64,000 nt of DNA, taken from assembly GCA_024330965.1 (NCBI GenBank), contig JANDJL010000013.1:1-64000 (forward strand). The letters run 5' to 3'. This document shows positions 1 to 64,000 of this stretch, piece by piece. Numbering within the stretch: position 1 is the first letter of the stretch; every line of letters starts with the position of its first letter. The translations under genes were made by a program, and so were the position numbers. Under the pieces are notes generated by a model. It was not told the DNA's origin and ran no database searches. It was given only the letters and a program-made list of their open reading frames with translations. The stretch comes from Nitrospira sp. GTDB taxonomy: Bacteria; Nitrospirota; Nitrospiria; Nitrospirales; Nitrospiraceae.

Positions 1-58
1 GGAGGAAGACGGCGCGTTCGCGGTCTTCGCCTGAACTCTGGACCAAGGGAGAGAAAGC

Positions 59-568
59 GTGCGAGTTAATCCTGATGAGTTGAGCTTGAAAGACAAAGTG
101 GTCTTCATCAATCGTGTCGCCAAGGTGGTCAAGGGAGGGAAACGCTTCAATTTCTGTGCGTTGGTCGTTGTCGGAGACGGCCATGGGTGGGTCGGCATGG
201 GGAAGGGAAAAGCCGCCGAGGTGCCTGTGGCTATCTCAAAGGCCGTCGAGCAGGCCAAGAAACATCTGGTTCATGTGCCGCTCAAAGGGGGGTCGATTCC
301 TCATGAGGTGCACGGTCTCTTTGGCGGGGAGCATGTTTTGCTCAAACCGGCGGTGGATGGAACGGGGATTATCGCTGGAGGGGCCGTTCGCGCGGTGGTT
401 GAACTGGTAGGAGCTCATAATGTGATTGCAAAGACGCTGGGCCGAGGGAATCCGTTTAACGCGGTTCGGGCGACATTGAACGGCCTTACGCAATTGAGAC
501 ATCCCGATGAAGTTCTTCGCTTGCGTCGGAGAACGGCCGAGAAGCAGGAGGAAAGGGCCACGGTCTGA
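59..568 (+). CDS. rpsE: 30S ribosomal protein S5
   Basis: Protein [47 protein letters not shown] is typical of S5; spc operon order; GTG start, exact N-terminus uncertain. Confidence 0.96.
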
Positions 569-569
569 T

Positions 570-788
570 ATGGGTACTGAATCGGCGACAAAAACAAGAA
601 GTTCCAACGAACAGGCCCTCCGTGTGACATTGAGGCGCAGTCCCATCGGGACACCTGATGGCCACCGCCGCGTCCTACGGGGACTTGGGCTCCGACGCAT
701 CAGGCAGACGGTTATCCATCCCGATACACCGCAGGTTCGTGGAATGATCAGGAAAATCTGGTATCTGCTGGAGGTCGGGAAGCTATGA
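570..788 (+). CDS. rpmD: 50S ribosomal protein L30
   Basis: LRVTLRRSPIGTPDGHRRVLRGLGLRRIRQTVIHPDTPQVRGMIRKIWYLLEV; start trimmed from 507 to the ATG at 570, just after the rpsE stop. Confidence 0.93.
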   Translation: MGTESATKTRSSNEQALRVTLRRSPIGTPDGHRRVLRGLGLRRIRQTVIHPDTPQVRGMIRKIWYLLEVGKL

Positions 789-1234
789 ACCTGTATGATT
801 TGAAGCCGGGAAAAGGCGCCAAAAGACGCCGGAAGCGCATTGGGCGAGGGCCTGGGTCCGGGCACGGTAAAACATCGACGAAGGGCCACAAGGGATTGTT
901 GGCTCGGTCTGGAGGAGGAAAGCGTCCGGGCTTTGAAGGCGGTCAGATGCCGTTGGTGCGACGCGTGCCGAAATTCGGTTTTGCCAATCCGTTTCGAACT
1001 GAATACGCCGTCGTCAATGTGAAGAGCCTGGAGAAAGTGACGAGCACAGAGACGATTACGCCGCAAGCCTTGGTTGACGCGGGCTTGGTGAAACGAAAAA
1101 CGCTGCCGATAAAAATTCTCGGTCACGGCGAACTTAGCAAGCCGGTTGTTGTTCAAGCCCACAAATTCAGCAAATCCGCAGAAGCAAAGATTCAGGCGGC
1201 TGGAGGGAGAGTCGAGGTCATCGGCGGTGTTTGA
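785..1234 (+). CDS. rplO: 50S ribosomal protein L15
   Basis: MNLYDLKPGKGAKRRRKRIGRGPGSGHGKTSTKGHKG is typical of L15; overlaps rpmD by 4 nt. Confidence 0.97.
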   Translation: MNLYDLKPGKGAKRRRKRIGRGPGSGHGKTSTKGHKGLLARSGGGKRPGFEGGQMPLVRRVPKFGFANPFRTEYAVVNVKSLEKVTSTETITPQALVDAGLVKRKTLPIKILGHGELSKPVVVQAHKFSKSAEAKIQAAGGRVEVIGGV

Positions 1235-2546
1235 ACGACTCCTGACCAGTTTACAGAATATCTTCAAGATTCCCGAGCTGCGCACCCGTGTGCTCTTCAC
1301 ACTCGGCATGCTCGTGGTGTATCGTGTCGGCGCTCATATTCCGACACCAGGGATCAATGGAGAGGCCCTTGCCGAGTTTCTCCAGAAGCAAGGAGGGTCG
1401 CTTCTCGGATTTTTAGACATATTTTCAGGCGGATCCTTGTCCAGGTTGACGATCTTCGCCCTGGGCATCATGCCGTATATCAGCGCCTCGATTATTCTTC
1501 AGTTGTTGACCGTAGTCGTCCCCCATCTGTCCAAGTTGGCCAAGGAAGGGGAGCGAGGCCGAAAAAAGATCATCCAATACACCCGATTCGGAACCATCGG
1601 TATCGCCCTCATCCAGGGGTTTGGGATTGCGATCGGGCTGGAACAAATGAACGAAGGCGCCTTTGTGCTCAGCGGGGGGTGGGGGTTTCGGTTGATGACC
1701 GTCATTACTCTGACGGCTGGTACGGCCTTTTTGATGTGGCTTGGCGAGCAGATCACCGAACGGGGAGTCGGGAACGGCATTTCGCTGATCATTTTTGCCG
1801 GCATCGTTGCACGACTGCCAGCGGCGGTCGCGCAAACGTTCGATCTCTATCAGGTCGGACAGTTGAGTCTTGTGTTGCTTATTGCATTGGCCGTGTTGAT
1901 GATCGCCGTGGTGGCGGCGATTGTGTTCTTGGAAAGCGGACGTCGAAAAATCCCGGTGCAGTATGCCAAGCGTGTGATTGGTCGTCGGGTTTATGGAGGG
2001 CAGCACACCCATATCCCTTTGAAGATCAATACGGCCGGTGTGATCCCTCCGATTTTTGCCTCGTCAATCATCGCGTTTCCGGCCACGATCGCGGGGTTTT
2101 TTGAGACGCCTTGGGTCAGGGAGATCGGGACGCAGTTGTCGCCGGGGTCGGTGATTTATACCCTGATGTACGTCGGTCTTATTGTGTTCTTTTGCTTCTT
2201 TTATACCGCCGTGGTTCTCAATCCGGTTGATATGGCGGATAACATGAAAAAATACGGAGGGTTTATTCCCGGGATTCGACCGGGGCAACGAACCTCCGAC
2301 TACATCTATAATGTACTGACGAAGATTACGTTTGTGGGAGCGATTTATTTGGCAATCGTCTGCGTTATTCCCGAACTGTTGATTTATAAATTGAACGTGC
2401 CGTTCTACTTCGGAGGAACGTCTCTGCTGATCGTTATCGGTGTGGGATTGGATACTGCTCAGCAGATCGAGTCGCACATGTTGATGCGCAATTATGAGGG
2501 ATTTTTGGGCAAGGGCATGGCGCCGCTGAGGGGGAGGAGCGGATGA
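1227..2546 (+). CDS. secY: Preprotein translocase subunit SecY
   Basis: Multi-TM protein with IFKIPELRTRVLFTLGMLVVYRVGAHIPTPGIN; start trimmed to GTG 1227 near the rplO stop. Confidence 0.96.
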   Translation: MFERLLTSLQNIFKIPELRTRVLFTLGMLVVYRVGAHIPTPGINGEALAEFLQKQGGSLLGFLDIFSGGSLSRLTIFALGIMPYISASIILQLLTVVVPHLSKLAKEGERGRKKIIQYTRFGTIGIALIQGFGIAIGLEQMNEGAFVLSGGWGFRLMTVITLTAGTAFLMWLGEQITERGVGNGISLIIFAGIVARLPAAVAQTFDLYQVGQLSLVLLIALAVLMIAVVAAIVFLESGRRKIPVQYAKRVIGRRVYGGQHTHIPLKINTAGVIPPIFASSIIAFPATIAGFFETPWVREIGTQLSPGSVIYTLMYVGLIVFFCFFYTAVVLNPVDMADNMKKYGGFIPGIRPGQRTSDYIYNVLTKITFVGAIYLAIVCVIPELLIYKLNVPFYFGGTSLLIVIGVGLDTAQQIESHMLMRNYEGFLGKGMAPLRGRSG

Positions 2547-2553
2547 GGGGGTT

Positions 2554-3210
2554 ATGAATCTTGTGTTTCTCGGGGCGCCGGGTGTGGGCAAGGGAACGCA
2601 AGCCGACAAGTTGGCGGCACAGTTCGGTATGAGGAAAATTTCGACCGGTGATTTGCTTCGCGAAGCGGTTCGGAAGGGAACAGAGCTGGGACGAGAGGCG
2701 AAATCGTACATGGATCAAGGACGCCTCGTTCCTGATTCGGTCGTGATAGGCTTGGTCAAGGAAACATTAGCCGGTTCAGATACGGGGAACGGTTTTATTC
2801 TTGATGGCTTTCCCAGAACGGTTCCGCAAGCCCAGGCATTGGAACAAGTGCTCGATGAACAAGGGATTCGGTTAGATCGCGTCATCAATTTTCGTGCATC
2901 GAGGGATGAGATCGTCAAACGGTTAGGGGGGCGTCGGAGTTGCCCGATATGCCAAGCGACGTTTCACCTTCAGTTCTCGCCTTCTCAACGAGGTGATTTC
3001 TGCGATCGATGCGGTGGAAAACTCGTGCAGAGAAGCGACGATCAACAGGAGGCGATTGAAACGCGATTGAAAGTGTATGATGAGCAAACGGCTCCGCTCA
3101 TCAGTTTCTACGACCAGAAGAAAATATTGTCGCACCTTGACAGTGTGGGATCAATCGATGCCGTGTACGAGAGTCTCACCAAGGTGCTGGCGGTCCGCAA
3201 TTCGGCATGA
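2554..3210 (+). CDS. adk: Adenylate kinase
   Basis: MNLVFLGAPGVGKGTQADKLAAQFGMRKISTGDLLREAV; zinc-type lid CPICQ...CDRCG. Confidence 0.97.
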   Translation: MNLVFLGAPGVGKGTQADKLAAQFGMRKISTGDLLREAVRKGTELGREAKSYMDQGRLVPDSVVIGLVKETLAGSDTGNGFILDGFPRTVPQAQALEQVLDEQGIRLDRVINFRASRDEIVKRLGGRRSCPICQATFHLQFSPSQRGDFCDRCGGKLVQRSDDQQEAIETRLKVYDEQTAPLISFYDQKKILSHLDSVGSIDAVYESLTKVLAVRNSA

Positions 3211-3977
3211 TCATTCTCAAAACGCCTGCTGAAATCGAAATCATGGCACAGGCGTCGCGAGTGGTTGCCGAAGTACTACAGGTGGTGGAAAGGGCGGTGA
3301 GTCCCGGCATCAGCACGGAGGAACTTGATCAAATCGCCGAGAAGGAGATACGAGCACGGGGGGCCATTCCGGCTTTCAAGGGATATCGAAATTATCCCAA
3401 GACGCTGTGCGTATCTGTCAACGAGCAAGTGGTTCATGGAATTCCTTCTAAGCGGAAGTTGAAAGAGGGAGACATCGTCGGCTTGGATCTTGGAGCCATT
3501 GTGGGGGGGTTTTATGGAGATTCTGCGGTGACAGTGGCCGTCGGCCGTGTCTCCGAGGACGTGCTACGGCTCATCAAGGTGACCGAACAGGCGTTGTATT
3601 TGGGAATCGAACAAGCCGTCGTTGGCAATCGAATCTCCGATATTTCCCACGCGGTTCAGCGCCATGTAGAATCGGCGGGATATTCGGTCGTTACAGAGTT
3701 TGTGGGGCATGGGATCGGCCGGCAGTTACACGAAGAGCCCCAAGTTCCGAATTATGGAAAGCCAGGGCAGGGGCCTCGCCTGCAAAGCGGGATGGTGCTT
3801 GCAATTGAGCCCATGGTGAACATGGGAGGGAGCGCAGTTCGCATACTCGACGATCGGTGGACGGCGGTGACGGTTGACGGCAGCTTATCCGCCCATTTTG
3901 AACACACCATTGCGGTACAACCTAACGGTCCTGCCAAGATTTTGAGTTGGCGTCCGGAAGCGGTCGCCTGCTCGTAG
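3207..3977 (+). CDS. map: Type I methionine aminopeptidase
   Basis: [22 protein letters not shown]...[18 protein letters not shown]...EPMVNMG; ATGA overlap with adk. Confidence 0.96.
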
Positions 3978-4006
3978 GGACGAAGAAAGAAGAGATCAAA
4001 GAGGAC

Positions 4007-4225
4007 GTGGCCAAAGAAGATATTATTGAAGTTCAGGGTACTGTCGCGGAAACATTGCCCAATGCGATGTTTCGAGTGAAACTTGACAATGGACATATAA
4101 TCTTGGCGCATATATCGGGGAAAATGCGGATGCATTTTATTCGTATCCTTCCCGGCGACAAGGTGACTGTGGAAATGTCGCCCTATGATCTGACGAGAGG
4201 GCGGATCACCTATCGATTTAAGTAG
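4007..4225 (+). CDS. infA: Translation initiation factor IF-1
   Basis: (M)[74 protein letters not shown] start at 4007 inferred from family N-terminus. Confidence 0.95.
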
Positions 4226-4242
4226 CGAGGGTATTGGTTGTT

Positions 4243-4356
4243 ATGAAAGTCAAGTCATCGGTGAAACCAATTTGTGCGAAGTGCAGGGTCGTACGGAGGC
4301 GGGGAGTCGTGCGGGTGCTCTGTGAGAATCCCCGCCATAAGCAACGGCAAGGGTGA
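4243..4356 (+). CDS. rpmJ: 50S ribosomal protein L36
   Basis: Not in the ORF track; direct translation gives [37 protein letters not shown] (37 aa), a canonical L36 in the canonical position. Confidence 0.95.
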
Positions 4357-4451
4357 AGATATCGTTCGCCGAGTTCGTGTTGAGCACGGGCCGGTATCTC
4401 GTGCATCGCAGCTGATCGCAGTGAGGAAAGGGTTGACTGAAGGGAGAACAG

Positions 4452-4841
4452 ATGGCACGTATCGCGGGCGTTGATTTGCCGAGGGGAAAACGGATCGACA
4501 TCGGGTTGACCTACATTTATGGAATCGGACGGGCGTCCGCGCAGCACATTCTCAAAGCGGCGGGAGTTGATGGGGCGATCCGCGTGAAAGATCTCAGTGA
4601 AGACCAGATCGTCAAGCTCCGAGAAATCATCGAGCGTGAATACCGTGTGGAAGGTGATCTCCGAAAGGAAGTCGCCCTGAATATCAAGCGGTTAATTGAT
4701 ACAGGGACGTACCGTGGATTGCGCCATCGGAAGGGACTCCCCGTTCGCGGACAACGGACGAAAACGAATGCCAGGACGCGCAAGGGACGACGAGCCGGGG
4801 TCGGGAGCAAGCCGAGGCCGGCTGGAGGGAAAACCGCATAG
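4452..4841 (+). CDS. rpsM: 30S ribosomal protein S13
   Basis: [34 protein letters not shown]...[10 protein letters not shown]. Confidence 0.97.
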
Positions 4842-4882
4842 TACGTCGAATGCAGTGAACGGACCATAATGAGGCAATTGAC

Positions 4883-5266
4883 ATGAGTGTCAAAAAGGGG
4901 AAAAAGAAGGAGCGCCGGATCGTCCAAAGCGGAATCGCGCATGTTCAGGCTTCTTTCAACAACACGATCGTGACCATTACCGACATGAGCGGAAACACGG
5001 TGGTATGGGCGAGTGCGGGCAATCAGGGGTTTAAAGGGTCAAGAAAGAGCACCCCGTTTGCAGCGCAGCGAGCCGGCGAAGCGGCGGCTCGAAAGGCTAT
5101 GGAATGCGGGATGCGGCAGATTGACGTGTATGTCAATGGTCCGGGATCAGGCCGGGAGTCGGCCATTCGCTCGTTGCAGGGGGCGGGATTGCGAATCAAT
5201 TTGATCAGAGACGTCACACCCATTCCGCATAACGGATGTCGTCCGCCCAAACGACGGCGTGTGTAA
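4883..5266 (+). CDS. rpsK: 30S ribosomal protein S11
   Basis: [44 protein letters not shown]...[18 protein letters not shown]. Confidence 0.97.
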
Positions 5267-5376
5267 TGGTGGTCGATAGGGAGCGACGCCGGTTGCGGTG
5301 ATGTGTGACTTGGCTTGTCCGATAGCAGAGGCATCGGTCTCATCGGTCTTCATGGTGACATAACGAGGAGGAAGCA

Positions 5377-6003
5377 GTGGCAAAGTATCGCGGTCCTGTA
5401 TGTCGGCTCTGCCGTCGAGAGGGGGAGAAGTTGTTTCTCAAAGGTGCGCGTTGCATGACGGAGAAGTGTGCCATTGAGCGGCGGAGCTATCCCCCCGGCC
5501 AACACGGGCAAGGCAGGCAGCGGACCTCTGACTACAGCGTGCAATTGCGGGAAAAACAGAAGCTGCGGCGCATTTATGGTCTTCAGGAAAGACAGTTTCG
5601 CGGGGTATTTGAACGCGCCGAACGACAAGTTGGTGTGACAGGCGCTGCGTTGCTCCGTTTGCTCGAGTGCCGTCTTGACAACGTGGCCTATCGATTGGGG
5701 TTCGGCGTTTCACGAAAACAGGCGCGTCAAATTGTCAATCACGGCCATCTGTTGATGAACGGGAAACCCGTGACGGTCGCGGGAGCCCTTGTGAAAGTGG
5801 GCGATGTCATCGAAGTTCGTGAACGAAGCCGGAAACTCGCCATGATCCAAGACGCAGTGGAGACCGTCGAGAGCCGTGGAATTCCGGATTGGCTCGAACT
5901 GGACAAGGGAGCCTTTAAGGGAATTGTCCGTGCGCTGCCGACTAAGGAGCAGATCACGGTGCCCGTGAACGAACAAATGGTTGTGGAGTTGTATTCCAGG
6001 TAG
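5377..6003 (+). CDS. rpsD: 30S ribosomal protein S4
   Basis: MAKYRGPVCRLCRREGEKLFLKG...RLDNVAYRLGFGVSRKQARQIVNHGHLLMNGK. Confidence 0.97.
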   Translation: MAKYRGPVCRLCRREGEKLFLKGARCMTEKCAIERRSYPPGQHGQGRQRTSDYSVQLREKQKLRRIYGLQERQFRGVFERAERQVGVTGAALLRLLECRLDNVAYRLGFGVSRKQARQIVNHGHLLMNGKPVTVAGALVKVGDVIEVRERSRKLAMIQDAVETVESRGIPDWLELDKGAFKGIVRALPTKEQITVPVNEQMVVELYSR

Positions 6004-6090
6004 CGATCGGAAGAGGCGGGCGGAATTGGTTTCTCGTGCCAGATGTTACGCCGGCTGGTCAATTATCTGGATGGTAAATGGGAGGGGGTC

Positions 6091-7092
6091 ATGATCAAGG
6101 CGATGAAGGACTTTCAAATCCCGCTGCGGGTGGAAGTCGACAAAGATACGCTTTCCCCGACATATGGTCGGTTCACGACCGAAGCCTTTGAACGGGGGTT
6201 TGGAACCACAATTGGAAACGCGTTGCGGCGTGTCTTGTTGTCGTCTCTGACGGGTGCTGCCGTCACGATGGTAAAGATCGAAGGGGTGGTGCATGAGTTT
6301 TCAACGATCCCAGGGGTTACGGAAGATGTGACGACAATCATTTTGAATATCAAAAACCTGAGATTGGCGCTGCATACGGATAAACCGAAAACGATTCGTC
6401 TCAAAAAGACGGGGCCCGGTGAGGCGAAAGGATCCGACATCATTCACGATGCAGATGTGACCATCCTAACGCCGGATCTGCATATTGCGACGCTTGACAA
6501 AGATGCCACGCTGGATATTGAAATGATGGTCAAACATGGGCGTGGATACGTTCCCGCCGAGCGCAATAAAGAAGAAGGGGTGCCGATAGGCGTGATTGCG
6601 ATTGATTCGATCTTTTCCCCGATTAGGCGCGTCAATTTCCACGTCGAGAACGCGCGCGTGGGACGTATGACGGACTACGATAAACTGACCATGGAAATCT
6701 GGACCGATGCGACCATCGCTCCGCGCGAGGCGTTGTCTACCGCTGCCAGCATCCTCCGCGAGCACTTGGACATTTTTATCAATCCCGAAGAACGTGCAGA
6801 GGGGAAACCCGAATCCGGTCGCGAAGAGATTCAACGCGAAGTCAACAAACATCTCTCCCGCAGTGTGAATGAGCTCGAGCTGTCCGTGCGCGCGGCAAAT
6901 TGTTTGAAAAACGCCAACATCAAGACCATCGGGGATCTTGTGCAGAAAACCGAAGGAGAAATGTTGCGGACCAAGAATTTCGGGAAGAAGTCCCTCAACG
7001 AAATCAAGGAAATCTTGGCGGAAATGGGACTCTCGCTCGGTACGAAATTGGATGTGGCGCAATCTCACAATGGCGGTCCGAAGTCGGAGTGA
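6091..7092 (+). CDS. rpoA: DNA-directed RNA polymerase subunit alpha
   Basis: [49 protein letters not shown]...; C-terminal CTD; start trimmed to ATG 6091. Confidence 0.96.
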
Positions 7093-7113
7093 TAAGGGTA
7101 AAAGGGGAATACT

Positions 7114-7545
7114 GTGCGACATAGAAAAAAAGGCCGACAACTCGGAAGAAAGACCAAACATCGGTGGGCATTGTTTCGTAACCTCGTCACGGCGCTGCTC
7201 GACCATGAACGGATCGAGACCACCCAGGCGAAAGCCAAGGAGGTCAGAGGATTTGCTGATCGCATGATCTCTTTGGGCAAAGAAGGAACGTTGCCGGCCA
7301 GGCGTCGTGCCCTCGGGTTTTTACGTAGCAAGGCCGTCGTGTCAAAATTGTTCGGCGATGTTGCCGAGCGGTTCAAGGATCGTCAGGGCGGCTACACCAG
7401 GATCGTCAAAACACGCAGGCGAGTGGGAGACGGAGGCGAGATGGTGGCTATTGAGCTTGTTGCTCGCGCGGAAGCGGCCGCATCCAAGAAGCCCTCGGGC
7501 TCATCGCCTCAATCTTCGACAGGAGGATCGGAAAAAATCACATAA
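7114..7545 (+). CDS. rplQ: 50S ribosomal protein L17
   Basis: [52 protein letters not shown]. Confidence 0.96.
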
Positions 7546-7587
7546 CGAGCGCTTTCTCCAGTAGCATAAGTGAGTCTGTGCGATCAG

Positions 7588-7623
7588 CGCCCTCTCGGGC
7601 TCTTCACCTGAGAGGGCGTTTTT
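7588..7623 (+). terminator. Rho-independent terminator after rplQ (end of alpha operon)
   Basis: Perfect 9-bp stem CGCCCTCTC / GAGAGGGCG with a 13-nt loop, followed by TTTTT. Confidence 0.88.
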
Positions 7624-7712
7624 GTCTCTCATCTCGCAGGACGTTTACTTGCTTTCCCGTGCATGCTACGATCGTGCCAGGTTTGTCGTCTCTTTGTTTG
7701 GGGGATTCACGG

Positions 7713-8288
7713 ATGTGGCAGCGAATTATGAGGAGGGTGTTGCTGGCCGTCAGTGGGGCCCTGTCGGTTTTTCTAGTCTATGTACTTGCCATGAATGCAG
7801 AGTCGGTTCCTACGTCGGAGCGAACGTCTCCGTTGAATGCGGTGGAGCGGGCGGATGCCAAAATTTCTGAGTTTGTGTTTACGCAGTCGAATAAAGACGA
7901 GGTGCAATGGAAAATTGCGGCCAAACACGCGCGGCTGTTCGAGCAAGAGCAGCAAGCGGTCTTGAACGATGTCGATGTGACGCTCTATGGCGAAAACGGC
8001 AAAGAACTCAGTGTGTCGGGCGAAGAAGGCACGTTTGATATCGCGACGAAAAATTTTTCTTTGTCGAACAAAGGAGTCCCTCTGGTTGTCGAGACAAGGG
8101 GGGGCTATACGATCTACACCAATCATTTGATGTGGGCCAACGACAGAAAGGAAATCTCCACGTCTGATGCTGTTCGCATTGTGGGGCATGGGGTAGAGGT
8201 GACCGGGCGCGGTTTTCTCGGAAGGTTGGACGTGGAAGAGTTTGAGGTGTTGGATAATGTACGTGTTGCTCTTACTCCTGCTTCTTAG
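7713..8288 (+). CDS. lptC: LPS export protein LptC-like
   Basis: Single N-terminal TM then ADAKISEFVFTQSNKDEVQWKIAAKHARLFEQEQQAVLNDVDVTLYGENGKELSVSGEEGTFD; next to lptA-lptB; start trimmed to ATG 7713. Confidence 0.82.
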   Translation: MWQRIMRRVLLAVSGALSVFLVYVLAMNAESVPTSERTSPLNAVERADAKISEFVFTQSNKDEVQWKIAAKHARLFEQEQQAVLNDVDVTLYGENGKELSVSGEEGTFDIATKNFSLSNKGVPLVVETRGGYTIYTNHLMWANDRKEISTSDAVRIVGHGVEVTGRGFLGRLDVEEFEVLDNVRVALTPAS

Positions 8289-8829
8289 CGCAATGGCGGC
8301 TGGGGTGCCTGATGGTGCTTGTGCCGCCGAGTCCCGATTTTCAAAAGCTCCCAATGACGCGCAAACGGTGCCTACCACGATCACTTCGAATAAAATGACG
8401 GTCCTCAACCGAGAGAACCAAGCCATCTTTGAGGGCAACGTCGTCCTGACAAGAGGGGGGCTCGTCGTCAACTCGGAAAAAATGATCGTGTTTTTTCAAG
8501 GGCCGGCCGGTGATGCCGCCCGGCCGCCCAGCGAGGAGACACCGAAAAAATTCGATACGATGGCATCGCCTTCCGGGCGTTCCATCGAAAGAGTGGAAGC
8601 CATCGGGCATGTCAAAATCAGGCAGGAGAACAGCCATGCGACTTGCCAGAAGGCCGTCTATTTCGGCACCGAAGAAAAGATCGTCATGACCGGCGACCCC
8701 GTAGCCTGGGAGAAGGGCACGCGCGTCAGCGGCCACCAAATCACCATCTATCTGGCTGAAGAGCGCAGCGTCGTCGAAGGTGGCTCTCACGTCCGCATTA
8801 TTGAGGAAGCGGAACGGCTCAAACCATGA
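8242..8829 (+). CDS. lptA: LPS transport periplasmic protein LptA/OstA-like
   Basis: Signal peptide plus [41 protein letters not shown]; start uncertain (8242 or 8257). Confidence 0.83.
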
Positions 8830-9632
8830 CTCAAGCCATCCAAACGGTCATAGAGCCGAAGGCCACTTCCGCTGAAGACACGCTGGTGCGGCGACTGTGC
8901 GCCACGGGTCTGGTCAAAAGCTTTCGGGGTCGGAAAGTGGTCAAGGGCGTCGTCGTCGAGGTCCAAGCGGGAGAAGTCGTGGGACTTCTGGGCCCGAACG
9001 GTGCCGGGAAGACCACCATCTTCGATATGATGGTGGGGCTTTGCCAACCGGATGAAGGGGAGATCACGTTGAATGGAGAGCCCATCACGGCGTTGCCGAT
9101 GCATAGGCGGGCTCGAAAAGGAATCGGCTACTTGCCGCAAGAATCGTCGGTGTTTCGCAGGTTGTCCGTAGAACAAAATGTCCTCGCGATTGTTGAGATG
9201 CTGGGATATCCTCGTCAGGAACGAGCCAGGCGCGTCGACGCGCTTTTGAAAGAGCTCGATCTCTCGCATCTTCGGAAAAGCATGGCCTATGCCCTTTCCG
9301 GTGGAGAGCGCCGGCGTTTGGAAATCACGAGAGCGCTGGCGATGTCGCCTTCGTTCATGTTGTTGGATGAGCCGTTTGCGGGCATCGATCCTATCGCCGT
9401 CGGGGATATCCAGCAGATCATCAAGCAATTGAGAAACAAAGGGATCGGTATTTTGATTACCGATCATAATGTGCAGGAAACCCTGTCAATCGTCGACCGC
9501 GCCTACATTATCAACGAAGGGCTGATTTTGGAGTCTGGAGCGCCCGAGGACATTGTCAGAAGTGAAATCGCCAAGACCGTCTATCTGGGAGAACGATTCA
9601 CGTTGGAGCAGGGTAGGAGTCAGCCGTTATGA
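8826..9632 (+). CDS. lptB: LPS export ABC transporter ATP-binding protein
   Basis: Walker [10 protein letters not shown], signature [14 protein letters not shown], Walker [18 protein letters not shown] overlap with lptA. Confidence 0.94.
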
Positions 9633-11134
9633 AACTTCGCATGGACTTGAAGCTGAGCCAAAAATTGATCATGACACCGCAGTTGCAGCAGGCGATCAAG
9701 CTTCTGCAGTTGTCTCGGCTAGAACTGCAGCAGAGCTTAGCCCAGCATCTTCTGGAAAACCCACTTTTGGAAGACCTTCAAATCGATGCGGAAGAAGGGG
9801 AAACGGCTGCGACGGACGAAAAGATCGATGAGCCGGCGATCAGTCGGGATCAGGAGCCTGATGAAGCGGAAACACCGGAAGAACAGGAAGCCCCGGAAGG
9901 GTTTTCCATATCCGGCTGGGAAGAGTATTTTGGGAGCGACCATCGCTCCGGTCGCTCCCGGCAATCCATCTCATCACAAGACGATTTCCCTTCCTATGAG
10001 CAAACGGTCGCAAAAGCGACGTCGCTTGAGGAGCATCTTCTCTGGCAGTTGTCGCTGTCCGGATTGTCGGAGCGACAGAAGCAACTGGGGCGGTTGATCA
10101 TCGGTAATCTTGACGACGATGGATATCTTCGCATGTCGATGGCCGAGGTGGTGGCCGGAACGGATTTCTCGGAAGAGGAAGCGGAGTCCGTGCTCAAAGA
10201 CATTCAAACGTTCGATCCGACGGGAGTCGGCGCCAGAAATCTGTCTGAGTGTCTTTTGCTCCAACTTGGGCATTTGGGGCGCAATCCCATGGGGTCGCTG
10301 GGCGCGAGACCCGGGGCTCTCAAAGGGTCGGTCGTTGAAGCCATCATTCTTCATCACTTGAAAGATCTCGAGAAAAAGCAATATGCCAAAATCGCCAAGG
10401 CCTTGAACGTCACGCTCGAAGAAGTGTTCCAAGCAACCAAGATCATCGAAAACCTTGAGCCAAAACCGGGTCGGCCGTTTGTCAATACTCAGAATTATGT
10501 GATTGTTCCGGACGTGTTCGTCGTCAAGGACGAAGGAGAGTGGGTCGTCTTGCTGAACGACGATGGACTGCCGAAAATGAGGATCAATCCCTACTACAAA
10601 CAGTTAATGGGGGAAGGGCGAGAAAGCACTCCTGAAACAAAAGCGTATATGGACGAGAAGTTACGCGCCGCGCAATGGGTCATTCGAAGCATCGAACAGC
10701 GCAACAAAACGATCGTCAAGGTTGTGTCGAGCATCGTGAAATTTCAGGAGCCATTCTTCGAACACGGGGTTCAGTATTTAAAACCGTTGGTGCTCAAGCA
10801 GGTTGCCGAAGATGTCGGGATGCACGAGTCCACAATCAGCCGCGTGACGGCCAATAAGTATTTGTATTGTCAGCAAGGCATGCTCGAGCTCAAGTTCTTT
10901 TTCAACGCGGGGCTTCAGCGCGCCGATCGGCCGTCCGATATGCATTCTTCCGTGTCGGTCCGCCAGATGATCAAACAGATGGTGGCCGCAGAAGACGCGA
11001 GACGGCCGTTGAAAGATGAAGAAATAGCCGCCCGTTTGCGCGCTCAACAGATCTTGATTGCCAGACGAACCGTCGCCAAATATCGGGCAGAGGAAAACAT
11101 TCCGTCGGCCAGCCAACGGAAGCGTTTCTTTTGA
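9629..11134 (+). CDS. rpoN: RNA polymerase sigma-54 factor
   Basis: [27 protein letters not shown] region I; RpoN box [11 protein letters not shown]-like ([22 protein letters not shown]). Confidence 0.96.
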
Positions 11135-11155
11135 GAGGGGGCATGGGAGGTACGC

Positions 11156-11488
11156 ATGACGATCAGAATTACAGGCCGACACCTCGACATCACTCCGGCG
11201 TTGCGAGAGTATGTGCGCACGCGGTTTCAACGACTGGATCGCTACGAGCTCAAAGTGGGGTCTCTCCAGGTTGTGTTGGGGGTTGAGAAGCTTCGACACA
11301 CGGCGGAGGTCATCGGAACGGTAAATGGCAAGCCCTTGCAAGCGAAGACATCGACCCGAGAGATGTACGCGTCGATCGATGAGTTAATTGATCGGGTGGA
11401 CGCTCAGTTCAGAAAGTGGAAGGGTCGTCTCGCCGACCATAAACCTGAGAGGATCAGCAAGTCCCGCCAGCGAGTTGGGGCTGTCTGA
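11156..11488 (+). CDS. hpf: Ribosome hibernation promoting factor (short/medium form)
   Basis: MTIRITGRHLDITPALREYVRTRFQRLDRYELKVGSLQVVLGVEKLRHTAEVIGTVNGK; follows rpoN. Confidence 0.9.
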   Translation: MTIRITGRHLDITPALREYVRTRFQRLDRYELKVGSLQVVLGVEKLRHTAEVIGTVNGKPLQAKTSTREMYASIDELIDRVDAQFRKWKGRLADHKPERISKSRQRVGAV

Positions 11489-11613
11489 GATGCTGGCACT
11501 CATCAAAGAGGTGGGGGGAGTTTCTGTCTTTGGGTATGGCGGCCCTTCCTCAAGTGAACGGGGAACATCCATGTTCCATTTCCATACCCGCGCGAGCATA
11601 AAAAAGAGGGGAT

Positions 11614-12489
11614 GTGGCAGGTCTCAATGTGATCGTGATCAGCGGTTTATCGGGATCTGGTAAGTCTCTCGCGCTCAAATCGCTTGAGGATATCGGTTAT
11701 TTCTGTATCGACAATCTCCCCCCTGCTTTGTTGCCGACGTTCGTTGAGCTGTGCAGCCAGCAGAAAGAGGCCATTACCAACGTCGCATTGGGGATTGATA
11801 TTCGAGAGCGGAGCTTTTTGTCTGATCTGACCGACATACTGGAACAAGTCAAGGAACTCGGCCACTCCGTACAACTGTTGTTTTTGGAGGCACGCGAAGA
11901 AATTTTAGTGAGGCGATTTTCCGAGTCGCGGCGGCCACATCCTCTGTTGCCCCATGTGTCCGTCATGGAGGGGGTTCGATTTGAGAAAGAGCGGCTTGCG
12001 GAACTCCGCCGACACGCTGACCGTGTCATCGATACCTCTGATCTTACGGCCCATGAGCTCCGTGGCTTGCTCACCAAACAGTTTCGATTGGAGCCTGCCG
12101 GGACCAAGCTGACCATTTCCCTTCTGACGTTCGGATATAAATTTGGAGTGCCGTACGATGTCGATTTGCTGTTCGACGTGCGGTTTCTGAAAAACCCCTA
12201 CTTTGTACCGGAGTTGAAGTCGCTGGCCGGCGATGATCCGCGGGTCAAGGCCTTTGTCCTCTCCGACCCCAACGCGCGTGCTCTTCTGGAGCGGCTCGAA
12301 GGGCTGTTGCAATTTCTGATTCCGTGTTTTGAACGAGAGCCGCGCAGCTATCTGACCATCGCCATCGGTTGTACAGGGGGGCGTCATCGCTCCGTTGCCA
12401 TAGCCGGGTTTCTGCAGGATAGTCTTTCCGCGATGGGCTACGATGTGGCCGTGACTCATCGCGACATGCACAAGGCCGATCGTCTTTAA
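11614..12489 (+). CDS. rapZ: RNase adapter / nucleotide-binding protein RapZ (YvcJ)
   Basis: VIVISGLSGSGKSLALKSLEDIGYFCIDNLPPALLP ... IAIGCTGGRHRSVAIAGFL; GTG start. Confidence 0.94.
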   Translation: MAGLNVIVISGLSGSGKSLALKSLEDIGYFCIDNLPPALLPTFVELCSQQKEAITNVALGIDIRERSFLSDLTDILEQVKELGHSVQLLFLEAREEILVRRFSESRRPHPLLPHVSVMEGVRFEKERLAELRRHADRVIDTSDLTAHELRGLLTKQFRLEPAGTKLTISLLTFGYKFGVPYDVDLLFDVRFLKNPYFVPELKSLAGDDPRVKAFVLSDPNARALLERLEGLLQFLIPCFEREPRSYLTIAIGCTGGRHRSVAIAGFLQDSLSAMGYDVAVTHRDMHKADRL

Positions 12490-12545
12490 CGACGAACCAC
12501 GTTTCAGGTTCCGCTCATTTCATGAATCTCATTTCAGCGGTTTTC

Positions 12546-12573
12546 TTGACAGGTAGGGGCTAGGGACTATACT
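12546..12573 (+). promoter_or_regulatory. Sigma-70-type promoter upstream of pilM
   Basis: TTGACA (12546-12551), 16-nt spacer, TATACT (12568-12573); leaves a ~200-nt leader before pilM. Confidence 0.7.
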
Positions 12574-12778
12574 TGCCATTGTGCACCGTGCGTAGGGTGA
12601 GTTTCGATCCGGCTTGCGCGACAGAAGCTGAATTCCCATACAGCTCGTATGCAAGAACGGAAGGCACAGAGTACAGCGGAAGACAGGTTCGACCTTCTCG
12701 ACAAGATCCAACGAAACAAAGAATCGATCAGCGCACGAGAGAAAGTTATACGGGCCATACGCAGTAGCGAGGGGACCC

Positions 12779-13909
12779 ATGGCGTTATCTCTGCCGCAGG
12801 TTTTCAAGCCGGGGACGTTCAAACGTCTGTTTGAAACAGACATCGTATCGATGTTCACCCCCCGTCGGCAGTTGGTGGGGCTTGATATCGGATCCAGCAC
12901 CATCAAGCTGGTTCAGTTGAAAGAAAGCAAGGGACGATACAGTCTACAAAAGTTCGGTGTTAAACTCCTCGATCCGGAAATGATCGTCGATGGGACCGTG
13001 ATGGATGAAGAGCGCGTCGTCTCGTCAATCCGAGAGCTGATCGAGGAAACCGGCGTTAAGAACAAGCAGGTCGCCATTTCGATATCAGGGCACGCCGTGA
13101 TCATCAAAAAGATCAATCTTCCCCCTATGCCGGATGAAGAACTCCCAGGGCAAGTGAAGCTGGCTGCTGAACAGTACATCCCGTTTGACATCAATGAGGT
13201 CAATATCGACTTTCATGTCTTGCCGGCCGATTCGTCGCCCGAGGAGCAGGAAGACATGGCGGTGATTCTTGTGGCGGCAAAAAAGGACAAAATTAATGAA
13301 TTGACCGAGCTCGTGAAGGCGGCAGGTCTTGTTCCCATGGTCATGGACGTCGATGCTTTTGCAATCGAGAACATGCATGCTGTGAGTTATCCGATGGGAC
13401 AAGATGAGGTGACCGCGCTTGTCAACATCGGCGCAAGCGTGATGAACGTCAACATCGTCCGGCGCGGGTCCTCTTTGTTTACTCGTGATGTTCCCTTGGG
13501 AGGAAACCGTTACACAGAGGCGATTCAACGTGAAATGGGCATGTCGTACGAAGAAGCCGAAGAAGTTAAAAAACAGGAAGGGGGAAACGGGTCGTGGCAG
13601 GGTCCGCTCGGTCAAGTCATGGACGGCATCAATGCCGAAGTCGCTGCCGAAGTGGCGAGAACGGTGGATTATTTTCGGACGTCATCCGTAACTACCGACC
13701 TCGATCGGGTGCTCGTGTGCGGGGGGGTGGCAAGGACCAGGGGGTTAGTCCAGCAGCTTGCCGATCGGATGCAGGTGCCGGTCGAAGTGGCCGATCCATT
13801 TGGCGAAATTGACGTGACGAAGAGCGAGGTCGATCCGGACATGCTGGCGGAATTCGGGCCATCGGCGGCGGTGGGCGTTGGATTGGCGTTGAGAACGGTG
13901 GGGGACTGA
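12779..13909 (+). CDS. pilM: Type IV pilus assembly protein PilM
   Basis: LVGLDIGSSTIKLVQLKESKGRYSLQKFGVKLL...; actin-like fold motifs; SD GAGGGG just upstream; start of pil operon. Confidence 0.94.
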   Translation: MALSLPQVFKPGTFKRLFETDIVSMFTPRRQLVGLDIGSSTIKLVQLKESKGRYSLQKFGVKLLDPEMIVDGTVMDEERVVSSIRELIEETGVKNKQVAISISGHAVIIKKINLPPMPDEELPGQVKLAAEQYIPFDINEVNIDFHVLPADSSPEEQEDMAVILVAAKKDKINELTELVKAAGLVPMVMDVDAFAIENMHAVSYPMGQDEVTALVNIGASVMNVNIVRRGSSLFTRDVPLGGNRYTEAIQREMGMSYEEAEEVKKQEGGNGSWQGPLGQVMDGINAEVAAEVARTVDYFRTSSVTTDLDRVLVCGGVARTRGLVQQLADRMQVPVEVADPFGEIDVTKSEVDPDMLAEFGPSAAVGVGLALRTVGD

Positions 13910-14463
13910 TGATCAAGATCAACCTGCTTGCGCTTGAGCCAAAAGGCGCCAAGGCCAAACCGAGGTACGATGTGCGAGCCCAGGCGTTGCTCGGTGTCGG
14001 TGTATTGGTGATCACCCTCGCTGGCTGCTGGTGGTATTCGACGGCGCTTGACCAGGAAATCGAGATTTTGACGGAGGACAAGCAGAATAAGGAAAAGCAG
14101 GTTGCGCAATTAAAAGAGCAGGTCAAGCAAGTTCAAGATTTCGAGCAGAAAAAGAAATTGCTCGAAGAAAAAAACCGAGTCATCGATCAGCTTGAGCAAA
14201 CAAGAGGCGGGCCGGTGAAGGTGCTTGATTACGTCAGTCGGAGCATCGAGCCCCTGAAGATATGGCTAACCAAGTTGGGAGTATCGGCCGATACGGTGGA
14301 GCTGGAAGGAAAAGCCCTGACGAACGACGACGTCGTGGAGTTTGTAAACAATCTTCGGCGAACGGAATATTTTACCGGCCTTAACCTTCAGGAAAGCAAA
14401 GCGGCGACCGAGAATAAGATCAACGTGTATCAGTTCCGGTTGACGTTTCGTCTCAAGGGATGA
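13909..14463 (+). CDS. pilN: Type IV pilus assembly protein PilN
   Basis: MIKINLLALEPKGAKAKPRYD, one TM, coiled coil; synteny. Confidence 0.9.
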   Translation: MIKINLLALEPKGAKAKPRYDVRAQALLGVGVLVITLAGCWWYSTALDQEIEILTEDKQNKEKQVAQLKEQVKQVQDFEQKKKLLEEKNRVIDQLEQTRGGPVKVLDYVSRSIEPLKIWLTKLGVSADTVELEGKALTNDDVVEFVNNLRRTEYFTGLNLQESKAATENKINVYQFRLTFRLKG

Positions 14464-14481
14464 TTCAAGGATGAATTGAGC

Positions 14482-15129
14482 ATGGATTTGCCGTCGATCA
14501 ATCTTGACTCGTTGCGCAATGTGCCGGCCACCCAGAAAGCCGCGCTTCTGTTTCTCCTCGTCGGGGGCATCGTCGCAGGGTTTTACTTCTACATTGCCGA
14601 ACCCAAATCGGAGAGCATTGCCGCGTTACAAGCCGAGAACGGGAGGCTGGATACCGAGATTCAAACGCTCACCATCAAGGTGAAGCACCTCGATGAGCTG
14701 ATGGCCGCGAGCAAACAACTGGAGATCGAACTCGCCAAAAAGAAGGAACGCCTCCCGCCCGAAGAGGAGGCCATTATGCTGCTCAAACAAGTCTCCGATC
14801 TCGGGGTGCGGTTGGGGCTCGACATTCGATTGTGGAAACCGGGAGCTCCGTCCGAAGACGCATCGAAGCTCTTTGTGAGAATGCCTGTGAGCGTGGAAGT
14901 CGCGGGTGCGTATCACACGGCCGCGCTGTTTTTCGATCGCATCAACAGACTGCCGCGCATTGTGACGGTCTCCGGGCTCAAAATGGGATCGCCGAAAGTC
15001 GAGGTCGGGCGAGTCGTTTCCCAGACGACCTTTGAGCTGGTGGCGTATGCGGCGCCACAGGAAAAACCGTTGGTTGCAGCGGCTGGTTCGACGACGAAGC
15101 CTGGGCCGCCGATTCAAGCGAGTCGATAG
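14482..15129 (+). CDS. pilO: Type IV pilus assembly protein PilO
   Basis: N-terminal TM, coiled coil, synteny between pilN and pilP; start trimmed to ATG 14482. Confidence 0.88.
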   Translation: MDLPSINLDSLRNVPATQKAALLFLLVGGIVAGFYFYIAEPKSESIAALQAENGRLDTEIQTLTIKVKHLDELMAASKQLEIELAKKKERLPPEEEAIMLLKQVSDLGVRLGLDIRLWKPGAPSEDASKLFVRMPVSVEVAGAYHTAALFFDRINRLPRIVTVSGLKMGSPKVEVGRVVSQTTFELVAYAAPQEKPLVAAAGSTTKPGPPIQASR

Positions 15130-15145
15130 GAGAATCTTGGGACCC

Positions 15146-15781
15146 ATGGAAAGATCCAGCGGGCGGGGCGAGCGGACGCAACACCTGTTCATGTCTGCTT
15201 CGGCTGGTTTTTTGATCCTGGCGTTCTTGGCTCTCGGAAAACCGCTTGGCGCGGAGGCGGAGACTCTCCTTGCTCAAATGGGGCCTATGAGACAGGAGTC
15301 AATCCCCCTTGGTCATAAGATGGCATCTGTTCCGGAGACGCCCGGACGGGCTGGCGAATCGGGGGAGGGGGAGGACTCGGGAGTGGAGCAACGGGCGATC
15401 GCTGAATCTCGACCTGATGAGGGGGGAGTCAGCATCGGATACGATCCTGCGGGGCGGCGTGATCCATTTGCGCCAGTCATCCAAGATTTACAGCTTGGAA
15501 GGCTTGATGAAAATCTTCCGCCTTTACAACGGGTTGGCCTGACGGAACTGAACCTCATCGCAATCGTGTGGGGGGCCCATGGATATACGGCTATGGTTCA
15601 GACCCCGGAGGGACATGGGTACTCTGTTCGGCGCGGGACGCGCATCGGCCAAAACAATGGGGTGGTGAGCGCGATCACCGAGCGAGGGATCATCATCCAG
15701 GAACGGTTCACCGATGTGTACGGTAGGAAGCAGGAGCGGGAATTCGTGAAGCTCCTTCACCCGAAAGAAGGTTCAGAATGA
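15146..15781 (+). CDS. pilP: Type IV pilus assembly protein PilP
   Basis: YDPAGRRDPFAPVIQDL...LPPLQRVGLTELNLIAIVWGAHGYTAMVQTPEGHGYSVRRGTRIGQNNGVV; start trimmed from 15032. Confidence 0.88.
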   Translation: MERSSGRGERTQHLFMSASAGFLILAFLALGKPLGAEAETLLAQMGPMRQESIPLGHKMASVPETPGRAGESGEGEDSGVEQRAIAESRPDEGGVSIGYDPAGRRDPFAPVIQDLQLGRLDENLPPLQRVGLTELNLIAIVWGAHGYTAMVQTPEGHGYSVRRGTRIGQNNGVVSAITERGIIIQERFTDVYGRKQEREFVKLLHPKEGSE

Positions 15782-17808
15782 AACCATTATTCTCCGGAGA
15801 GTACGGTCTCATCACAACCAAGCGTCTCGTTGGGGGCGTGGGGCTTTCCGTCATGATCTTCGCGGCCGATCCTGAGATGGTGTTTTCTCTGGGAGAACTG
15901 GACTGGCAAGGGAAAGGCCACATGACGCAGCATCGGGACCTTGTCGTTAAGCCTGTTGCCTATGCCATAACCGACGTTCAAGTGCATTCCGAAGGGGACC
16001 GCGTCACCGTGGCTGTGGCAGGCGATGGTCCGCTGTATCCTGAGGCGCGGCTCCTGGACGAATCCCGACTGATCGTTGATATTCCCTGGGCGATCCCTGT
16101 GATCGGGAAATGGGTTGTGCCTGTGGGACATCCTCTTCTCAAAAGGGTGAGGGTCGGACAGCATACCGATAAAGTGCGATTAGTATTGGATGTACTGGAC
16201 CGCCCGCAGTTTTCCGTGTCCCAAAAGGGAACCGATTTTGTGGTCACGCTCAGGCCGAGGGATGCTGCATCGTTGGACCAAGATCAAGATAATGATCCAT
16301 CCGGTATTGCGGCCGGCGCTGGTGGTGACGGATCCCTCGCCATCCAGGAAAGCAAAGCGGGAAGGAGAGGCAATGACATCGGTGCGGCGGCTGATTTTCC
16401 TCGATCGCCCGAAAGGGGCGCCACGCTTTCTCTGGATAAGGGAAAGTTTCGGGTCCGGACCGTCCAAATGACGTCCGATGACGCCGCGACAGAGAAGGGA
16501 GGGCGAGTCGGCGATGTCGAGGTGGGGACGACCCGCTTTGTGGGACGTCGAATCTCCATGGATTTTCAGCAAGCGGAGATTACGAACATCTTGCGGCTGA
16601 TCGCCGAAGTCAGCGGCTTCAATATCGTGGTGGGAGAAAGCGTCAAGGGCAAGGTCACGATGAAGTTGGTCGGGGTTCCGTGGGATCAGGCCCTGGATAT
16701 GCTGTTGAAAATGAATGGTCTCGGAATGATTCGCCAGGGAACCATCGTGTGGATCGATACCCTGGCCAATCTCTCCAAGCAACAGGATGAAGAAGCACGA
16801 TCAAAAGAAGCCAAGACCAAAGCCGAGGATTTGGTGAATCGGCTGTTTTACCTGCGGAACGTTCCCGCACAGGAGATGATGACGGCTTTGCGACCGGTGC
16901 TAAGCCCGCGAGGGATGATTCAGTTCAACCAAACGACGAACGCCTTGATCGTCAAAGACACGGGGACCAAATTGCAGGCGCTGGAACAACTGATCAATGG
17001 ATTGGATCAAGAGGTTCCACAAGTTCAAATCGAGGCGCGCATCGTCCAGGCTGATACGGTCTATGCCAGGGGGATGGGAATCCAGTGGGGCATCAAAGAT
17101 TCGCAGTTTACGCCGACCAAGTTTCACCTCGTCGGCAACGTCACCGGGCCGTTCGCCGCGGGTTCAGGAACGGGGTCCAGCGCGTCATCGACAGGTATCA
17201 CGCGGGATTTCCTGGTCAACTTGCCCGCTCAGGTCGGCGGGTTGCCGGCCGTTCCATCGATCGGCTGGACGTTCGGCAGGTTGGCGGACGGGTTTGCATT
17301 GGATATGCGTTTGTCCGCCGGGGAATTGTTGGGATTGACCAAGGTGATTGCCTCGCCCAAGATCACGACCATGGACAGGCGAGAGGCCAAGATTTCCCAG
17401 GGCGAATCCATTCCTTTCCAGACGACGTCGCTGCAAGGAACGCAGACGACGTTCGTAGATGCCAATTTGGAATTGAATGTGACGCCGACGATCATTTCTC
17501 GCGATCCCAATGAGCCGGCAAGGCGGATCCAACTGCGGGTGCGGGCGACGCGGAACGCCGTCGGCGCTCGGAGCAATCCGGCCGGCCCCAGCATCGATCG
17601 CCGTGAGGCGACGACGCAGGTCAACGTGCGGGATGGGGAAACCATGGTGATCGGCGGGGTGTTCGTCGATGTGCAAGGGAATAACATTCAGGGCGTGCCG
17701 TACCTTTCCCGTTTCCCCGTGCTCGGCTGGCTGTTCAAGAATAAGTCCGAGTCAGTGTCCAAACAGGAGCTGCTCATTTTCTTGACGCCGACCATCGTCA
17801 AAACCTAA
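15778..17808 (+). CDS. pilQ: Type IV pilus secretin PilQ
   Basis: AMIN-like N-terminus, secretin/TonB short domain (ISMDFQQAEITNILRLIAEVSGFNIVVGESVKGKVTMKLVGVPWDQALDMLL), C-terminal secretin (SGELLGLTKVIASPKITTMDRREAKISQGESIPFQT). Confidence 0.95.
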   Translation: MKPLFSGEYGLITTKRLVGGVGLSVMIFAADPEMVFSLGELDWQGKGHMTQHRDLVVKPVAYAITDVQVHSEGDRVTVAVAGDGPLYPEARLLDESRLIVDIPWAIPVIGKWVVPVGHPLLKRVRVGQHTDKVRLVLDVLDRPQFSVSQKGTDFVVTLRPRDAASLDQDQDNDPSGIAAGAGGDGSLAIQESKAGRRGNDIGAAADFPRSPERGATLSLDKGKFRVRTVQMTSDDAATEKGGRVGDVEVGTTRFVGRRISMDFQQAEITNILRLIAEVSGFNIVVGESVKGKVTMKLVGVPWDQALDMLLKMNGLGMIRQGTIVWIDTLANLSKQQDEEARSKEAKTKAEDLVNRLFYLRNVPAQEMMTALRPVLSPRGMIQFNQTTNALIVKDTGTKLQALEQLINGLDQEVPQVQIEARIVQADTVYARGMGIQWGIKDSQFTPTKFHLVGNVTGPFAAGSGTGSSASSTGITRDFLVNLPAQVGGLPAVPSIGWTFGRLADGFALDMRLSAGELLGLTKVIASPKITTMDRREAKISQGESIPFQTTSLQGTQTTFVDANLELNVTPTIISRDPNEPARRIQLRVRATRNAVGARSNPAGPSIDRREATTQVNVRDGETMVIGGVFVDVQGNNIQGVPYLSRFPVLGWLFKNKSESVSKQELLIFLTPTIVKT

Positions 17809-18103
17809 GAAATTTCTTCACAGCCCTCCAGAACACCCGGATGACGACCAACCGCGCGGCCATGCGCATGGCCACGCTTCCTATACGGCGGCCAAAAGAT
17901 CCTTGACCGATTTGATTCCATTGCTCCGTCCGATAAAGCCGATAAGAGACGGCGTCTATGGACCCTTCTTTGCCGTCGTGTCTTCTTTTCGGGCCATGCC
18001 GGACTGTGTTACGATCCCCTCGTTCTCGACCGTCTTCTCTACCAGAATGGCATCGAAGGCCTCTTGCCGTGTATTGTGTCTTGCGATCAAAAAATGATGG
18101 AAG

Positions 18104-19258
18104 GTGGCGCGCTTGTCAACGGTGTCTGTGTCGCTGGGCGACCGAAGTTATAACATTCTGATCCAAGCCGGCCTGGTGAATCGATGTGCGGATCGAGTGC
18201 ATGAGCTGGGTGTGCGAGGAAAAGCAGCGGTCGTGACGGATCGTCATGTGGGTCGGCACTACCTCCGTCCCGTGCTGCGTGAGCTGGCTTCGTGCGGTGT
18301 CGAGGCCGTTCCCATCGTGCTGCCGCCCGGTGAACAGTCCAAGACGCTGACAACGGTGAAACAAGTCCTGGATGTGTTGGCGAGCCATCGATTTGAGCGG
18401 TCCTCCTTCATGTTTGCGCTCGGCGGAGGTGTCGTCGGCGATATCGCGGGCTTTACAGCGGCGATCTACCAGCGGGGGATTCCGTTCGTTCAGATCCCGA
18501 CGACGCTGATCGCTCAATCGGATTCCAGCGTCGGAGGGAAGACGGGAGTCGATCATCAACTGGGGAAAAATCTGATCGGAGCGTTTTATCAGCCGAGAGA
18601 AGTCTGGATCGATCCCCTGACACTTCGGACGTTGCCGAAACGCGAGTGGATCGCCGGATTGGCGGAGGTTATGAAGTATGGCATCATCGCGGACGAGAAA
18701 TTCTTCTCTTATCTTGAGCGGCATATGCCCGCTTTATTGAAGAGAGAACCTGCCCTCATGACCGAGGCCGTCAAACGGTCCTGTGAAATCAAAGCCGAAG
18801 TCGTTATGGCGGATGAACGGGAATCTGATCGGCGGCGCATTCTGAACTACGGCCATACGATCGGGCATGCCCTGGAGACGCTGGGAGGGTATCGCTCGCT
18901 GATCCATGGTGAGGCGGTTGGGATCGGGATGGTGCAAGAAGCCGATCTTGCTTCTTTTCTTGGGATCTGCGATCGAAGCGTGGCGGAGAGAATCAGATCG
19001 GTTGTTCGGATGGCCGGGCTGCGCGATCGCATGCCTGTCTGGCCGTCGACAAAGATCTGGAGAGCGATGTTGCACGACAAGAAGGTCGTCGGGGGACAGG
19101 TGATCGGTGTCTGGCCTGTTGCTATTGGCCAGGTACGGATCGCGCCGATCGACGAACCGACGTTTCATCGCTGGTACAGCGAGGGCCGGCGTGACGCAGT
19201 CTTAAGTCGCGGTGCGTCGAAAGGAGGGAGGCCCATGCCAAAAAGCCGGTCCCATTGA
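18104..19258 (+). CDS. aroB: 3-dehydroquinate synthase
   Basis: GGGVVGDIAGFTAAIYQRGIPFVQIPTTLIAQSDSSVGGKTGVDHQLGKNLIGAFYQP. Confidence 0.96.
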   Translation: MARLSTVSVSLGDRSYNILIQAGLVNRCADRVHELGVRGKAAVVTDRHVGRHYLRPVLRELASCGVEAVPIVLPPGEQSKTLTTVKQVLDVLASHRFERSSFMFALGGGVVGDIAGFTAAIYQRGIPFVQIPTTLIAQSDSSVGGKTGVDHQLGKNLIGAFYQPREVWIDPLTLRTLPKREWIAGLAEVMKYGIIADEKFFSYLERHMPALLKREPALMTEAVKRSCEIKAEVVMADERESDRRRILNYGHTIGHALETLGGYRSLIHGEAVGIGMVQEADLASFLGICDRSVAERIRSVVRMAGLRDRMPVWPSTKIWRAMLHDKKVVGGQVIGVWPVAIGQVRIAPIDEPTFHRWYSEGRRDAVLSRGASKGGRPMPKSRSH

Positions 19259-21030
19259 TGCGCCCTCTTCGGCTTGTTCTGGCTCAGATTAACCCGTTGG
19301 TCGGAGATATTGAGGGGAATCTCCGGCTCATACGCTCCGCGCTCGGCCGGGCTCGGCAGGCTCATGCCGATCTCGTCGTTTTTCCCGAACTCGCTATCAC
19401 GGGGTATCCACCCCAAGATCTCCTGCTCAAGCCACGATTTATCGATCAGAACAAGAAAGCGCTCACCGAAGCGGCCACGTCGTGCACCGGTTTGGTTGCG
19501 GTGGTCGGATACGTGGAGCAAGGTCCGTCGGTGAAACGGTCGGAGGTGTCTCCCTTCGGAGCCGCTCCTGATCGGGACACATTGTACAACGCGGCTGCAA
19601 TTCTGGCGAACGGCCGCCACGTGTGCTCGTTTCACAAGCGGATCTTGCGGCATGATGGGGCCCAGGATGAAGGGCGGTATTTCATCCCTGGTCAGGCCGG
19701 TCCGTTGTTCGACCTGCACGGTGCGACAGTTGGTGTGACCATTGGCGAGGATATGTGGTCATGGGAAAGGTCCAGATTGGCTCAAGCGGAGGTGATCGTG
19801 AATATCGGTGCGTCTCCGTTTTGCATCGGCAAGCGCCGACTTCACGAGCAGGCACTGGCGGCTTATGCCAGGGAGAACGGCGCTTTTGTCGCGTTTGTGA
19901 ACCTGGTTGGCGGACAAGATGAGCTGGTGTTCGACGGCAACAGCGTGATTGTGGACCCAAACGGAATGGTCGTGTCACGAGCCAGGGCGTTTGAAGAGGA
20001 CCTCCTGGTGGTGGATCTTCATGTCGAAGGAAAAGCGCTCAGCCGTTCGGCTCGGGGATGCGCGAACGAATCGCCGGAGGAAAATGACAGGGCGGCCGAA
20101 CGGGTTGCGGTCGAGGTCCCGGATTTCGGGGGCGTCCGTTCACCAATTGTGCCTCGTGTGGAGCCGGAGCCAGGCGATCTTGAAGAGGTGTACCGGGCGT
20201 TGGTTCTGGGAGTGAAGGATTACGCTAGAAAGAACCGTTTCACGAACGTCGTTATTGGGTTGAGCGGCGGCATCGACTCGGCCGTGACCGCCGCTATTGC
20301 CGTGGATGCGGTGGGACCGGAACACGTGGTCGGAATCTGCATGCCGTCTCCGTATACGTCGAGAGAGAGCATCGAAGACGTTGCGGATCTGTCGCATCGG
20401 CTGGCCATCGAATGCCTGACGATCCCGATTACGCCATTGTTTGAAGCCTATAGCCGGTCGCTGGCGCAGGTTTTTCGAGAAACCCGGATGGATCAAACCG
20501 AAGAGAATTTGCAGGCCAGGATCCGAGGGACGATTCTCATGGCCTTCTCCAACAAGTTCGGGCATCTGGTGTTGACGACGGGGAATAAAAGCGAGACGAG
20601 CGTAGGATACGCGACGCTGTACGGCGACACGGCTGGCGGGTTTGCCGTCATCAAGGATGTTTCCAAAACCATGGTCTATGAATTGGCTCGGCTGCGCAAC
20701 CGAATGAAAGGCGCCTCCGTGATTCCGCAGCGGGTCTTGGACCGGCCTCCGAGTGCCGAATTGAAACCGAATCAGAAAGATGAGGACAGCCTTCCGCCCT
20801 ATTCGATTCTGGATCCCATTTTGAGAGCCTATGTTGAAGAGGATCGGTCGGTTGAAGAAATCGTCGCCCAGGGTTTTGATCGCGAGACGGTCCTGCGCAC
20901 CGCTTGCCTCGTTGATCGAAGTGAGTATAAACGGCGGCAGGCACCGATCGGAGTCCAGATCACTCCTCGCAGTTTCGGCAGGGAATGGCGGATGCCGATC
21001 ACCAACGGCTATCATCATTCTGGAGGCTGA
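19258..21030 (+). CDS. nadE: Glutamine-dependent NAD+ synthetase
   Basis: N-terminal nitrilase-type domain (VVFPELAITGYPPQDLLL) and C-terminal NAD synthase (VVIGLSGGIDSAVTAAIAVDAVG). Confidence 0.95.
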   Translation: MRPLRLVLAQINPLVGDIEGNLRLIRSALGRARQAHADLVVFPELAITGYPPQDLLLKPRFIDQNKKALTEAATSCTGLVAVVGYVEQGPSVKRSEVSPFGAAPDRDTLYNAAAILANGRHVCSFHKRILRHDGAQDEGRYFIPGQAGPLFDLHGATVGVTIGEDMWSWERSRLAQAEVIVNIGASPFCIGKRRLHEQALAAYARENGAFVAFVNLVGGQDELVFDGNSVIVDPNGMVVSRARAFEEDLLVVDLHVEGKALSRSARGCANESPEENDRAAERVAVEVPDFGGVRSPIVPRVEPEPGDLEEVYRALVLGVKDYARKNRFTNVVIGLSGGIDSAVTAAIAVDAVGPEHVVGICMPSPYTSRESIEDVADLSHRLAIECLTIPITPLFEAYSRSLAQVFRETRMDQTEENLQARIRGTILMAFSNKFGHLVLTTGNKSETSVGYATLYGDTAGGFAVIKDVSKTMVYELARLRNRMKGASVIPQRVLDRPPSAELKPNQKDEDSLPPYSILDPILRAYVEEDRSVEEIVAQGFDRETVLRTACLVDRSEYKRRQAPIGVQITPRSFGREWRMPITNGYHHSGG

Positions 21031-21269
21031 CCCCCCGCGTTTTGCGGGCCGTATGGTTGAGGGTCGGTCATTTCGGCGAGAGTTGCGCCCTCAATGCTTC
21101 TTCAGCGGGAACTCCGCTTTTCGGATTGTGCAAAAAGGGAAAGTTGAGCTATGATCCCCTCCTCGCCGGGATGCGTAAATCCCCATGCGACACGACCGGT
21201 CATTCATCCATGGCGATCTCTACAAAGGGAAAGCGGACGTGTGTCGAAAAAAATCATTCGACGGGCTGA

Positions 21270-21677
<408 letters not shown>

Positions 21678-21919
21678 CGAGGCGATGTCCTTTCGGCTTT
21701 ATTCCAGTCATCAGACCGGGCGGGGTCATCTCAGGCATTCACGTCGTCGCATACACGGTGGCTCCGTTTGACGCGGAAACGGTTGTCAAGCGTAGATACC
21801 CAGACCCCCTGCCGGCCTGGGTGGGCCGCCATGATCGAGTTGACGGATGCTTGATCGACGAGGAGGACCGACTGCCGTTCGGGCGGACTCGTGTGGCTGG
21901 TCTCTGAAAGGAGGAGAGG

Positions 21920-23329
21920 ATGAACGTGCGCGAGGTGTTGGAGTTCGCCAAGAAACACAAGGTGCAGATCGTCGATCTGAAATTTGTCGATTTGCCCGGT
22001 GTGTGGCAGCATATGAGCGTTCCTGTGAGTGAGCTGACGGAACAGTTGTTCAAGGACGGCTCCGGCCTCGATGGATCGTCGATTCGTGGATGGAAAGCGA
22101 TCAATAACAGTGATTTATTGTTGATCCCTGATCCGGCGACGGCCTGTCTTGATCCCTTCACTGCGGTGCCGACGCTCAGTTTGACGGGCAACGTGGTGGA
22201 CCCGGTTTCCCGGCAGAATTATGACCGTGATCCGCGGTACGTGGCTCTGAAGGCCGAGAAGTACCTTCAAAGCACGAAAATCGCCGACACGTCATATTGG
22301 GGGCCGGAGGCGGAGTTTTTTATTTTTGACCATGCCCGCTATGACCAAACGAGTCACAGCGGCTATTACTATCTCGACTCCGAGGAAGGTGTCTGGAACA
22401 TGGGCCAGGAGGGGTTCAATTTGGGCGGGAAGATCCGCCATAAGCAGGGGTACTTCCCGGTGGCGCCGGCGGACACGCAGCAGGATATTCGAAGCGAGAT
22501 GGTACTGGAAATGGAAAAGGTCGGGATCGCCGTGGAAAAGCACCATCACGAGACGGCGACGGCGGGTCAGGCCGAAATCGATATCCGTTTCGACACCCTT
22601 GTCAAAACGGCCGACAACATGATGATGTATAAATACATCGTCAAAAACGTGGCGCGGCGGCACGGCAAAACGGTCACGTTCATGCCTAAGCCCCTCTTCG
22701 GTGACGCGGGGTCCGGCATGCATACCCATCAGAGTCTTTGGAAAGACGGCAAGCCGTTGTTTGCCGGCAAAGAGTATGCGGGTATTTCGCAACTCTGTCT
22801 CTATTACATCGGCGGGATCCTCAAACATGCGCCGGCTCTGGCTGCGTTCACCAACCCGACGACGAACTCCTACAAGCGGATCACGCCTGGATTCGAAGCT
22901 CCCGTGCTGCTGGCCTATTCCAGCAGAAATCGCTCCGCCGGCATCCGCATTCCGATGTATTCGCCCAGCCCAAAGGCCAAACGGATCGAAGTGCGGTTCC
23001 CAGACCCCTCGTGCAACCCCTATCTTGCGTTTCCAGCGATGTTGATGGCGGGGTTGGACGGTATTCAGAACAAGATCAACCCCGGCGAGCCGGCCGAAAA
23101 AGATCTGTACGATCTCGATCCGAAAGAGGCCGCCGGTATTCCCACCATGCCGGGAAGCCTGGACGAAGCGATCGCTTGCCTGGAAAAAGACCATCAGTTT
23201 TTGCTGAAAGGCGAGGTGTTCACCGAAGACCTGATCGAAGCCTGGATCAAGTACAAGCGGGACAAGGAAATCGATCCCCTGAGGTTACGCCCTCATCCCT
23301 ACGAGTTTTTTCTCTATTACGATGTCTAG
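21920..23329 (+). CDS. glnA: Glutamine synthetase type I
   Basis: [15 protein letters not shown]...[15 protein letters not shown]...; [10 protein letters not shown] adenylylation motif with the Tyr codon at 23108-23110 (residue 397). Confidence 0.97.
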
Positions 23330-23365
23330 CGGGGTGTGAGGAAAAGGCAAAAGATGCGTGATAGG

Positions 23366-23391
23366 CCGCTGTTACGGAAGTGCAACAGCGG
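23366..23391. terminator. Possible bidirectional terminator hairpin between convergent glnA and the surface-adhesin-E-like gene
   Basis: Perfect 8-bp stem CCGCTGTT / AACAGCGG with a 10-nt loop; no clear T-tract. Confidence 0.4.
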
Positions 23392-23392
23392 G

Positions 23393-23812
23393 TTACGGTT
23401 TCCGGCAAACGATTTCTCCCAAGCCATGGTCGGGGCTCTGCGGCTCGATCGGTTGCCAGTTGCCGTTTTCGATGTAGCCGCTCCTCGATTTACCGGTCGC
23501 CATATTCCGCGAGAACTCCACGATTTGCAACACCCGAACACGCCACAGACGGCAGTCGAATTGCTTATGAGCTGTCGCCGATAAAAAACGAGGAGTCGGG
23601 GACTCTCCCATCCACTTTACGTCTATCAATTGCCAAACCGTCACCACATTTCCTTCTCGGTGTATCGTATCGGGATCATAATGCACGATCTGTTTACTCT
23701 GGGGCTGATAGCGTTTGTCGAGCGCAATCCAGCCTCCCCACGCGGAGGACCCGTACATGATCAGGACGGCCGGAAGCATAAGGCTGATGGGCGGAGCCAG
23801 TCGGACGTTCAT
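23393..23812 (-). CDS. Secreted surface-adhesin-protein-E-like protein
   Basis: Signal peptide, then YDPDTIHREGNVVTVWQLIDVKWMGE...RFLSATAHKQFDCRLWRVRVLQIVEFSRNMATGKS...NWQPIEPQSPDHGLGEIVCRK, matching the E-like pattern (GNxVxVW.L.D.K, FDC, W.PI.P); start trimmed to 23812. Confidence 0.65.
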   Translation of the reverse strand: MNVRLAPPISLMLPAVLIMYGSSAWGGWIALDKRYQPQSKQIVHYDPDTIHREGNVVTVWQLIDVKWMGESPTPRFLSATAHKQFDCRLWRVRVLQIVEFSRNMATGKSRSGYIENGNWQPIEPQSPDHGLGEIVCRKP

Positions 23813-24037
23813 TGAAAATAGAGAGGGAAACGAGACCGGTTTTGAGGGGTATTTCAACTCCATTTTTCGGTTCACTGTGCCCGATTTTGGGAATCGGTTG
23901 CAAGTCTCTGTGCGTAAAAACCGGTCGGCGCGGCATCATGACGTGGTGAATCGATTGTGCGGCCCTCGTCACCAGAAAAATGCCTTGAGCCCTTTTCGAG
24001 CTTGAGATAATCTTCCCGCCACGGAGGGGAGGAAATC

Positions 24038-24811
24038 ATGCCGAAACATATCCCGACAGGATTGACAAGAAGCGATATCTTGAAACGATACATTGAACGA
24101 TTCAAGCGACAGATTGATCGATTCCAGCCGTTTCTCTCGAGGAAGCGGGCGTCTGTGTCGATCGATGATTTCGACGAAGAGACTGAAGAACTGATCGCAC
24201 AGGTCTTCGGGGCTGCCTCCGATCAGGCCGAGGCGTATGTGTATGCCAAAACGGGAGAATCCGCGCTTCTGCCGGAGGAGGCGCAGGAGACAGGCGTCCA
24301 TGACGTGGAGCGTGAGAGCCTTCAGCAACGGCGACAGGTCTTGGAAAGCTGCCTGGCCGATTTGGAGATGAGGAGCCGGATACTGGCGAGCAGAGGCACG
24401 AGCCAGAAGGGTGGACGAGAAGAACGGACGTTGGTCCAGCATTATACGTCGTATGATGTGCGAAGCATCGCTCGAACGTCGACGATCAAAGAGGTGGGGA
24501 AGACGTTCCAAAAATATCGAATCGACGCGCTGATCGTGGATGACGGCTCCCGCTACATCGGGATCATTACCGACTCAGACCTAAGTCGAAAAGCCATCGC
24601 CAAGGGCCTTGATCCCAACACCACGACAGTGGCCTCCTGTATGAGTCGATCCATCGTGACGATCGAAGAGGACGAACCCCTTGCCAATGCGCTCGCGCTC
24701 ATGAAAAAACACGCGATTAGGCATATTCCGGTTACCGCCGATGGGACCATCATCGGTGTCTTGTCTGCGTCGGATCTCCTCCGTGCATTGGAGGATCGAC
24801 TGTCTTCTTGA
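24038..24811 (+). CDS. CBS-domain protein (two C-terminal CBS motifs)
   Basis: VGKTFQKYRIDALIVDDGSRYIGIITDSDLSRKAI ... VASCMSRSIVTIEEDEPLANALALMKKHAIRHIPVTADGTIIGVLSASDLLRAL. Confidence 0.9.
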   Translation: MPKHIPTGLTRSDILKRYIERFKRQIDRFQPFLSRKRASVSIDDFDEETEELIAQVFGAASDQAEAYVYAKTGESALLPEEAQETGVHDVERESLQQRRQVLESCLADLEMRSRILASRGTSQKGGREERTLVQHYTSYDVRSIARTSTIKEVGKTFQKYRIDALIVDDGSRYIGIITDSDLSRKAIAKGLDPNTTTVASCMSRSIVTIEEDEPLANALALMKKHAIRHIPVTADGTIIGVLSASDLLRALEDRLSS

Positions 24812-25075
24812 CCTCCACCGAATCGCACCCCGTCTCGAAGTGGGAGGGGTGCAGCCGGCTTCCTCTCTAAGGTCGTAAGGCATTGAATATTGAGGCTGTA
24901 CCATCTCGGCCATTCTGTCGGGATCTTCCTTCTGTCTCCTGCCGGAAAAGTTGAGGAAAACATGGGAAAAATAGGCAAAACACGACGTTTACCAAGGCCT
25001 CGTTTTTGCTCTGCCGATCATGGTCCCATGGCCTTTTGCGTGGGATGGTTGCAAAAAATGAGGAGGACTCCCGAA

Positions 25076-26017
25076 ATGGCCCAACGAATGTCCGCATCCG
25101 ACCTCTATCAGCGCGGGTTGGTGCTGAAAAAAGCGCACATGTTCCACATGGCGATCGAGGATTTCGAGCAAGCCGCGCGCGATCCCCAATATGCCCCCCA
25201 GGCGTACATTCAGATGGCATTGTGCTGGAGGGCCGTTGATCGCGCTGACGAAGCCGTTGCGGCGTTTCGTCGAGCAGCGGCTTCTCCGATCCTGTCCTCC
25301 GAGGAACGGATGCATGTGCTCTATCACATGGGTCGGCTATTGGAGGAGCAGGGTCGGTTCTCTGAAAGTTTGGAACTCTATGGGGTGATTAGAAAAGAGA
25401 GCCCGGACTTTGGCGACGTGGCGCTCCGCATCAAGCGTCTCTGCAGCGGAGAACGCAGATCCATGACAGTGACTCGTGGTTCGCGATCGATTCGCCGAGC
25501 AACGAGTTCGTCGTGGGGGCTCTGGGTCAAATCGTTTTTCCAACAAACCGGGCGGTGGCTGGATCGAACCTCTCAAGCCATGCCGGAACCTTCTGTGAGT
25601 CGGCTCGGTCATCCTCGGAATCAAGGTCGTGGCGCGAGCGAGTTGCACTCTTTCTCGGGCCCGCATGAGGGTGCAGAGGCCGACCAGGCGCTGAAAAAGC
25701 GGACCGTCGAGCATCGCCGGTGCAAGCGCGTGCCGATTCGCTTGCCAAGCTCATTTGCCGCCAAAGGGCGCATGGTTGCCGGAAAAGGCGAGGTGTGTGA
25801 TCTGTCTCCCTGGGGATGTCGGATCAGCAGCGCGGTGTCCGTTCCGATCGGCACCGACATGCAGTGCTGCATTTTTTCCGGCCGTTCCGGTGACGCCCTC
25901 ATGATCGAGGGGGCAACGGTGCGTTGGATCGGTCCGAGGGAGTTCGGCCTCGCCTTCACCAAGATCAGCCCGGCTGTGCAAGAGCAATTGGTACGGTTGT
26001 GCGGAGTCGCCGCCTGA
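25076..26017 (+). CDS. TPR-PilZ domain protein, likely c-di-GMP-responsive
   Basis: N-terminal TPR-like helices (SASDLYQRGLVLKKAHMFHMAIEDFEQAARDPQYAPQAYIQMALCW); C-terminal PilZ with RxxxR (RVPIR) and DxSxxG (DLSPWG); start trimmed. Confidence 0.82.
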   Translation: MAQRMSASDLYQRGLVLKKAHMFHMAIEDFEQAARDPQYAPQAYIQMALCWRAVDRADEAVAAFRRAAASPILSSEERMHVLYHMGRLLEEQGRFSESLELYGVIRKESPDFGDVALRIKRLCSGERRSMTVTRGSRSIRRATSSSWGLWVKSFFQQTGRWLDRTSQAMPEPSVSRLGHPRNQGRGASELHSFSGPHEGAEADQALKKRTVEHRRCKRVPIRLPSSFAAKGRMVAGKGEVCDLSPWGCRISSAVSVPIGTDMQCCIFSGRSGDALMIEGATVRWIGPREFGLAFTKISPAVQEQLVRLCGVAA

Positions 26018-26227
26018 CGATCAATCGTGCGGAGATATTTCCCCCTCGCGGCTAAAGAAAAAAGACAGGGGAGAGAACCACGTCTGTCTCTCTGATGACT
26101 TGTGTGAAACTCCCCAGGAAGAGGGTGAACGGATGTCTCTCAACGATCGGTGTTGCGGTTCCGGGTGTCAATGTCGAGGGTAAAAAGGAGGTGCCGGTGG
26201 GAAGCGGAAACAAGCGAGCAGAGGGAA

Positions 26228-26503
26228 TCAGGGAAACGCCGTTGAATGCGGCTCTTTGGGTTGGCGCTTTTCAGAGCCTTCCAAGAAACCGGTCGGTGGG
26301 GGAGACGCCGGCCGTAACTCATATTCGAAATTCCTGCGCCGCAAACAAATCGCTCCTTGCCGGCTCAAGGCGTCCACACTCGTAAATACCTGGCTCCACG
26401 TCCATTCAGGAAGACACGACAGCAGTTCCTCAAGCGAAATGGTCCCTCGTGCGTGGACGAGGGTTAAGATTCTTGCCTCCGTGTGTTCTGTCGCGATGCT
26501 CAT
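26228..26503 (-). CDS. Small predicted winged-helix-like protein
   Basis: MSIATEHTEARILTLVHARGTISLEELLSCLPEWTWSQVFTSVDALSRQGAICLRRRNFEYEL, HTH-like helical pattern; start trimmed. Confidence 0.55.
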   Translation of the reverse strand: MSIATEHTEARILTLVHARGTISLEELLSCLPEWTWSQVFTSVDALSRQGAICLRRRNFEYELRPASPPPTGFLEGSEKRQPKEPHSTAFP

Positions 26504-26661
26504 GTTTGTTCTCCGGGAGGCTAAAGAGGCGATAACATCAAACGGAGCATTCCCTTCATATGCTCCAAGTCCCATGGTTCTGTCTGATCGAGACTCCGCA
26601 ACCGGCTTCATAAGGAAAGGCGACCGGACATGGGGATTTCACCGATAGCCTGTCGGCCATG

Positions 26662-27051
26662 CTAGAAGTCATCGGTTGAGACCGGGCGGAGAAGATCCCG
26701 AACGGACAGGACCCCCACGACGGTGTCGGCCTTGCGCACGACGAGGTGCCGGACACCGTATCGGTACATCAAGTCAGCCGCTTCCGTAATAGGACGTCGT
26801 TCATCGATGCCGATGAGCGGGGCGCTCATGATCACGCCGATCGGAAACAAGGCCGGTTCTTGGCCGTTCCCCACCACTTTTCGGACGATATCGGATTCCG
26901 TCACAATGCCGACAATGTGGCGATCATGTTCCACAAGAATGCTCCCGACCCGATGGGCCGACATGGACTTCGCTGCCTCGACGGCATTCATTGTTCCTGG
27001 TGCTGTCACGAGCTTGTGATTCATGAGCTGTCCGACGGTGACCATCGACAT
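26662..27051 (-). CDS. CBS-domain pair protein
   Basis: VGQLMNHKLVTAPGTMNAVEAAKSMSAHRVGSILVEHDRHIVGIVTESDIVRKVV ... YGVRHLVVRKADTVVGVLSVRDLLRPV. Confidence 0.88.
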   Translation of the reverse strand: MSMVTVGQLMNHKLVTAPGTMNAVEAAKSMSAHRVGSILVEHDRHIVGIVTESDIVRKVVGNGQEPALFPIGVIMSAPLIGIDERRPITEAADLMYRYGVRHLVVRKADTVVGVLSVRDLLRPVSTDDF

Positions 27052-27374
27052 TCCTCCCTTGTGAGGCGTTCGTCAAGAAATTTGTTTCTTCCTCCTTGCC
27101 TCCTATTGGATTGGAGGCTATCGCCTGCACGTTGCAAGACCATGTCCGCTTTGTAAAGCTTGCGTTAACCTTCGTTGCGACAGGCTGCCTTGTAGTCAGG
27201 GGAAAGGTGAGATACGCCCTGTGGGGAGCGGTGTGACGTCGTCAATACCACGTGATCGTTATTCCATCCCGTGCGGTGTACTAGCGAATTTGTCGGTGGT
27301 GAATCGACGGCTGCATCGTACAGCAAAGGGGATCGTTACCCTCATGTCGTCTGTCGTGGCCCCATGGTCTGCCA

Positions 27375-29648
27375 TCAGAGCCTCCCAAACGTTCGTTCGA
27401 AAAATTCTCGCGTCCGGCTCATGTGTTGCTCGATGTCAGCCTGGAGATGCCGTGCGCCGGTCTGCCAGTCGTCGGTCATGTAACCGACGCGACGGGCGAG
27501 GAAGATCAGTTCGTCCGAACCAGGAGGTGGAAGCACAAGGTCCTTGGTGTTGCCCCGCACCATGCGAAGCCCGTCGATTAACATTCGGATGAATAGATAA
27601 GCTTTGCGCAGTTCCTCACCCGTCTCACGTGGAATAATGCCGCTGTCGACCAGGGCTGCCAATGCCTGAAGTGTGTTCGGGGTGCGCAGGCGGGGGTCCT
27701 TGTGTCCGTGCATGAGCTGCAAATATTGAACGGCATACTCGATGGTGACGATGCCGCCGTGGCTATGTTTCAGGTTCACCTGGCCCGGTTTGACGAACTG
27801 GGCGATCTGCTGGCGGCGCAACTCGAGCGCTGCGGCAAGGTCCCAGGGAGCGCCGCTATAGACGTAGCCGTCACGATGGGCTTCCACTTTCTTGCCCAGA
27901 GCCGAGTCTCCGGCGACGAACCGGAGTTTGATCAAGGCTTGTCGCTCAAACGGCGCGGCCAAGCCTCGCGGACTGTAGTAGGAGCAGATTTCGTCAAAGG
28001 CGTTGGCCAGCGAACCCTTGTCGCCATGGGGCCGCAGGCGGACGTCCAGGTGAAAGATGCCCTCGCGTTTGGCTTCGATCCGTTGCAGCAGTTCTTGCGC
28101 CAGCCGTTCGAAGTACTCGCTGTTGTCGATGGATTGTTTCCCGGTCGTGCGGCCTGGTCCTTCGTACACGAAGAGCACCTCGATGTCCGATGCATATCCC
28201 ATCTCCCGCCCGCCGAATTTGCCGGCCCCGAAAATGGCAAAGGAGCAGGGTCTCCTGTCGGCAAGCTTGGGCGAACCATACAGCCGGTCAAGTTTGGCTC
28301 GACAGTCGACGAGAGCGCGGTCGATGATCGCCTCCGCCAACTGGGTGATGGCCAAGGAGAAATCCGGGAGACTCGTCGATGGCTCGACGATGTGTTTCAT
28401 ATCGATGCGGAACAGCTCGCGGTCTTTGAATCGGTTTAAGGCCGCCTTCTTGGCTTCGTCGGTTTTCGCGTTGTTGACGATCGCGTTCAGTTCTTTGCGC
28501 AACGCAGCGGGTGATTTGATGAGCGGTTCGTCTCTGTAGTTTTGTAAGAGCGGGAGCAGGTTGTCGTACTGGCGGCGGAGGAAATCTTCCCAGAGGAAAT
28601 CGCTTGCACCGAGCAGGCGTGCGAGGACGGGAAGACTTTTCTTGTCGCTCACGAACGACAGGGCTTTGCGTGCGCCCTTGCCTTGATCCTGCACGATCAG
28701 ATCGAGAAATTGGTCAAAGGCTTCCAAGGCCCTGGCCGGATCCGGCGCCCATGTGAGGGCATGAGTGAACTGTTTGATCAGAACAGCGGTCAAGCGAAGC
28801 TGCTCCTGCTCGGCGTGATCCAGCAATTTGTGTCCGTGCCGATTGCGGACAAAAAATCGGTCGTGGATCTTCGCCCCGACGCTTTCGACCTGGGCCTTAC
28901 TGAGGTAGATGTTGCGCATGGCCAGAGCATTGGCGAATGCGTAGAGGAAAGCAGGTGTGTCGTCGGACTGAATCTCCATGACGGTGTCGGTGGGAGATCG
29001 GCTGTTGTCGAACGTAATGTGCACGGTGTGGAGGAGGCCGCTGAAGGACCCGCGTCGTTTGCCGAGTCGCTCGATCAATCGCCGGTTCACGGCTTGGCGC
29101 GTTTCAGCGTATTGTCCGACGTCAAGGCGCTTCAAGAGGTCGGTGAGTTCCGATATAAAGCGCCGGCGTTCGGACGGTCCGAACGCCGCATCGGTTCCCC
29201 TCCGTACAAGGAACACGTCGACGATCTTCTTCCTCGTCAAGCCTGGCCTGATTTTGTGGTGGTCGCCCGGAGCCGTTCGGGATTGGTTGCCGGGAGACGC
29301 CGGCATCGACCGTTCCGAAAACGTATAGATCTGGCCTTCCTCGATGTTCAAGCCAAAAGCGGACAAGAGGCCACAGATGACGGCGAATTCGGAGAAATAA
29401 TCATAGGCGACGATGGTGACGGTGAACCGCTCTTTACCTTGGTCGGCGATCGCGATTTCACAGGGGTGATCCGGCGAGAGTTGCGCGATCAAGCCGATGT
29501 GATGGGCGATCGTAGCCGGCTCGAAACGCAGGAAATAGTCGGGATCCATGCGGCTTAAAAAATCTTGCAGGACGTCGGGAGGAATGTTTCGACAGAGGGG
29601 AAGAAGCAGGTGGGACAGCCGTTCGCGTTCCGAGGTGGAAGATGTCAT
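27375..29648 (-). CDS. ACT-like domain(s) fused to GlnE C-terminal-half-type adenylyltransferase
   Basis: ACT-like segments (FTVTIVAYDYFSEFAVICGLLSAFGLNIEEGQIYTF; DDTPAFLYAFANALAMRNIYLSKAQVESVGAKIHDRFFV), then NTase FAIFGAGKFGGREMGYASDIEVLFVYEG and GlnE C-half KHSHGGIVTIEYAVQYLQL. Confidence 0.82.
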   Translation of the reverse strand: MTSSTSERERLSHLLLPLCRNIPPDVLQDFLSRMDPDYFLRFEPATIAHHIGLIAQLSPDHPCEIAIADQGKERFTVTIVAYDYFSEFAVICGLLSAFGLNIEEGQIYTFSERSMPASPGNQSRTAPGDHHKIRPGLTRKKIVDVFLVRRGTDAAFGPSERRRFISELTDLLKRLDVGQYAETRQAVNRRLIERLGKRRGSFSGLLHTVHITFDNSRSPTDTVMEIQSDDTPAFLYAFANALAMRNIYLSKAQVESVGAKIHDRFFVRNRHGHKLLDHAEQEQLRLTAVLIKQFTHALTWAPDPARALEAFDQFLDLIVQDQGKGARKALSFVSDKKSLPVLARLLGASDFLWEDFLRRQYDNLLPLLQNYRDEPLIKSPAALRKELNAIVNNAKTDEAKKAALNRFKDRELFRIDMKHIVEPSTSLPDFSLAITQLAEAIIDRALVDCRAKLDRLYGSPKLADRRPCSFAIFGAGKFGGREMGYASDIEVLFVYEGPGRTTGKQSIDNSEYFERLAQELLQRIEAKREGIFHLDVRLRPHGDKGSLANAFDEICSYYSPRGLAAPFERQALIKLRFVAGDSALGKKVEAHRDGYVYSGAPWDLAAALELRRQQIAQFVKPGQVNLKHSHGGIVTIEYAVQYLQLMHGHKDPRLRTPNTLQALAALVDSGIIPRETGEELRKAYLFIRMLIDGLRMVRGNTKDLVLPPPGSDELIFLARRVGYMTDDWQTGARHLQADIEQHMSRTREFFERTFGRL

Positions 29649-29695
29649 GGTCGCCAGTATACCGGAATGCCGCAGAACAGTATAATGCCCCTGTT

Positions 29696-31420
29696 ATGGT
29701 TCGTCGTCCCAGACCGTCGTCCGTTCGTTCGGCGAGTGAGCCGGCTCCTATTCAGACCGGCAAGCCAGACCCCAGACCGCTCTTGCTCGCGTCGGATCGC
29801 AACCTCGATCGGATGCGGGCGATCCTTTCTGCGTACCGACTGCGCGACGTTGAGCAGGCCGATCGCAATCTGCAATCGATGGCGGGTGAGCCGCACCATC
29901 GACGTCAATTAGCCGACCTCTTGCCTCGACTGTTGGCTTCGATTTCTGGGACGGCGGACCCGGATCAAGCGCTGAATCATTGGGAACGTTTGTTGAGCGG
30001 TCTGACGCGAGGCGCCTTGCTTGAGTATCTGGCCGGGGCCCCGCGCATGCTTGATCTGCTTTGCGTGATCTTCGGCAACAGCGACGCGCTCGCCTGTACG
30101 ATCATTCGTGATCCTCTATTGGTTTACTGGCTGGGTGAACAAGAGGTCTTGTCGAAGCCGGTCAGCCGGGCTGAAATGGAACGGTCGCTTCATGAACAGT
30201 TGGCGAGATTGACGGTCACCGAACTCAAACTGGATGTGTTGCGCCGCCACCGGCGGCGGGAACTGCTGCGCATCGGCGTGCGCGATCTGCTGCGTCTTGC
30301 CGACGTACAGGAAACGACCGCTGCTCTCTCCGATTTGGCGGGCGTATTGATCCATGCGGCCTACCAGATCGTCGATGCCGATCTGCGTCGGCAGTACGGC
30401 GTGCCGATGCACAAAAATCGGTTTGGGCGGTGGGTGGAGACGGGATTTGCCGTGATCGGAATGGGCAAGCTCGGCGGGCACGAGCTCAACTACAGTTCCG
30501 ACGTCGATTTGATCTATGTTTACGCGTCGCGCAAGGGAGAGACGCGAATGCCTCGGCGCACATCGGATGCACCCGGTGCGGTCGGCATCTCCAATGAAGA
30601 ATACTTCGAAATCCTCTCTCGTGAGCTGACGAGAGCCTTGACCGAAAAGACGAACGAGGGATCCGTGTTTCGCGTGGATCTTCGATTACGGGCCGAGGGG
30701 GCGGTCGGGCAGTTAGCTCGGTCGCTTGACGACTATGCCGCGTACTATCGAAACCGCGGTGCGGTATGGGAAAGACTGGCGCTGCTCAAGGCCTGGCCGG
30801 TTGCCGGATCGTTGGAGGTGGGGCGGGCGTTTCTCAAAATAGTCAGGCCGTTCATCGTCGGCGGGCCGAAGGAGAAATCGGATGCTCACCGTGCGCGGGC
30901 TATCGTGCGCGACGTGCGGAGCATCAAAGAGATGATCGATGCGAAGATCGCCGATCGCGGCCAGGAGCGGCGGAATGTGAAGCTCGGCATCGGCGGAATT
31001 CGCGAGGTCGAGTTTTTGGTGCAGACGATCCAAGTGATCGCAGGCAAGCGGCTTCCGGGTCTCCTGGATCGGAATACACTTCGGTCGTTGGATCGATGCG
31101 CCCACTATCGGTTGATCTCGAAACGGCAGCGGGATGAATTGGTCGCCGCGTATTTGTTTCTCCGGGATGTTGAGCACAAGCTTCAGATGGTTGATGATTT
31201 ACAGACGCATACTCTTCCGAAGGACGATGAGGCGTTGGAACGGTGCGCAATTCGAATGGGATACGACGCCCATGATGCAAAGCGAGGCGTCAAGCGGTTT
31301 CATGAGGACCATAGTGCTCATCGAGAAGCAGTTCGCCGGCTGTTCTCGTCGTTGTTCATGGAGCCTGATACCTCTCCGATGCTGAAATCGGTGCTGCAGG
31401 CCGTCGAAACGGAGGGCTGA
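29696..31420 (+). CDS. GlnE N-terminal-half-type adenylyltransferase/adenylyl-removase
   Basis: FAVIGMGKLGGHELNYSSDVDLIYVYAS; NVKLGIGGIREVEFLVQTIQ; LVAAYLFLRDVEHKLQMVDDLQTHTLP. An alternative start at 29642 has an SD-like GAGGTGG, so the N-terminus is uncertain. Confidence 0.85.
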   Translation: MVRRPRPSSVRSASEPAPIQTGKPDPRPLLLASDRNLDRMRAILSAYRLRDVEQADRNLQSMAGEPHHRRQLADLLPRLLASISGTADPDQALNHWERLLSGLTRGALLEYLAGAPRMLDLLCVIFGNSDALACTIIRDPLLVYWLGEQEVLSKPVSRAEMERSLHEQLARLTVTELKLDVLRRHRRRELLRIGVRDLLRLADVQETTAALSDLAGVLIHAAYQIVDADLRRQYGVPMHKNRFGRWVETGFAVIGMGKLGGHELNYSSDVDLIYVYASRKGETRMPRRTSDAPGAVGISNEEYFEILSRELTRALTEKTNEGSVFRVDLRLRAEGAVGQLARSLDDYAAYYRNRGAVWERLALLKAWPVAGSLEVGRAFLKIVRPFIVGGPKEKSDAHRARAIVRDVRSIKEMIDAKIADRGQERRNVKLGIGGIREVEFLVQTIQVIAGKRLPGLLDRNTLRSLDRCAHYRLISKRQRDELVAAYLFLRDVEHKLQMVDDLQTHTLPKDDEALERCAIRMGYDAHDAKRGVKRFHEDHSAHREAVRRLFSSLFMEPDTSPMLKSVLQAVETEG

Positions 31421-31459
31421 ACGGTTTTTGCCCCCGGAGAAGACGAAGGCTCGAAAGCA

Positions 31460-31494
31460 CGACGGCCCCGGCGGGATCCCCGCCGGGGCCGTCG
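31460..31494. terminator. Strong hairpin between convergent genes (GlnE-like / groEL)
   Basis: 16-bp perfect stem CGACGGCCCCGGCGGG / CCCGCCGGGGCCGTCG with ATC loop; no T-tract on either strand. Confidence 0.6.
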
Positions 31495-31560
31495 CTTCTG
31501 CACTTAGCGTGTCTGCAATCTACCTAGATCATTCAGCCTTCAGGGACTCACAGCACCGCC

Positions 31561-33231
<1,671 letters not shown>

Positions 33232-33323
33232 TCAGCTACACGATGCACACAAGCCGACAACCAAGGCGCACACACCATGCGTCAACGGCCGACTTCATCC
33301 GTCGAATCCCGACGGACCCGTCG

Positions 33324-33629
33324 CTACGACGCATTGGTGAACACGCCCAGGATGTCTTCTTCCTTCAGGATCAAGCATTCTTCGTCATCGATGCGCAACT
33401 TCGTACCTGAATATTTGTCGAACAACACGTGATCGCCGACTTTCACGCTTTCGACTTTCTTGCCTATCGCCTGCACGATGCCCCGCTGGGGCTTTTCCTT
33501 CGCAGAATCAGGCACGTAAATACCGCCCGCGGTTCGCTCCATTTCTTCGGTATAGGTGACAAATACTCGCTCACCCAGGGGCTGGAATCCCTTGGCGATG
33601 TCCTTCTTGTCCTTCGTGGTCGTGCTCAT
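33324..33629 (-). CDS. groS: Co-chaperonin GroES
   Basis: FQPLGERVFVTYTEEMERTAGGIYVPDSAKEKPQRGIVQAIGKK...DHVLFDKYSGTKLRIDDEECLILKEEDILGV. Confidence 0.96.
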   Translation of the reverse strand: MSTTTKDKKDIAKGFQPLGERVFVTYTEEMERTAGGIYVPDSAKEKPQRGIVQAIGKKVESVKVGDHVLFDKYSGTKLRIDDEECLILKEEDILGVFTNAS

Positions 33630-33751
33630 AGCAGAACCTCCTCCTGATGAAAGTGAACGTGGTTATTTAATGTAACGATGCGGGAGAGCCTGGATTTCGA
33701 TGGCGCCTTCTCACACCACAACGCACAAACATACCATCCGACGACAAACGG

Positions 33752-33779
33752 TAGATAGCGCGATGTTCCTCCAAGTCAA
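33752..33779 (-). promoter_or_regulatory. Candidate groES-groEL promoter
   Basis: Minus strand CCCTTGACTT: TTGACT (33779-33774), 16-nt spacer, TATCTA (33757-33752). The -35 is compatible with sigma-70 or sigma-32; ~120 nt upstream of groES. Confidence 0.55.
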
Positions 33780-33910
33780 GGGGGGGATCGGTTTTTCTTT
33801 CCATCCCGTTTTTCTCGGACACTTCTCAAACTGGTACGGACGGAGGATCCGGCCACGTTCGACGGTCCGGAACGACGAGCAAGCGCGAAGCGGGCAAGAC
33901 CTCGGAGGAG

Positions 33911-34909
33911 TCACATGCGCAAGCTGTCGAAATCCTTAACGTCTTTCTTTATGTGGTCGCGCAGTCGTTTGATGATACGGGCTTCCAGTTGGCGGGTTCG
34001 CTCTTTGGTGATCCCATACTTGGCCCCCAGTTCATCCAGTGTCAGAGGATTGTCGGCCAGGATGCGGTTTCTCAGAATGTCCTCGTCCCGCTCTTCCAGC
34101 GTCTCGATGAACTCGGCGAGTTTAGCCCGGAACAGCTTACGTAGCTGATGGTCGGCCAACTGGTCATCCGTGGGTTGCTGTTGGGAGGGCAGGATGTCGA
34201 GCAGGCTGGCGTCTTGATTGTCGCCGATGGGCTGATCCAGCGACACTTCCCAATTCCCCAGACGCTGGTCCATCTCGATGACATCCTGCTCGCGGACCTG
34301 CAAACGGTCGGCGAGCAGTTTTGTGTCGGGGGCAAAACCTTCCCGTTCCAGCTTCGCTTTTTCTTTTTTGAGGTTGTAGAACAGCTTGCGTTGGTCTTGG
34401 GTGGTGCCGATCTTGATCAGACGATAGTTATTCAGCAAATACCGTAAGATATAGGCCCGAGACCACCAAGCGGCATAGGCATAAAAGCGGACGTTCTTGG
34501 TCGGGTCGAATTTCTTGATCGCGTGCAACAAACCGACGTTGCCTTCTTGAATGAGGTCCATGTGATCGGCGCCGGTGTGCAGGTATTCCGCCGCGATCGC
34601 GACTGAAACGCGCAAGTTGGCCATAATGAGCTTGACCGCGGCTTCGCGGCTGCCGTGTGTTTTATATTCTTCAAACAGCCGGAGTTCTTCTTCTTTAGAG
34701 AGATAGGGATAGCGGCGGATTTCCGCAAGGTACCGTTGCAACGCCGTGGCCGGTACGCTCGCCGGCGCGGTCGAGGGAGATTCGGCGGCGGGTTCCGGAG
34801 GAGGGAGCAGTTCGACTGGGAGCCGCTCGGCGTGCAAGTCCTCGTCCGAGGGGTCCAGTACGTCGGGTTCCTGGGAATCACTCTCATGCGCGTCGGAGAA
34901 TGCTGCCAT
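33911..34909 (-). CDS. rpoH: RNA polymerase sigma factor, RpoH-like, with acidic/proline-rich N-terminal extension
   Basis: DLIQEGNVGLLHAIKKFDPTKNVRFYAYAAWWSRAYILRYLLNNYRLIKIGTTQDQRKLFYNLKKEK (RpoH-box QRKLFxNLR-like); region 4.2 LDELGAKYGITKERTRQLEARIIKRLR; start trimmed. Confidence 0.88.
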   Translation of the reverse strand: MAAFSDAHESDSQEPDVLDPSDEDLHAERLPVELLPPPEPAAESPSTAPASVPATALQRYLAEIRRYPYLSKEEELRLFEEYKTHGSREAAVKLIMANLRVSVAIAAEYLHTGADHMDLIQEGNVGLLHAIKKFDPTKNVRFYAYAAWWSRAYILRYLLNNYRLIKIGTTQDQRKLFYNLKKEKAKLEREGFAPDTKLLADRLQVREQDVIEMDQRLGNWEVSLDQPIGDNQDASLLDILPSQQQPTDDQLADHQLRKLFRAKLAEFIETLEERDEDILRNRILADNPLTLDELGAKYGITKERTRQLEARIIKRLRDHIKKDVKDFDSLRM

Positions 34910-34921
34910 AATAAGTGGGTA

Positions 34922-34949
34922 ACTATAACAGAACGCCGGCCAGTGACAA
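34922..34949 (-). promoter_or_regulatory. Candidate promoter immediately upstream of the rpoH-like gene
   Basis: TTGTCA (34949-34944), 16-nt spacer, TATAGT (34927-34922); only 12 nt from the -10 to the ATG. Confidence 0.5.
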
Positions 34950-35059
34950 TGGCCAATGTTCAATGGTAGAGTGCCTTCGCGTCGGGGTTGAGTGCCGTTG
35001 CACCGGCCGGGCATCATACCACGGGACTGAACCAGACCGATTACCATATCCAGCAGACG

Positions 35060-36271
35060 ATGAAGGCGTCGCCGTTCAACAGCATAGAGCAGGCCATACA
35101 AGACATCAAAGACGGCAAGTTCGTCATCTTAGTGGACGATGAGGATCGAGAAAATGAGGGAGATCTCGTCATTGCAGCGGAGAAGGTCACTCCCCAGGCG
35201 ATCAATTTCATGGCGAAATATGCTCGTGGGCTCATTTGTTTGGCGCTGACGCCGGAACGGGTCGAGGAGCTGCAACTTCCCCCGCAGGCGGTCGAAAACA
35301 CCGCTACATTCGGCACCGCTTTCACGGTGTCGATCGACGCGCGCAAAGGCATTACCACCGGCATTTCCGCCGCCGACCGTGCGAAAACGATTCAGGTCGC
35401 TATTGATCCGAAAACGAAGCCGAGCGACCTTGCTCGTCCCGGCCATATTTTCCCCTTAAAGGCCCAGCAGGGGGGAGTGTTGAAGCGGGCCGGCCAGACG
35501 GAAGGGGCCGTCGACTTGGCCCGCTTGGCGGGGCTGTATCCGGCCGGGGTGATTTGCGAGATCATGAACGAAGACGGAACGATGGCGCGTGTGCCCGAGT
35601 TGGCCGTCTTCGCGAAGGCGCATGGGCTGACGATGGTCACCGTGAAGGCATTGATCGAATATCGCATGCGCTATGAAACGTTCGTGCGGCGCATGGCCAG
35701 CGCCAAGCTCCCGACGATCTTCGGTGAATTCGAGGCGGTCGCATTCGAGAATCAGATCGACGGCGTCACGCACATCGCGTTGGTGAAGGGCCAGGTTGAC
35801 GGCGGGGGGGCGACGCTCGTGCGGGTGCATTCCGGCTGTCTGACCGGCGATGCCCTGGGTTCCCTTCGTTGCGATTGCCGGGACCAGTTACATGTGGCGA
35901 TGGAGATCATTCAACGAGCGGGGCGGGGGGTGTTGCTGTATCTGAACCAGGAGGGGCGAGGGATCGGGTTGCTCAATAAGATCAAGGCGTATCGGCTCCA
36001 GGACAAGGGCAGCGACACCGTCGAGGCCAATTTGAAGCTGGGATTCAAAGCCGATCTGAGGGATTACGGTGTGGGGGCACAAATTCTGGCGAATCTCGGG
36101 CTCCACGAGATCCGACTCATTACGAACAACCCCCGCAAAATCGTCGGAATCGAGGGGTATGGGCTCAAAGTGGTGGAGCGGGTGCCGATTGAAATCGCGC
36201 CGCGTAAAGCGAACGTGCGGTATTTGAGAACAAAGAAAAGGAAGCTGGGACACCTTCTCAAAGAGGTGTGA
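35060..36271 (+). CDS. ribBA: Bifunctional DHBP synthase / GTP cyclohydrolase II
   Basis: [87 protein letters not shown]. Confidence 0.96.
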
Positions 36272-36339
36272 TCGTGGACGTGTGCGACTCGAAGGGGACC
36301 ATGCCGAGTTCCGGGGTGTGACGTGAATGTGGTTGTCCG

Positions 36340-36873
36340 ATGAAAGGCTCCGAACACCGCCGCCGCGTGGGCCGATTCCGATTCGGCATCGTCGTCTCGA
36401 AGTTTAATCGATCGGTGACGGGCAAACTGTTGGCGTCCTGCCTCGATGAGTTGGCCGAGCAGGGGATCAACCCCGCCGACGTCGATGTGGAGAGAGTGCC
36501 AGGGGCCTTTGAAATTCCGTTGATCGCTCGTACGATGGCGATGACGGGGCGATTTGATGCCATCATTTGTCTCGGCGCCGTGATTCGAGGCGAGACCCCG
36601 CATTTCGATTACATCTGCGCGGAAACCAGCAGGGGGATCGGCCAAGCGGCCCTGGCGACCGGCGTGCCGATCATCTTCGGCGTGCTGACGACGGAAACGG
36701 TGGCGCAGGCGATGGAGCGTGCGGATCCCTCGAAATTCAACCGAGGAAGAGAAGCGGCCAAGGCCGCGATCGAGATGGCGAAAGTGATGAGGCGACTCAA
36801 CGCGATGGCGCCGCCGCTGGGGAGTGATGCAACGCTCCTCCCGCGACGGGCCGCGAGCAGACCAGGACGATAG
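36340..36873 (+). CDS. ribH: 6,7-dimethyl-8-ribityllumazine synthase
   Basis: [25 protein letters not shown]...[43 protein letters not shown]. Confidence 0.95.
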
Positions 36874-36877
36874 TCAC

Positions 36878-37327
36878 ATGGGATCGCGCCACCAGGCCCG
36901 TGAGTGGGCCTTGCAGATTTTGTTTCAGTACGACGTCCATGGAGAAGCGGGGCCGTGGCTGGAAGAGTTTTGGAAACCGCTCAAGACCGACCAGGGAACG
37001 AAGGCGTTTACCGAGCGGCTGGTGGCGGGGGTCTTGGCTAACAAGGCCGAACTCGATCAGTTGATCGGCAAGTACGCGACGAATTGGAAAATCAGCCGCA
37101 TGCCGATTGTTGATCGCAATATCCTCCGCGCCGGGCTCTATGAGCTTTTGTGGCTGGATGACGTACCGGCGAGAGTCACATTGGACGAGGCGGTGAAACT
37201 CGCCAAAAGTTTCGGAGACGACGAAGCGTCGAAGTTCATCAACGGCGTATTGGACAAAGTGTTGGTCACGGAGTCGCGGCTCGACGCCAAACGCGCCGAA
37301 GCGTCGCGGGTGAAGAGCGAAGAGTGA
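36878..37327 (+). CDS. nusB: Transcription antitermination factor NusB
   Basis: [22 protein letters not shown]...[50 protein letters not shown] at 36878. Confidence 0.94.
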
Positions 37328-37414
37328 ACCGGCCCCCGGGAAGCCTGTGTTCGGGGGCGGCCGGGTGAGAGACGGTGGAATGGACTCGACGAGGAATCGC
37401 GTGCGAGGAAGCAG

Positions 37415-38755
37415 ATGATCGACCGGTATAGCCGCCCCGCCATGAAGGCCGTTTGGGATCTCAAGCACAAGTATGAGATCTGGCTCGAGGTGGAGCTCCA
37501 GGCGTGCGCCGCGTTTGAGAAGGCCGGTTTGGCGCCCAAGGGGACGGCGGCGGCCATCCGCAAACGCGCGCGCATCGACGTCGAGCGGATCGCCGAGATC
37601 GAGCAGGTGACCAAACACGACGTGATCGCGTTTCTTGAATCGTTGGCCGATTCCGTGGGGCCGGCGCATCGCTATTTGCACATGGGGCTTACCTCTTCCG
37701 ACGTTGTGGACACGGCGCTCGCCGTCCAGATGAAAGAAGCGCTGGATTTGATTCTGAAAGGCGTCGAGGGACTGCGCGGGGCGTTGAAGAAACAGGCCCT
37801 CCGGCACAAACGAACGGTTATGGTCGGACGGTCGCACGGAATCCATGGCGAGCCGATCTCCTTCGGACTCAAGATGGCGCTCTGGTACGAGGAGCTTGCT
37901 CGGCACCTGGAGCGGCTTCGCCAGGTCCGCGTTCATATCGCAGTCGGCAAATTGTCTGGGGCGATGGGCACCTTTGCGCATCAAGGGCCTGAAGTTGAAG
38001 AGTACGTCTGCGCCAAGCTAGGGTTAGCCGCCGATCCAATTTCCAATCAAGTGGTCCAGCGGGATCGGCACGCGGCCTACGTGACGGCGCTCGCGCTGCT
38101 GGCCGCGACGATTGAAAAAATCGCCACGGAAATCCGGCACCTTCAACGGACCGAGGTGTTGGAGGCCGAAGAGTATTTTTCAGCCGGCCAAAAAGGGTCG
38201 TCGGCCATGCCACACAAGCGCAACCCGATCGTTTCCGAAAATCTCTGCGGGTTGGCGCGCGTCGTCCGGGCGAACAGCCTGGCCGCGATGGAAAACGTCG
38301 CGCTCTGGCACGAGCGGGACATCAGTCATTCCTCCGTCGAGCGCGTCATCCTGCCGGACAGCACCATTTTAATCGACTACATGCTGGCGCGGGCGACGGA
38401 GCTGATCGAACGTCTCGTCGTCTATCCGGAGCGGATGAGGCGAAACCTGGAGCTGACCGGCGGGCTGGTCTATTCGCAGCGGCTCCTGCTGGCGTTGATC
38501 GAAAAGGGTGCGCAACGCAAGGAATCGTATGAGGCCGTTCAACGAAACGCCATGGCTTCCTGGCGGGGAGGCGGCGGTCTTCAAGAATTGGTAGGGAAGG
38601 ATCCGTTCATCAGCCGGCATCTGACGGCGCCGCAGATTGCCGCGTGCTTTGATCCGTCCTACTATCTGCGGCACGTGGACAAAATCTACGGCCGGGTGTT
38701 CGGCGCGTCCAGACACGGTGCGCCCATCGAAGGCGAAGGGAGGAAAAGGAAGTGA
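37415..38755 (+). CDS. purB: Adenylosuccinate lyase
   Basis: MIDRYSRPAMKAVWDLKHKYEIWLEVELQACAAFE; GSSAMPHKRNPIVSENLCG fumarase/lyase signature. Confidence 0.96.
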   Translation: MIDRYSRPAMKAVWDLKHKYEIWLEVELQACAAFEKAGLAPKGTAAAIRKRARIDVERIAEIEQVTKHDVIAFLESLADSVGPAHRYLHMGLTSSDVVDTALAVQMKEALDLILKGVEGLRGALKKQALRHKRTVMVGRSHGIHGEPISFGLKMALWYEELARHLERLRQVRVHIAVGKLSGAMGTFAHQGPEVEEYVCAKLGLAADPISNQVVQRDRHAAYVTALALLAATIEKIATEIRHLQRTEVLEAEEYFSAGQKGSSAMPHKRNPIVSENLCGLARVVRANSLAAMENVALWHERDISHSSVERVILPDSTILIDYMLARATELIERLVVYPERMRRNLELTGGLVYSQRLLLALIEKGAQRKESYEAVQRNAMASWRGGGGLQELVGKDPFISRHLTAPQIAACFDPSYYLRHVDKIYGRVFGASRHGAPIEGEGRKRK

Positions 38756-39552
38756 GAACGGGCGTTCGATGGGGTTTGCTCATCATCGTGCTTCTGCTCG
38801 GATCGTTGCGGGGAGAGCCCGATTCGTTCGGTGCCGCTGATCGGGAGAAGTTGCTGACGGAACCGGGAGTCTACGGCACCTTCGCCCTGTTCACTCTCAG
38901 TGACTCATGGATGAAATATGATCAGGCAACGCGGATCAGCCAGTTGACGCTGTTCAAAGGGGTGATTGAGCAACATCGGGAGAAGATCGCCATCGATCTC
39001 TATCTGTTGCGCGGGCTGTCTGATCAGGCCGATCTCATGTTCCGCGTGCATGCGACCGAGTTAAGGGACACACAACAATTTCTCGTGGATCTTGGGAACA
39101 GCACGTTCGGCAAACATCTCAAACTGGTCGGTCTTATGCACGGGCTGACCAAGAAGCCCAATTACGTGCCGGGGTTGCCGGATCAATTGAAGGCGGATTT
39201 GAAGGGGGCCAGCGAGGCCGGCCCACGCCCCTACGCCATCGTCATTCCGATTCAAAAAAGCGCGGACTGGTGGGCGTTGGATCGGGAGAAACGGGCGGCG
39301 ATGATGCGAGCGCATACGGAAGCGTCCGTGCCCTATATTCCGACGGTCAAGCGGAAGCTCTACCACTCCAGCGGGTTGGACGATCTGGATTTCATCACCT
39401 ATTTTGAAACGTCCAGGCTGGAAGATTTTCACAGTCTGGTGCTGGATCTGAAACAGGCCGAAGAATTTCACTACGTGCGACGGTTCGGTCATCCGACGCT
39501 GATCGGCGCCGTCAAGTCGGTGGATGAGGTGATCGAGGCGCTCGCGCAATAG
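38752..39552 (+). CDS. cld: Chlorite dismutase (secreted, N. defluvii-type)
   Basis: Signal peptide; ADREKLLTEPGVYGTFALF..., DLYLLRGLSDQADLMFRVHATEL, RAHTEASVPYIPTVKRKLYHSSGLDDLDFITYFET (proximal His and distal Arg kept). Confidence 0.92.
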   Translation: MRTGVRWGLLIIVLLLGSLRGEPDSFGAADREKLLTEPGVYGTFALFTLSDSWMKYDQATRISQLTLFKGVIEQHREKIAIDLYLLRGLSDQADLMFRVHATELRDTQQFLVDLGNSTFGKHLKLVGLMHGLTKKPNYVPGLPDQLKADLKGASEAGPRPYAIVIPIQKSADWWALDREKRAAMMRAHTEASVPYIPTVKRKLYHSSGLDDLDFITYFETSRLEDFHSLVLDLKQAEEFHYVRRFGHPTLIGAVKSVDEVIEALAQ

Positions 39553-39573
39553 AACGTTCGTGGAGTGACGAAG

Positions 39574-40281
39574 ATGATGACGATCGGCCCGATGTTGTAC
39601 GAAGGAAAGGCCAAGAAAATTTTCGCCGCGGCAAGACCGGATCAGGTCGTCCAATACTTCAAGGACGATGCGACGGCGTTCAACGCCCAAAAGCGCGGTA
39701 CGATTTCAGGCAAGGGCGTCGTCAACAACAAGGTGTCGGAGCGGCTGTTCCGATTGCTCGATGAGAAAGGCGTTCCGACGCACTTTATCGAACGGCTAAG
39801 CGATCGAGAGATGTTGGTCAAGAAGGTTACGATCGTGCCGGTCGAGGTCGTGGTGCGGAACATTGTCGCGGGTAGTTTAGCCAAACGGCTGGGATTGCGG
39901 GTCGGTGATCTCATTCGGCCAGCGGTGATCGAGTTCTATTACAAAAATGATGCGCTCAGCGATCCATTGGTGAACGACGATCATCTCCGCCTGCTGAACG
40001 TGGCGACGCCGGGGGTGTTGCGGGAATTGAGGGAACTCGCCCATCGTGCGAACGAGGTGGTGCAGCCGTTCCTGGCCGACCGGAAGATCCGATTGGTTGA
40101 CTGTAAACTCGAGTTCGGGGTGTATCACAACAAGCTGATCGTTGCCGATGAAATTTCTCCGGATACGTGCCGTTTGTGGGACGCGGTGACCGGCGATTCG
40201 ATGGACAAGGACCGGTTCAGGCAGGATATGGGGAACGTCGAAGAAGCGTATCAGGAGGTCTTGAGACGGGTGTGCGGGTGA
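39574..40281 (+). CDS. purC: SAICAR synthase
   Basis: MLYEGKAKKIFAAARPDQVVQYFKDDATAFNAQKRGTISGKGVVNNKVSERLF. Confidence 0.95.
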   Translation: MMTIGPMLYEGKAKKIFAAARPDQVVQYFKDDATAFNAQKRGTISGKGVVNNKVSERLFRLLDEKGVPTHFIERLSDREMLVKKVTIVPVEVVVRNIVAGSLAKRLGLRVGDLIRPAVIEFYYKNDALSDPLVNDDHLRLLNVATPGVLRELRELAHRANEVVQPFLADRKIRLVDCKLEFGVYHNKLIVADEISPDTCRLWDAVTGDSMDKDRFRQDMGNVEEAYQEVLRRVCG

Positions 40282-40300
40282 CAGAGAGAAGAAAAGCACC

Positions 40301-40516
40301 ATGTTGCGGGCCTATTTGAATTACGGTCTTATCGCGTCGGTGGTGATCTGGGGGGCCATCGTCGCGGTCATGGCCTACCGGTTGGACAACTCGCCGTGGC
40401 GCTGGGCCTTCGTGGCGCTGGTCTTCGCGGGCGCGTTGACCGTCGCCTGCATCGTGTGGATCAAGAAATACGTGGACCGGCAGATGCAATCGTCCGATCG
40501 GAGGAGCCGAGAGTGA
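40301..40516 (+). CDS. Small two-TM membrane protein inside the pur cluster
   Basis: 71 aa, MLRAYLNYGLIASVVIWGAIVAVMAYRLDNSPWRWAFVALVFAGALTVACIVWIKKYVDRQMQSSDRRSRE; ends overlapping the purS start. Confidence 0.7.
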   Translation: MLRAYLNYGLIASVVIWGAIVAVMAYRLDNSPWRWAFVALVFAGALTVACIVWIKKYVDRQMQSSDRRSRE

Positions 40517-40752
40517 AAGCCAAAATACACGTGACGCTCAAGCAAGGCATTCTGGATCCGCAAGGCAAGGCCATCGAGCGCGCGCTCGAGACGCTGGGGT
40601 TCAAGAATGCGGCGAACGTTCGCGTCGGCAAATATCTGGAGCTGGATCTCGACGAGCAGGACAGGGCCAAGGCCGAAGTCGAGGTCAAGTCGATGTGCGA
40701 GAAGCTGTTGGCCAATACGATCATCGAAGAGTATCGGTTCGAGTTGACATAG
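40513..40752 (+). CDS. purS: Phosphoribosylformylglycinamidine synthase subunit PurS
   Basis: VKAKIHVTLKQGILDPQGKAIERALETLGFKNAANVRVGKYLELDL; GTG start 4-nt overlap with the preceding orf. Confidence 0.92.
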   Translation: MKAKIHVTLKQGILDPQGKAIERALETLGFKNAANVRVGKYLELDLDEQDRAKAEVEVKSMCEKLLANTIIEEYRFELT

Positions 40753-40816
40753 GGGCCCGTCCCTGTCTGGTGCATGCGCCGGACGGGGACGTCGGCGAAG
40801 CAGTTTGTGAGGAGCG

Positions 40817-41521
40817 ATGAACATCGGCGTGGTGGTATTCCCCGGCAGCAATTGCGACCACGATTGCCGGTACGTGTTCCAGGACGTGCTGGGCCAGGAT
40901 GTTACGATGGTCTGGCACAAGGAGCGGTCCGTCTCAGGTCTCGACGCGATCATTCTCCCGGGCGGGTTTTCCTATGGCGATTATCTGCGGACCGGCGCGA
41001 TTGCGCGGTTCTCGCCGGTGATGGAGGCGGTGAAAGAGTACGCCGAGCAAGGAGGACTGGTGCTCGGCATCTGCAACGGATTTCAGATTCTGCTCGAGGC
41101 CGGGCTGCTTCCCGGCGCGATGCTGCGCAATGACTCGCTGCATTTCATCTGCCGGGACGTCTATGTGAAGGTTGAAAACGCGGCCACGCCGTTTACCGGA
41201 GCCTGTGAATCCGGCCAGGTGCTCAAAATTCCCATCGCCCATGCCGATGGACACTATTACGCCGATCCGGTGACCTTGGCCTCGCTCAAGGCCAACGCCC
41301 AAGTCGTGTTTCGCTATTGCGACCCAGACGGCGGCGTGACGAGGGAAGCCAACCCCAATGGGTCGCTCGACAACATCGCCGGCATTCGCAATGCCGCTGG
41401 CAACGTTCTGGGCATGATGCCTCATCCGGAACGATGCGCTGAGTCTCTCTTGGGAAACGAGGACGGCCGGATGATTCTCGCGTCAATGCTGGAAGGGCTG
41501 AAAAAGAGACGGGAGAGCTAA
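40817..41521 (+). CDS. purQ: Phosphoribosylformylglycinamidine synthase subunit PurQ
   Basis: [21 protein letters not shown]...[23 protein letters not shown]; class I amidotransferase. Confidence 0.96.
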
Positions 41522-41770
41522 AGAGTTGGTCAAGCAGTCCATCGGCGATCGTCGAGAGGGGAGGTTGTTGCCTGCCGTTGGTTCTTGATGGCGGGGCCGC
41601 ATCACCGTCTCTGAAGTGCAAGAGCATAAAAAGTCGATTTCATAACGTTGGAAGACGGATTGAAGATCGGAGACGGTCGAGGTAAAGTGTAGCGGTCGTT
41701 TGTGGTCGCATTTCACGATCGATCTATTTCCTTACATCTCATTAAAATATATTTTTTAAGGAGGGTTGAG

Positions 41771-42106
41771 ATGAAGCGTATCGGTGTCGCAATGGCAATC
41801 ATGGGATTGTTGGTGTTGAGTTCTGGTGTCGATGTCTGGGCGGCAAAAGATGATGGAAGCAAGATCGTGATCAAGAGTCCGACTCACGGATCGAAAGTCG
41901 GGAGCGACGTCGAAGTGGTCTACGAACTTGTCAAGGGCAGCGACGCGACCCATGCGCACTGTTTCGTGGATGGGGAATATCAGAAAGGCTGGAAAGGGAC
42001 GGTGAAGGGGTTGTCTCGCGGAACTCATGAAATCAAAGTGGTTGCGGCGGATAAGGATCATCAATCGTTGGCGGCCGAAGCCTCTGTGATCGTGGAAGTA
42101 GAGTAA
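41771..42106 (+). CDS. Secreted beta-rich protein of unknown function (Ig-like/DUF4399-like pattern)
   Basis: Signal peptide [24 protein letters not shown], then [84 protein letters not shown] upstream. Confidence 0.72.
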
Positions 42107-42135
42107 ACAGAGCGGAAGAGTACAAGCATGTGGGA

Positions 42136-42171
42136 GAACCGGCAAGGTCGGCAAGACGACCTTGCCGGTTC
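42136..42171 (+). terminator. Strong hairpin after the secreted-protein gene, before purL
   Basis: 15-bp perfect stem GAACCGGCAAGGTCG / CGACCTTGCCGGTTC, 6-nt loop GCAAGA; weak T-run after it. Confidence 0.65.
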
Positions 42172-42239
42172 GTGCTTCCAGCGTATCTATCTCGTATTCT
42201 TGTTCTTGCTGCCGTGGCCCACTTGTCACTCGAGCTGTT

Positions 42240-44477
42240 ATGCCTCCCATTGCCGACGAACTCATCGCTCAACACAATCTGACGCGAGAAGAGTATCAGC
42301 GCATCGTTGCCATTCTGGGACGCGATCCCAACCTGACGGAGTTGGGCATGTTCTCCGTCATGTGGTCCGAACACTGCTCCTATAAAAGCTCGCGCGTTCA
42401 TTTGAAAAAGTTGCCCACGTCCGGTCCGCGCGTGGTGCAGGGGCCCGGCGAGAACGCCGGTGCTGTGGACATCGGAGATGGGCTGTGCGTGGTGTTTAAA
42501 ATGGAATCGCACAATCATCCTTCCTTCATCGAACCCTATCAAGGGGCGGCCACAGGGGTGGGCGGAATTCTGCGCGACATCTTCACCATGGGCGCGCGGC
42601 CGATTGCGCTGCTCGATTCGCTTCGATTCGGCGAGTTGAACGTTCCTCAAAACCGCCGCCTGATGAAGGGCGTCGTCGCCGGCATCGCCGGCTATGGCAA
42701 CTGCATGGGTGTGCCGACGGTGGGGGGGGAGGTGGTTTTCAACGATATCTACTCCCTGAATCCGCTGGTGAACGTGTTGTGTTTGGGGATCGCCAGGAAG
42801 GACAAGATTTTTCGTGGCGCGGCGGCGGGGATTGGAAATCCCGTGATCTATTTCGGCTCTAAAACCGGGCGGGATGGAATTCACGGCGCGACGATGGCGT
42901 CGGATTCGTTTGACGATGAGTCTGAACGGAAGCGCCCGACGGTCCAAGTCGGCGATCCGTTCCAAGAAAAACTGCTGCTCGAGGCCTGCCTGGAGCTGAT
43001 GGCGGCCGATCTGTTGGTTGGGATCCAAGACATGGGAGCGGCTGGCCTGACGAGTTCGTCCTGCGAAATGGCCTCGCGCGCAGGGACCGGCATCGAGTTG
43101 GATGTCGCCTACGTGCCTCGGCGCGAGCCTGGCATGACGCCCTATGAAGTGATGTTGTCGGAATCCCAAGAACGGATGTTGATGGTGGCGAAGGCCGGTA
43201 AGGAGGACGAGTGCATCGCGATTTGTCGAAAATGGGATGTGGACGTGGCGGTGATCGGACGGGTAACGGGAGACGGCGTCCTGCGCGTGAAAGATCAGGG
43301 AGCCCTCGTGGCGGAAATTCCGGCCAAGGCGTTGGCCGACGAGGGACCCCGGTATAACCGTCCATACTCGCCGCCGGCGTATCAGGACCTGTTGACGAAT
43401 CTGAACTACGACGTAATTCCGGACGTCAAAGACGCGAATATCGCGCTCCTGTCGCTGCTGGAGTCGCCGACGGTCGCCAGCAAACGGTGGGTCTATGAGC
43501 AGTACGACCATATGGTTCAGACGAACACGGTGGTCCGTCCCGGATCGGATGCGGCGGTCGTGCGGATTAAGGGCACGCACAAGGCCGTGGCCATGACGAT
43601 CGACTGCAACAGCCGCTATTGTCTGCTGAACCCCTATGAGGGGGCGCGGCTTGCGGTGGCTGAAGCAGCGCGCAATCTTGTCTGTTCCGGAGCCGAGCCG
43701 ATCGGGCTGACCGACTGTTTGAATTTTGGGAATCCCGAACGTCCGGATATTATGTGGCAGTTCGTGATGGCTGTGGAAGGACTGGCGGATGCCTGCGAAT
43801 TTCTAAAGATTCCCATCGTGAGCGGCAACGTCAGTTTTTATAACGAAACGAACGGCCTGTCGATTTATCCCACACCGATGGTGGGCATGGTGGGATTGAT
43901 CGACCGGGCCGATCGGGCGATGACCCAGTGGTTCAAGGAAGAAGGCGACGACATTATCCTGCTGGGCACGACGAGGGAAGATCTCGGCGGATCCGAATAT
44001 TTGAAGATCATGCACAGTCGGGAGCAGGGGTCTCCGCCGTTTCTGAACATGGAAGCGGAAAAGGCCCTGCATGACTGCGTGTTGACGTTGGTTCGTGACG
44101 GGTTGGTGCAATCAGCCCACGATTGTTCGGACGGAGGGTTGGCCGTGGCGTTAGCGGAAAGTTGTCTGTCTGCACCTGGCCGCCCGCTTGGCGCGGCGGT
44201 ACAATTAACGAGGGGCCGATTGCGAAAAGACGCGGTGCTGTTCGGGGAAAGTCAGTCGAGGGTCGTGCTCTCGGCGAAGCCGGCTCATCGGGAGGCCGTT
44301 CTCGAGCAGGCCAAATCGTTCGCCGTTCCCGCAGCGGTGATCGGGATTGTGGGAGGCGATCGGTTGGTCGTCTCACTGGGCGATGAACGTTCGGCGGCGA
44401 ACGTCATCGATCTCCCCTTGTCCACGTTGTACGACCGATGGGCCTGTTCCCTTGAACGGGCTCTGAACGAGACGTGA
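42240..44477 (+). CDS. purL: Phosphoribosylformylglycinamidine synthase subunit PurL
   Basis: [60 protein letters not shown]; start trimmed from 42162. Confidence 0.96.
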
Positions 44478-44508
44478 GGAAGAGGGTTCAAGCGCGGAAG
44501 GGCGAAAT

Positions 44509-45984
44509 ATGGAGACTGGTTGCGCGAAGAAAGAACGTCCCCTTGTTTCCCTCGATCCCTTCCAACGCCGGGTCGAAAGCTCCGACCGGTTTCACGACGA
44601 GTGCGCGGTGTTCGGAGTCTTCGGCCATGAAGAGGCGGCCAATCTCACCTATCTCGGACTCTACGCTCTTCAGCATCGGGGGCAAGAGGCATCCGGGATC
44701 GTCTCCGGCGACGGTGAACAGTTTTTCGTCAAAAAAGGTCTGGGGCTCGTCGCCGATCTCTACGACAAATCGGTTCTGGAAAAACTGCCCGGCCATATGG
44801 CGATCGGCCATAATCGATACTCCACGGCGGGCGGCAACGACCTGAAAAACGTCCAGCCGCTGATCGTGAACTTTGCGCTCGGCAATCTGGCCTTGGCGCA
44901 CAACGGCAACTTGATCAACGCCCAGGTGCTGCGGAATGAACTGGAAGCCTACGGGGCCATTTTCCAATCCACGTCGGACAGCGAGGTGATCATTCACCTG
45001 ATCGCTCACTCCAAGGCCGATTCGTTGCTGGCCCGCGTCATCGACGCGCTCAACCGGGTCCGCGGCGCGTTTTCGATCGTCCTATTGACCGATCACGGGT
45101 TGATCGCCGTGCGCGACCCGTACGGGCTGCGCCCCCTGTGCTTGGGACGGCTCCGCAGTAGTTGGGTGGTGGCGTCGGAGACCTGCGCGTTCGATCTGCT
45201 GGATGCCGAGTATGTGCGGGAGATCGAGCCGGGCGAGCTGATCATGATCAGCGACCACGGCGTGGACAGTTATCGACCGTTTCCCAAGGTGGATCCGGCC
45301 ATGTGTGTGTTCGAGTACGTGTACTTCGCCAGGCCGGACAGCAGGATTTTCGGCGGCGACGCGGTGTATGCCGTTCGCAAGGCGATGGGCAAGCAACTGG
45401 CGCAGGAGTCGTGGGTGCCGGCGGATATTGTGATACCGGTGCCGGATTCCGGAGTGCCGGCCGCTTTGGGATATGCCGAGGGCGGAGGTCTTCGTTTCGA
45501 GACGGGGTTGATTCGAAATCATTACGTGGGGCGAACCTTCATCGAACCGGAGCAGTCGATCAGACACTTCGGGGTGAAAGTCAAGTTGAACGCGGTGTCG
45601 GAAGTATTGCGCGGCAAACGTGTGGTCGTGGTGGATGACTCATTGGTGCGCGGCACGACGAGCCGAAAAATCGTCAAGATGATCCGTCAAGCCGGGGCGA
45701 CGGAAGTGCACATGCGGATCAGTTCGCCTCCCATCGTCTCGCCCTGCTTCTATGGGATCGATACGCCGACGAAGAAAGAATTGGTGGCGTCCGATCATTC
45801 AAGGGAGGAGATTCGAAAATACATTACGGCCGACAGTTTGGCCTATCTGAGTATTGAGGGCATGCTCAAGGCCGCGCCGGGAAGTCCCCATCAGTATTGC
45901 ACGGCTTGCTTTACGGAACGGTACCCCATTCCGTTCACCCGCGCGGAGGAGATCCAACTCGGCCTGTTCGAGGGAGCGCGCTGA
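44509..45984 (+). CDS. purF: Amidophosphoribosyltransferase
   Basis: [42 protein letters not shown] motif [18 protein letters not shown]. Confidence 0.96.
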
Positions 45985-46012
45985 TATCAAAAAGATCAGT
46001 CGTGCCTGACGG

Positions 46013-46333
46013 ATGGAACCACGATCGAACTTGCGTGTACCGGTTGATTACGAAGCGTCGTTCACGAGCGACGGCGTGAAGGGGACCGGCCTGTTGCGAA
46101 ACCTGACCATCGGCGGCAGCGAGATCGAAAGTGACGTGCCATTGGCTGTTGGCACGTCGCTCTGTCTTCGAATCAAGACATCCGGCGCCCGCCCCCCGAT
46201 TGTGATTGCGCTCGGCATCGTTCGATGGAAGCAGGACAATCGATATGGAGTGGAATTCATCCGATTCGAGGGAGCCGCCAAGCGACAGCTTGAAGACATG
46301 CTGAACCAGCGCGACGGTTCTTCATCCGATTGA
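46013..46333 (+). CDS. PilZ-domain protein
   Basis: RxxxR (RSNLR) and NxTxxG (NLTIGG) motifs; about 100-aa single-domain PilZ. Confidence 0.78.
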   Translation: MEPRSNLRVPVDYEASFTSDGVKGTGLLRNLTIGGSEIESDVPLAVGTSLCLRIKTSGARPPIVIALGIVRWKQDNRYGVEFIRFEGAAKRQLEDMLNQRDGSSSD

Positions 46334-46508
46334 TTGTCTCTCCCCGGTTGCCCGTTCAAAAAATACCGTGCTAGGATCCAGTGCCCTATGCCGTCGCGCG
46401 AACGACGGTTCCTGAGGGTCGGGGTGCGACGCCTTCCATCGCGTGGTCGATTGACGTGGTCGATTTCCGAGGCATCCGCCGTCATCTCGTTGAGAGGGGG
46501 ACTGCAAT

Positions 46509-46751
46509 ATGATGGATGAGATGGAAGAAGGGAAACGGAAATTTCTGGAGGTGGTAAAAGAAATCGACGCAACGGTCCACGTTGTGATTCCCGTTGCACC
46601 GTCGAACGGTCGGTTTTTGATCTCGTTGACTAAAGGGCCGAACCGCAAGTTCATGACTCTCTCGGAAGACGACGTGATGGATTTGCCGTCCGACACCGGA
46701 ATTCTCGCTAAAGTGACAAGCCTAGTGAAAGAGACGGTCAACGCCCTCTAG
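46509..46751 (+). CDS. Hypothetical small protein (80 aa)
   Basis: MMDEMEEGKRKFLEVVKEIDATVHVVIPVAPSNGRFLISLTKGPNRKFMTLSEDDVMDLPSDTGILAKVTSLVKETVNAL; coding-like composition, no antisense competitor. Confidence 0.55.
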   Translation: MMDEMEEGKRKFLEVVKEIDATVHVVIPVAPSNGRFLISLTKGPNRKFMTLSEDDVMDLPSDTGILAKVTSLVKETVNAL

Positions 46752-46797
46752 GAAGGGGAACAGGGCCTCTCCCGAGCGCAAACAGGACGGCCTTTCA

Positions 46798-47430
46798 ATG
46801 AAGCAGCTTTTTGCAGGCATCTGGCAATGGTCGTGGTTTTCCGAAGAGAAACAACTCGATTTCAACGGGTTGTTTCTCGTGACCCCTGAACATAGGATCC
46901 TGGTGGATCCGCCTCCTCTGACGGAGGAGGCGAAAACGGTCATTCATCGATACGGGCCTGTCGACTCCCTTATCATCACGAACAGGGATCACCTTCGGGA
47001 GGCAGCCGCCTGTCGGTCGGAGTTCGGAGGTTGCCTGTTTTTTCCCGATCCTGACGCGGCGGTCATGGAACTGACTCCCGATCACGCATACAAGGATGGC
47101 GAGGTGTTGCCAGGCGGTATGCTGGTCGTTCGGCTGAAGGATCAAAAATCGCCGGGTGAATCCGCGTTGTTTCTCCAGCGTGAAAAAGGTGTGTTGATCG
47201 TGGGGGACGCATTGATCGGCAAACCGGCAGGCGGCGTCAGCATGCTTCCCGCCGACAAATATGCGGATGCGGCGAAAGCCAAAGCAGGACTTCGCCGTCT
47301 GCTTCAATACGAGTTTGACAGTCTGCTGGTGGGGGACGGCGCATCGATCCTCACGGGCGCCAAGCCGATCGTCCGGCGCTTTCTGGAGGGGGTGTCATTA
47401 TGGGATGGAACGGATCGTCCGAAGAGCTGA
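46798..47430 (+). CDS. Metallo-beta-lactamase-fold-like protein with degenerate metal motif
   Basis: ILVDPPPLTEEAKTVIHRYGPVDSLIITNRDHLREAAACRS...GVLIVGDALIG...LLVGDG; the canonical HxHxDH reads TNRDH. Confidence 0.65.
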   Translation: MKQLFAGIWQWSWFSEEKQLDFNGLFLVTPEHRILVDPPPLTEEAKTVIHRYGPVDSLIITNRDHLREAAACRSEFGGCLFFPDPDAAVMELTPDHAYKDGEVLPGGMLVVRLKDQKSPGESALFLQREKGVLIVGDALIGKPAGGVSMLPADKYADAAKAKAGLRRLLQYEFDSLLVGDGASILTGAKPIVRRFLEGVSLWDGTDRPKS

Positions 47431-48221
47431 ATCGCCTGGGCAACGAACTGTTTTCTCGTGGGCTCTATACGGATGCCTATGCCTGCTACGTCAAGGCGTT
47501 GGAGTGTGATCGGCTGAGCGGCGATCGGCGGGCTCTGGTTATGACGTTGGGAAATCTCGGCAACATCTGCGCGGTCAGCGGCCGACGGGAAGCGGCACAG
47601 GCGTATTACCAGGAAGTGCTGGAGCTGCAGAAGACATTCGGCGACGAGCGAGGTGTGGGCACGACACTAGCGAATTTGGGAAGTGTGAGGGCCGACGCCG
47701 GAGAATGGGATCGGGCCCGCGCGTATTACTTGGAGGCGCTGGATCTGTTGAAAAAGACGCGAGATGAGGCGGCTCAAGCGGTGCTGTATTCCGATCTCGG
47801 TTTGGTGGCGCGCGAGACCGGACGATTCGACGAAGCCGTCCAATGGTATGAGCGGTCGTTGGCGCTCATGCGGCGATTGAGCGATTGGGGCGGAATGGCG
47901 GATGTGTGGCGCATGCTCGCACGCACGTTCTTGGTCCAAAAACGGTATGACGACGCAATCGCCTGCTGCCACACCAGTCAGTCGATCGCCGAACGGTCTC
48001 GCGATGAGCTCCGCGTCGGCGGAGCCCGCTACGTGCTGGCCCAATGTTACGAAGAAACCGGCCGGTTGCAGGACGCCGTTTCGTTACTCGAACAAGTCGT
48101 TCAGATGGACCGAAAATACGGGTTGCCGAAACTCGACGACAATGTGCGTCGCTTGACGGCCTTGCGCGCTCGTCTTGCCGAGGAAGATCGTCGGGGGCTT
48201 CATCGTGAGGCACCGGTATGA
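47400..48221 (+). CDS. TPR-repeat protein
   Basis: Repeated A..Y.E.LEL/ARAYYLEALDL/AVQWYERSLALM units; overlaps the MBL-like gene by 31 nt. Confidence 0.85.
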   Translation: MGWNGSSEELNRLGNELFSRGLYTDAYACYVKALECDRLSGDRRALVMTLGNLGNICAVSGRREAAQAYYQEVLELQKTFGDERGVGTTLANLGSVRADAGEWDRARAYYLEALDLLKKTRDEAAQAVLYSDLGLVARETGRFDEAVQWYERSLALMRRLSDWGGMADVWRMLARTFLVQKRYDDAIACCHTSQSIAERSRDELRVGGARYVLAQCYEETGRLQDAVSLLEQVVQMDRKYGLPKLDDNVRRLTALRARLAEEDRRGLHREAPV

Positions 48222-48655
48222 CCGATCCGATGTCCTTGGCATGGGCGCGGCTCCGCTCCGCTTTGACCGATGCCTTTCCCCAATTTTATACGATCGATCC
48301 CGACGGGTCGCTGGTGATGGATCTGGGGTGTGACGGTTGGCTCCTGGAGATCAGGCCGGATGGCATGGTGGTGTGCCAGTATGGCATCGCGATGGACGAT
48401 GTGATGGCCCTGATGTCCGAGGGGACCGCGGAGGACCTCGGCACCGACGAAGTGGCCAAGCAAGCCAAGTACTATCTTCAACCGGCCGTATCGAAGTTTC
48501 GCCCGCTTCTCTTGCAATCCGGATTTATCGAGACGACGGAAATGACTGACGAGTTCGTGGCGATTACGTTTACGCGCGCGGCGGACGTGGAGAATCCGGC
48601 CACAGTGCAGGATCTCATTCGGTGGTGTCGGCGCCAGATCGGCGGCGTGGGATGA
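48218..48655 (+). CDS. Hypothetical protein (145 aa)
   Basis: ATGA overlap with the TPR gene; MTDPMSLAWARLRSALTDAFPQFYTIDPDGSLVMDLGCDGWLLEIRPDGMVV... Confidence 0.65.
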   Translation: MTDPMSLAWARLRSALTDAFPQFYTIDPDGSLVMDLGCDGWLLEIRPDGMVVCQYGIAMDDVMALMSEGTAEDLGTDEVAKQAKYYLQPAVSKFRPLLLQSGFIETTEMTDEFVAITFTRAADVENPATVQDLIRWCRRQIGGVG

Positions 48656-49722
48656 AACAACCACACATCGCCACCTTCAACGAGTTTCGAGAGGCGGTGT
48701 CGGCGTACCGACTGCCGCGAGTGCTGCTGGCTGCGTTGGAATTGAACCTGTGCACGGCGATCGGCGATCGTGCGTGGTCGATTCCTGATCTCGCCAATAA
48801 ACTCGGGGTCAGCGAGCGCGGGCTGGAGATTCTTTGCCGGAATCTGGCGATGGCCGGTGTGCTCAGGAAAAAGGGCTCACTCTACCGCAACAGCCGGCTG
48901 GGAGCCACGGCGTTGAACGCCAACCATCCGACCTATCGCGGCGACTATCTTGCTTTGGTCCAGAGTCATTGGGCTGACTGGATTCGGCTTCCCGAATCGA
49001 TCAGAACCGGCTTGCCGATTGACCATGGTGCACCGGAGGATCCGGACTGGAGAAGACGGTTCACCTGGGCGATGCACCACCGCACGATGGAGCTGGCGCC
49101 TGCACTTGCGTCGCGCGTGAAGCTGGGAAAGGCCGAGTCGCTGCTGGATCTCGGCGGAGGTCCGGGAACCTATGCGATGGCGTTTTTGGCCAGGAACCGT
49201 CGGTTGCACGCCACGATCTGCGATCGCGAGGCGGCCTTGGCGGTAGCGAAAGAGATCGCCGCGACCCATCCAGCCGGGCGAAGACTGTCCTACCTGCCGC
49301 TGGATTTTACCAAAGAGGACATTCCCGGCCGGTATGACGTCATCTGGTATTCCAATGTGCTGCATATGTATTCACCGGAGGACAACCTGGCGATCTTTCG
49401 CAGGGCCTTGGCGGCGTTGACACCGGGCGGGAGATTGATCATTCATGATGCCTTGCTTCACGATCGCGAGGGGCTGTATCCCGCGGAAGCGAGTCTCTTC
49501 GCCGTGTCGATGCTTTTGTTTACGGAAGGCGGCAACACCTATTCGGTCTCCGATGTCACGCGATGGCTCAAAATGTCCGGCTTTGTCCGTGTCAAGGCTC
49601 TGCGGATGAGGAAGGGGCTGGGGGATTGGGAGGACGGGATCCTTGAGGCGGTTGTGTCACGACCCCTCCCAGGAAAGACCGCCCGCCGACCAGGATCAAC
49701 AGGAAGTTCAACCCTCCGCTGA
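48652..49722 (+). CDS. SAM-dependent O-methyltransferase family (dimerisation wHTH + methyltransferase)
   Basis: FREAVSAYRLPRVLLAALELNLCTAIGDRAWSIPDLANKLGVSERGLEILCRNLAMAGVL; SLLDLGGGPGTYAMAFLARNRRLHATICDREAAL; ATGA overlap with upstream orf. Confidence 0.86.
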   Translation: MKQPHIATFNEFREAVSAYRLPRVLLAALELNLCTAIGDRAWSIPDLANKLGVSERGLEILCRNLAMAGVLRKKGSLYRNSRLGATALNANHPTYRGDYLALVQSHWADWIRLPESIRTGLPIDHGAPEDPDWRRRFTWAMHHRTMELAPALASRVKLGKAESLLDLGGGPGTYAMAFLARNRRLHATICDREAALAVAKEIAATHPAGRRLSYLPLDFTKEDIPGRYDVIWYSNVLHMYSPEDNLAIFRRALAALTPGGRLIIHDALLHDREGLYPAEASLFAVSMLLFTEGGNTYSVSDVTRWLKMSGFVRVKALRMRKGLGDWEDGILEAVVSRPLPGKTARRPGSTGSSTLR

Positions 49723-50032
49723 CCAGAGTGGTCAGGAGAGCCCACAAGCCGCCAGCGTCTTCCGTCAGAACGTGTACCATCGTTGAAAGATCAAGCGCCA
49801 GCCCCACCGTTCCATACATCACACAGGCCATCGTGGCCCATCGAAATCCCAACCAGACCAACGTTCCCAAGCCAGCCGGTATGAGCACGAGAAAGACAAT
49901 CCACCAGGTTCCTGTCGGCATGGCGGAAGCAATCATGGCACCGATCTCGAAGAGCAGGAGTCCGGCCACAGTAGTGAGCAAAGCCTGTCGCCCCATGGGG
50001 AGACTATAAAGACGGAGGAGAGCGGTCGGCAA
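49592..50032 (-). CDS. Small multi-TM membrane protein
   Basis: TVAGLLLFEIGAMIASAMPTGTWWIVFLVLIPAGLGTLVWLGFRWATMACVMYGTVGLALDLST; convergent and overlaps the methyltransferase 3' end by 131 nt. Confidence 0.6.
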   Translation of the reverse strand: MPTALLRLYSLPMGRQALLTTVAGLLLFEIGAMIASAMPTGTWWIVFLVLIPAGLGTLVWLGFRWATMACVMYGTVGLALDLSTMVHVLTEDAGGLWALLTTLVSGGLNFLLILVGGRSFLGGVVTQPPQGSRPPNPPAPSSSAEP

Positions 50033-50152
50033 TGGGTCCCAGCGGTTTCGACTGATGGGTGAGCCCCTCTTTCGAGGGGGATCTTACCGACAGCGGGGAA
50101 TGGACGGTGGCTTCGATCTCTTGCAGAATGCGCCAGGCTATCAGGAGCGTCT

Positions 50153-51016
50153 ATGGCGCTGATCGATGGAGTGATCCGTTCTTTTCACGAAGTGGGCGTC
50201 CGATTGCGGGTCGTGGGTTCCCTGATCATGGGGGTCTGGTGCTGTCTTGCGCCGATGGGGGAACAGGCGATGGGACACGAGTCGGCTGGAGAAGAGACCG
50301 AAAGGGGGGTCGTTGCCGCCGGGTTCGGTTATCAGAATGAAACTGGCGCGGCCATGACGGTGAAGGTCTATGACGCGCTCTCGGGCGAGGTTCTGTCTGA
50401 AGACGTGTACGAATTGATCGTTGAGGAAGATCACGGGGCGCGATCGGACGGTTCATCTGAGGGCTCGATGATGCGCATCTTTGCCGGAGGGACGGGAGGG
50501 GCACCGGCCGGCCTCTCAAGTTTTTTGCTGCGTGCGTATGACGGAAAGACCGGAGAGTTTCAGTGGGTCGGGAGGCTGCATTTCAATCCGACGGAGCGCG
50601 ACGGGGACGAAAAGGGACGTCAAATTTCCACCTCGATGTTTCGACGGGCGACTCTGACCAAGATCGGAAGCACCGTCCGATCCGAAGATCCCTATCCGTT
50701 GTTCATATTGCGGGCGTGGGATCCGTCAACGGGTGTTCTTCTGTGGGAAGATGAGTTCTCTTCCGATGAAGAAACCGCGATGTCGGTCGGGACTGTCGTC
50801 TTTCATGCGACCGATTGTGAGAGGCTGTGGATCGAAAACGGCGTGGTTGACTTTCGAATTCTGATGGTTGACCGCGAAAAAGGATCGGTCTTGTGGGAAG
50901 ATCAGGTATTTCAGCGGATGGAAGAAGAGCGTCAAACGTCGCCGAATGACCCTGCGCAAAGAGTACCGGATCAGACGGGACCGGTCGACGCAAGGCTGTT
51001 TGCGGAACAGGTTTGA
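50153..51016 (+). CDS. Hypothetical, possibly exported protein
   Basis: MGVWCCLAPMGEQAMGHESAGEETERGVVAAGFGYQNETGAAMTVKVYDALSGEVLSEDVYELIVEE...; internally similar ALxxWD..SG.VLWEDEF segments. Confidence 0.6.
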   Translation: MALIDGVIRSFHEVGVRLRVVGSLIMGVWCCLAPMGEQAMGHESAGEETERGVVAAGFGYQNETGAAMTVKVYDALSGEVLSEDVYELIVEEDHGARSDGSSEGSMMRIFAGGTGGAPAGLSSFLLRAYDGKTGEFQWVGRLHFNPTERDGDEKGRQISTSMFRRATLTKIGSTVRSEDPYPLFILRAWDPSTGVLLWEDEFSSDEETAMSVGTVVFHATDCERLWIENGVVDFRILMVDREKGSVLWEDQVFQRMEEERQTSPNDPAQRVPDQTGPVDARLFAEQV

Positions 51017-51129
51017 CTCGGAGACCGACGAGGTTTGTCAGCAACGTCCGTTTTTCAAGACCGGACGTTGCAAAAGTTGAGAAGTTCCGCCGCAGATCGT
51101 CAACCTTCGTCTGGCTTGTCGATTGGGGA

Positions 51130-51888
51130 TCATCCATCCTCGTCCTGTGCCTTCGCGCGCGGCTCGGCAGTTTCCTTCCGATGGATTTTCGTGGTGACCG
51201 AGGCAAGGTACGAACGTAGTGCGGGGTCCCGTCCGATACGATCGGTCGCGTGGGACAAATGACGTTCCGCTTCGTCGATCCGGTCGTGTTCCTGCAGCCA
51301 GTCGGCCAAGGCCAGATGGGGAAACGGCTCTTGAGGCGCCACGCCGATCAATTTCTCAAGCAGCTCCTGGTCGAGGGCGGGGTCCCGCCGTTCCCAAGAA
51401 GCGTGGGCCAGGTTCATCAGGATTACGGGACTGGAGTCGTCGAGCGCGGCGGCGCGTTTGAATGACGAGAGAGAGCCAGCCGTCCCGTGGATCAGCTCCT
51501 GTTCGATTCCCAGATTGTTCCACAAGCCGGCGATGTAAGCCCTGCTTGTCTTGTCCGACAGAACATCCCTCGGCAAGGCGAGCAGTTTGGACTCGGCGAG
51601 CAAGAAACGATGCGCCTCGATGTCATCACGGATGATGGCCAGTGGCACCTCATAGGTGGAAAGCGGGAGCGGCGGCAACTCGATCAGGCGTGTGGAGGGG
51701 GTCGGCATGGAGAGTGGAAGCGGAGAAGGCGGTGGATCGGCGATCGGCTTGTCGGATTCGACGGACACGGAATGGACCGGCGGAGCGAGTTTTTCCAGAA
51801 AGGAAGGGAAAAACTGATGAATGCCGATCAGCAGAAAGACGGCAAGTGCGAGCCACATGAGGAGCGGAGAAATATCGCGTCGGTACAT
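51130..51888 (-). CDS. Membrane-anchored TPR-like protein
   Basis: N-terminal TM (LLMWLALAVFLLIGIHQFF) then helical repeats (AAALDDSSPVILMNLAHASWERRDPALDQELLEKLIG). Confidence 0.65.
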   Translation of the reverse strand: MYRRDISPLLMWLALAVFLLIGIHQFFPSFLEKLAPPVHSVSVESDKPIADPPPSPLPLSMPTPSTRLIELPPLPLSTYEVPLAIIRDDIEAHRFLLAESKLLALPRDVLSDKTSRAYIAGLWNNLGIEQELIHGTAGSLSSFKRAAALDDSSPVILMNLAHASWERRDPALDQELLEKLIGVAPQEPFPHLALADWLQEHDRIDEAERHLSHATDRIGRDPALRSYLASVTTKIHRKETAEPRAKAQDEDG

Positions 51889-52053
51889 GGTGATCTCTTG
51901 TCAGGATGGTAGCACCCCCGGCACGACCGACCAAGCGCTCGGCCAAAACCGGCGTACAGGGCGGTCAGAACAAGGCTGTCAGAAAATGAGCGCCACCGTC
52001 TCCATCACGTCTCATTGAGCAGAAAGAGGTGCTGTGTTACGATCCGTTCCGGT

Positions 52054-54600
52054 ATGCAGACTCTGACCGAGTCAGATATCAGAACGCCGCTATCCAGGTG
52101 GATAGAGCGCGTGGCTCGGCCCATTGAGTTTGTGACCAAAGACCGGTTCGCGCGCCTGGGAACGGTCAAGAATCTCGGTTCGTTCGTCTCCACACAGGTG
52201 CTCTCCGCTTTGGCGGGGCGGGTGTTTCCGCCGTCCGCCGAGGCCCATTTGCTGGCTTTGCGGGATCTCTTCATCGATTTCCACCCCTCGCTTCCGCAGC
52301 AAGAGCAGTGTCGTCGATTACAGGATGCGGCTGTGATCATACAGGCGCTTCGCGGCCTAGTGGAACACTCCATTCAACAGCCGGAGCCGGATGATGTGTC
52401 GGAACGAATCGTTTGGCAAGGGCCGTCGAAGGACGCAGCACGTCAAGACCTGTGGAAACTGCCGATTCGCTTCGTGAAGGGGGTGGGCCCGAAACGTGTT
52501 CGATTGTTGCGGCGGTTGAAGATCGAGACCGTTGAAGACGCCCTCTGGACCGTGCCCTGGCGCTACGAGGATCGATCGGTTGTGACGCCGATCGGCAGCC
52601 TTGTGCCCGGCGCGGTGGCAACGATCTGTGGAACGATCGAGCAATGCCGCGCCCTGCGCACCAGGAATCGCCGAATGAGCGTGCTTGACGTTTGGGTGCA
52701 CGATCAGACGGGCCGTCTGCGGGCCGTGTTCTTCAATCAACCGTATTTAGAAAAGATATTGGTTGTCGGGACACGTGTGATGATGAGCGGCCGCGTGACC
52801 GTGGGAACTCAGGGGTGGACGATGCCGCGCATGGACGTGGCGCACTATGAGATAGTCGGCGAGGAGACGGAATCGCTGCTCCATGTCGGACGGATCGTAC
52901 CGGTCTATCATGAAACGAAAGGCTGGACGTCCCGTCACATGCGGGTATTAGAGAAGACGTTGTTGGACACGTATGCTCGGAACTTGCGCGACTGTCTGCC
53001 GGCGGCGCTTCGCGCGCGCCGCCGGCTCATCCCCATTCGACAAGCCCTGCAAGAGGTGCATTTCCCCAGGACTGGCACCGATCAGCGGTTGCTCGAACAG
53101 GGGAAAACGCCGGCGCATCGGCGGCTGGCGTTTGAAGAGCTGTTCCTTCTCCAACTTGCGTTGGCGGCTCGGAGGAGAGCGGTTCAGGAAGAGAGAAAAA
53201 GGCTGCGATTCGATCCGCGCGCGCCGTTGGTGGAAAAGCTGCGACGCCTTCTGCCCTTTCGCTTGACGGCCGCTCAGGAGCGCGTGATCGGAGAGATTTT
53301 TCGCGACATGTTGTCGCCTCGACCGATGAATCGACTGGTGCAGGGCGACGTCGGATCCGGCAAAACAGCCGTCGCGCTTCACGCCATCGTCATGGCCTGC
53401 GGATCCGGTTATCAGGCGGCTCTGATGGCGCCGACCGAAATTCTGGCCGAACAGCACCACCGAAATCTGTCCGGCATGTTCGAATCGCTGGGAGTGCGAG
53501 CGACCCTCATGCGAGGGGGAGACAAGGCATCGGTGAAGAAAGCGCAGGCGGCCGCCCTCGCTTCGGGAGAGATTCAGGTGGCGATCGGAACCCATGCGCT
53601 GATTCAAAAAGGCGTCATCTTCAAAAATTTGGCGTTGGCCGTCGTGGATGAGCAGCACAAATTCGGTGTGCTGCAGCGAAAGATGCTGGTTGACAAAGGC
53701 TATAAGCCGGATGTGTTGGTTATGACGGCGACGCCGATCCCGCGAACGCTGGCGATGACGGTGTACGGCGATCTGGACGTCTCAGTGATCGATATGCTGC
53801 CGCCCGGACGGAAGCCCGTGCGGACCTTGCTCTTTGGGCAAGCGCAACGACGGCGGGCTCTTCAGATCTTGCGCGATGAACTGCGCCACAACCGGCAGGC
53901 GTACATCGTGTATCCGCTCATCGAAGAGTCGGAGAACACCGATTTGCAGGCGGCGATTCAAGGGGCCGAGCGGCTGCAACGTGAGGAATTGGCCGAATTC
54001 CGCGTGGGACTATTGCATGGGCGATTAAAAGCTGCTGAGAGAGAATCGGTGATGGCCGAGTTCAAAGCCGGAGCCATCCAGGTGCTCGTCGCCACCACGG
54101 TGGTCGAAGTGGGGCTCGATGTGCCCAACGCGACGGTGATGATGATCGAACATGCCGAACGATTCGGTCTGGCGCAGTTGCACCAACTGCGCGGGCGGGT
54201 GGGACGCGCTGGCCATCAATCGTACTGTGTGCTCATGGCGAACCTGTCGGATCGCGCGAGCACGTCGCTTGGGCCATTGTCGAAGGGGTACGCACATGAA
54301 ACGTCATCGGCCAAAGAGCGGTTGGAAGCGCTTGTGCGGTCGAATGACGGGTTCGTTATCGCTGAAGAGGATCTTCGTATCAGGGGGCCTGGAGAATTGT
54401 TGGGGGTTCGGCAATGGGGCGTGCCGGAGTTTCGTGTCGCCGATCTCGTGAGGGACGGCGAGTTGTTGTCGGAGGCCAGACAAGAGGCGGCGGCATTGTT
54501 ACAGGCCGATCCAGCATTGAACGAGCCGGCCCACCGTGAATTGCGGGACGCCATGCTGCGGAAGTGGCGGGAGAAGTTGGATCTCGGATCGATCAGTTGA
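52054..54600 (+). CDS. recG: ATP-dependent DNA helicase RecG
   Basis: Wedge/OB region (IRFVKGVGPKRVRLLRRLKIETVEDAL), RLVQGDVGSGKTAVALHAI, DEQHKFGVLQR, TATPIPRTLAMTVYGDLD. Confidence 0.95.
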   Translation: MQTLTESDIRTPLSRWIERVARPIEFVTKDRFARLGTVKNLGSFVSTQVLSALAGRVFPPSAEAHLLALRDLFIDFHPSLPQQEQCRRLQDAAVIIQALRGLVEHSIQQPEPDDVSERIVWQGPSKDAARQDLWKLPIRFVKGVGPKRVRLLRRLKIETVEDALWTVPWRYEDRSVVTPIGSLVPGAVATICGTIEQCRALRTRNRRMSVLDVWVHDQTGRLRAVFFNQPYLEKILVVGTRVMMSGRVTVGTQGWTMPRMDVAHYEIVGEETESLLHVGRIVPVYHETKGWTSRHMRVLEKTLLDTYARNLRDCLPAALRARRRLIPIRQALQEVHFPRTGTDQRLLEQGKTPAHRRLAFEELFLLQLALAARRRAVQEERKRLRFDPRAPLVEKLRRLLPFRLTAAQERVIGEIFRDMLSPRPMNRLVQGDVGSGKTAVALHAIVMACGSGYQAALMAPTEILAEQHHRNLSGMFESLGVRATLMRGGDKASVKKAQAAALASGEIQVAIGTHALIQKGVIFKNLALAVVDEQHKFGVLQRKMLVDKGYKPDVLVMTATPIPRTLAMTVYGDLDVSVIDMLPPGRKPVRTLLFGQAQRRRALQILRDELRHNRQAYIVYPLIEESENTDLQAAIQGAERLQREELAEFRVGLLHGRLKAAERESVMAEFKAGAIQVLVATTVVEVGLDVPNATVMMIEHAERFGLAQLHQLRGRVGRAGHQSYCVLMANLSDRASTSLGPLSKGYAHETSSAKERLEALVRSNDGFVIAEEDLRIRGPGELLGVRQWGVPEFRVADLVRDGELLSEARQEAAALLQADPALNEPAHRELRDAMLRKWREKLDLGSIS

Positions 54601-54677
54601 CCATCGGAGAACGTTTCGATGGGAGAACGTTTCGATAGTGCGGGAGAATCCGCCGCGACGTCGTCAACCCGAAGACC

Positions 54678-55001
54678 ATGGGATTGCTTCAACGACTGAG
54701 ACACGATCTACGGGCAGGGATCGCGAGGTTGCGCCTGGGGACAGCGCATGCGGCCGGCCGGGCGCTCGAGGAGACGGAACGGCTCCGTCTGCAGTTAGAA
54801 ATTCGGAAGATCGATCAACAGGTGGCCGATCTATACAAGGACATCGGCGAGCGGGCCGTGGCGATGAAGGAACGAGATACGGCGGTTCACCAGATCGTGC
54901 AAGATGCCGACATCGTGCGTCTGGTTCAAGATGTGCGGGCTCTCAAGGAAATGAGAGAGAAGTTGGAGGCCGAAATGGAGGACATCAAAAGCGAAAAATG
55001 A
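54678..55001 (+). CDS. Small coiled-coil protein
   Basis: 107 aa, ETERLRLQLEIRKIDQQVADLYKDIGERAVAMKERDTAVHQIVQDADIVRLVQDVRALKEMREKLEAEMEDIKSEK; ATGA overlap with the next gene. Confidence 0.68.
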   Translation: MGLLQRLRHDLRAGIARLRLGTAHAAGRALEETERLRLQLEIRKIDQQVADLYKDIGERAVAMKERDTAVHQIVQDADIVRLVQDVRALKEMREKLEAEMEDIKSEK

Positions 55002-55954
55002 TTCGGCCGGATACCCCTACCCTGCGCCTTGCCGGTATCGACATCGGTACGCTGACTTGCCGTTTGCTCATCGCCGATCTGGCCCCATCCGTTTCTCCTC
55101 AAGAGCGGTATGCCGACCGACGGATTCTTCGCCTGGGCGAGGGAGTTGATCACACAAGACGACTCAGCGACAACGCGATGGAACGTGTCATCGGCTGTTT
55201 GCGCGAGTGGAGAAACGTGATCGACGACCATCGGGTGGCTGGGTGCACTGTCGTGGCCACCAGCGCCGTGCGGGATGCCAAGAACCGTGGCGAATTCTTG
55301 GATCGGGTGAAGCGTGAAACAGGCTTCGACGTTGAGATCATCACCGGGGACGAAGAAGCCCGGCGGACGTTGCTCGGCATTCGTTCCGGGCTTCCGGCCG
55401 GCGTGACGGACGTCGTGGCATTGGACATCGGCGGGGGGAGCACCGAGTTCATTTTCGATCGACCGGCCAGGCAGCCGATCGTTCGTTCGATCGACGTAGG
55501 AGTCGTGCGGTTATGCGAGAGGATCTTGAAACACGACCCGCCGACTTCTCAAGAAATCGAGCAAGCCCGAGAATGGGTGCGGCGCGAGATCCAAACCGCC
55601 GTTGAAGGGGTGCAGGGTTATCACGCCGCGACGTTCGTCGGCACGGCCGGCACGATCACAACCTTGGCCGCCATGGCGCAGGAGCTGCCGGCCTATGAGC
55701 CGGCCCGCATTCATAATTATGAACTCGCGCTCTCCACGGTGCGGGAGCTTGAGCAGATGGTGCTCAGCAGAAAGAAGGCCGATCGCATCGGCCTGCCGGG
55801 CCTTGAAAAAAACCGTGAAGAAGTCATCGCCGCCGGGGCAATCATCGTCCGGACGGTCATGGAGACACTTGGAATGGCCAAGCTTCTGGTCAGCGATCTG
55901 GGCCTGCGGGAGGGCGTGCTGATCGACTTGGCGAGGAGGATGTGCGGGAGGTAA
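54998..55954 (+). CDS. Ppx/GppA-family exopolyphosphatase/pppGpp phosphohydrolase
   Basis: LAGIDIGTLTCRLLIAD; VVATSAVRDAKN; VVALDIGGGSTEFIF; VGTAGTITTLAAM; ATG start at 54998. Confidence 0.92.
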   Translation: MIRPDTPTLRLAGIDIGTLTCRLLIADLAPSVSPQERYADRRILRLGEGVDHTRRLSDNAMERVIGCLREWRNVIDDHRVAGCTVVATSAVRDAKNRGEFLDRVKRETGFDVEIITGDEEARRTLLGIRSGLPAGVTDVVALDIGGGSTEFIFDRPARQPIVRSIDVGVVRLCERILKHDPPTSQEIEQAREWVRREIQTAVEGVQGYHAATFVGTAGTITTLAAMAQELPAYEPARIHNYELALSTVRELEQMVLSRKKADRIGLPGLEKNREEVIAAGAIIVRTVMETLGMAKLLVSDLGLREGVLIDLARRMCGR

Positions 55955-56017
55955 GGGGGGTGGGTATCCCTGAAAGTCGTGGGGGGTGGTCTCTCCCCTT
56001 TGCTCGAAGGCCGTCAC

Positions 56018-56095
56018 GCGGAACGGAATGGCCGGCTGGAGATCAAACGCCTCCACCTCCCTCTCAAATCATTTCCCCGGCCTGCTTCCGTTCCG
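56018..56095. repeat. Long imperfect inverted repeat (possible structured element)
   Basis: GCGGAACGGAATGGCCGG ... 40 nt ... CCGGCCTGCTTCCGTTCCGC; 11 bp + 6 bp paired around a small asymmetric bulge. Confidence 0.6.
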
Positions 56096-56155
56096 CACCA
56101 TGATGTGTCGTGCCATTGTCATCAACGGTGAGGCCCTCTCAGCGTTTTGCAGGCC

Positions 56156-56239
56156 TTACTCGTTTCCCGCCGACAAGGCTTTATAGAGCACTCCAAACAA
56201 CAGCGTCGCTCCGATCACGCCGAACACGATGACTGCCAT
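56156..56239 (-). CDS. Candidate 27-aa single-TM small protein
   Basis: Direct translation MAVIVFGVIGATLLFGVLYKALSAGNE; upstream AAGGGGGT SD-like ~10 nt before ATG; no other CDS here. Confidence 0.5.
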   Translation of the reverse strand: MAVIVFGVIGATLLFGVLYKALSAGNE

Positions 56240-56462
56240 GATTTGATCACCCCCTTCAGGTTCTGCTTACACCATATCCGGGAACTATGAACCATCCATG
56301 ATGAAATCATGAAGAATTTTTCATATTTCGAGCAGGGCTTGGCGGAGGCAGAGAAATCTTGCCCGGTGTCGGCGCCGGAATTTCTTACGAGGATGCGGTC
56401 TTGAGGCGATGGAATAGTCGGTGCAATTCGATGGCCTGCTGACGCGGCGCGTCGGGTTTTTT

Positions 56463-57953
56463 CTACTGCTGGGAATACCAGCGATACCCTTTGGCTTCGG
56501 TGAATCGCGCCTTGGAAATGCCACCGGGTTTTTCCAGCAGCAGCACCTTGAAATCGAAAAGGTTAAACCAGGCTGGGTCGGCCACGTCGTGGTAGTGGCA
56601 ACCCTGGAGTTTGGGAAGCATGTCACCTAAAGCCCGTTGCAACTCCGGCTCGGTATAGGCTTTGATGGCGAACGGCTTATTGAGCAGATCGCAGAATCGC
56701 TGAATCGTGTAAACGGCTCCAGTGCAGAGGACTTTTGTATCGGGCTTGATGGCGAGGAATTGGGGCAGCGAGAGGTACCGTTCCCGAAAACCCAGCCAGC
56801 GGATCACCTGTCGTAAGTGAGAATATTGGACTTCATACTCAGTGTGACCCGGTAATCGAACCGGTTGGGGCCAGCCGGTTTCGATGCCGAATTCTGCGAG
56901 AAACGCCCGTCCCCCCGGCTTGAGCACCCGCCAGAGTTCTGCAACAAAGCGGATGGGACCCAGATTGAAAATGACATGGCCTGGCGGATCGGGCTCGATG
57001 GGAATGCCGGCGCGCCGGATCCAATCCAGCGCTTCCTGGTGCTGAGGGGTCTCGCCGGTGCCGGATTGCAGCTCTTGTTGAGAGAGCCGGACCGGCGTCA
57101 TATCGGCCATGTTTTCATTGTCGATGACCAGGTCTATCGAATTATCCAAGAACGGAAGCACCTCGGCGTCGGCCCTGGTGCCAACAGCGTTCCAGCCTCC
57201 TTCTTTCGCCCGTCGGATCTGAAGTTGCAAGAAGGCCTTGGTCAGATCGAGCGAGACGTAGCGAATAGACTGTTTTTCGAACGGCAGCAGGTCTTTTCCC
57301 AGCTCCCGCGCGACATAACCCAGCCCCCCACCTATTTCGAGGATGATCTTGGGTTTGGGCGAAAGCCAGCCAAGGCGACGAATCTGTCGCATGAGCAGCC
57401 GGCCGTAGGTCAGCCCGCCGAGCGCCCCGGTCGGCTCGCGGAACAGGTGTGAGACGGTGGTTTCGATCAGATCGAAATGGCGATCGTCCTCGTGGGGCTC
57501 CGTTAGGATATGGCGGTGAAAGTGGTCTAACTGATCCTCCCCTTCAAAATCATCCTGCCCCGACCAGCCTTCTCGAACCTGCTGAAGCAAAAGATCCCAT
57601 TTGGCTTTGTGCCGATGGCCGCCGGGCGGTTCGCTGCCGTAGTAACAGAGCGAATAGGCCGGCGTGGCCCACCGCTCCAGATGCCATCGTCCCGGTTGGC
57701 CGTCGGGACCGCATATCTTGGTGCCGTACTGCTCGAGCAGGGCCCCTACGGTGGTATGGCCGTTCATCGCGCGAAGCATGGCGGCGCCTGTCTGGTTGAG
57801 GCGTATCACCGGTAGGTTGTCATCAAGAGGAGCAAGCCAAAATTCATCGCTCTGGCGCTGATAGATAATGAGGTCGGGGATGCGCCAGGCAAAGAGATTG
57901 AGCGTATCATCGGTTAGCGGGAGCGCTTCTTGAACGAACGCGAGGGGGTTCAT
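56463..57953 (-). CDS. PqqD-like N-terminal domain fused to SAM-dependent methyltransferase
   Basis: N-term DLIIYQRQSDEFWLAPLDDNLPVIRLNQTGAAMLRAMNGHTTVGALLEQYG (PqqD-like); ILEIGGGLGYVARELGKDLLPFE...DAEVLPFLDNSIDLVIDNENMADM...ELWRVLKPGGRAFLAEF (methyltransferase). Confidence 0.78.
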   Translation of the reverse strand: MNPLAFVQEALPLTDDTLNLFAWRIPDLIIYQRQSDEFWLAPLDDNLPVIRLNQTGAAMLRAMNGHTTVGALLEQYGTKICGPDGQPGRWHLERWATPAYSLCYYGSEPPGGHRHKAKWDLLLQQVREGWSGQDDFEGEDQLDHFHRHILTEPHEDDRHFDLIETTVSHLFREPTGALGGLTYGRLLMRQIRRLGWLSPKPKIILEIGGGLGYVARELGKDLLPFEKQSIRYVSLDLTKAFLQLQIRRAKEGGWNAVGTRADAEVLPFLDNSIDLVIDNENMADMTPVRLSQQELQSGTGETPQHQEALDWIRRAGIPIEPDPPGHVIFNLGPIRFVAELWRVLKPGGRAFLAEFGIETGWPQPVRLPGHTEYEVQYSHLRQVIRWLGFRERYLSLPQFLAIKPDTKVLCTGAVYTIQRFCDLLNKPFAIKAYTEPELQRALGDMLPKLQGCHYHDVADPAWFNLFDFKVLLLEKPGGISKARFTEAKGYRWYSQQ

Positions 57954-58016
57954 GACGAGAGATGAGCAGCCTACAAGAAGGATTCGTCGTTTCGCAAGAC
58001 GTTGCGAGGATAGCGA

Positions 58017-58394
58017 CTACAATTGCGACGGCGCCGAAGGCCCATCGGTGACGGTCACGATGCCTCTCATAATGGGATGAATGCGACAGTGGTAAGGATA
58101 GCGACCGGGTGGCAGGCCGGGAATGGTGAATTGCCCTCCGGGGGGGACGGGCCCCGAATCAAACAGACACGATGATGACTCTTCCATACAGCCGTTGTGC
58201 GTGACGGTATGATGGGTAGGAGTCGGATTTTCCCATCGGATGGGATTACCGCTGGAAACAGTCACGGAAGCGGGAACGTAATAGGGCGACCCATCTTCCA
58301 TGATGATGCGCGTAAGCGGCGAGGCGCCCATCGTCAAGCCGGCCGAGCAGGCTCCCCACAGCATGACAAGGCCAATCGTCGGCAACCAGTTCAT
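58017..58394 (-). CDS. Secreted cupredoxin / plastocyanin-like type-1 copper protein
   Basis: Signal peptide; VTVSSGNPIRWENPTPTHHTVTHNG...FDSGPVPPGGQFTIPGLPPGRYPYHCRIHPIMRGIVTV (H...C-x2-H-x2-M ligands). Confidence 0.86.
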   Translation of the reverse strand: MNWLPTIGLVMLWGACSAGLTMGASPLTRIIMEDGSPYYVPASVTVSSGNPIRWENPTPTHHTVTHNGCMEESSSCLFDSGPVPPGGQFTIPGLPPGRYPYHCRIHPIMRGIVTVTDGPSAPSQL

Positions 58395-58719
58395 GGAAAC
58401 ATCACCCTTGCTCACACCAGCGATTTTCTCCACCCTGCAATCCGTGAGAGCCGAACGATGGGCGAAGGATTCGCTCGACCGGTGCGCACGGATTCAGACC
58501 CATGATCATCATCTTAGCACGGCATGGCGGTGTGGCGACTGCATGATTCCTGATGCGTGCATGCCAGTCGTCCGGAGGAAGAAAACAATAGGGGGATAGG
58601 GGGAAAAGAGAAGCAGTTGCAAGAGATCGTTCGTTCATGCTAGATGGTGGCCGTCAATCAGTCGGTCACGCAGTCGCGGGCAGTCGTAGGTTATGCGACG
58701 ACAACCAGGAGGACGAAGC

Positions 58720-59181
58720 ATGGCAAAGAAAAAAGCCGCCACCAAGAAAACCCCAGCGAAGAAGACCGCGGCCAAAAAGAAAACCTCAGTGAAGAAAACC
58801 GCCGCTAAAAAAGTCGTCAAGAAAAGCACGGCTGCCGGCAAAAAGGTCGTCCCCAAAGCAGCGGCCAAGAAATCCGCAAAGAAACCCGCGAAGAAATCTG
58901 TGAAGAAATCTCCCGCCAAGGCGGCAAGTGCGGGTGTACCCGTGGCGAAAGAGGCGGCTTCGAAAGAGACTGTGTCTCGTAAGGCGCCTGCTGTCGAGCC
59001 GATCGAGCCCAAGGATCTCGATCTGGATGGTGAGGAGATGGTCGAAGAGGAATTGGATATAGAAGGCGAGATAGACGACGATATGGGAGAAGGTCTCGAT
59101 CTTGACGATGAAGACAGCGACGAATTCCTGGAAAAGTCGGAAAATCTTCTGGATGACCAGGACGATTACCGAGACGAGTGA
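58720..59181 (+). CDS. Histone-H1-like Lys/Ala-rich protein with strongly acidic C-terminus
   Basis: MAKKKAATKKTPAKKTAAKKKTSVKKTAAKKVVKK... then EPIEPKDLDLDGEEMVEEELDIEGEIDDDMGEGLDLDDEDSDEFLEKSENLLDDQDD; ATG 58720. Confidence 0.82.
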   Translation: MAKKKAATKKTPAKKTAAKKKTSVKKTAAKKVVKKSTAAGKKVVPKAAAKKSAKKPAKKSVKKSPAKAASAGVPVAKEAASKETVSRKAPAVEPIEPKDLDLDGEEMVEEELDIEGEIDDDMGEGLDLDDEDSDEFLEKSENLLDDQDDYRDE

Positions 59182-59372
59182 ACCGCTGAGTCTTGATGGT
59201 GCCGTGCCAGTCGGACCGGCGCTGATTTTGTGAAGAGGTGTGACGGTCATTCGGGGAAACGATCGCTGTCGAGCGCCGCTGCCGTTTTACGCATGCATCC
59301 TGCCTGTCAGGTAAGCTAAGTCCTCCGGAAGGGAGCCGAGGCTTTCCTTATCCGTGTTGTACAATTCCACCC

Positions 59373-60494
59373 GTGAAAGGCTTTCCTAGGGATTCTATCG
59401 TGAGTCGTTGGGGCACCAGCCTCCTGGCCCGATTCCTGGTCTGTATGGTCTGCTGGAGCGTTGGGGGGGATGGTGCCATGAGTCGATCCCATGCCGCCGC
59501 AGATTGTGTGGTGGAGACGGCGGCTGGTTCCGGGGAAGCGGGATTGGTTCAACGGCTTGCTCCGACCTGCTCGCAGTCGGAACGGGAGGCCCGGGCGGTT
59601 CAGGCAACGGCCGTTCTTGAGGCACTCATGAAAGAACGCCGGGTCGAACTTGTCGGTGTGATTGTCCAGGGCGATCTGGATTTGGATCGCTTGCCTGTTC
59701 GAGGGACCGTGAGCAGCGAACAGATGGTGCCGGAGGAGCGGGAAGGAGGGAGAGGGCAAGGGGTGCGACATATTCGTGAGGCGTTGATCATCAGGGATTC
59801 GGTTGTGCGCGGAGCGGTACGTCACGGCCTGTCCGGTACGGCGCTTTTGTTTGCGCAACCGATCGACCTTCGCGGAACGGCTTTCGAAGGAGAGGTGGAT
59901 TTTTCGCGATCAATTTTTCAGGGGGCGGTGCAACTATCGGGAGCGACTTTTCAGAAAGAGGCCTACTTCGTCCAAGGATCATTCATGAAGGGGCTGGACT
60001 GTCGAGAAACCAAGTTCGGGCCCCGCGCGAGGTTTCATCGCTCCATCTTTCGAGGGCCGGTCGATTGTTCCGGGGCTCTGTTCGATGGGATGGCGGAGTT
60101 CTTGGAGGTCACGTTTGAACAATCGGCCGTTTTTGAGCGGGCGCGATTCGGGTCTGGTACCGGGTTCTCCGGAAGTCGGTTTGCTCGAGAGGCGAATTTC
60201 GAAGAAGCCATCTTCAGTCGCGATGCGTTTTTTGCGTTTTCCGTTTTTGAAGAAACCGTTGTGTTCTCCGGCGCCAGATTTTTGGGGAGCGCTGATTTTT
60301 CAGGCGCGGTGTTCAGGAAACCGGATGATTTGGCGAAGGCGCGGTTCGACGTACCCCCGCTTTTGACCAATGCGAGCCGAGTTTCCGAAGCATCGCCCAC
60401 ATCCGGCTCCGGCCCTTCTTTCGGCTCGTATGCTGTGACCGCGGCATGTCTGGCGTTGGCGGTGGCGTTGTTGGTCTATGCATGGAAAATTTGA
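59373..60494 (+). CDS. Pentapeptide-repeat-like exported/membrane-anchored protein
   Basis: Serial A/xF units: FSRSIFQGAVQLSGATFQKEAYF...FHRSIFRGPVDCSGALFDGMAEFLEVTFEQSAVFERARF...FSGARFLGSADFSGAVF; C-terminal TM. Confidence 0.8.
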   Translation: MKGFPRDSIVSRWGTSLLARFLVCMVCWSVGGDGAMSRSHAAADCVVETAAGSGEAGLVQRLAPTCSQSEREARAVQATAVLEALMKERRVELVGVIVQGDLDLDRLPVRGTVSSEQMVPEEREGGRGQGVRHIREALIIRDSVVRGAVRHGLSGTALLFAQPIDLRGTAFEGEVDFSRSIFQGAVQLSGATFQKEAYFVQGSFMKGLDCRETKFGPRARFHRSIFRGPVDCSGALFDGMAEFLEVTFEQSAVFERARFGSGTGFSGSRFAREANFEEAIFSRDAFFAFSVFEETVVFSGARFLGSADFSGAVFRKPDDLAKARFDVPPLLTNASRVSEASPTSGSGPSFGSYAVTAACLALAVALLVYAWKI

Positions 60495-60557
60495 GCGTTG
60501 CCCCCGCGAGGGGATTCCGGCTTGCTCGCCATGTCTCGGGCTGGTATAACGAGCGTC

Positions 60558-61358
60558 ATGACTCACCGGATTGAAGCCTCTCAACCGGCGGAATCGTCCT
60601 ATCAGGTCCGCATTGAGAATTTTGAGGGACCGCTGGATCTCCTGCTTCATCTCATCAAAAAGAACGAAATCAATATCTATGATATCCCAATCGCGCTCAT
60701 CGCACGGCAGTACTTGGAGTACATCGAGGCGATGAAGACGCTCAACCTCAATGTTGCGGGAGACTTTTTGGTCATGGCGGCGACTCTTTTACAAATCAAA
60801 TCGAAACTGTTGCTGCCTTCTGACCACGCTGCTCAAGACGAGGAAGAAGGGCCGGACCCGAGGGATGAGCTCGTTCGGCGGCTGCTGGAATACAAGGCAT
60901 ACAAGGAAGCGGCGTCCCGACTGGATGAGCGGGAAAAGATGTGGCGCGAATTGTTCCCCCGTGGGAAGGCGTCCGCGGAACCCATTGATTCTGAATCAGA
61001 CGAGATGTCCTTGGAACATGTCTCGCTGTTTGACCTGGTTGATGCGCTTCAAAAGATCCTGGACCGTGGCTCCGGGAAGCGACTCATTGAGATCGTTCCC
61101 GATAATCTGACGGTGCGGGAACGAATGAACAAGATTCTTGAGCTGCTGGAAAGAAAAGACTCCGTGCCTTTTGCGGAACTCTTCGATCAGGCAACCCATC
61201 GACTGGTCGTGATCGTGACGTTTTTGGCGATGTTGGAATTGATCCGGCTTCGAGTGGCGCGGGTTTTTCAAGCGAAATTGTTCGGACCGATTGTGGTGTC
61301 GCGGGCCTTTTCCTTGGTTCCCGATCCCGCCGAAGTCGATGCTGGCGACATAGAATAA
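60558..61358 (+). CDS. scpA: Segregation and condensation protein A
   Basis: YQVRIENFEGPLDLLLHLIKKNEINIYDIPIALIARQYLEYIEAMKTLNLNVAGDFLVMAATLLQIKSKLLLP. Confidence 0.95.
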   Translation: MTHRIEASQPAESSYQVRIENFEGPLDLLLHLIKKNEINIYDIPIALIARQYLEYIEAMKTLNLNVAGDFLVMAATLLQIKSKLLLPSDHAAQDEEEGPDPRDELVRRLLEYKAYKEAASRLDEREKMWRELFPRGKASAEPIDSESDEMSLEHVSLFDLVDALQKILDRGSGKRLIEIVPDNLTVRERMNKILELLERKDSVPFAELFDQATHRLVVIVTFLAMLELIRLRVARVFQAKLFGPIVVSRAFSLVPDPAEVDAGDIE

Positions 61359-61380
61359 CAATAAAGGGAGAGTCCCTCCA

Positions 61381-62277
61381 ATGATCGATGAGATGAGCCC
61401 CACATCGGCTGAATCGGAGATTGGACCGCCCGAGATCCTGTCGGCCGGCAAGGCTCCGGGCGGTGACCCCTGTTCGAACCGTGAACCAGTGGCTCGAACT
61501 TTCGAGCCCTGCGAGCTGAAGGGAATTGTGGAGTCGTTGTTGTTTGTGTCGCAGGAGCCGCTGTCGCTTCAACGGCTTGTGACGGTGATCGGGGATGTCA
61601 CGAAGGCAGAAGTGGCCGATGCGCTCAGAATTCTTGAGGAGGAATTGGGGAAACAGGGGCGCGGGATTCGCCTGGTAGAGGTTGCCGGAGGATTTCGACT
61701 GGTCACGAAGCAAGAGTATGCGCCATGGATCAAGCGATTGGATAAATCGAAATCGACGGCGAAGCTGTCACGGTCGGCGCTCGAATCACTGGCCATCATC
61801 GCCTATAAGCAGCCGATCGTGAAAGCGGAGATTGAAGAGATCAGGGGGGTCGAAACGTCTGGTGTGGTCCGGACGCTGCTGGAGCGGAAGCTGGTCCGGA
61901 TCGTCGGGCGCAAGGAGGTGCCGGGTCGCCCCATCATGTACGGGACGACCAAGTATTTTCTGGAGCACTTCGGGTTGAACGATCTCTCACAGCTTCCCCC
62001 GCTGCGGGAGTTCAAAGAATTGGGCGAATCGGAACAGACGTTGCTGCCGATGGACGAGGCCGAGAAATTCGCGGCGAACGGCTCCGCTCACGTTGCCGAT
62101 AGGCTTCGGGATGATGTGTCGGGTGAACGGGGTGACGAGTTGCCCGAGACGACCGTTGAAAAAAAGCGGGAAGGTCAGGTCGAAACAGAGCTGAAGGCGG
62201 AATTGAGCGCGCTTCCTGATCCTGAGCCGGATGGAATGCTCCTTGATGAGCTTGATGAACCGGTTGAACAGACATGA
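61381..62277 (+). CDS. scpB: Segregation and condensation protein B
   Basis: LKGIVESLLFVSQEPLSLQRLVTVIG...LSRSALESLAIIAYKQPIVKAEIEEIRGVETSGVVRTLLERKLVRIVGRKEVPGRPIMYGTTKYFLEHFGL. Confidence 0.95.
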   Translation: MIDEMSPTSAESEIGPPEILSAGKAPGGDPCSNREPVARTFEPCELKGIVESLLFVSQEPLSLQRLVTVIGDVTKAEVADALRILEEELGKQGRGIRLVEVAGGFRLVTKQEYAPWIKRLDKSKSTAKLSRSALESLAIIAYKQPIVKAEIEEIRGVETSGVVRTLLERKLVRIVGRKEVPGRPIMYGTTKYFLEHFGLNDLSQLPPLREFKELGESEQTLLPMDEAEKFAANGSAHVADRLRDDVSGERGDELPETTVEKKREGQVETELKAELSALPDPEPDGMLLDELDEPVEQT

Positions 62278-62455
62278 GATTCTTGTTCGTCGAGGCCTTC
62301 CGGCGTCCTCGTGGAGGCCAGGGGCGGAGAGATGTTCCTCCCTCGTCCGTTTCTTGACTCTCTTTTCAACGGTTTGTTAGACTCCACAATCCATTTCTAA
62401 GTCCTTGAAACATCCCTTGTTTCTGGAATCAATCAACCAGACTCCATGAGAGGTG

Positions 62456-64000
62456 ATGGCGGTGGGGAAATCGTGGCTCTGGGATGAATTCTTTGGGTTC
62501 GGTCGCCTGAGACTCGCAATTGACGGCATTCAAAGCGAGTGGGGGGGAGGTGATTCGGCAACGGAGGAGGAAGAGCTGCCTCCTGCACCGATCAATGTCA
62601 AGGCCACAGCCGGGAACGGGCGGGTGACGATTACTTGGGATCCCGTGCCGGACGCCATGTATTATAACCTCTACTTCCAGACGACGAAGGGTGTGCAGAT
62701 CAAATTTTCGGAACTCACCCGTCCCATCGCGAGCGAAGAGGATTTCAAGACCGTCATCGGCGTTAAAAAGGAAAAGGCGACGTGTTTGGAGGGCGTCACC
62801 AGTCCGTTTGTACACGATGACCTCGCCAACGGCACCTGTTACCACTATGTCGTGACCGTGGTGACGCCAAAAGGCGAGAGCCCCGAGTCGCAGGAAGTCA
62901 TGGCCGTGCCGTCTCCCTATCTGTTGGCCATGGTGATTGGAAAAGAGGGGAGTGAAGACGGGGAGTTCAGCTCGCCGACCGGTATCGCGCTCGACAAGGA
63001 CGGCAATATCTACGTCGCCGATACTGACAATCATTCCATTCAAAAGTTCGACAAGAGCGGAAAGTTTTTGGCCCGGTGGGGCGGAGAGCCGAGTTCGCAA
63101 GAGGGGCAGTTTTATTATCCCCGCGGGTTGGCTGTCGGACCGGAGGGTGTTCTCTATGTAGCCGACAGCGGCAATAATCGTGTGCAGAAGTTCGACTTGG
63201 AAGGCAACGTGCAAAAGGCGTGGGGCAAGTTTGGGTTCGCTTGGCGCGGGGCCGAGATGGGAAAATTCGACGTGCCATGGGGGGTTGCCACGGATGGGGA
63301 TGGCAATGTCTACGTCTCCGACACAAGTAACGCCCGCATTCAGAAGTTCCAGTCCGACGGACAGCCTCTGCTCAAGTGGGGGCGCGACGGCAGTTTTGAT
63401 GGCGCCTTCTTTTTCCCCCGAGGGGTGGCGGTTGATTTCGTCGGCAACATCTATGTAGCCGACGAGAGCAACAACCGGATCCAGAAATTCGATGCCCGCG
63501 GTAGCTTCCTGACCAAGTGGGGGCGTGAAGGCAGCGGACCCGGCCAATTCAAGGCTCCGTGGGGCGTTGCGTGCGACGCACTGGGCAACGTCTACGTCGT
63601 CGACAGCGGTAACCATCGCATCCAAAAATTCGACGGCAATGGAACGTTTCTCTGCGCTTTCGGAAATCGTGGAAGGGCGGAAGGCCAACTGAATTTTCCC
63701 TATGGCATCGCCGTGGACAAGGAAGGCGCGGTTTATGTCGTCGATAGCGGCAACAACCGTGTGCTCAAGTTCGTTCCTACGGAAGAAGAACTGAATCGGG
63801 GGAAACAGGAATCGGCTCCAGCCGTACAGGACGGAGCCTTACCGCCGCGCAGCGTCGCGGCCAAGGCCGGTGATACCGAAGTGTTTTTGAGTTGGCTGGA
63901 GGTGCCGGGAGCGGTCTCCTATAACCTCTATTTCGGCACGGCGCCGCATCTGACGACGCAGAGCGCGACGAAAATCGAAGGCGTGACCAATCCCTACACC
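62456..64000 (+). CDS. NHL-repeat (beta-propeller) protein with flanking fibronectin-III-like segments; truncated by window end
   Basis: Open from ATG 62456 to 64000 in one frame; at least five GIALDKDGNIYVADTDNHSIQKFDKSGKFLARWG-type units; VKATAGNGRVTITWDPVPDAMYYNLYF at the start and VAAKAGDTEVFLSWLEVPGAVSYNLYF near the end. Confidence 0.88.
   Translation, partial: MAVGKSWLWDEFFGFGRLRLAIDGIQSEWGGGDSATEEEELPPAPINVKATAGNGRVTITWDPVPDAMYYNLYFQTTKGVQIKFSELTRPIASEEDFKTVIGVKKEKATCLEGVTSPFVHDDLANGTCYHYVVTVVTPKGESPESQEVMAVPSPYLLAMVIGKEGSEDGEFSSPTGIALDKDGNIYVADTDNHSIQKFDKSGKFLARWGGEPSSQEGQFYYPRGLAVGPEGVLYVADSGNNRVQKFDLEGNVQKAWGKFGFAWRGAEMGKFDVPWGVATDGDGNVYVSDTSNARIQKFQSDGQPLLKWGRDGSFDGAFFFPRGVAVDFVGNIYVADESNNRIQKFDARGSFLTKWGREGSGPGQFKAPWGVACDALGNVYVVDSGNHRIQKFDGNGTFLCAFGNRGRAEGQLNFPYGIAVDKEGAVYVVDSGNNRVLKFVPTEEELNRGKQESAPAVQDGALPPRSVAAKAGDTEVFLSWLEVPGAVSYNLYFGTAPHLTTQSATKIEGVTNPYT

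Follow-up and report, generated by a model that had tools for sequence, protein, structure and literature searches.

Adenylylation of glutamine synthetase (GS) is a textbook bicyclic regulatory cascade. In Escherichia coli GlnE, the C-terminal half AMPylates GS and the N-terminal half deAMPylates it (PMC12409994). The locus described here lies in a 64,000-nucleotide stretch of a Nitrospira sp. genome (contig JANDJL010000013.1; hereafter "the window") and carries two adjacent genes that each resemble one half of this enzyme. This raises the question of whether the GS adenylylation cycle has been naturally split between two proteins, with the transferase half carrying its own glutamine sensor. 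On the sequence and structural evidence below, we lean toward the view that it has.

Two open reading frames (ORFs) were confirmed at positions 27,375–29,648 on the minus strand (757 aa) and 29,642–31,420 on the plus strand (592 aa), and the motifs quoted in a first-pass annotation of this DNA were present in both. Each protein contains one match to the GlnE nucleotidyltransferase (NTase) domain PF03710 (150 and 205 bits for the two proteins, cut-off 24; E-values 8e-44 and 1.8e-60) and one to the helical domain PF08335. In the minus-strand protein, a chimera that we call ACT-GlnE, the NTase domain lies at 27,882–28,625 and the C-terminal helical domain at 27,390–27,785; in the plus-strand protein, short GlnE, the NTase domain lies at 30,059–30,838. 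Both proteins score below the cut-off of the NCBIfam full-length GlnE equivalogs, and neither holds two GlnE halves in one polypeptide. The annotation's claim of a GlnE split into two genes on opposite strands is therefore confirmed, with one PF03710 half in each. It had also named a full-length GlnE elsewhere in the genome as the finding that would undo its reading. We looked for one with PF03710 and PF08335 across the whole 2.86-Mb window genome (93% complete), and no fused GlnE is present there, since the pair provides the sole matches to both models. The plus-strand gene probably starts at the ATG at 29,696 rather than at 29,642, because Met19 of the ORF does not vary among 28 aligned relatives and a start there gives a protein of 574 aa (29,696–31,420), a usual length for the short GlnE family. 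With this start, the divergent genes are separated by 47 bp (29,649–29,695), and a scan of this spacer found no promoter or terminator.

A survey of Nitrospirota for the same arrangement, as the annotation had suggested, found the split pair to be class-wide in Nitrospiria. Among 246 genomes of the phylum, the ACT-GlnE chimera was detected in 82 of 89 from this class vs. 0 of 157 others, and the fused GlnEs read outside Nitrospiria were ~950–1,200 aa long. Chimera and short GlnE were adjacent in every fetched class genome where both genes were readable, indicating that the arrangement did not arise by chance; in one locus (L101), the short GlnE gene was broken in two. The pair is divergent in four families (f1, f2, f5, and f8) and convergent in three (f3, f6, and f7), and both genes remain open, adjacent to each other, and conserved across the class at 45–87% identity. 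Among the best 80 of 226 GTDB relatives, the pair was adjacent in most of the 80 named loci, and titles were of Nitrospirota type in all but two cases, labelled Acidobacteria and uncultured Nitrosospira, respectively. Among the named holders are Nitrospira moscoviensis, comammox-lineage Nitrospira metagenome-assembled genomes (MAGs), and a Candidatus Manganitrophaceae MAG. In a plasmid collection that includes some whole chromosomes, the matches listed for ACT-GlnE cover its GlnE part and not its ACT part. Chance or decayed ORFs were also considered and are ruled out by conservation in relatives and by dN/dS.

To which half of GlnE does each gene correspond? In trees of NTase halves taken from E. 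coli and from the phylum's fused GlnEs, short GlnE fell with the N-halves, and ACT-GlnE joined the C-halves. One tree supported this split at 100/100, and a second also put ACT-GlnE on the C-half side. Short GlnE is N-type at most of the residues diagnostic of N- vs. C-halves and carries a GGIREIEF-type motif, and its model is closest to the E. coli N-terminal, adenylyl-removing (AR) structure (TM 0.84, 32% identity). Its assignment to the deadenylylase (N-half) type, as first proposed, is thus well supported by sequence and model alike. The companion claim, that the minus-strand gene is a C-half, stands less firmly: the trees agree with it, but at the diagnostic residues ACT-GlnE has about four C-like states, three N-like states, and one unique to it, and it sits on a long stem (1.36 changes per column). 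Approximately unbiased (AU) tests, with p-values of 0.07–0.38, rejected no placement of ACT-GlnE, whether outside the C-halves (0.38), with short GlnE (0.098), or with the N-halves (0.074). A common N-half origin of the ACT half and short GlnE had a log-likelihood 19 lower and is disfavored, though not rejected at 5%. Because the AU test rejects no placement and only about half of the diagnostic residues are C-type, we regard the adenylylating (C-half, or AT) type as likely for ACT-GlnE, the better of uncertain options.

The first ~290 residues of ACT-GlnE are a module of the GlnD-sensor type, as indicated by profile alignment, model topology, and structural matches to ACT proteins. The module spans aa 18–295 (28,764–29,597, minus strand) and consists of a linker, ACT1, and ACT2, equivalent to the C-terminal region of GlnD. 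When aligned with hhalign against a GlnD alignment, aa 18–287 matched with a probability of 99.3% (E 2.3e-20) over the GlnD linker, ACT1, and ACT2, reaching almost to the GlnD C-terminus. PF24931 matched just above its threshold (27.6 bits, cut-off 27), and NCBIfam GlnD models aligned their C-terminal ACT region to aa 22–289 with up to 90 bits. The TIGR01693 GlnD model gave 81 bits against the protein and 77 bits in the genome scan, vs. a cut-off of 519; of the NTase, HD domain, and two ACT domains that define GlnD, the ACT end alone is matched. An AlphaFold model of ACT-GlnE (33 sequences, pLDDT 84) contains two beta-beta-alpha-beta-beta-alpha domains followed by the GlnE helical and NTase domains, so that a paired ACT fold emerges from model topology, hhalign, and PF24931 together. 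ACT1 occupies aa 63–176, with a disordered insert at ~109–142, and ACT2 occupies aa 210–295. A Foldseek search with this model returned the E. coli GlnE halves at the top (E about 1e-17) and, lower down with weak E-values, the ACT proteins large glutamate dehydrogenase, GcvR, SerB2, and the IlvA regulatory domain, which share the fold only and are different enzymes. The GlnD-type, ACT-like segments that the first-pass annotation had noticed at the start of this protein are thus borne out by both profile and structure searches. The ligand-loop glycine of the DxxG motif is missing from both domains (D-Y-F-S in ACT1, D-T-P-A in ACT2), and the Asp is kept in both. From the domain type, we infer that glutamine would be the ligand of the ACT pair and that ACT-GlnE would sense it directly. 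This is strengthened by the match to the whole GlnD sensor region and by the loss of GlnD in genomes that keep ACT-GlnE.

Whether ACT-GlnE still transfers AMP depends on an active site that has changed across the clade. Its catalytic motif, D488-I-E490 (28,179–28,187, minus strand), is D-x-E in place of D-x-D, equivalent to a change of D703 to Glu in E. coli numbering, and the same motif was found in 21 of 21 chimeras in the alignment set and in 60 of 60 in another set. The chimeras also carry R618N, T743K/R, W782F, and F857Y (E. coli numbering), and an Ile in place of the Glu equivalent to E381 of the E. coli N-half. These replacements are fixed or nearly so in the 21 chimeras, vs. the ancestral residue retained in N-halves, C-halves, and short GlnEs, and short GlnE keeps the canonical GX11-D-x-D arrangement, with D-V-D at about 30,500–30,508. 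The first-pass annotation, which called ACT-GlnE an AT half, was right that a GlnE NTase is present, but overlooked the D-x-E and the other clade-wide changes. Still, ACT-GlnE retains the GxGKxGG, E, first Asp, third Asp, RLRP, K, and GG..E elements of the active site, and in comparisons with two near relatives its dN/dS over the whole gene is 0.06–0.11, low in both the sensor and NTase parts. Set against the replacements, these features indicate that the NTase is under constraint, and its catalytic role may have shifted.

One alternative, which we consider possible though distinctly less probable, is that ACT-GlnE has become a regulatory subunit, with catalysis altered or lost, that senses glutamine and controls short GlnE by contacting it directly, leaving the latter to perform both reactions. 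The fixed replacements, the 60 further D-x-E chimeras, and the constant proximity of the two genes in the loci read would all fit such a subunit. However, the first and third metal ligands, like the remainder of the active site, have been kept under purifying selection, and short GlnE carries the signatures of a deadenylylase. Moreover, D-x-E is found in working NTases: ANT(4') uses Glu at the second metal-ligand place, and PDB entries of an ANT(4') "E52D mutant" turned up in a structure search. A more extreme possibility, that both genes are leftovers of an ancestral GlnE with no working GS cycle, is supported only by the residues at which the ACT half deviates from consensus. It is contradicted by the conservation and adjacency of the genes and by dN/dS values that, over the whole genes, do not exceed about 0.1, and we consider it very improbable.

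The target of the proposed cycle is also encoded in the window. The glnA gene (21,920–23,329, plus strand) ends about 4 kb from the GlnE pair and matches TIGR00653 with 673 bits; its product is predicted to be a type I GS with an adenylylatable tyrosine in the context EKDLYDLDP. The LY motif of this site occurs in 35 of the 38 GlnA ORFs read, including this one. Upstream of glnA is glnB (21,339–21,677, plus strand), which encodes a PII protein with the T-loop Tyr51 kept (YRGQEY). The 242-bp spacer between the two genes (21,678–21,919) is where glnD lies in relatives, and no glnD remnant was found in it. Canonical GlnD scored over the cut-off in 89 of 117 genomes of the class and is absent from the window genome and from most of the genus. 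Family members with GlnD have the order glnB-glnD-glnA, and in those lacking it glnB adjoins glnA, so an assembly gap does not explain its absence from that place. In a tree built from the concatenated pair, three changes in GlnD presence are seen, although the losses could be fewer if gene trees are discordant: a large clade that includes the MAG UW-LDO-01 has no GlnD, and the window lineage is separately without it. One genome inside the large clade (G070) has a GlnD fragment on another contig even though its glnB and glnA are adjacent, and this looks like contamination.

In this genome and most others of the genus, the lack of GlnD rules out uridylylation of PII by that enzyme; loss of Tyr51 following loss of GlnD was not seen. 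It could be argued that ACT-GlnE modifies another protein, such as PII at Tyr51, and has assumed part of the work of GlnD; it bears the GlnD sensor, Tyr51 is kept in GlnD-lacking genomes, and its active site is unlike those of GS-modifying halves. We find this unlikely, given that its NTase is GlnE-like rather than GlnD-like and that Tyr51 of PII can be conserved without being modified. In addition, because most of the class (the 89 of 117 genomes above) keeps GlnD, there was probably no vacancy to fill when the chimera arose. Since most of the class has both proteins, the ACT-GlnE sensor is also not simply a replacement for GlnD. Instead, in most of the class it would add a second glutamine input beside GlnD, and in GlnD-lacking genomes no other known input of this kind would remain.

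We therefore return to the favored reading, in which short GlnE would be the AR half and ACT-GlnE the AT half with a GlnD-type sensor at its N-terminus. When nitrogen is plentiful, glutamine binding to the ACT pair would promote AMP addition to the GS tyrosine, and as glutamine falls, short GlnE would remove it. In genomes without GlnD, ACT-GlnE would be the route left for glutamine to act on GS, and PII, through binding, could continue to signal 2-oxoglutarate and adenylate levels. The transferase activity, the ligand, and the direction of control assigned here are those expected from domain type and fold. A bolder extension, which we put forward tentatively, is that in comammox Nitrospira the GlnD-PII-GlnE cascade has been cut to a one-tier switch, with the grafted sensor driving GS adenylylation and a separate deadenylylase reversing it, and that this let GlnD be lost, perhaps repeatedly.

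All of the domains involved are known individually. The pair shares with GlnE (E. coli b3053; PF03710; PDB 1v4a and 3k7d) the NTase fold, active-site motifs, PF08335 helical domain, and GlnA target tyrosine, and counterparts of the N-half and, probably, the C-half are both present. It differs in comprising two proteins from divergent or convergent genes, with halves that are not covalently linked, and in having an AT-type half with D-x-E and an N-terminal GlnD-like ACT module. With GlnD (TIGR01693), the chimera shares the C-terminal linker and pair of ACT domains, with an alignment that covers the full module; by contrast, it has no GlnD NTase or HD domain, and its module is N-terminal to a GlnE half. 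By sequence, the architecture as a whole fits the definition of neither GlnE nor GlnD. A further parallel is offered by the separately expressed halves of the E. coli adenylyltransferase (ATase), which Jaggi and colleagues reportedly studied in 1997, likewise with the two activities on separate polypeptides; those were laboratory truncations without an ACT sensor, whereas the split described here occurs naturally and is class-wide. Direct sensing as such has a precedent, since E. coli ATase is reported in the title of Jiang, Mayo and Ninfa (2007) to respond to glutamine. What appears new is the dedicated module together with the split, that is, a GlnD sensor joined to one GlnE half with the partner half in a separate gene, and no paper naming ACT-GlnE or a split GlnE was found in the literature searched. 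If our reading is correct, the cascade would have been naturally rewired across a whole class, with its two opposing activities uncoupled and a probable glutamine sensor placed on one of the enzymes.

Comammox bacteria draw both their energy and their nitrogen from ammonia. Because it encodes AmoA, the window genome is identified as a comammox Nitrospira, and a one-tier switch in such organisms would bear on how ammonia oxidizers divide their ammonia between energy metabolism and growth. The comammox-containing clade that lacks GlnD offers a direct test of whether the ACT sensor alone can run a GS cycle. Within the genus, GlnD was found in 2 of 26 genomes with ammonia monooxygenase (AMO) vs. 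9 of 18 without it (Fisher p 0.003, a test that ignores phylogeny), and both N. moscoviensis and the CG24A/RSF6 lineage retain it.

The window genome encodes AmoA (contig C39, 280-987) and, by this marker gene, is a comammox bacterium. In our survey of its genus, GlnD was found in only 2 of 26 genomes with AMO, compared to 9 of 18 genomes without it. We note that the glnD fragment of G070, a 240-contig MAG, lies on a single contig (C65:1284-3422), away from the directly adjacent glnB and glnA (C142:29703), and this contig is probably a contaminant. The window genome itself carries three PII-family genes (C4:21339, C46:31176, and C5:19169), the third of which scores 33 bits and is a distant member of the family.

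Within Nitrospiria, two small genomes (1.8-1.9 Mb) keep GlnD, and neither GlnE half was matched in them. Two further genomes of the class yielded only a single weak match to a GlnE half. The pattern in these four genomes (G161, G243, G197, and G216) resembles loss of either the ACT half alone or the entire pair.

Beyond the class, the GlnE of one locus from another class of the phylum consists of two same-strand ORFs of 567 and 485 aa separated by 12 bp (G054:C125, 3931-5634 and 5647-7104), which could reflect either an independent split or a draft-assembly frameshift. A Nitrospiria-type pair of ACT-GlnE and short GlnE was also found on a contig labelled Acidobacteria (QHXD01000509.1). This label is likely the result of misbinning or mislabelling; if it were correct, the pair would occur outside the phylum.

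Between glnA and the GlnE pair, the window also encodes two CBS-domain-pair proteins (24038-24811, plus strand, and 26662-27051, minus strand), with a TPR-PilZ protein between them (24890-26017).
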